From an uncultured Opitutia bacterium (GTDB lineage Bacteria; Verrucomicrobiota; Verrucomicrobiia; Opitutales; JABJCN01), in contig CAJWWL010000005.1 of NCBI GenBank assembly GCA_913048125.1, positions 1-33,564 on the forward strand: DNA of 33,564 bases, given 5' to 3'. Below are positions 1 to 33,564 of this stretch, piece by piece. Position numbers and translations under genes: made by a program. The notes below the pieces were generated by a model. That model was not told the origin of the DNA. It was given only the letters and a program-made list of their open reading frames with translations, and made no database searches. Numbering within the stretch: position 1 is the stretch's first letter; each line of letters opens with the position of its first letter.

Positions 1-1263
1 CTGTTTCCAGACATGCTGGACTATTACGTTAGAAAAGATGCTAATGGCGAAGGCGTTCTATCGAAGATGCTCTCCAGAATTCCCGACCAACCTCTGGCTG
101 CAGGACTACTTGACGTTCGAACAGTTCTTTTTGGGGGAATTCTAGGTTCCCTTTATTCGCTGCTTCAATTTATTTTCTCTCCGATTTGGGGCGGACTTTC
201 AGACCGGATCGGCAGGCGTCGAGTGCTTCAGTACACTGTAGCCTCAACGGCAATTGGCTATCTAATTTGGGTGTTTTCTGGAAACTTTTGGCTGTTGGTT
301 CTGTCGAGGGTTACAGCTGGTATCGCAAGCGGTAACATAGCAGTAGCAACAGCTGCGGTGGCAGACCTTACATCTAGGGAGAACCGTTCTAAAGGCATGG
401 CCCTTGTGGGTATTGCATTTGGACTAGGTTTTGTTGTAGGTCCAGCAATAGGTGGTGTATCTGCTGGGTTGAGCGCAGATTGGGATAAATTTGGACTCAA
501 TCCTTTTTCTTTCCCTGCATTGATTAGTCTTGGACTCGCTCTAACAAACCTTTTTCAGATCCAGAAGTATTTTAAGGAGACACTGCCTACCGAAAATACC
601 AATGTAGGCAATGCAACCCCATCAAGCGATCTTGGACGCTACCCAGTGTTTTCACTATTGAGAACAGGAGCTCGTCCAGTAGTACTGCTATGTTTGCTTC
701 ATTTGATTTTCTTCACTGTATTCAGTGGGATGGAGTTCACATTGACCTTCCTTGCTAAGGAACGGCTTGGGTTCGACGCCAAATTCAATGGCTACATGTT
801 TATAGTTATTGGGGTCACCATGATTATTGTACAAGGTGCTGTTGTGCGAAGATTGGCCAAACCAGTAGGTGAAAAGAAACTGACTGCTGCTGGTATTCTT
901 TTCGCTATGGCTGCTTTTTGGCTTTTGGCTACAGCACCTTCAGTAGATGTGAAGGAATTTTTCTCATCTGCATTTTTCAACAGCCAGTTCATGTGGGGCT
1001 TAGTCTGCATGTCTTGTGCAATTGGTCTCGTTAGTCCATGTATCTCAGCGCTAGTCTCTCTACACTCTTCACCACAGCAACAAGGCAGAAACCTCGGTTT
1101 ACTTCGCTCAGCAGGTGCCTTGGCTCGCGTAATAGGACCAGTTATGGCAGCAATTCTCTACTTCGTACAATCTGCTGGGTTAGCCTACAAGACAGGAGCT
1201 TGTATTCTTTTATTACCTTTTGCTCTTACTATGTTTGTCAAAACACCTACACAAAAGAATTGA
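1..1263 (+). CDS. MFS transporter (TetA/multidrug-efflux-like), 5' end truncated by window start
   Basis: ORF 13-1263 stays open to base 1 (LFPD-MLDYY). Multiple hydrophobic helices and the MFS loop motif GGLSDRIGRRRVL. Confidence 0.85.
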   Translation: MFPDMLDYYVRKDANGEGVLSKMLSRIPDQPLAAGLLDVRTVLFGGILGSLYSLLQFIFSPIWGGLSDRIGRRRVLQYTVASTAIGYLIWVFSGNFWLLVLSRVTAGIASGNIAVATAAVADLTSRENRSKGMALVGIAFGLGFVVGPAIGGVSAGLSADWDKFGLNPFSFPALISLGLALTNLFQIQKYFKETLPTENTNVGNATPSSDLGRYPVFSLLRTGARPVVLLCLLHLIFFTVFSGMEFTLTFLAKERLGFDAKFNGYMFIVIGVTMIIVQGAVVRRLAKPVGEKKLTAAGILFAMAAFWLLATAPSVDVKEFFSSAFFNSQFMWGLVCMSCAIGLVSPCISALVSLHSSPQQQGRNLGLLRSAGALARVIGPVMAAILYFVQSAGLAYKTGACILLLPFALTMFVKTPTQKN

Positions 1264-1330
1264 AAAAAACTTACAGCAAAGGATAATAAGCAAACATTTT
1301 ACCCTAGGTAATCACTTAATCCAACAATCC

Positions 1331-1364
1331 AGCAGCTGGAATCCAATGGACCAGCTGCTATTTT
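1331..1364 (+). terminator. Putative intrinsic terminator after the MFS gene
   Basis: Perfect 9-bp inverted repeat AGCAGCTGG (1331-1339) / CCAGCTGCT (1351-1359), 11-nt loop, followed by ATTTTAG. The T-run is short. Confidence 0.45.
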
Positions 1365-1380
1365 AGTATCACAGCAACAA

Positions 1381-3240
1381 ATGGACAAAGAGGTCATAGA
1401 CGCTCTAATTGAAAAAAAGCCCAAGTTGATCGCTTACCGCGAGAAACTTGAAGCGATGCAACCAGGCTCGTTTATAGTTCACAAAAGCTGGGGGCTTGGA
1501 CAAATCGTAAGTTACGATCAGGCGCTAGGCAAAGTGATCATAAATTTTGAGAATGAGGAAAAACAGGGTCACGCAATGGATCCAGCCTTTTTCGTAGACA
1601 AAATTGATGTGATACCTGAAGGCCACATCATAGCAAGGCATCGTCAGGATCCCGCTGAAATTGATCAGCAACTTAAAGATTCAAGAGTCGAAATCATCAT
1701 ACAAATTCTTCAACAGAAAAATAATCGCCAAGCATCCATACTGGACATTGAGAAAACACTTTCACTGCTGATTGGTGAGAGCAAGTACAAGAAATGGTGG
1801 AATGCCACCAAGAAAGAACTCGTTAAGGACCCCCGGATAGGTGTACCTGCAAAAAAGTCAGAGCCATACATCTTGCGTGATGTTCCCATCAGCCCAGAGG
1901 AGGAAATACTGGAAGAATTTCGCAGCATACGAAATTCAAAGAATAAGATATTACTAGCCGAGAAGCTCTTCGCACTTTCCACTGACAAAACTGATCTTAA
2001 GAAGGATTTACCTGAGATACTTGATACGCTCACGCAGAGTATCAAAGAATCATCGTCGCAACTCAGCCAAGCTGACCGCCTTCATGGAGTTTGGGTGCGT
2101 AATGATCTCGCAAGGGATATCCATGAAGATGTTGAAATCTTAGAACCAACATCAGCTTCAATCATTCAGGAGACAGCCAGTTTTGTGAATCTAGCGGCAG
2201 ATCTCCCATCTGGATACTACGGCCGACTATTGGACCTACTGACGAGAGTTTTCCCTGAGAAATGGACGACGATAACACTCAGCATTATCAAGGAGGGATC
2301 AGGAAAACTATTAAGCGAGGCAATCAGCTTCCTAACAAAGCAGGATCAATGGGATCTTCTACAAGAATCCATGGATCGTTGGGTTTCTGAACAAGGCATA
2401 AAAAGCCCGGTTCTACTTTGGATTGTAAAAAACAGACAAACCAAGAAATACGAGAAGACATTAAACAGCTTAGCCACCCCCAAGCTTCTAAGCGCAATCT
2501 TCTATGCTATTGACTACGAGGCACTGCAAAAGACTACTAACAAACGGATACCATTAGCTGATGTATTAAGCGAAGATAGAGATCTCATACCTGACCTTCT
2601 CGCAGATGCAGATGTTGAAACTGCTCGTGATCTCGCGCAAAGTCTTATAAGCAATCAAGGTTTCGAAGAGTTGACAAAAAAATCCCTTCTAGCTCGATTT
2701 ATTAGACAATTTCCAACGATACAGGAACTGGTAACCGGAGATGTTTCTGAGGTCAAAGATGACCTTATTGTATCACAGAAGAGCTTTGATGCCAGACAAC
2801 TTGAGTACAAAGAATTGGTCGAAGTCAAAATACCAGAAAATAAAGAAGCTATTGCGACAGCCCGTGAACATGGTGATCTCAGAGAGAATGCTGAGTACAA
2901 AATGGCCCGTGAGGACCAAACCACTCTAATGGCAAGAAAGGCTCAGCTCGAAGTAGATTTACAGCGTGCACAAATAACCGACTTTACTGCGGTATCTGCC
3001 GATGCAGTAGGTATAGGCAGTATCGTCGACTTAGAAGCAGGTTCTACGGGCCAAAAAGTTACCTACTCGATTCTAGGTGCTTGGGATAGTGATCCTGACA
3101 AAAACATTCTTTCTTACAAAACCCCATTAGGACAAAGCCTTCTTGGTAGTAGCGTGGGCGAGTCCGTAGAAATCGAAATAGACAATCTACGAGAGACTTG
3201 GACAGTTAAGGGACTAGCTCGTTGGGTAGACAATAATTAA
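1381..3240 (+). CDS. greA: GreA-type transcript cleavage factor with a long N-terminal extension
   Basis: 619-aa ORF. The C-terminal ~150 aa has the GreA coiled-coil tip EHGDLRENAEYKMAREDQ and the GreA C-terminal domain. The N-terminus has a CarD/SH3-like segment (GSFIVHKSWGLGQIVSYD). Confidence 0.85.
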   Translation: MDKEVIDALIEKKPKLIAYREKLEAMQPGSFIVHKSWGLGQIVSYDQALGKVIINFENEEKQGHAMDPAFFVDKIDVIPEGHIIARHRQDPAEIDQQLKDSRVEIIIQILQQKNNRQASILDIEKTLSLLIGESKYKKWWNATKKELVKDPRIGVPAKKSEPYILRDVPISPEEEILEEFRSIRNSKNKILLAEKLFALSTDKTDLKKDLPEILDTLTQSIKESSSQLSQADRLHGVWVRNDLARDIHEDVEILEPTSASIIQETASFVNLAADLPSGYYGRLLDLLTRVFPEKWTTITLSIIKEGSGKLLSEAISFLTKQDQWDLLQESMDRWVSEQGIKSPVLLWIVKNRQTKKYEKTLNSLATPKLLSAIFYAIDYEALQKTTNKRIPLADVLSEDRDLIPDLLADADVETARDLAQSLISNQGFEELTKKSLLARFIRQFPTIQELVTGDVSEVKDDLIVSQKSFDARQLEYKELVEVKIPENKEAIATAREHGDLRENAEYKMAREDQTTLMARKAQLEVDLQRAQITDFTAVSADAVGIGSIVDLEAGSTGQKVTYSILGAWDSDPDKNILSYKTPLGQSLLGSSVGESVEIEIDNLRETWTVKGLARWVDNN

Positions 3241-3269
3241 CACCAATACAGTCATCTTAAGCGTCAACG

Positions 3270-3347
3270 AGCTTACCGCGGCTGGGTTGTACACTGCTTA
3301 ATGCTGGAAACGGTTGGCGAGTGTAAGAAGATCAGTCGCGGGAAGCT
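3270..3347 (+). other. Inverted repeat / potential structured RNA between convergent greA and ftsZ
   Basis: AGCTTACCGCGGC (3270-3282) pairs with GTCGCGGGAAGCT (3335-3347): 12/13 as + strand RNA with one G-U. Nested TACACT/AGTGTA (3290-3295/3320-3325) and a GAAA-loop mini-hairpin. Confidence 0.35.
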
Positions 3348-4609
3348 TACTTCAAAAGAATCTTTATACCCCTTCTTAAGTAAGTTGGTACATCAAGGTC
3401 TTCACCATTGAAAAGATTTTTTTCGGTTTTGTCGAAAAATCCGCGGCTCTCATCAATATCATCCAAAAATTCGAACTCACCTTGAGTTGTGCTTGAATGA
3501 ACCAAGTCCCTTTTTGTGGACCTTTTGGTTTTACTTGTTTTGTCAGGCTGATCGAAATTGAGTAGTTCTTCTCTTTGAGATGCTTCAGGAATCTTTCTTA
3601 ATCTACGAGAAGAGTTCAAATTGGTCGTTCCCAAAATAAACACTTCAATGGTATCACCTTGGTTCTCATCGATTACTGCACCCATTGCAGTATTTTCTCC
3701 TCCACCAAACTCAGAGTGTAGAAAATTCATAATTTGAGTGACCTCACCCATTCCTAAGTTTGGACCACCTGTGATATTGACAATGAGATTGTCAGCCTTG
3801 AGAGAGTTTACAGGAGTACGCAGCATTGGGCAAAGTGTCAGGTTCTCAAGAGCTTTGGTTGCAGCATCTTCACCAGATCCAATACCAACACCAAATAATG
3901 TCTTTCCTCCACGCTCAACGAATGCGTTCCGCAGAGTACTGTAATCAATATTGCAAATACCAGTCTTGCAAATGAGCGACAAGATAGCCTCTATTCCTGT
4001 CCTGATCCAATCCTTAGCCTGAGCAAAAGCTTTCAAAACACTTGAATCTCCATCATCTCCTTGAAGAAGAACATCATTAGGAAGAGGTATTACAGCGTCG
4101 GATGCTTTGCGTAGTTTCATAAGCCCTTCATCTGCTAGATTCTTTTTTCTAGCACCCTCAAATGTAAAGGGGAGTGTAACATAAGAGATAACAAGTGCAT
4201 CCATCGAAGATGCAACTTCTGCTACGACAGGAGCAGCACCAGTCCCCGTACCGCCACCAAGTCCTGAAATGACAAATACGATGTCTGGATTACCAATTAT
4301 ATTTCGGAGTGTATCACGATCTTGATCAGCAGCATTATGGCCAAGTTCCGCCTCGCCACCAGTCCCAAGCCCACGAGTGACATTCCTCCCTATCAAGCAT
4401 TTATTATCTGTAGGAGAATTCTCAAGTGCAGCTCGGTCTGTATTTACGATAGAAAACTTACAATTTCCTAAACCAGAAATCTCTAGGCTCAAGCAATCGA
4501 CAATATTAGAACCAGCGCCACCGACACCGATAATTTGTACCCTCAAGCCGTTTTCTTCGCTGCTACCACTAAACATTTTGTTGGGGATATTGAAATTATC
4601 ATTGTTCAT
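3347..4609 (-). CDS. ftsZ: Cell division protein FtsZ
   Basis: Tubulin signature GGGTGTGAAPVVAE, NTDRAAL, TRGLGTGGEAELG, PFTFEG, C-terminal peptide DVPTYLRR. Located after ftsA in the dcw order. Confidence 0.95.
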   Translation of the reverse strand: MNNDNFNIPNKMFSGSSEENGLRVQIIGVGGAGSNIVDCLSLEISGLGNCKFSIVNTDRAALENSPTDNKCLIGRNVTRGLGTGGEAELGHNAADQDRDTLRNIIGNPDIVFVISGLGGGTGTGAAPVVAEVASSMDALVISYVTLPFTFEGARKKNLADEGLMKLRKASDAVIPLPNDVLLQGDDGDSSVLKAFAQAKDWIRTGIEAILSLICKTGICNIDYSTLRNAFVERGGKTLFGVGIGSGEDAATKALENLTLCPMLRTPVNSLKADNLIVNITGGPNLGMGEVTQIMNFLHSEFGGGENTAMGAVIDENQGDTIEVFILGTTNLNSSRRLRKIPEASQREELLNFDQPDKTSKTKRSTKRDLVHSSTTQGEFEFLDDIDESRGFFDKTEKNLFNGEDLDVPTYLRRGIKILLK

Positions 4610-4615
4610 GGAGAA

Positions 4616-5818
4616 TTACCTTTGGGATGTGAACATGCCTTTTAGTTTTCTTATGAGACCACTACTGCGTTGCTGAACTGCTGGATAGTGTTTTGCAGCA
4701 TGAAGCATCAATCCAATTGCGGTACTGTTTTCGGGAATACGTAAAGACTCATCTACCCAATTTGGTGGATATCCTTGCTCAGAGGGTATTCCAAAGAACT
4801 CAGAGGCCAATTCTAAGGCTCCTCGCAATTGAGAACCTCCACCGGTAAGTACAATATGCCTTGGCGCTTCTTCTTTAATCAAATCACTCAATTCATCCTT
4901 GATCACTAGAAAAAGCTCCTCAGCACGAACTTTAAGTATCTTGTGGATTGAGCGCAATGGAATCTCTCTATCACCTATTGAATAATCGCCGCGGAGCCAA
5001 ACCTTCTGCTTGTTGTCTACCTCATCAATAAGCAAAGTACCTTCACGCTTTTTTAAATCTTCTGCTGAGCGGGTATTAATTCTCAGTCCCATACTAAGGT
5101 CATTAGTAAAATGATCACCTCCAACACAAACTACACCCGTACGAATAACGTAATTATTTCGGTACAATGCGTAATCAGTAGTCCCTCGACCAATGTCAAT
5201 AACCAGAGCACCTGTTTCCTTCATGGGTGGAAAGACTGAGGACTCGCCGGAGCAGATGCTTGAAAGTATCATATCATCTACATCCAAACCAAAACCATTG
5301 ATCGCATGAATATGATTCCCAATGGCGTTTTCATCACCATGTACGGCCCAGAAACCCACCTCAAGGTTGTCACCTTGGAGACCAACTGGCGACCGAACTG
5401 ACTTTCCATCTAGTAGAAAAGGATTACGGACATGATTTACATACAAACGACGTTCAGGTAGTCGACGGCTCTTAGCATCTTCAACTGCCCGAGTAACATC
5501 TTGCTCGACCACGCGCCCGTCATGCGAGCTAACATGCGCAGAGCCTCTATTGAACGTTCCTTCCAGATGACCACCAGACATAGAGAGGTAAATAGCATCT
5601 ATGTTGACGCCAGCGGAACGTTCTGCCTCAGCGATTGCAGCATGAGTAACTTTAGTGGCATCATTGAAGTCGATTATTTCCCCCTTCTTGATACCTGCTG
5701 AAATCTTTTTTCCGTAGCCAATGAGACTGACTGACTGTTCACCACCTAATTCTCCAACAAGTACAAGGACTTTTGAAGTACCTATCTCTACTGCACCAAT
5801 AATTTTATTCCGACTCAT
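4616..5818 (-). CDS. ftsA: Cell division protein FtsA
   Basis: Actin-like ATPase motifs (VEIGTSKVLVLVGE, VIDIGRGTTDYAL, IVLTGGGSQLRG). C-terminal amphipathic tail SSGLIRKLKGMF. Adjacent to ftsZ. Confidence 0.95.
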   Translation of the reverse strand: MSRNKIIGAVEIGTSKVLVLVGELGGEQSVSLIGYGKKISAGIKKGEIIDFNDATKVTHAAIAEAERSAGVNIDAIYLSMSGGHLEGTFNRGSAHVSSHDGRVVEQDVTRAVEDAKSRRLPERRLYVNHVRNPFLLDGKSVRSPVGLQGDNLEVGFWAVHGDENAIGNHIHAINGFGLDVDDMILSSICSGESSVFPPMKETGALVIDIGRGTTDYALYRNNYVIRTGVVCVGGDHFTNDLSMGLRINTRSAEDLKKREGTLLIDEVDNKQKVWLRGDYSIGDREIPLRSIHKILKVRAEELFLVIKDELSDLIKEEAPRHIVLTGGGSQLRGALELASEFFGIPSEQGYPPNWVDESLRIPENSTAIGLMLHAAKHYPAVQQRSSGLIRKLKGMFTSQR

Positions 5819-5833
5819 GATAGTAACAGATTT

Positions 5834-6796
5834 CTAAAAGAGTAAGGTTTGATTGGCTTTGTTTACACCACCCGATGAAGTGACCAATTCATTTTGAAAG
5901 CGTACGGTAGCTGACTTTCTCCCAGGCAAATCAATCAGCGCGAGAGGTGTCCATTCTTCCCTATCAGAATAACTTAGCACGTACTCCAAACGTACAAGCT
6001 GTGCTAGATAATCCATTTCGGTTGAAAAAATGATTTCCTTTGCATCTTTCGAACGAACACGAATTAAGCCCTCTAAGTCCTCTCCCCCCTTTGAGACGTC
6101 AAAACGAATCCGATTCCAATCACGAAGAATATCTGGATAGTGCACACGGGCGACATCCATAAGAGGCTTAATTTTGGCAACAACTTCTAATGGCAAGAAG
6201 CCATCTGGACCTTTCAAAAGGCGCCCTCCAAAGAGAATAGGCAGCTCATTAATAATGGCAGACGGATGACCAATACCTTCAAAAACAACACCCTGATCTG
6301 AAACAAGTAGACACTTCTTACCAGTGTCTGGGTCTGATATGTATATCTTAAGAATAGGCATATGCTCAGTGACCTTGACTCGCAAGATATCAGGATACCT
6401 ACGCTGCACTTCAGCATTCGCAACTTGTCCAAACTTATGAAGGCTCTCTTTTAACTCCAAAAGATCAATTTCCATCAAATCTGCATCCTTTGGTATAGAA
6501 AGAGCTTCCTGAAGCCAAACGTGGTCAAGGCTTCCGTTAGTGTGAAATTCTAATTTACCCAATTTACCGGAGGGACCAGCTAGATTCACATCGAGGGGAT
6601 TACTTGTGAAGTAACTAACAGCAAGTACTAGAAATGAGATACCGCTGATACCAGCTAGACATAGGGCAATCGTTTGGAAACGAATACGAATACGCCTCCA
6701 CCACGCAACTCGTGTTGATGGCTTTCGAACCTTAGACTGTCTAACTGCAGTCCAGTCCCTGCCTTTACTACGTTTAGCCTTGCTCTTATTAGACAT
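5834..6796 (-). CDS. ftsQ: FtsQ-like division protein (single TM plus POTRA-like domain)
   Basis: Basic N-terminus, one TM segment, POTRA-like stretch (WLQEALSIPKDADLMEIDLLELKESLHKFGQVANAEVQRRYPDILRVKVTEHMP). Located between ddl and ftsA. Confidence 0.75.
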   Translation of the reverse strand: MSNKSKAKRSKGRDWTAVRQSKVRKPSTRVAWWRRIRIRFQTIALCLAGISGISFLVLAVSYFTSNPLDVNLAGPSGKLGKLEFHTNGSLDHVWLQEALSIPKDADLMEIDLLELKESLHKFGQVANAEVQRRYPDILRVKVTEHMPILKIYISDPDTGKKCLLVSDQGVVFEGIGHPSAIINELPILFGGRLLKGPDGFLPLEVVAKIKPLMDVARVHYPDILRDWNRIRFDVSKGGEDLEGLIRVRSKDAKEIIFSTEMDYLAQLVRLEYVLSYSDREEWTPLALIDLPGRKSATVRFQNELVTSSGGVNKANQTLLF

Positions 6797-6805
6797 ATAA
6801 ATTTT

Positions 6806-7741
6806 TCAAGCCCACTTCTTTTGGAATCTTCCAATTGCAGGTGCTAGCATTTCACTAACTAGACCATCAAAGTCCCTGCCAGTACACATTGCGCTCATTG
6901 GCAGAAGACTATTCTCGGTCATTCCAGGCAGAGTATTTATTTCAAGCAAGAAGACCTCCCAACGTTTTCCATTTTCCTTTAGGATGAAGTCAGCCCGGGC
7001 AAAATCCCTACAGCTGCAAGCTCTGAAAATTACCTCAGCAGCAGACGTAATTGCCGTGTGCATCTTTTCAGTTATGCGAGCAGGGTACTCATAGTCAGTG
7101 AGACCATTGGTGTATTTAGAGTCATAATCATAGTCTCCACTCTTTGGAAGAATTTCAACAACACCTAGAGCTTTACCATTAAGTATGCCTACACTCATCT
7201 CGCGGCCCTGTATTCGTTTCTCTATGATCCAATCACCGTGGGGTAGACCTTCTAAATGATTTCTAATTTGCTGTTTTCCCTTAACAAAATGCAGCCCTAA
7301 ACTTGAACCTCCTTCGCTAGGTTTAACTACGATTTCATCACCAAGCGCCTTGAGTTCATGATCAAGGTCAACGTCATCGAGGGGATTGAACATAAATCCA
7401 GGAACAACCTTTAAGTTGGCAGCTACAGCTAAGTCCTTGGTGGTGGATTTATTAATGCAATTCCGACTAGCTCTTGCGCAACTGCCAGCATAAATAACTC
7501 CTTGCTTGTCAAGAAGGTCCTGTAAACGACCATCCTCCCCAAAGCTGCCATGCAATGCTGGAAAAACTATCGTATTGTCGTCACGAACATTACCCGGTAA
7601 CCGCAACCCCTGCAAGTCGACCAACTCAGTTCGATCCCAACTCTTGAGAATGGCTTTATGTATAGCCTCTCCTGAGCGAAGAGATACTTCTCGTTCACCA
7701 CCGTCACCTCCATACAGTACAATTATACTCAGATCCTTCAT
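6806..7741 (-). CDS. ddl: D-alanine--D-alanine ligase
   Basis: ATP-grasp motifs (YGGDGGEREVSLRSG, VKPSEGGSSLGLHFVK, FLLEINTLPGMTENSLLP). The likely start is the ATG at 7741, overlapping the murCB stop (ATGA). The ORF track start at 7756 is an upstream in-frame alternative. Confidence 0.92.
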   Translation of the reverse strand: MKDLSIIVLYGGDGGEREVSLRSGEAIHKAILKSWDRTELVDLQGLRLPGNVRDDNTIVFPALHGSFGEDGRLQDLLDKQGVIYAGSCARASRNCINKSTTKDLAVAANLKVVPGFMFNPLDDVDLDHELKALGDEIVVKPSEGGSSLGLHFVKGKQQIRNHLEGLPHGDWIIEKRIQGREMSVGILNGKALGVVEILPKSGDYDYDSKYTNGLTDYEYPARITEKMHTAITSAAEVIFRACSCRDFARADFILKENGKRWEVFLLEINTLPGMTENSLLPMSAMCTGRDFDGLVSEMLAPAIGRFQKKWA

Positions 7742-10023
7742 AGTGTTTTGTCCCAATTTGTTCCCAGAAGTTCGACTTCAGGAAATAGTTCTAGTTTATG
7801 AGCCGACCAAACTTCTTTTCTTACAGTCCGGACTAACTCAGCGACATCGCCGTATCTTGCATCTCCTACATTGACTATGAAATTTCCGTGTACTGAAGAT
7901 ACTTCAGCCCCCCCGATACGTTTTCCTTTAAGTCCAACGTCGTCAATAAGTTGACCCGCGTAGTAGCCTTCGGGGTTTCTAAAAATGCAACCTGCACTAG
8001 ACTCACGAGGCTGTGTAGAACGCCTTCTTTTCGCAAAGCTCCGCATTCGAGAACGAATAGCATCAGGCGTATCTTCAACTGGGCTTTCTAAAATGGCACA
8101 GAGTGCAAGCCTATCCTCCAGTCCAGTACAACGTCGATATCCCGGACGGAAAACCTCTCTTGAGAGTAACTCAATTTGTCCCCTATCGTTCATAACCGTA
8201 ACCTCTTCGACAAAGTCAAAAATCCAGCTACCCATGGCACCAGCATTCATCTTTAGCGCACCGCCGATTGAACCGGGAATTCCTTCGAGAAATTCAAAAC
8301 CAGAAATCCCACATGCACAAGCACGGTTAGCAACTTCACCGAGACGGGCTCCTCCACCAACGCGTATTTGGCCACTCTTCAGAACATTTACGCTTCTCCA
8401 GAATGGACGACTTAAACGGATGACAATGCCAGGAAAACCTTCATCAGAAACAATCAAATTTGAACCTCTACCTAGAATGTAATGAGGTAAGCCAAACATA
8501 GCTGCACTCTCTAGAAGTTGCAAAAGATCTTCCATTGAATCTGGTTCAGCATAAAACTTGGCTTTCCCACCAATTTTCAATGTAGTTTTGTTGTGTAAAC
8601 TTTCGCCAGTACGGAGGCGCCCATTAGGAGATAATTGAGGGCGAAGATATTCTAGCCATTCCTTTTCAACTGAACCATTATTACGACAGATAGCTCCGAA
8701 AAGTCGTGCAGGTTTCTCTATTGAGCCTGCGCCGATAAAAAGGATAACCGATGGTTTATCCTGCTCCTTAAGCATACGTTTGAGACGTGTGTGTCCGGGT
8801 AACCAATACAAAAATTCTGCATCCGGCATAAGCTGCCTAAGGGAACCAAGATCACCTTCGTCCTGATGACTTTCCCCAGCGGAATAAACTGGGAGAACAA
8901 ACAACTGATCAGCATTATTCAACTCTCGTGCAAAAGCCTCACGAAATTGTGCGGTTCGGCTGTATCTATGAGGCTGAAATACTACAACCTTTCTCCGGTT
9001 CGGATACCACTCACTTGTCGCATCTAGAAGGGCTGAGATTTCAGTAGGGTGATGAGCGTAATCAGCGATAACGGAGAGTTTACTTGACTCATAAAGAACA
9101 GACTGCCGCCTATTAATACCGCTAAAATCCGACAAACCATCACTAAATTCACGAAGACCCATGGAGTGGCCTAGAGCCAAGGCTGCAAGAGCATTCTGTA
9201 GGTTAAACTTTCCTCGAGTTGCAACATTTACTGACTTATCCGAAAATCGTCCACATAGACGAAGTTCAGTACCGGTCTCGACTTCAGTATTGGATTCAAT
9301 CTCATAATCACCTTGTTCACCAAATAAGTGAACATTAACATCTGACTCAGGTAAAATATCAATGAGATGCTCAGCTTGAGAATATGGAAGTAGCAACTGT
9401 CCAGTAGTCCTAGTAAACAACCTTCCAAAAGCTTCTCTCAATTCTTCTTCTGAGCGGTAAAAGTCAGGGTGATCCCAATCCAGATTAGTAAGCAAAGTAA
9501 TCTCAGGTGATACTTCCTCAATGCCACCATCACTCTCATCTACCTCTGCAACAAGCCAATCCGAATTTGCTGACCAAGCAGGATCTAAATTTTCATCGTT
9601 GAAAAGCCCCCCCCCTATGAAATTAGCAGGAAATCCTCTAGCATTTAATAGATGAGCCAACATGTGAGCAGTTGTGGTCTTACCGTGACTACCAACTACG
9701 GCTACTAGACGCTTACCCTCGGCTTGCTTAGCTAGCATGCTTCCACGTTTTATAATCTGAATGCCAGCCTTCCTTGCTCGAATGAGCATGGGGTGAGTAT
9801 GAGAAATCGCACTAGAATATACGAGTAGGTCCCCGCTCTCAAGTCCGTCAAGGTTGGAAGAAATAATAACTCCTGAGCGATCGAGTATCTCCCTTACTTG
9901 TTCTGAAAGAGAATCATCAAACCCGTGAACAGTATTACCAATCTTCGAAAGATATACAGCCAATGGAGCCATCCCCATTCCACCAACACCGACCATGTAA
10001 ATTGTTTGCTTTTTATTCATCAT
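7738..10023 (-). CDS. murC/murB: Bifunctional MurC (UDP-MurNAc--L-Ala ligase) / MurB (UDP-MurNAc dehydrogenase) fusion
   Basis: Single 761-aa ORF. N-terminal MurC motifs (GVGGMGMAPLA, GSHGKTTTAHMLAHLL, DYAHHPTEI). C-terminal type-II-like MurB (KIGGKAKFYAEP, GRGSNLIVSDEGFPGIVIRL, GIPGSIGGALKMNAGAMG, SSAGCIFRNPEGYYAGQLIDDVGLKG). Confidence 0.93.
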   Translation of the reverse strand: MMNKKQTIYMVGVGGMGMAPLAVYLSKIGNTVHGFDDSLSEQVREILDRSGVIISSNLDGLESGDLLVYSSAISHTHPMLIRARKAGIQIIKRGSMLAKQAEGKRLVAVVGSHGKTTTAHMLAHLLNARGFPANFIGGGLFNDENLDPAWSANSDWLVAEVDESDGGIEEVSPEITLLTNLDWDHPDFYRSEEELREAFGRLFTRTTGQLLLPYSQAEHLIDILPESDVNVHLFGEQGDYEIESNTEVETGTELRLCGRFSDKSVNVATRGKFNLQNALAALALGHSMGLREFSDGLSDFSGINRRQSVLYESSKLSVIADYAHHPTEISALLDATSEWYPNRRKVVVFQPHRYSRTAQFREAFARELNNADQLFVLPVYSAGESHQDEGDLGSLRQLMPDAEFLYWLPGHTRLKRMLKEQDKPSVILFIGAGSIEKPARLFGAICRNNGSVEKEWLEYLRPQLSPNGRLRTGESLHNKTTLKIGGKAKFYAEPDSMEDLLQLLESAAMFGLPHYILGRGSNLIVSDEGFPGIVIRLSRPFWRSVNVLKSGQIRVGGGARLGEVANRACACGISGFEFLEGIPGSIGGALKMNAGAMGSWIFDFVEEVTVMNDRGQIELLSREVFRPGYRRCTGLEDRLALCAILESPVEDTPDAIRSRMRSFAKRRRSTQPRESSAGCIFRNPEGYYAGQLIDDVGLKGKRIGGAEVSSVHGNFIVNVGDARYGDVAELVRTVRKEVWSAHKLELFPEVELLGTNWDKTL

Positions 10024-11150
10024 GCGAGTTTCCCTTCACATAGAAATTCTTCTGTAAAATCATTAGTACAAAGATTTCTGAGGTCTGTGCTGATATATTC
10101 AGCACTATCAAAACGGTCCATTTTGTTAAGGTTGTAACGGAAACGCGAAAGCAACCAGTTGTTTGAAATCAACTCTCGTACCTCAGCCAATAGGCGATCC
10201 ATCTTCTCTTGATGGACTAATACTCCCCCTCCTTGCCTCTCAAAAAATAAGGCGTTCGCAAGTTGGTGATTGTCTACAGCAAAAGGATAAGGAATCAATA
10301 TGCTAGGCGTGCGACAACGAATAATCTCTGAAATACTGCCAGCACCAGCTCGTGTAATAACTAAATCAGCAGCAGATAGAAGTTCAGGAATACGATCAGA
10401 GAATGACTTGAACACACATTTGACTTTCTTTCCTGTCTTAGAGATTCCATCGATAACACCATCTGTTCCTTGTGTAGGCCCAGTGATGCAGTAAACGTTT
10501 ACACCTTGTTCTGCTAGTTTATCAAAGTTGTCGACTACCCACTTGTTGAATGCAGATGCCCCTTGACTGCCGCCCATTACGACAAGCAGTTTTCCAGCAG
10601 GATCGAGCCCCATCTCAAGACGAGCCCCTTCAGTATTAAGTCGAGCAACTTCTTCGCGAACAGGATATCCGTAGTACCTTATTTTAGATGGGCTTACTCC
10701 TCTTAACCTGATACCATCGGGGAGATATATTCTAGAAGCTAACTTTCTCATCATCAGAATTGTTCTACCAGGCTTTCTATTCGCTTCATGAAGAACGATG
10801 GGAATACGCATCAAAGCAGCAGCAAGAACAACTCCAACTGAAATGAAGCCACCAAATGCAACTACAACATCAGGCTTCCATTTTCTTATCCAGTTGAAGG
10901 AATAAGAAACACTTTTGACGAGAGAATAGATAAACAAAATTAAACGTATAGGATTTAAGGAAAACCCAACTCCAGGTACGGATACAAATTGGAGATTTGT
11001 GTATTTCCTTGTAAGTCGTGTATCTACTTGTTTCTGGCTGATCACCAAACGACAATGATCACCTCCACCAGTAAGTTTTTGAGCCAAAGCTATTCCTGGT
11101 GCAAGATGACCACCAGTACCTCCGCATGCGATTATGTATTTTCGGGGCAT
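10020..11150 (-). CDS. murG: UDP-GlcNAc:lipid I GlcNAc transferase MurG
   Basis: IACGGTGGHLAPGIALA, VVAFGGFISVGVVLAAAL, GGSQGASAFN, ITRAGAGSISEI. The stop overlaps the murC start. Confidence 0.95.
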   Translation of the reverse strand: MPRKYIIACGGTGGHLAPGIALAQKLTGGGDHCRLVISQKQVDTRLTRKYTNLQFVSVPGVGFSLNPIRLILFIYSLVKSVSYSFNWIRKWKPDVVVAFGGFISVGVVLAAALMRIPIVLHEANRKPGRTILMMRKLASRIYLPDGIRLRGVSPSKIRYYGYPVREEVARLNTEGARLEMGLDPAGKLLVVMGGSQGASAFNKWVVDNFDKLAEQGVNVYCITGPTQGTDGVIDGISKTGKKVKCVFKSFSDRIPELLSAADLVITRAGAGSISEIIRCRTPSILIPYPFAVDNHQLANALFFERQGGGVLVHQEKMDRLLAEVRELISNNWLLSRFRYNLNKMDRFDSAEYISTDLRNLCTNDFTEEFLCEGKLA

Positions 11151-11154
11151 TGCT

Positions 11155-12339
11155 TCAGTCGTTGAAAGATTTCAATTCGCTAGCCTCACTTACGAAAGGC
11201 CGTGCCCAATGTCTGAAAAGATTAAGAATCAGACCGATTAATAAAAACATAACTACAAGGTTAGATCCCCCATAGCTAATAAATGGCAATGACATACCCT
11301 TTGTGGGTAAGCAGCCAGTAACAACGCCGAGATTTATTATTGCTTGTAGTGTGATGAAAAGGAGAGCTCCAACACCAAGTAAAAACTGGTATAAATTAGG
11401 CGCCCTCCTTAGCTGAAGCATACAAATAACAAATATCGCGAGGAATAATATTACAACAGACATGGTAGCGATTAACCCCATTTCCTCGCCAAGAATTGCG
11501 AAAATAAAATCAGTGTGGGCTTCGGGCAGAAAAGAGAATTGCTGCCTTCCATTTCCAAGTCCAACACCTGTTAACCCGCCCGCACCAAAAGCCAAAATCC
11601 CTTGCCAAAGTTGGTAAGCTCCAGTGGACAAATTCTCCTCAATATTTAGATAGGAGGTAATCCGTGATAGACGCTCTGGGTTTCTTGATACCATGAATGC
11701 AAAAACACCAAGTGCGCATAACGCTGAAGGAACAAGGTACATTACTCTAACTCCAGCTAAAAAGATTAGTATCATACCTACAGATCCACAGAGAACTGCT
11801 GTACCATAGTCTGGTTGCAGAAAAATTAGCCCGCAAACCAGCCCCACTATCAGGATTGGCACAAGGAAACCCTTGAGAAATCCGTCAAGCGAGCGCTGGT
11901 TGCTGGCCATGTAGTGGGCAAGGGCTAAAACGAGGACCGGTTTCACAAACTCAGATACTTGCACACGTAATCCGGCGAAACCGATCCATCGCTGAGCCCC
12001 ATTCACTGTGATCCCCACACCGGGGACCAGGGTTAAAATCAATCCTAGTATGACGATACCACTTAGTACCCATACCCAATCTCTCATACGTTCAATTGGA
12101 GTAACAAAAGCTGCCACACCAGCAGCTAAAGCTATAACGAGCCATACCAATTGCTTCTTTAAGATGGTGAATTCGTTGTTGTAAATTGACTGACTAGCAC
12201 TGAAGAGAGTTACCAAACCAATTAGAGTAAGGCATACTGTCGCCAGTAATAGTAACGCAGACCAAACTGTAAAATGTGGTTTACGTGCAATTGAAGCTGT
12301 GAGTGTGCCATCCATGGCTAACACGGCTGTAGTTCCCAA
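11155..12339 (-). CDS. ftsW: SEDS glycosyltransferase FtsW
   Basis: ~10 TM segments, SEDS signatures (LQPDYGTAVL, HTDFIFAILGEEMGLIA, GMSLPFISYGGSNLVVMF). dcw context. Start could be the internal Met at about 12315. Confidence 0.93.
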   Translation of the reverse strand: MGTTAVLAMDGTLTASIARKPHFTVWSALLLLATVCLTLIGLVTLFSASQSIYNNEFTILKKQLVWLVIALAAGVAAFVTPIERMRDWVWVLSGIVILGLILTLVPGVGITVNGAQRWIGFAGLRVQVSEFVKPVLVLALAHYMASNQRSLDGFLKGFLVPILIVGLVCGLIFLQPDYGTAVLCGSVGMILIFLAGVRVMYLVPSALCALGVFAFMVSRNPERLSRITSYLNIEENLSTGAYQLWQGILAFGAGGLTGVGLGNGRQQFSFLPEAHTDFIFAILGEEMGLIATMSVVILFLAIFVICMLQLRRAPNLYQFLLGVGALLFITLQAIINLGVVTGCLPTKGMSLPFISYGGSNLVVMFLLIGLILNLFRHWARPFVSEASELKSFND

Positions 12340-12375
12340 GGCTGAATGAATAACGTATTGTCCGAAACAATATCG

Positions 12376-13497
12376 TTATTTCACTGCCTCGATTGGAACG
12401 ATTAACTCTTCCTCAACCTCGATGAGTGGTACATCAACGGTATTCGTTGCATCTTCTGATGAAACTGGCGCGGGCAGTGGTCCAATACTGTCAAAGCCAC
12501 TATCAGATGAAGAAGTATCCGGTGTTCGAGATTCAGGAGTTTGGATATGATTGCTAACACTTGCTGGCAAAGAGCTTCCACCACTACGAACCAAAAGCTT
12601 TGTTCCGATCTGCAACTTTGAGGGATCGGAAATATTGTTTAAGCTCATTAATTCACTCGTCTTAAGTCCATACATTCTAGCAATACTGCCAGGATATTCA
12701 CCACTACTTACGATGTGGTAATTACCATTTGAAGAGGTTGCTGTAGTAGGAACATTAACATTATTTGCAGGCTTATATGAACCCCGAACAGGTCCACCGC
12801 CCGGAACACTTAAACTCTGGCCAACTAACAACCGGTCAGAAATTAGCCCATTGGCAGATTTAAGATCACTCACAGATGTACCGTAAAGATAAGCAATTTT
12901 CGTGAGATTATCTCCGCGTTTAACCGAGTAGGTACCTTTGTTGAGGTAGACATCATCAGTCGAATATTCCAAACTAAGCAACGGGTCTGGTGAAGAGGAT
13001 TCTGCTACACCGGGGATCTGAAGGGATTGTCCAATACTGATTACAGAGGCTTTGGACAACCCATTCGCAGAAAGAATCTTATTGAGACTGACCTTAAACT
13101 GTTGGGATATTCCCCATAACGTATCACCACGTTGAACTATATATGTTAGGTCGTCTTCTTCTTTAGGAAGTGGGGTGTCTAACAAAGCTAATTCTAGATT
13201 CTGAGGTACGTCAATGACCAGAGGGTCTTCAATAATTGGTGGAAGTTCAGGAGCCGTCGGTCTTTGAAAGATGTCATTGCGACTTTCTAATTGGTCATAG
13301 TCAGCATTAAAAGGGGCATCAACTTGGGTAAATTGATTCGATACATTATCGCCCAGAGGTCCGACTGTATCCTTTGCCGATGCTTCTGGTTCTGCTCGCT
13401 TCCATAGAGTTGACTGACAACCAGCAAGCAGAATTGAGAAGGAAGCCATTAATGTAACTCCCTTTAGTTGTTTCGAACTTACATATTTTTGTTTCAT
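12376..13497 (-). CDS. Lipoprotein with three LysM domains
   Basis: Lipobox-like LLAGC near the N-terminus. Three LysM repeats (YIVQRGDTLWGISQQF..., YSVKRGDNLTKIAYLY..., YHIVSSGEYPGSIARMY...). Confidence 0.88.
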   Translation of the reverse strand: MKQKYVSSKQLKGVTLMASFSILLAGCQSTLWKRAEPEASAKDTVGPLGDNVSNQFTQVDAPFNADYDQLESRNDIFQRPTAPELPPIIEDPLVIDVPQNLELALLDTPLPKEEDDLTYIVQRGDTLWGISQQFKVSLNKILSANGLSKASVISIGQSLQIPGVAESSSPDPLLSLEYSTDDVYLNKGTYSVKRGDNLTKIAYLYGTSVSDLKSANGLISDRLLVGQSLSVPGGGPVRGSYKPANNVNVPTTATSSNGNYHIVSSGEYPGSIARMYGLKTSELMSLNNISDPSKLQIGTKLLVRSGGSSLPASVSNHIQTPESRTPDTSSSDSGFDSIGPLPAPVSSEDATNTVDVPLIEVEEELIVPIEAVK

Positions 13498-13541
13498 TTG
13501 AGTTTTTTTTTAGGATTACGTGTGCGTGTAATTGAAAGTTT

Positions 13542-13877
13542 TTAACCTGGTTTTTTGTGAACTTTGAGTTTCTGTCCGACCCGAAGTCCACGCGCATCAG
13601 TTATACCATTAATTTGCATCAATGTTGCCGTAGTCATGCCGTATGCTGCAGCTATGGTTGATGGGTTTTCACCTTGGGAAACGGTATGAGTATGTTTGTC
13701 GTCCAATGGGAGAACTGCCGCATTCTCGACCCTCTTCACAGAATCTAAATCAGCGATTTCATCCGCAGTGACTATAGCGTCTGTAACCTTTGGTTCCCGA
13801 CTAATCTGCAGTATAACCAAGGGTATGGCTAATAAATGAATACCCAGAACAACTGTGAAAATCTTTAAAGTTTTCAT
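13542..13877 (-). CDS. Single-TM protein with one C-terminal LysM domain
   Basis: N-terminal hydrophobic segment MKTLKIFTVVLGIHLLAIPLVIL. LysM motif HTVSQGENPSTIAAAYGMTTATLMQINGI...GQKLKVH. The ORF track begins at 13916 (GTG); the ATG at 13877 is preferred because the TM segment starts there. Confidence 0.8.
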   Translation of the reverse strand: MKTLKIFTVVLGIHLLAIPLVILQISREPKVTDAIVTADEIADLDSVKRVENAAVLPLDDKHTHTVSQGENPSTIAAAYGMTTATLMQINGITDARGLRVGQKLKVHKKPG

Positions 13878-13908
13878 AGTTTTAAGCCCACATCTACTTT
13901 GGTATGCC

Positions 13909-15204
13909 TCATGCACTAAGTAAGGAATTTTGCTGACGTAATTCTGTCACAGCATTAATGAATTTGTTACCTCGATCTTCATAGTTTGAAAATTGGTCAA
14001 AACTTGAAAATCCAGGGCTAAAAAGTATTACGCTAGGACTGTCAGCACGCATATATGCAGCTAACAGTGCGTTCTGTAGGCCCGCATATGACTCTACAAA
14101 GGTACCGCTATCAGAAAGGAGGTTTTGCAGTGACGTTGAAGTTTCACCTATCAGATAGGCTCCTTCAAGATAAGGCAGTATTTCATTAGCAAAAGAGCCA
14201 ATCTCGCCACCCTTGGAGTGTCCACCGCCAATCCAATGAACCTTATGCCCAAATCGTTTTAATGCAGCTAGGGTTGCACCAAAATTTGTTGCCTTAGAAT
14301 CATTCCAGAAACTTATACCATTCCATTCAGCAACACGTTGCAACCTGTGTCTCGGTAAACTAAAGCGACGTGCTGCTTGCTCGAGTACATTTGTATTGAA
14401 CCCGGATATTTCCCAAAAGTTTCTCGCGAGATTATAATTCTCACGCTGAGGCCATTTTGAAAATAGGGTGTCTTCAATGTTACCTAGGTTACTTGAGTCC
14501 TTTTCGTCTAGGATTATGGTATGATTGGGTAGTGAATATCCAAGTTTTTCTGAGGTTTCTGAAACAGAGGAACCAACAATCAATCGTGGTGAACACAAAC
14601 GCTCAACTAGCCGATACTTGGCTTTAAAGTAACCTTCCATTGAATCATGTCTGTCGAGGTGATCAGCAGACATATTCGTCCATAGCAATGTATCTGGCAC
14701 AAAGTGATTCATTGATTCGGACTGGAAAGAGCTTACTTCACAAAGTGCAATTGCCTTATCGCTGTTAAGGTCGGGAATTAATTGAGATAGAGGCATACCT
14801 ATATTCCCAACAGCAAAGGCATCTTGGCCGTTAAGCCGTAAAGCTTCTGTAAGAAACTTTGTTAAAGATGTCTTACCGTTTGTACCAGTAATTGCTACGA
14901 TTCGTCCCTTCCAAAAAATTGATGCGAAGTCCATCTCACCAAGGCAAATTAACCCATGCTGACGAGCTTTCTGTAACCACGGGTGACCTTGAGAAAAACC
15001 AGGACTGTAAATCACTAATTCATGTCGCGTCGCATGGAAATCTTCAAAACTTCGGGATGCACCCATCGAACCCAACTGATCAAAATACTCGGCTGATACA
15101 CCCAAGTGATTAAGTAACCGTCCGACAGACCTTCCGCTTACCCCAGATCCAAATACAGCAACTGGTCTGTTTAACGTTTTTAGAATCTCTTGGGTGTCTA
15201 ACAT
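13909..15204 (-). CDS. murD: UDP-MurNAc-L-Ala--D-Glu ligase MurD
   Basis: Mur ligase motif AITGTNGKTSLTKFLTEAL, SADHLDRH, NDSKATN, C-terminal LFSPGFSSFDQFSNYEDRGNKF. Confidence 0.95.
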   Translation of the reverse strand: MLDTQEILKTLNRPVAVFGSGVSGRSVGRLLNHLGVSAEYFDQLGSMGASRSFEDFHATRHELVIYSPGFSQGHPWLQKARQHGLICLGEMDFASIFWKGRIVAITGTNGKTSLTKFLTEALRLNGQDAFAVGNIGMPLSQLIPDLNSDKAIALCEVSSFQSESMNHFVPDTLLWTNMSADHLDRHDSMEGYFKAKYRLVERLCSPRLIVGSSVSETSEKLGYSLPNHTIILDEKDSSNLGNIEDTLFSKWPQRENYNLARNFWEISGFNTNVLEQAARRFSLPRHRLQRVAEWNGISFWNDSKATNFGATLAALKRFGHKVHWIGGGHSKGGEIGSFANEILPYLEGAYLIGETSTSLQNLLSDSGTFVESYAGLQNALLAAYMRADSPSVILFSPGFSSFDQFSNYEDRGNKFINAVTELRQQNSLLSA

Positions 15205-15211
15205 AAGTATT

Positions 15212-16558
15212 TCAGCGGATTTTTAGGGTTGCTAGCCCGACAAGGGCAAAAATTAGTGATAAAATCCAAAAGCGGATCACGACCTTAGTTTCAGCCCATC
15301 CTGAAAGTTCAAAATGGTGATGTATTGGAGCCATTTTCAGGATTCGCTTTCCGTTAAGTTTGTAGTTCCCGACTTGCAAGATAACCGAAAGCGCTTCCAT
15401 AACGAAAATTCCACCAACTATAACCAATGTGAATGGTTGCTGTACCATGAAGGCAATTGAACCAACTAGACCGCCAAGTGCTAGCGATCCTGTATCTCCC
15501 ATAAAGACCTCAGCGGGGGCAGAGTTATACCAAAGAAAGGATAGACACGCTCCCAGTAGTGCAGTGCAAATCACTGTAAGTTCACCAACACCTAGAACTT
15601 GCTCAATCAATAAGGTGTCAGACAAAACAAAGTTGCCAACAACGTATGCCATTACCCCGTAAGCTAAAGCGACAGTAACTGTACATCCTGTCGCAAGACC
15701 ATCTAGACCATCTGTAAGATTTATGGCATTACTAGATCCCACCAGAACAAAAAAGAGTAGAATACCAATTCCCCAGACTGGTGCACCATCCACAAGAACG
15801 TGTCTGTAAAATGGAATCCAAACTTCCCGCATATTCTGACTACTTAAATCGGCACTAAGTAAAATCCCTAGGGCAAGAACAGTCACCACGGACTGACCAA
15901 GCATCTTAAACCTACCGGGCAATCCCTTACTGTTCTTTTTCGATACCTTGAGGTAGTCGTCTAAAAATCCAACCAGTGATAGTCCAAGGTAGACGACTAA
16001 TGCAGTCAACAGGTAGGAGTTTAAACGGTAGTCGCTAACACGGGTTTCAATGTAAGCCTCCATGCAAGTCCCTTCATCATAGACTACATCATCACCATCA
16101 AAGTCTAGTGAACCATGATACGCTTGCTCCCAATTATCAGCAATTCCATCGTGGTCGGCATCAAATTGAGCACTTAGCCCACATTCAGAACATTTATCGT
16201 TGATTCGAGAAAGCTGAAAGGAATTACCACATTGAACACAATTGTGATCAACGAATGTAACTTCTTGAAAAGGATCTGCCCAAAGGACCGTACTTACGAT
16301 AAGTGCGATCAAAATGATAACTCCTCCCATTGTAGGAGTACCCTGCTTTTCCTTGTGTAGGTTAGCTAAATCTTCACCCACCTCGTCCTTGGTTCGAACT
16401 GCTTGTTTAAAATTGGCAAGCCTTCGAATAACCCAGGGAGCAATCCAGTAACCAACAAGCAAAGCAGTTAACCCTGCCATCATTGCCCTGAAGGTGATGT
16501 ATTGGAAAAGCCGGAAAGGCCCGAATATGTCCTCGTAACCAGCTAAATAGCTTAACAT
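15212..16558 (-). CDS. mraY: Phospho-MurNAc-pentapeptide translocase MraY with a ~80-aa insertion
   Basis: GTPTMGG, GFLDDYLKVSKKNSKGL, NAINLTDGLDGLA, FMGDTGSLALGG, MAPIHHHFELSGW. 448 aa, longer than the ~360 aa typical of the family. Confidence 0.95.
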   Translation of the reverse strand: MLSYLAGYEDIFGPFRLFQYITFRAMMAGLTALLVGYWIAPWVIRRLANFKQAVRTKDEVGEDLANLHKEKQGTPTMGGVIILIALIVSTVLWADPFQEVTFVDHNCVQCGNSFQLSRINDKCSECGLSAQFDADHDGIADNWEQAYHGSLDFDGDDVVYDEGTCMEAYIETRVSDYRLNSYLLTALVVYLGLSLVGFLDDYLKVSKKNSKGLPGRFKMLGQSVVTVLALGILLSADLSSQNMREVWIPFYRHVLVDGAPVWGIGILLFFVLVGSSNAINLTDGLDGLATGCTVTVALAYGVMAYVVGNFVLSDTLLIEQVLGVGELTVICTALLGACLSFLWYNSAPAEVFMGDTGSLALGGLVGSIAFMVQQPFTLVIVGGIFVMEALSVILQVGNYKLNGKRILKMAPIHHHFELSGWAETKVVIRFWILSLIFALVGLATLKIR

Positions 16559-17961
16559 GCAGCCAACCTCCTTTCCTCATATGTCTCAACTTTTGGCATC
16601 AGGCATTCTAAACCGTAAGTGCGACTTCCCTTGAGAAGTATTGCGCCCTTAAATGAATCAACTAACATACGTGCATCCTCAGCACGCTCTACAAGGGTGA
16701 TAGCTCCAATATCCGATCCAGAATCAACCATTCCCTCAAGTATGGCTTCTGACTCAGGACCACAGAGGACTGCCCGGTCCCCCTTTTGAAGTTGAAGCTT
16801 GGCACCAGTAGACTTGTGTAAATCTTCCGATACATCTCCGAGTTCATTCATACTACCTAAAACATAGAGTTTTGGTAGCTTATCAAAACGGTTAGAGAAG
16901 GTAGAAATAGCCTCCTGCATTGAGACAGGATTGGCATTATAGCAATCAGCATAATATACTTGCTGACCAGATACCCGTACTTCTCCGCGTAAGGGAGAAG
17001 GCTTCCAATCATAAAGTCTTTTTTGCAATAGCTCAAATGAAACACCTGACCGCAAGCCAACTCCAAGAGCCATTGAGAGATTCTTAACATTAGCTTGCCC
17101 AAAAGCAGCTAAAGGTAAATCAAAGGTGTGGTCCTCAAAATAATCACTGCTGAGTTCAAGGTAACCAGTTTCACTACCTTCGGCCGGTACGTGACGATAA
17201 ATGAGACAATCCTCAGATTGAAGTTTTTTGCCACATTCAGTAAGCACCCAGTGGTCTATATGCCCTTCCTTAAATTGATTAAATTCTAAACACTCTGCGG
17301 GGAAAAGAGCGAACCCTCCAGGCCGAACTGCTTCTACGAGACGATACTTCTCCCGAGCGACGTCTTGTAACGTTCCTAAGCCTTCCATGTGGGCTTCTCC
17401 TACTAGGGTAACTATTGCTGCATCCGGACTGAGAGTCGTTGCCAAATCCAACATTTCTCCGTTTTCACTTATTCCAGCCTCTACTACAGCAGAACCATGC
17501 TCCGCTCGATCAATTGAAAGAAGTGTTAGGGAAAGACCTAAGCGATTATTTAGATTACCTTGGGTCTTACATGTGCTTTTACCGCCAAGCAACAAGGCAA
17601 GAGCATCTTTGGTGCTTGTTTTTCCACAGCTACCAGTAACTCCGATTACCTTACCATCAAACTTATTTCGATGCCCGGAGGCAATAGCCATCAAGCCTTT
17701 TACGGTATCATCTACGACTAGCTGAGGTAGTTTGCAGCCAGAAATCTCGTGATCTACAAGTGCAGCAGCAGCACCGGATTTCTTTGCGTAATCAAGAAAG
17801 TCATGTCCATCACGATTGCCTGATCGAATTGCTACAAATAGCTGACCAGTTCTTATGGTTCGTGTATCTATGCTGAAACCAGCAATTGGCATATTTGGAG
17901 GTACAAGACGCCACTGTCCTGAGGACCATAGTGCAAGCTCACTGCTATCAAATGTTACCAT
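16552..17961 (-). CDS. murF: UDP-MurNAc-tripeptide--D-Ala-D-Ala ligase MurF
   Basis: GVTGSCGKTSTKDALALLL, DCYNANPVSMQEAI, GSMNELGD, ILLKGSRTYGLE. Confidence 0.94.
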   Translation of the reverse strand: MVTFDSSELALWSSGQWRLVPPNMPIAGFSIDTRTIRTGQLFVAIRSGNRDGHDFLDYAKKSGAAAALVDHEISGCKLPQLVVDDTVKGLMAIASGHRNKFDGKVIGVTGSCGKTSTKDALALLLGGKSTCKTQGNLNNRLGLSLTLLSIDRAEHGSAVVEAGISENGEMLDLATTLSPDAAIVTLVGEAHMEGLGTLQDVAREKYRLVEAVRPGGFALFPAECLEFNQFKEGHIDHWVLTECGKKLQSEDCLIYRHVPAEGSETGYLELSSDYFEDHTFDLPLAAFGQANVKNLSMALGVGLRSGVSFELLQKRLYDWKPSPLRGEVRVSGQQVYYADCYNANPVSMQEAISTFSNRFDKLPKLYVLGSMNELGDVSEDLHKSTGAKLQLQKGDRAVLCGPESEAILEGMVDSGSDIGAITLVERAEDARMLVDSFKGAILLKGSRTYGLECLMPKVETYEERRLAAC

Positions 17962-19523
17962 CGTGCCAACTCCCCTGCAGATGCCAGACGTATCTTCAGT
18001 AACTCCCTTGCAACTCTACGATCATCAAAAGGAACAACAGTTCTGTTGAATTCTTGAAACGCCTCATGACCCTTTCCAGCGATTACAACACAGTCATTTG
18101 GACCCGCTCTCTCCAATGCAAAGCCAATCGCTCGACGTCGGTCCTTTACAAATTGGATTCTATCAGGCCTGTTAATTCCGGCTTTCATATCAGAAAATAT
18201 GGAATCGAGCGGCTCACTCCTAGGGTTATCGGCCGTGGCCCACGCAAAATCACAGTACTCCTGTGCAGCGCGAGTCATTTCAGGCCTTTTATTCTGATCA
18301 CGATCCCCACCGCAACCAAACACAAGGAGGAGCCGCCCGTCTGTAACTTCCTTCAGTACACTCAGAATATTCTTCAATGCATCACTAGTATGAGCATAAT
18401 CAACAAAGACGTTAAATGGTTGACCTTCATGTAAGCTTTCTAGTCGCCCTGGGGAACCTTCAAAATTTTCGAGACGGTCTAGCATTCTATCCATTGACTG
18501 GCCTTCAAGCCATCCAACAGCCAAGGAGGCTAAAAGGTTCTGGATGTTAAATCTGCCGATTAGTGGGGAACGGACACTAACCACACCTTCAGGATATTCT
18601 AATTCAAATGTAGATTCAATAGGGCCGCAGTTGATGTGCCTGACACGAAAGTGGGCCTCAGAATCTTCACCAATGCCTATTTTTTTGATGTTTTGCGGCA
18701 ATTCACTAAATAAACGCTTACCATATGGATCATCTAAATTTACAATTGCTTGGCTTGGCGTAACTCCATGCTCTCCAGCCATAAAAGAACGTTTCGCTGA
18801 ATAGTAATCCTCCATACCATCGTGATAATCGAGGTGCTCAGGGGTAAGATTTAAAAATACGGCTGTATCAAAAGAAATTCCATGGATTCGCTTCTGCCGC
18901 ACACCATGTGAACTGACTTCCATGATTGCGCGGTTACAACCATTAGCTTTTGCTAAGGATAACAATCTACATAAATCATGAACCTCAGGAGTGGTTCTTG
19001 CAGAAGGTATTATTCTCGTACCAAGATCGTAATGTACAGTACCTAGAAGTGATGTTCGCTCACAATCACCAATGAGGTGCTTTGTGAGCATTGTAACGGT
19101 CGTCTTGCCATTAGTTCCCGTAATGCCTATCAAGCTGAGATCTTGGTCAGGTTTGCCGTAGAACAAAAGTGAAACTTCAGCAAGGGCTTGTCGAACATCA
19201 GCAACCTGAATGTAGGATATGGGTGAATGCGAAGGTGGTGGGGACTCAGATATTACACAAACTGCACCATGATCAATGGCCTCTTCTATGTAGAAGTTAC
19301 CATTAGTTAAGCATCCACCAATTGCAAAAAATAGACTTCCGGGAACAACTTTTCGGCTATCGATGCAAATGTGAGAAACAGATATGTTAAGGCATCCAAA
19401 AGTAGTTATGCAATCAGTACAATTTGCTATCTCGGAAAGCATAAGCTCGCTTGAGCTAGTTTCCCGAGTTAGATGAGCCAAAGCATCGGATTGATGCAAA
19501 AGAGTATTGCTATCGCTTACCAT
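17955..19523 (-). CDS. murE: UDP-MurNAc-L-Ala-D-Glu ligase MurE (meso-DAP-type motif)
   Basis: GITGTNGKTTVTML, DYAHTSDALKN, FGCGGDRDQNKRPEM, ATADNPRSE (the DNPR motif is associated with meso-diaminopimelate specificity), GKGHE. Confidence 0.95.
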   Translation of the reverse strand: MVSDSNTLLHQSDALAHLTRETSSSELMLSEIANCTDCITTFGCLNISVSHICIDSRKVVPGSLFFAIGGCLTNGNFYIEEAIDHGAVCVISESPPPSHSPISYIQVADVRQALAEVSLLFYGKPDQDLSLIGITGTNGKTTVTMLTKHLIGDCERTSLLGTVHYDLGTRIIPSARTTPEVHDLCRLLSLAKANGCNRAIMEVSSHGVRQKRIHGISFDTAVFLNLTPEHLDYHDGMEDYYSAKRSFMAGEHGVTPSQAIVNLDDPYGKRLFSELPQNIKKIGIGEDSEAHFRVRHINCGPIESTFELEYPEGVVSVRSPLIGRFNIQNLLASLAVGWLEGQSMDRMLDRLENFEGSPGRLESLHEGQPFNVFVDYAHTSDALKNILSVLKEVTDGRLLLVFGCGGDRDQNKRPEMTRAAQEYCDFAWATADNPRSEPLDSIFSDMKAGINRPDRIQFVKDRRRAIGFALERAGPNDCVVIAGKGHEAFQEFNRTVVPFDDRRVARELLKIRLASAGELARW

Positions 19524-21322
19524 GCTACGGGAAGACTCCTCCTTGGGATTTCCTCAGTTGAGGCTAGTCGACCATCATGATCTTCTGGCCTTATGCCCAT
19601 GTGCTTAACAAGCTCGTTTGCAATATTCCGGAATACGGGGGCCGCAACGCGCCCCCCGTATCCCGGTCCATCGAGTTTGGGTTCATCCACAATTACTGAA
19701 ATCACTACACGAGGGCGATGGGTTGGGAAAAAACCTGAGAAGGATGCAGTGTGCTTATCACTAGTGTATGATCCATTGACGAGCTTTCTGGTTGTTCCAG
19801 TTTTCCCGGAGACCATGAAACCATCTAGTGCTGCTCGTCTAGCGGTTCCTTCAGAAGTAACAACACCTGTCATCATTTCACCCATTTGCCTTGCCGCATC
19901 TATGGAAACTACACGTCTTTTTGCATTCGGCTTAAAAGCAACGACAGTCTTACCTTCCTTGTCTGTTATCTTATTGATAACTTGCGGTTGCATTAATATC
20001 CCGAAATTAGCGATCGTGGATACTGCATTGTGTATCTGAAGAGGTGTCGCTCCAACAGCATACCCTATGGGAAAACGTGTTATTGTTAGTCCGTCCCATT
20101 TATTGACCGGGTGAAGAATCCCTCCTACCTCGCCCAACAATCCTATGCCACTCTTCTGGCCATAACCAAACGCCCGAGCATATTCATACAAAGCGGTCTC
20201 ACCAAGCCGTATGCCAACTACTGCTGTTCCTCGATTACTGGATTTCTTTATGATACCACCAAGAGTCAGTTCTCCATAGTTTCTGTGATCAGAAGGTAAC
20301 CTCAAAGTACGTCCACGATAACTAACCGTTCGAATTCCACAGTCGAAAGTATGTTCTGGAGTGTAAATTTTTTCATTCAATGCAGCGCTTATTGGCACTA
20401 ATTTAAATGTAGACCCAGGTTCTAGGACATCAGTTATCGCCCTATTCCGCATGGTTTCCATTTTAGCCTTCCCAGAATGATTTAAGTCAAAATCAGGGTA
20501 ATTTGCCATTCCCATAACGTATCCAGTATTGGGTTCGCTAACGATTATGGTGGCACTATTCGGAGAAAATTCCTCAGCGATGAAATTCAACTGATCTTCA
20601 ATTAAGTTCTGAACAAATAGATCAATAGTGAGTTGAACATTTAACCCATCTTGTGGCGGGACGTTTTGGGTCTCAAACTGAAGTAACTCCCTACGGAGAC
20701 CATCACGTTCAGTCTCACGCCAACCGTCCTGACCACTCAGATAGTAGTCCATATACCTTTCAACGCCGGTTACTGGCGTACCATCTTTTTGCAAGAAACC
20801 TAGTACATGCGACCCCAGATTACCACCTGGGTACATTCTTGTATACTTACGATTTCCGTAGATACCGGGGACCTCTAATTCACGTATTTTCTGATAGGTG
20901 GCTTCATCAATGCTTTCCGCAAGTTTTACCCAACGAATTTGGCGAAGTTTTCGACCATTCTCTGTTTCAACAGTACGAGTTTTACGCCGAACTTTTTCAA
21001 GGACAGTTTGTGGATCTGCACCAATCAGAATCGCTACTCGACCAACATTCTCAAAGTCCTCTTCTTCTATGAGTTGTGGATCCGCCCCTAGTTCGATACG
21101 TGGCTGAGTAATTGCCAAAGCGTTTCCGCGGCAGTCCACTATGTTTCCCCTACGCGCAGTAAGAGTAAGGGTAGATTTACGATTACCGAATGCTATTTGG
21201 GAGTACTCATCATGCTTAATCGCCTGAAGATAAACCAATCGTCCCATTAACCCAAGAAATGCAAGAACCACACTGAGCAGCAAAAACCAATAACGTAGGG
21301 AAGAGATAAATGCTGTGCTCAT
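19517..21322 (-). CDS. ftsI: Division transpeptidase PBP3/FtsI-like (class B PBP)
   Basis: N-terminal TM, SxxK (EPGSTFKLVPI), SxN (SSNRGT), KTGT (VSGKTGTTRKL). dcw position. Confidence 0.93.
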   Translation of the reverse strand: MSTAFISSLRYWFLLLSVVLAFLGLMGRLVYLQAIKHDEYSQIAFGNRKSTLTLTARRGNIVDCRGNALAITQPRIELGADPQLIEEEDFENVGRVAILIGADPQTVLEKVRRKTRTVETENGRKLRQIRWVKLAESIDEATYQKIRELEVPGIYGNRKYTRMYPGGNLGSHVLGFLQKDGTPVTGVERYMDYYLSGQDGWRETERDGLRRELLQFETQNVPPQDGLNVQLTIDLFVQNLIEDQLNFIAEEFSPNSATIIVSEPNTGYVMGMANYPDFDLNHSGKAKMETMRNRAITDVLEPGSTFKLVPISAALNEKIYTPEHTFDCGIRTVSYRGRTLRLPSDHRNYGELTLGGIIKKSSNRGTAVVGIRLGETALYEYARAFGYGQKSGIGLLGEVGGILHPVNKWDGLTITRFPIGYAVGATPLQIHNAVSTIANFGILMQPQVINKITDKEGKTVVAFKPNAKRRVVSIDAARQMGEMMTGVVTSEGTARRAALDGFMVSGKTGTTRKLVNGSYTSDKHTASFSGFFPTHRPRVVISVIVDEPKLDGPGYGGRVAAPVFRNIANELVKHMGIRPEDHDGRLASTEEIPRRSLPVAW

Positions 21323-21346
21323 TGGGGTGGGGCTTTTTTTATGAGA

Positions 21347-21676
21347 TCAGGGTTTAGAAATTGCTAACTGAGGTGGGCTTCTGTAAGAATCCGGAACCCA
21401 AATGATTTGATTTTGTAACGAGGGTCTAACACTGGCCGGAATCCCGGCCTTCAAAACCTCAGGCGTGTGAGATTCAGCAATTTTGGCGTCAATATCTTGC
21501 AGACTCAGCACAATCTTCGCTTGTTCAATCTGCATCTGGTTTATACGCTTAGCGCTTTGTGCTATCTTTGTGCGCATCCACACAACACCCATTCCACCAA
21601 AGCATGCGATCACAAGGATGAGCAGAGAAAGGCATATCGTTAAAGGGTTCATTGCTACCTGCTTACTAAGCTTCAT
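21347..21676 (-). CDS. ftsL: FtsL-like small bitopic membrane protein
   Basis: 109 aa, one TM followed by a coiled-coil-like segment, at the canonical ftsL position between rsmH and ftsI. The assignment is mainly positional. Start overlaps the rsmH stop (ATGA). Confidence 0.6.
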   Translation of the reverse strand: MKLSKQVAMNPLTICLSLLILVIACFGGMGVVWMRTKIAQSAKRINQMQIEQAKIVLSLQDIDAKIAESHTPEVLKAGIPASVRPSLQNQIIWVPDSYRSPPQLAISKP

Positions 21677-22653
21677 ACGAGTCCTCCTTCTGGATGCTTA
21701 CGGATAACTCTTAATTTGGCTGAACGCGCACGCGGGTTATCAAGAATCTCTTGATCACTGGGAATAATTGGCTTTCGCGTAATTATCTCAGCAAGGACCT
21801 TTCGCTGATCTTGGGTTCGGTTGTCGTTTTTATGCTCTGGACGTCCTGCCAGTTTTTTAAAAAACCGCTTAACGATACGATCCTCGATGGAGTGAAAACT
21901 GATAACAGCCAGCACGCCATCCGGAGCAAGCTTTTCGAATGCTAGAGGGAGAGTCTTATCTAAGCATTCCAACTCCCTATTTACAGCTATGCGGATTCCT
22001 TGGAAAGTTTGGGTCGCCGGATGAATCCGGCGACGCCCGGGTGCCGGTCGTGAAGCATGTTGCTTCACAAGTGCAGCGAAGGAGGCCGTCCTGCTGAGAG
22101 CACCCGTGCCACGTGCCTCCACGATAGCACGGGATATTGCCCTCCAGCGCGACTCCTCACCGAATTCCCTTATGGCCGTCTCAATTGCCTCAAGGGATGC
22201 ATTTTCGAGAAACTCCGCCGCAGTTCTACCCTGTGACGTGTTCATCCTCATATCCATGGGGGCGTCTTCCCTGAAAGAAAACCCACGGTCGACTTCATCC
22301 AACTGATAGGACGAAACCCCCAAATCCATCAAGACGCCAGTATAACCAGTGTCCTGGATTATGCCCATTTCCTCAAAGTTGCGGGCCTCAAACCGCAACC
22401 GTTTTGAAAAGTTTTTAAGTAAAAGATCGGCTCGTGTAATAGCAGAAGGATCCTGATCAAAGGCGACTACCTTAGAGTCAGGAATTCGCTCAAGGATTTC
22501 TCTGGTGTGCCCTCCACCCCCGAAAGTTAGGTCTAAATACTTGCGAGCGCACGCACGCGAAGAACCCAAGACTTCAATCACTTCATCAAGTAGCACAGGA
22601 ACGTGACCTTTCAAGACTTGCCGCCTTCCTCCTGCCAGTGATTTACAATACAT
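21673..22653 (-). CDS. rsmH: 16S rRNA m4C1402 methyltransferase RsmH (MraW)
   Basis: HVPVLLDEVIEVL, DLTFGGGGHTREIL, GVLMDLGVSSYQLDEVDRGFSFREDAPMDMRM, ISFHSIEDRIVKRFF. Confidence 0.96.
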   Translation of the reverse strand: MYCKSLAGGRRQVLKGHVPVLLDEVIEVLGSSRACARKYLDLTFGGGGHTREILERIPDSKVVAFDQDPSAITRADLLLKNFSKRLRFEARNFEEMGIIQDTGYTGVLMDLGVSSYQLDEVDRGFSFREDAPMDMRMNTSQGRTAAEFLENASLEAIETAIREFGEESRWRAISRAIVEARGTGALSRTASFAALVKQHASRPAPGRRRIHPATQTFQGIRIAVNRELECLDKTLPLAFEKLAPDGVLAVISFHSIEDRIVKRFFKKLAGRPEHKNDNRTQDQRKVLAEIITRKPIIPSDQEILDNPRARSAKLRVIRKHPEGGLV

Positions 22654-22695
22654 GGGTTCAAATTCTTAGTTTAATCGAAAATTCAGGTAATCACC

Positions 22696-23148
22696 TCACA
22701 GGCCTAACTTGCTCAACTCTGACAACTGTGTCGCATCTACTCCACTGTCCGAAACTGCATAAGCCTTTGGATTCCAGACAGTGAAGAAGTTCATCTCGCC
22801 AGTAAGTACGGCCTTTCCCTTTAGTCCAACGTGCCGCCGCATGCGTTCCGTTAAAACGACCCGACCCTGTTTGTCGCATTCAAGGGAATCCGACTTAGAA
22901 AAGACAGACGTCAAGGCCCTGTGGCCTGCTAAATCGGATAGTTTTGCCATCTCAGAAACCTTCTCCTGAAGGGCCTCGATTTGCCACGGTGGAAGTACAC
23001 GTACCGTTCCATCTGGCATTGGAATTCCAAGATAGCTCTGCCCATCTCCTTTCAGTCTCCATTGGGACGGAATTGTCACACGCCCAGCCTTGTCCACCGA
23101 ATGAGTGAACTCCCCGACAAAAAAGGGTTTTGTTTGCGTGTCTGACAT
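22696..23148 (-). CDS. mraZ: MraZ transcriptional regulator
   Basis: GEFTHSVDKAGRVTIPSQWR, LECDKQGRVVLTERMRRHVGLKGKAVLTG (AbrB/MraZ double repeat). First gene of the dcw cluster. Confidence 0.94.
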   Translation of the reverse strand: MSDTQTKPFFVGEFTHSVDKAGRVTIPSQWRLKGDGQSYLGIPMPDGTVRVLPPWQIEALQEKVSEMAKLSDLAGHRALTSVFSKSDSLECDKQGRVVLTERMRRHVGLKGKAVLTGEMNFFTVWNPKAYAVSDSGVDATQLSELSKLGL

Positions 23149-23161
23149 GAGAGGGATTTTC

Positions 23162-23206
23162 TACCACTTTGCACCAAAATGCCCCAATCCAACCCAATGT
23201 CAACCA
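23162..23206 (-). promoter_or_regulatory. Putative MraZ operator array and mraZ promoter
   Basis: Minus strand reads TGGTT-GACAT-TGGGT-TGGAT-TGGGG-CATTT-TGGTG-CAAAG-TGGTA. TGG boxes start at exact 10-bp steps. TTGACA (-35-like) at 23198-23203 lies inside the array and CATTTTG at 23175-23181 is the candidate -10. Confidence 0.7.
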
Positions 23207-23401
23207 TTTTACCAAAATTTATAGCCCTGTTTAATGATCCCTGATCATGAACAAAGTACGCCCCCTTCCCGCTTTATCACTAGACTTCCAGAGATTCACC
23301 TTGCCTCTGGCCATCAAACATTGGAGCAATAATTCTATTTTGAATCCCCCAAAACCAACCAAAGCGCTCCACACGACCTAAATTAAACTTCTTATAAATC
23401 T

Positions 23402-24154
23402 GTGAAAAAAACTCGCCAACGTGTTGATGTCCTACTCGTTGAAAAAGGGCTCTGTGAATCCAGAACACTTGCTCAGGCTCTAATTCTGGCCGGCAAAGTA
23501 CGTTCAGGAACAGAAATACTGGACAAGCCAGGTCGTCAGATTCCCCAGGAGACACGTCTTTCAGTCGAATCCCCACCTCGTTTCGTAAGCCGTGGCGGAG
23601 AGAAGCTCCAGGGATTCCTAAAAAAACATCCATTCCGAGTTGAAAACCTCCATGGACTTGATCTTGGCGCCTCAACCGGAGGTTTCACAGATTGCCTACT
23701 TCAAAACGGAGTTTCTACCATGACCTGTGTAGATGTAGGGCAAGCACAACTGCATACGAAACTACTTTCAGACGATCGCGTTACCAACCTAGAGAAACTC
23801 AATGCACGCACTCTCACAGCCAAAGAACTGCCGCGTGCTACCTATGGTGTGATTGCTCTAGACCTATCTTTTATATCCTTAAAAAAAGTGCTACCCTCTG
23901 CTTGGAACCTACTCGGTCTAGGCGGTCACATGATAGCACTCATCAAACCTCAATTTGAAGCCACCAAGACTGAAGCCGACAAAGCCCGAGGTATCATCAG
24001 AGATCCAGCGATTCACCAACGAATTCTCAATGAAATCCAAAACTTCATTTCTGCAGAACTTCCCTCCGCAGAAATCTTTGCAATTGAAGAGTCATCCATT
24101 CAAGGCACCAAGGGTAACACTGAGTACCTGATTGGAGTTAGAAAAGCGAAGTAG
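23402..24154 (+). CDS. tlyA: TlyA-family S4-domain rRNA 2'-O-methyltransferase / hemolysin-like
   Basis: S4 domain [64 protein letters not shown] start. Confidence 0.92.
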
Positions 24155-24227
24155 TTTAAAACTGACAAATACTTGACGGGACACATATTGCGTTTTGCTC
24201 AATTGGTAATCACTTCATCCAAGTCCA

Positions 24228-25052
24228 ATGGAAAAAATTCGCACAATAACCTTTGTGGTCAACAATGCTAAGCCGGGAGCAGCAGAGTTAACAGCACGAC
24301 TTGAAAAACTTGCTAGAGATGCTGGGGTCAAGACACGTTCAACAATCCATCACCCAATAGAAGATCAAGCGCTAGCAGGGCAAGATGCTTGTTGCATAAT
24401 CGGAGGGGATGGAACCCTTCTTGGAGTTGTACCGCAAGCGGTTCGGCTCGGAGTTCCTGTACTAGGAATACGAATGGGGAATCTCGGTTTTCTCGCCACC
24501 TTTTCTCCTGATGAAGCACTCGAGAAGTTTGTTCCTCTTCTGCAAGGTGCTTACCAAATAGAAAACCGACAGTTACTAGAATGTTGCTGCCCCGGTAATG
24601 ATAAGGTAGTGGCACTCAATGATGTGGTGATTAAGGGAGAAGATGCATCAAGGTTGGTTTCTCTATCTGTGGAGGCAGATGGCGAGTTTGTAACAGAGTA
24701 CTTTTGCGATGGGCTGATAATTTCTTCCCCTACAGGTTCCACTGCATACAACCTATCTGCTGGAGGACCACTTCTGCATCCAGATGCGGAAGTAGTGTCC
24801 ATGACTCCGATTTGCCCGCACACACTTGGTAACCGAAGTGTAGTTCTGCCTAGAAAAACACATCTACAGGTCGACTGGAAGCAGTCAGCTGCTCACCCTC
24901 AAGTAAAGGTGGATGGCTATCTCACATTGCGGCCAGACATTGATAAGGAATCCGCCATCAGTATCTCACCTGCGAAGAAGAAACTAGCACTATTGCAAAG
25001 CCCGGGCCATTCTCATTTTGCCGTAGTTCGCAACCGTCTTAATTGGAAGTAG
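24228..25052 (+). CDS. nadK: NAD kinase
   Basis: GGDGTLLGVVPQAV, GNLGFLATFSPDE, NDVVIKGEDASRLVSLSVEADGEFV, DGLIISSPTGSTAYNLSAGGPLLHPD. Confidence 0.95.
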   Translation: MEKIRTITFVVNNAKPGAAELTARLEKLARDAGVKTRSTIHHPIEDQALAGQDACCIIGGDGTLLGVVPQAVRLGVPVLGIRMGNLGFLATFSPDEALEKFVPLLQGAYQIENRQLLECCCPGNDKVVALNDVVIKGEDASRLVSLSVEADGEFVTEYFCDGLIISSPTGSTAYNLSAGGPLLHPDAEVVSMTPICPHTLGNRSVVLPRKTHLQVDWKQSAAHPQVKVDGYLTLRPDIDKESAISISPAKKKLALLQSPGHSHFAVVRNRLNWK

Positions 25053-25137
25053 GTCTGCATTCCCTGATTGATTGACAGAGAATGCTGGATTCATTTCCTA
25101 ACGCCCTTTATTTTCTGACACTTTTACCCGAAACAAA

Positions 25138-27015
25138 ATGATAACGTTCTTCAATAGACTACTCGCCAAGGGAGGTAGTTGGATTATGACAATCCTTCTC
25201 GCAGTTATTGTCGTAGCCTTCGTATTTACGATTGGAGCGGCACCTGGTCTCACAGAAAAAGAGAGGGGACTCGGGGACTACGATTATTACGGGGTGGACC
25301 TGTCTCCTAGTAGCAAAGAACGCCGAAAAGTAGTGGAACGAGCAGAAATGCAAGCCACGATGCAGATGGGTCAGTTTCTAAATAATCCCCAATATGCACA
25401 ATTTGCTGGTCAGATTGTTGGCAGGCAGACCCAAAGCAACGTTTACGACAACATCCCTCTTCTTAAGCTTGCCAACCAGATTGGAATTCCTGCGCCTTCA
25501 GATGAAGAAGGCAAAGCATTTATCAAAGAGCAAAGCCTCTTTCACAATAGCCAAGGAAAATTTAGCAGTGAGGAATATACTAAATTTCAAGACCGACTTG
25601 ATACCAACGGAAATGATGCTAAAACGCAGTTTGTACAAGCTGTCCAAGAGGCTATCACCGTAGAGAAGATACGCAACGTCCTTCAAGGACCCGGCACTGC
25701 TCTACCTTTTGAGGCTACTGCGAAGGTTCGAAATGACAAAACTGACTGGTCGGTTGGGGTCGCGATTTTGGAAGCCAAAGATGACACACAAGAAAATTCA
25801 CCACCAATAGACGATGAATTGAAGAGCCTCTACGAAGAAACTAAAGATACCTACGCTACCGACGAAACTAGGAAAGTTTCTTATTTGGTTTTTAAATCAA
25901 AACACCCTCATCCCACGACTGAGGAGTTAAAGAATACTTACAATCGTAACCCCAAGTTGTACAATCCCAACATCAACGACGAGGATGAAGATGCCAAACC
26001 TGATGCAAAAGACACAAAAGACGTTAAGGATCAGGAGAATGATGAAAAACCTCCTGAATACCCAGCGTATGGAGAACTCCCCTACGAAATAAGGTTAGAC
26101 GTCCTCGATGACTATCTTGCAGAAAAGGGGCTGATTAAAAAAGGCGTGGAAGCAGCACGCAAAGAAGTCGAATCGCTTCTGGATGTACTTTACAACAATG
26201 CCAACTACCTCAAACGAGAAGAGGCAGAAAGTGAATTGAAAAAGCTTGGTATCGCGCGTATTGATCATATCGGAGCCTACGCTCAAAACACGCCTCCCGC
26301 CAAAGACCAGTTTTTACAAGACCTTAATGCACCCTTTTTTGACTTTAGCCCGAGTGATGCCGATAATAAAGCTGTAGATGATCTCTTTGCTGAGGCGTTC
26401 TCTCTTTCGGAAGAACGATTTTACTCTGATCCCTACAAGATTGGAAATAATTACGTAATGCTATGGTTGGAGAAAATTGAGGAATCCCAAGTACCCACTC
26501 TTGAAGAACTCAGATCAAAACCTGATGCATTCTCGAAACTTACCCAAGAATGGAACAAACGTAAGAAAGCTGAAGCACTGAGCACCAAAGTTATGGATGT
26601 TGAAAAAGCACTTCAGGAAAGCATCGCAAAAGGCTCTACACTCGAAGCAAGTGTGAAAGGCATCGACAGCGTAATCGACGACCTAAAGGAGAACTGGAAC
26701 TTAACATACAAAGCTCACACAAACTTTAACTCGGATAAACTGCCAGAAGACCTTCCAAGCCAAGCGTTTGACTTAGTTAAGAGCCTTTCTAAGGACAGTC
26801 AATCTGCGATGGTTAGCATTGAGGGAAAGGGTTACCTACTAACAGTCCTCGACAAGAAAGTTCCTGAGTACAAGGCAACCAGCTCAGAGGTTAAGACAGA
26901 ATTCTCCAGGATGAAGAATCGCAACTCCAGCAGCAGCTTTACACAGGAACTTGTTTCCAAAGGTATGGCTGCAATGCGAGTAAACAAATTAGCTGAGGAA
27001 ACAGAGGCTAACTAG
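25138..27015 (+). CDS. SurA/PpiD-like periplasmic chaperone-type protein (N-terminal TM anchor)
   Basis: MITFFNRLLAKGGSWIMTILLAVIVVAFVFTIGAAPG anchor resembling PpiD, SurA-N-like helical region (FIKEQSLFHNSQGKFSSEEYTKFQDRL). No clear parvulin GDLG motif was recognised. Confidence 0.65.
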   Translation: MITFFNRLLAKGGSWIMTILLAVIVVAFVFTIGAAPGLTEKERGLGDYDYYGVDLSPSSKERRKVVERAEMQATMQMGQFLNNPQYAQFAGQIVGRQTQSNVYDNIPLLKLANQIGIPAPSDEEGKAFIKEQSLFHNSQGKFSSEEYTKFQDRLDTNGNDAKTQFVQAVQEAITVEKIRNVLQGPGTALPFEATAKVRNDKTDWSVGVAILEAKDDTQENSPPIDDELKSLYEETKDTYATDETRKVSYLVFKSKHPHPTTEELKNTYNRNPKLYNPNINDEDEDAKPDAKDTKDVKDQENDEKPPEYPAYGELPYEIRLDVLDDYLAEKGLIKKGVEAARKEVESLLDVLYNNANYLKREEAESELKKLGIARIDHIGAYAQNTPPAKDQFLQDLNAPFFDFSPSDADNKAVDDLFAEAFSLSEERFYSDPYKIGNNYVMLWLEKIEESQVPTLEELRSKPDAFSKLTQEWNKRKKAEALSTKVMDVEKALQESIAKGSTLEASVKGIDSVIDDLKENWNLTYKAHTNFNSDKLPEDLPSQAFDLVKSLSKDSQSAMVSIEGKGYLLTVLDKKVPEYKATSSEVKTEFSRMKNRNSSSSFTQELVSKGMAAMRVNKLAEETEAN

Positions 27016-27109
27016 CCAGAAACAGCCAAAAAATCAGTTAGCTCGTAGGGTTAGCATTGCCTTTGGGGGTAATATTATAACCCGAAATCCTGGAGCTAAT
27101 CACCTCCAG

Positions 27110-28036
27110 TTAACCAAATAAATCTTCTACGCTTGGAACAGGGCAGAGATCTAAGTCTACCCTCCGAGCACAGGGCAATTGTGACCTGAACCATTTTTTT
27201 TGCTTTCGCACAAGTTGCCATGTGCTGCGGTTAATTGACTCTTCGAGGTGTTTTTCAGGTTGAGGTTTATTCTGGATGTAGGCAATAACCTCCCTGTAAC
27301 CAATAGAAGCAGCAGCGGTAGAGTTCTCCAATAATCCTCGAGATAACAAACCTCTAACCTCATCAACGAGTCCATTGGCTAGCATTGAGGAAGTTCTAAG
27401 CTGAATCCGCTCTCGCAAGGCATTATCTCCACGATTTAGGACACATATTCTTTTGTTAAAGTCAGGGAATGGCTCAGGCATGGATTCCATTTCAGCTCGA
27501 AGCTCAAGAACAGTCTTGCCCGAAGCTTTACACCGTTCCAAAGCACGGACAACCCGTCTAGGATTCTGGATATCCAAGTCCCCTAGCCCGTTTGGGTTTA
27601 GAGAACGCAGGTTCTCAACTAGCGCATGAAGCCCACCGGAGTCTTGGAGTTGATTAACTTCAGCACGAATTTCATGTGAGACTTTCACCTCGTCACATAC
27701 AGGCTGAATGAATGAATTAAGATAAAAGCCGCTGCCTCCAGTCACAAGAACGGCTTTTCCACGACGTGTGATCTTATCAACAGCCTCTGCTGCTACCTCG
27801 GTGTAAGTATGGATATTGATGGTATGGTTAAATGGGAAAATACCGATGCAGTGATGCCGTACTGAAGCAAGCTCCGCAGTTGTTGGTTTTGCTGTTCCAA
27901 TGTCCATCCCTTCATAAACTTGCATAGAGTCGCAAGAGAGGATTTCCGCCTCTAACTCTTCTGCCAAACGTAAGCAGAGCTCGGTTTTTCCTACGGCAGT
28001 TGGTCCCGTAAGAAGATACATGGAAGAACTCACCAA
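27110..28036 (-). CDS. miaA: tRNA dimethylallyltransferase MiaA
   Basis: LTGPTAVGKTELCLRLAEEL, SCDSMQVYEGMDIGTAKPT, VTGGSGFYLNSFI, NPRRVVRALE. Confidence 0.95.
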   Translation of the reverse strand: MVSSSMYLLTGPTAVGKTELCLRLAEELEAEILSCDSMQVYEGMDIGTAKPTTAELASVRHHCIGIFPFNHTINIHTYTEVAAEAVDKITRRGKAVLVTGGSGFYLNSFIQPVCDEVKVSHEIRAEVNQLQDSGGLHALVENLRSLNPNGLGDLDIQNPRRVVRALERCKASGKTVLELRAEMESMPEPFPDFNKRICVLNRGDNALRERIQLRTSSMLANGLVDEVRGLLSRGLLENSTAAASIGYREVIAYIQNKPQPEKHLEESINRSTWQLVRKQKKWFRSQLPCARRVDLDLCPVPSVEDLFG

Positions 28037-28162
28037 ATTTTAAGGTTTAGCAGGATAGCTTCTTTTTCGGGTCAAGGGCATCTAGCTTTATCTCTCGCTC
28101 ATAACCGACAAGAGTTAAGATATCGGCAGTGTTTCAAGTTTATTTGTTAGTCTCGATGCAAT

Positions 28163-28495
28163 TTAGACGGAGGGGAAAGATAGAAGTACCGTTATCGTGG
28201 CCAAAAGCGATAGCCCAAAGGTAGCCATTGAAACAGAGTGTTTGGAATTCTTGCGGACACAGAATAAAAAACACCCGAAACAATTGACTGCAGTCAAGAG
28301 AAGATACCCAGGAAAGATGTCTACCCATGCGCCCCATGAACCCCATCCAGGAGATGCAATGATTAACAAAGAGCACATGCTTGCAGCGACCAGCGTAGGA
28401 ACTAGGCCAAAAATAAGCACAAGCTGACCACGGGGTTTGGAAGTGATCACAAAAATCCAATAGGCAACTGTAGCCAATGTAAGGATTAATGGCAT
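28163..28495 (-). CDS. Small hypothetical integral membrane protein (~4 TM)
   Basis: 110-aa ORF with successive hydrophobic segments, co-directional between trpA and miaA in otherwise empty space. Confidence 0.55.
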   Translation of the reverse strand: MPLILTLATVAYWIFVITSKPRGQLVLIFGLVPTLVAASMCSLLIIASPGWGSWGAWVDIFPGYLLLTAVNCFGCFLFCVRKNSKHSVSMATFGLSLLATITVLLSFPSV

Positions 28496-28534
28496 TAGCA
28501 GTTGTAGAAGATTAGTTCCAATGAGGATCAGTCG

Positions 28535-29332
28535 TCAACTTAAGCCACCGATCAAACTCCTAGCTTTCTGACCAATAATAGTTGGAATGGATGCTGGCGC
28601 TTCAAGATTTTCAGGTATACAGTTAACGATGGCACTACCAACAACAACACCGTCTGCGGCCTGAGCAACTTCTCTAACATGCTCTGGGCTTGAAATTCCA
28701 AATCCGACAACCACAGGAATCTCTGTATGGGATTTTATACGAGAAACAGCAGCATCAAGTCCAGAAGCTACTTTTTCCTGAGCACCAGTTACTCCCTCCC
28801 TCGAAACGTAGTAAATAAAGCCTGAGCTGGCTTTTGCGATAAGTGGAATACGATGGTCTGGGGTAGTCGGAGCAACAATGAAAATATTTGCTAACCCATG
28901 GTTTTGACATGCAACCAAGAGGTCGTCTGCCTCCTCAGGAGGAAGATCTAGTGTCAATAAGCCATCGACTCCGGCATCCATTGCGTTACGCACATAGTTC
29001 TGAATACCCTGAGAAAAAACTAGATTGTAGTAGGTGTATAGAACAACGGGAACATCTCCAAACTCTCGCACCTTTTTAACGAGATCAAAGACTCTCTCGT
29101 GAGAAGAACCAGACTCCAGAGCACGCTGGGCAGCTAATTGATTAGTGAGGCCATCTGCGAGAGGATCGGTAAAGGGAACCCCAATTTCAAGGATATCAAC
29201 TCCAGCAGCAACAAGTTCTCGGCAAATTTCAACGGAGGTTTCGAAGTCTGGATCACCTGCGCAGATGTAGGATATGAATGCGGATCGACCTTGAGTACGG
29301 GCCTTTTCGAAAGCGGATTGTATACGTTCCAT
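28535..29332 (-). CDS. trpA: Tryptophan synthase alpha subunit
   Basis: AFISYICAGDPDFETSVEI, DILEIGVPFTDPLADG, GFIYYVSREGVTGAQ, VVVGFGISSPEHV, GVVVGSAIV. Confidence 0.95.
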   Translation of the reverse strand: MERIQSAFEKARTQGRSAFISYICAGDPDFETSVEICRELVAAGVDILEIGVPFTDPLADGLTNQLAAQRALESGSSHERVFDLVKKVREFGDVPVVLYTYYNLVFSQGIQNYVRNAMDAGVDGLLTLDLPPEEADDLLVACQNHGLANIFIVAPTTPDHRIPLIAKASSGFIYYVSREGVTGAQEKVASGLDAAVSRIKSHTEIPVVVGFGISSPEHVREVAQAADGVVVGSAIVNCIPENLEAPASIPTIIGQKARSLIGGLS

Positions 29333-29465
29333 ACAGCGGTGGCTAGCTATTGTAGCTTGAATTCAATTGAAACAGGTGAAAGGAAACGTAAAAAGGTGCC
29401 GGAATTCAATGCGAAACGTCTTAATACATATCTCCTACTTTGGGGATTTAGAATTCTCGAAAAGA

Positions 29466-30761
29466 ATGATTGGAGTCATCTGGTTATATCGGTTTCTGTT
29501 TATACCAGCTTTTCTGCTCCTGCTTCCCTATTATTTAATCAGGATGGTGAGACGAGGAGGTTACCTACGTGACTTCAAGCAACGTATTGGTTTTGCTCCT
29601 TGCCTAGGTCGCAGTGAAGGGAGGCGTGTCTGGATCCAAGCTGTAAGCGTTGGCGAGGTGCTTGCGGTCGAACCATTAGTCGACGGATTGATTGGCCTAG
29701 GATATGAGATCGTCCTGACCACAACTACAAGTACCGGCTACAAGCTTGCACGTAAGAAATACGATTCAAAAGTTCGCTTCACAGGGCTATTTCAACTAGA
29801 CTTCTTACCCATAGTCCGCAGCTCTTGGAAGCGACTTAGGCCGGATATTTGCCTGCTAATGGAAAGCGAACTCTGGCCAGAGCATCTATGGCAGGCACAC
29901 CAGCGCAAAGTGCCAATAATACTTGTTAACGCCCGTATGTCAGATCGGTCCTTCAAGCGGGCAAAGCTCGTCAAATTTGCTTATGCACCACTTCTGCAAA
30001 GTTTGGCCGGTCTGATGGCTTCGGGTCAACAAGACCTCGATCGCTACCTTAATCTCGGGATAGATCCCGAAAAGGCACAGCTCACTGGGAATCTCAAAAT
30101 AGATGTGGAACTCAGCCCGGTCATAGACGCCGAGAAGAAAGCTAAGCTCATGGATGAAATTGGCTTCTCGAAGAATATTCCCGTTATTTTGGGCTCCTCG
30201 ACTTGGGCTGGTGAAGAGCTAGCTTTGACGGAAGTAACCCAGCGACTTATACTTGCAGGGATTCAGTGCCACCTACTACTGGTACCACGACATGCTGAAA
30301 GACGTGGCGAAATAAGAAAGCAATTAGAAGGACAATCTCTGACTTGGCATTTCCGATCAGACAGTCTTTCCCCTCCCAAAACAACCGTAATATATGTAGC
30401 TGATACTACAGGAGAGCTAGTAAGATTCACACAAATTTCAAGTGTTGCATTTATTGGAAAAACGCTCCCCCCCAATGAAGGATCACAGACACCAATAGAA
30501 GCAGCCGCACTAGGAATCCCGACCGTTTTCGGACCCGCGACCAACAATTTTCGCATCATCTGCGAAGAATTAGAGGAGGCTGAAGCATCAGTAAGGATTC
30601 AAGATATCGATACCCTATTTGAAGTCCTTAAAGCATTGCTCGATGATACAGACCGCCTCAACAATATGTCCCGAGCGGCAACAAACTGGCATAAAGCCAA
30701 TTTGGGAGCTAGTGAGCGCACCCTAGAATTCATCAAAAACCTGACTCCTACTCCTTCTTGA
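29466..30761 (+). CDS. waaA: 3-deoxy-D-manno-octulosonic acid (Kdo) transferase
   Basis: WIQAVSVGEVLAVEPLV, TTTTSTGYKLA, LMESELWPEHL, NARMSDRSF, GNLKIDVELSP, VFGPATNNF. The ORF track starts at 29367 (TTG). The Met at about 29466, preceding the N-terminal TM, is the preferred start. Confidence 0.92.
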   Translation: MIGVIWLYRFLFIPAFLLLLPYYLIRMVRRGGYLRDFKQRIGFAPCLGRSEGRRVWIQAVSVGEVLAVEPLVDGLIGLGYEIVLTTTTSTGYKLARKKYDSKVRFTGLFQLDFLPIVRSSWKRLRPDICLLMESELWPEHLWQAHQRKVPIILVNARMSDRSFKRAKLVKFAYAPLLQSLAGLMASGQQDLDRYLNLGIDPEKAQLTGNLKIDVELSPVIDAEKKAKLMDEIGFSKNIPVILGSSTWAGEELALTEVTQRLILAGIQCHLLLVPRHAERRGEIRKQLEGQSLTWHFRSDSLSPPKTTVIYVADTTGELVRFTQISSVAFIGKTLPPNEGSQTPIEAAALGIPTVFGPATNNFRIICEELEEAEASVRIQDIDTLFEVLKALLDDTDRLNNMSRAATNWHKANLGASERTLEFIKNLTPTPS

Positions 30762-30786
30762 CATGTTTACACTGAATGCCACCTTG
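30758..30786 (+). promoter_or_regulatory. Candidate promoter of the PhnDCE-like operon
   Basis: TTGACA 30758-30763 (overlapping the waaA stop), 16-bp spacer, CACCTTG 30780-30786. The same layout is seen before mraZ and tRNA-His. Confidence 0.4.
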
Positions 30787-30787
30787 A

Positions 30788-30802
30788 TGAGAATCATTCT
30801 CA
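30788..30802 (+). promoter_or_regulatory. Fur-family-like operator (7-1-7 inverted repeat)
   Basis: TGAGAAT-C-ATTCTCA, a perfect palindrome ending 4 bp before the ATG of the PhnD-like gene. Matches 13/15 of TGATAATnATTATCA. Confidence 0.55.
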
Positions 30803-30806
30803 AATC

Positions 30807-31757
30807 ATGAAAATACCGAAAACTCTTCTGGCTGGAACAATTCTTCTGCTGCAAGCCTGCACGCAACCTGTCGAAAAAAACTCCAAAGATCCAGACTCAC
30901 GAGCGAGCACATCAGATTTGTCTATTAAATCGATCCAGATTGCCTTAAAACCAAACAAGGACGTTCAAGGCCAAAGGGAAGATGAAAAACTTCTTGGTGA
31001 AGAGTTAACGAGGCGGCTAGGAATACCCGTCAAAATCACCACTCCAGCAAGCAAGGCTATAATCGAGGCTGGATTAGCCAACAAAACAATAGATTTAGGT
31101 TACGTTAGCTCCGGCGACGCTATCTCCTTCGCTGACAATGATGTTGCCGAAGTACTTGTTGCCGGGCAACATGAGAGTATAGATGTAGATGGAAACCCAT
31201 ACAAAGGAGCCTATTACTACAGCGTTTGGCTATCTCTCAAAGATAAACCCTATGCACAGATTTCAGACCTAAAAAACAAACCCGTTGCCTTCGCATCACG
31301 TACTAGCACATCCGGTTTACTGGTGCCAAGTTGGGACCTTATCAAACGAGGGCTTGTTAAGGAAGGTGGAAGTCTAACAGATTTCTTTGGAGAGGGTAAT
31401 GTTTTCTACGGAACAGGCTACGTCTCAGCAGTGGAACAAGTACTAGAAGGTAAGGCTGAGGCAGCAGCAGTAAGCTACTACGTATTAGAAAAGGATAAGC
31501 ACCTCAACCAAGAACAACGCAACAAACTAAAAGTGATTCAGAGGCAAGGACCTGTCGCATCGCACACCTTCTGCGTTCGCAAGACGTTACCCAAAGTAGC
31601 ACGCGATGCACTAAAAGATGCATTATTGACCATGGTTGTCGAAAAGCCTGAGCTTTGTAAGAGCTTGTTTGGAGGCACATTGGTAGAAGTTGATCCTGTC
31701 GAACACCTAAAACCGCCTCGAGAGGCTAAGACAATGGTGGCGACATTGAAGGACTAG
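30807..31757 (+). CDS. phnD: PhnD-family substrate-binding lipoprotein of an ABC transporter
   Basis: Lipobox LLLQAC, PhnD-like fold motifs (KNKPVAFASRTSTSGLLVPSWDLIKRGL, VFYGTGYVSAVEQVLEGKAEAAAVS). Next to phnC and phnE. Substrate not certain. Confidence 0.82.
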   Translation: MKIPKTLLAGTILLLQACTQPVEKNSKDPDSRASTSDLSIKSIQIALKPNKDVQGQREDEKLLGEELTRRLGIPVKITTPASKAIIEAGLANKTIDLGYVSSGDAISFADNDVAEVLVAGQHESIDVDGNPYKGAYYYSVWLSLKDKPYAQISDLKNKPVAFASRTSTSGLLVPSWDLIKRGLVKEGGSLTDFFGEGNVFYGTGYVSAVEQVLEGKAEAAAVSYYVLEKDKHLNQEQRNKLKVIQRQGPVASHTFCVRKTLPKVARDALKDALLTMVVEKPELCKSLFGGTLVEVDPVEHLKPPREAKTMVATLKD

Positions 31758-31764
31758 CCTTAGG

Positions 31765-32505
31765 GTGCAAAAGCCGTCCCAGATTACACTTCCTAGTGAA
31801 GTCGCATCGCCAATCCGCTTAAGATGCCAAGATCTTGGCCTTAAACGAAACGGCCAATGGCTCTTCCAAAATCTGGAACTGAACCTCCGCGGTGGTACGC
31901 TTGTCGCTGTCGTGGGGCCTTCAGGAGTTGGTAAATCTAGTCTTCTCGCATGTATTTGTGGATCAGAGAGACCTACAACAGGAAATATTGAGTTTCTGGT
32001 CAAGGAAGGCGAAACCCGTACTCAAGAAACTATTCGTCCCAATCTGGGATTGATCTTTCAAAGTCTTAGATTGACGGCGCATGCAACCGTTCTAGACAAC
32101 GTCCTTTTCGGACGCCTCGGTTCTTACAACTTACGGCAAACATTGTTTGGATTCCCCAAAAATGATACCCAGGTAGCTTACGAAATACTTCATGATCTTG
32201 GCATAGCTCACCTGTCTCGCAAGTGGATGACCCAGACTTCTGGAGGCGAGCAACAGCGCACGGCAATAGCTCGTACACTTTTTCAGAACCCCAAAATTAT
32301 TCTTGCAGATGAACCAGTCTCTAACTTGGACACCTACTACGCGGGAAGGGTGATGGGACTCTTGCGCAACAAGGCGATCCAAGAAGGCAAAATTATCCTT
32401 TGTGCACTCCATGACCCACAACTCATCAACAGATTTGCTGACCTTGCGCTAAGTTTAAACCCTGAGCACCCAGAAGGTTGGCGTCTGCGAAAGGTACATT
32501 CTTGA
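31765..32505 (+). CDS. phnC: PhnC-type ABC transporter ATPase
   Basis: Walker A GPSGVGKSSLL, signature TSGGEQQRTAIARTL, Walker B IILADEPVSNLD. GTG start. Confidence 0.88.
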   Translation: MQKPSQITLPSEVASPIRLRCQDLGLKRNGQWLFQNLELNLRGGTLVAVVGPSGVGKSSLLACICGSERPTTGNIEFLVKEGETRTQETIRPNLGLIFQSLRLTAHATVLDNVLFGRLGSYNLRQTLFGFPKNDTQVAYEILHDLGIAHLSRKWMTQTSGGEQQRTAIARTLFQNPKIILADEPVSNLDTYYAGRVMGLLRNKAIQEGKIILCALHDPQLINRFADLALSLNPEHPEGWRLRKVHS

Positions 32506-32507
32506 AA

Positions 32508-33350
32508 ATGGCTACTGAGGAACAATCCAAATCAGCAAGCCTAATTATGCCAAAGACCCATTGGCATGAACGTCTTAACCTACTGAATGTTACTGTAATC
32601 ATATTTCTTTTTCTGGCTATACTTTCTGGGAAAAGCCTTCTCGCTAACAATCGTCAGGCTGACATAGGGGCTGGCATCCGATATTTTGTAAAAAAATTTT
32701 TCCCGCCCGACTTCACGGACTGGCCTATCATACTTGAATCACTGGGTGAAACCTTCCAGATAGCGATCACTTCAACGTTTATCGCCATTGTACTATCTCT
32801 TGGCATAGCACTGTGCGCGGCGAGAAATATCTCTCCCAGATGGCTAGTTCAAACAACACGAATGCTTCTCAATATTACACGTACGCTTCCAAGTCTCATC
32901 TGGGCGTTCATATTGGTCATATTCTTCGGCCCAACCCCAATTGCAGGTGTATTGGCGCTGACATTTTACAGTTTAGGATACTTAGGCAAATTCTTCAGCG
33001 AAACATTTGAATCTGTGGACGTCCAAGTTGCCCGCGGTCTAAAACTCATAGGAGCTTCTTCTGTTCAATCATTCCGTTTTGGACTCTGGCCAAATGTGAA
33101 GGCGCAGGTATGGAGCCATTCACTTTGGATGTTAGAATACAACATCCGCTCCGCCAGCATTGTTGGACTTGTTGGCGCAGGAGGCATCGGGATGGAGTTG
33201 AACAAATCAATGGAACTAGCAAGTGGATTTCAGAAAGTAACCGCAATACTCCTTTGTATACTTGGCATTGTCGTTGTGCTGGACCTATTAGGGCAAGCGA
33301 TTCGTCACTGGATTACTTCTAAGATCAGTGCGAAATCTATAGCAGATTAA
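32508..33350 (+). CDS. phnE: PhnE-type ABC transporter permease
   Basis: Hydrophobic permease with LGETFQIAITSTFIAIVLSLGIALCAARN and LRSASIVGLVGAGGIGMEL-like signature. ORF track starts at 32478 (TTG); ATG at 32508 preferred. Confidence 0.86.
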   Translation: MATEEQSKSASLIMPKTHWHERLNLLNVTVIIFLFLAILSGKSLLANNRQADIGAGIRYFVKKFFPPDFTDWPIILESLGETFQIAITSTFIAIVLSLGIALCAARNISPRWLVQTTRMLLNITRTLPSLIWAFILVIFFGPTPIAGVLALTFYSLGYLGKFFSETFESVDVQVARGLKLIGASSVQSFRFGLWPNVKAQVWSHSLWMLEYNIRSASIVGLVGAGGIGMELNKSMELASGFQKVTAILLCILGIVVVLDLLGQAIRHWITSKISAKSIAD

Positions 33351-33410
33351 ATCTTTAAAAATTGATTAGAGAGTTACAGTTAAACTTATGTTTTTTCTGC
33401 TCTAGTGGGA

Positions 33411-33439
33411 TTGACAGTTTTGCAAAAAGGGCCATCTTG
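33411..33439 (+). promoter_or_regulatory. Candidate tRNA-His promoter
   Basis: TTGACA 33411-33416, 16-bp spacer, CATCTTG 33433-33439, about 18 bp before the tRNA 5' end. Confidence 0.5.
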
Positions 33440-33456
33440 CGTAGCTCATTCTAAGT

Positions 33457-33534
33457 GGTGGCTGTAGCTCAGTTGGTTAGAGCATCGGCTTGTGGTGCCG
33501 AGGGTCGCGGGGTCGAATCCCGTCAGCCACCCCA
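33457..33534 (+). tRNA. tRNA-His (GTG anticodon), CCA encoded
   Basis: Cloverleaf with acceptor GTGGCTG/CAGCCAC, extra G-1 paired with C73 (tRNA-His identity), anticodon arm TCGGC-TTGTGGT-GCCGA, T-arm GCGGG-GTCGAAT-CCCGT, 3' CCA. Confidence 0.95.
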
Positions 33535-33564
33535 TTTCCAGCCTTTGCAAAGCAAAGCCAAACT

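Follow-up and report, generated by a model that had tools for sequence, protein, structure and literature searches.

The MraY encoded in the 33,564-nt stretch of DNA analysed here (the window) is a catalytically ordinary MraY that carries an 83-aa insertion in the periplasmic loop between TM2 and TM3 (Table 1). We consider it somewhat better than an even chance (roughly 0.55) that this is a captured extracytoplasmic domain, consisting of a Cys/His ribbon-like hairpin and a TSP3 unit with one intact Ca2+ loop, which is maintained by selection. On this account the insertion would have been captured once, in the ancestor of a marine Opitutales genus; a single TSP3 unit of the bacterial type, in which just one Ca2+ loop is intact, would come after the zinc-ribbon-like hairpin, and the whole would sit on the periplasmic face of the enzyme, its fold maintained by selection. 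Almost all bacteria have MraY, which is an essential enzyme and a target for drugs; that its extracytoplasmic face might serve in regulation is a recent proposal.

Table 1. Positions of the insert and related features in the window (residue numbers refer to the window MraY)
Feature	Residues	Positions	Strand	Basis
mraY, phospho-N-acetylmuramoyl-pentapeptide transferase with insertion	448 aa	15212..16558	-	TIGR00445, catalytic residues, TM core
83-aa insertion, TM2-TM3 loop	97-179	16022..16270	-	Absent from 123 insert-less MraYs, present in 3/3 congeners
Zinc-ribbon-like hairpin (H105, C107, C110, C123, C126)	105-126	16181..16246	-	Cys/His conservation, predicted strands 97-107 and 112-116
Putative calcium loop, TSP3/EF-hand type (DADHDGIADNWE)	133-144	16127..16162	-	Seven motif residues invariant in three congeners; TSP3 profile matches
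Putative second half of TSP3 pair, loop ligands lost, TC-M-[ED]-A-Y kept, helix predicted	155-172	16043..16096	-	L157 match; helix 165-171
Periplasmic helix over proposed lipid II feedback site; T315 = E. coli Y227	309-316 (E. coli 221-228)	15611..15634	-	MraY alignment; PMC10914600

The identity of the enzyme rests on several independent features. The open reading frame matches TIGR00445 at equivalog level (E=8.5e-106; 354 bits, cut-off 192), as well as PF00953 and MraY_sig1, and the catalytic residues D200/D201 (the DD motif), D283, D286 and HHH413-415 are invariant in an alignment of 60 MraYs (A2). In the AF2 model, pLDDT values for the core are mostly >90 and the ten-TM fold is recovered; the model superposes on E. 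coli MraY (8g01) with a TMt of 0.91, and its transmembrane core matches those of solved MraYs. The likeness to the known enzymes (TIGR00445; E. coli 8G01, Aquifex aeolicus 4J72) covers the entire transmembrane core, the catalytic residues and the operon position (murF-mraY-murD). The window MraY differs from both structures by the 83-aa insertion, and from the E. coli enzyme by a Thr in place of the periplasmic-helix Tyr (Y227).

The inserted segment, F97-L179, is in frame and without a stop, and is flanked by WADP at the end of TM2 and NSYLLTAL at the start of TM3. Relatives read, for example, WAEP followed directly by NVYVLTAL at this site, and so no sequence was lost on insertion. The first-pass annotation had recognized the insertion at 16025-16270; comparison with relatives bears out the insertion itself, but extends its span by one codon, to 16022-16270. 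The two motifs that it had described, CxxC-x12-CxxC and DxDxDGIADNWE, are present, and the periplasmic location that it had proposed agrees with published work, in which MraY has ten TM helices with both termini periplasmic (PMC4790310), and with the fit of the model to the E. coli structure. Because GTPTMGG precedes TM2 and DD follows TM3, this topology makes the TM2-TM3 loop, and with it the inserted domain, periplasmic. With a pI of 4.05 the insert is acidic, and it is rich in cysteine (five observed, 0.25 expected from the TSP3 proteins of the genus). AF2 places strands at 97-107, 112-116 and 173-179 and helices at 142-147 and 165-171, but it does so with low confidence (42-79 for the insert in the MraY context, 43 for the insert folded alone), which counts against our preferred reading.

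Within the genus, the insert occurs in all three genomes available as congeners, namely the window genome (G000), G001 (CAJWSN010000087, a MAG titled uncultured Opitutae bacterium, ERR599156) and G002. The MraY of G001 is 74% identical overall to that of the window, and the insert is 83 aa in both of these complete copies. The G002 MraY ends at the contig end at residue 161, inside the insert, and the remaining mraY and murD are absent from the assembly. Among the three congeners, the inserts are 41-53% identical. In 123 of 123 insert-less MraYs (48 from the same order and 75 from other phyla), the aligned TM2-TM3 loop is 22-23 aa with no extra residue; the loop hardly varies, and among the proteins compared the insertion is unique to the genus. 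A profile of the insert (A1), run against 373 order and 388 phylum genomes (E<1e-3 and 1e-5), found no full-length homologous insert outside the genus. Among the papers listed by full-text searches on MraY insertion/calcium binding and on MraY in Verrucomicrobia/dcw, none reports a periplasmic insertion in MraY in its title or abstract.

Judged by its profile matches, the C-terminal two thirds of the insert is a bacterial TSP3 (TSP3_bac) unit. The insert profile matches dozens of TSP3 units with E down to 4e-7; outside the genus, nearly all matches fall at profile positions 34-76 (the stretch 34-67, in some cases as far as 76), with a few reaching back to position 15, and they lie in large exported-type TSP3 proteins. 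The L157 unit (DNDGLPDWWEQYYFG...NGTTCIQMYIAGL), for instance, aligns over positions 35-76 (E=3e-6). The TSP3_bac model itself scores below the Pfam gathering cut-off of 25 bits on the G001 insert (E=0.0015, 18.7 bits), and for the G000 insert no TSP3_bac match is listed. The loop residues DxDxDGxxDxWE are identical in the three congeners, and all seven motif residues are invariant, the Asp ligands among them; the profile matches bear out the earlier description of this calcium-binding-type pattern as TSP3-like. TSP3_bac repeats number 26 in the window genome, spread over about ten proteins, and G000:C301 reads DADEDHLVDSWEQEHFGSLEMHGRDDPDEDGLTNREEY, parallel to DADHDGIADNWEQAYHGSLDFDGDDVVYDEGTCMEAY of the insert. 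From this parallel and the TSP3 matches, we take the insert to represent one TSP3 pair in which the first Ca2+ loop is intact and the second degenerate. It resembles TSP3_bac (PF18884), and TSP3 proteins of the same genome such as G000:C301, in the spacing DxDxDGxxDxWE...G.L and in a T-x-x-E-x-Y-like second half, but differs in being a single sub-cut-off unit with one degenerate loop, outside any array and inside a polytopic membrane enzyme. We infer that Ca2+, and probably also Zn2+, is bound by the insert. A 940-aa open frame at G000:C57:13929-15356, with about 14 TSP3_bac repeats, holds the longest such array of the genome.

The N-terminal third of the insert has the pattern H-x-C-x2-C-x12-C-x2-C-G. 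A CxxC and then a CPxCG-type knuckle, at a 12-residue spacing, are typical of zinc ribbons. H105, C107, C123 and C126 are invariant in the three congeners, while C110 is Glu in G001, which leaves three ribbon cysteines in G001 and four in G000 and G002; the invariant H105 could act as an alternative ligand. No zinc-ribbon family matches the insert significantly (best DZR 0.024, HypA 0.02), the best PDB look-alike of the hairpin is the RPB12 zinc ribbon at a non-significant E=0.056, and among 87 relatives there is no convincing homologue of the ribbon half, two other matches being weak. The hairpin shares C-x2-C-x12-C-x2-C-G and a predicted beta hairpin with zinc ribbons such as RPB12/RPABC4, DZR and FmdB-like proteins, but is extracytoplasmic, has one variable Cys and lacks a significant family match. 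The four-Cys zinc ribbon of the first-pass annotation is therefore borne out only in part, because of the Glu at C110 in G001 and the sub-threshold library matches.

These same cysteines might instead form disulphides, so that the module would be a rigid spacer, stapled by Ca2+ and by disulphides, with no zinc site. We think this rather unlikely, although it would suit the periplasmic location, the conservation of a fifth cysteine (C165, in TCMEAY) in both complete copies and the even number of cysteines (four) in the G001 insert. The G000 insert has an odd number, five, and both the ribbon-typical spacing of the CxxC and knuckle and the alignment to RPB12, though not significant, argue for zinc.

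Whether the insert does anything at all is addressed by its pattern of conservation. Between G000 and G001, dN/dS is 0.46 in the insert and 0.05 in the MraY body (dS is saturated), so that by this measure the rate in the insert is about nine times that in the body. This rate, the confinement of the insert to one genus, and the degradation of one ribbon Cys and of the second Ca2+ loop are what one would expect of a tolerated passenger, that is, a TSP3-type segment drifting near-neutrally in a permissive surface loop with no part in MraY control. Of 65 insert columns, 23 are invariant in the three congeners, and these are concentrated in the motifs, with 10 of 11 ribbon Cys and Ca2+-loop residues invariant versus 13 of 54 positions elsewhere (Fisher p=5.5e-5); the insert is thus relaxed overall yet constrained at its motifs. 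Against a passenger, the G000 and G001 inserts are free of indels despite saturated synonymous divergence, and none of the seven Ca2+-loop residues varies among the three species, which together indicate that the fold itself is under selection. We regard a passenger as fairly unlikely, although selection on the fold may serve only to avoid misfolding of an essential enzyme.

Within the preferred reading of a captured and selected domain, the sequence suggests a regulatory or docking role. Flipped lipid II has been proposed to inhibit MraY by binding to the periplasmic side of the dimer interface, at a site whose contacts include Y21, T23, W217, F224, Y227 and K358; MraY variants substituted at this site are hyperactive (PMC10914600). 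The proposed feedback residues Y21/T23/Y227/K358 are not all kept in the window MraY: Y20, T22 and K446 are present, but the position of Y227 is T315, as it is in both complete insert-bearing MraYs. The equivalent Tyr is kept in 75 of 75 MraYs from other phyla and in 42 of 48 order relatives. The insert clade shows 18 changes of its own in the MraY body, and five of them fall at residues 312-322, overlapping the periplasmic helix (scan p ~0.009). The substitution lies on the same protein face as the feedback site and at a residue at which selection has yielded hyperactive variants (PMC10914600), but here it is natural and accompanied by an inserted domain.

That Y227 is lost only where the insert is present was considered, since the Tyr was kept in 104 of 104 sequences, and was rejected when a wider order sample added six insert-less relatives in which the Y227 equivalent is lost or replaced (L171-L173, L175, L179 and L180, belonging to several divergent families). 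L180 is without that stretch of the periplasmic helix entirely, as is the solved MraY 5jnq. Because of these six, the association between the insert and Y227 loss is only suggestive; the sequences represent effectively one insertion event, and the link to the feedback site is weak because there are just two complete copies. We hold it improbable that control of lipid I synthesis has been rewired from outside, with the Y227 feedback contact lost and a captured Ca2+/Zn2+-binding domain taking over. If this were true, MraY would respond to calcium outside the cell or to some partner in the periplasm. A natural MraY with both an inserted domain and a changed feedback residue offers a ready-made test of whether, and in what way, the enzyme is controlled from outside.

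It is also conceivable, but quite improbable, that the domain shields the periplasmic face of MraY from phage or bacterial inhibitors acting from the membrane or periplasm; the phage lysis protein E does inhibit MraY in the YES complex (8g01; PMC10914600), but no phage or inhibitor of the genus is known here. Finally, MAG contigs are error-prone, and that of G002 stops inside the insert. An assembly error, frameshift or chimera can nevertheless be dismissed, because the insert is in frame in three independent and diverged genomes, open and of equal length in the complete copies, and, in G002, continuous as far as its contig runs.

A possible partner of the inserted domain is a small membrane-anchored LysM protein. 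It is encoded at 13542-13916 (reverse strand; 124 aa from GTG), is anchored in the membrane by its N terminus and has a single LysM domain, and lies between murD and ftsW, two genes downstream of mraY and next to a LysM lipoprotein-like gene. G001 also has it (114 aa), and two relatives without the insert (L036 and L037) have a single, larger LysM gene at the murD-ftsW position. Elsewhere in the window, a 109-aa open reading frame without a Pfam match (21347-21676, reverse strand) sits in the place of ftsL, flanked by rsmH (mraW) and ftsI, and the dcw cluster includes a 761-aa MurC-MurB fusion (7738-10023, reverse strand), which combines Mur ligase domains with FAD-binding and MurB_C domains.
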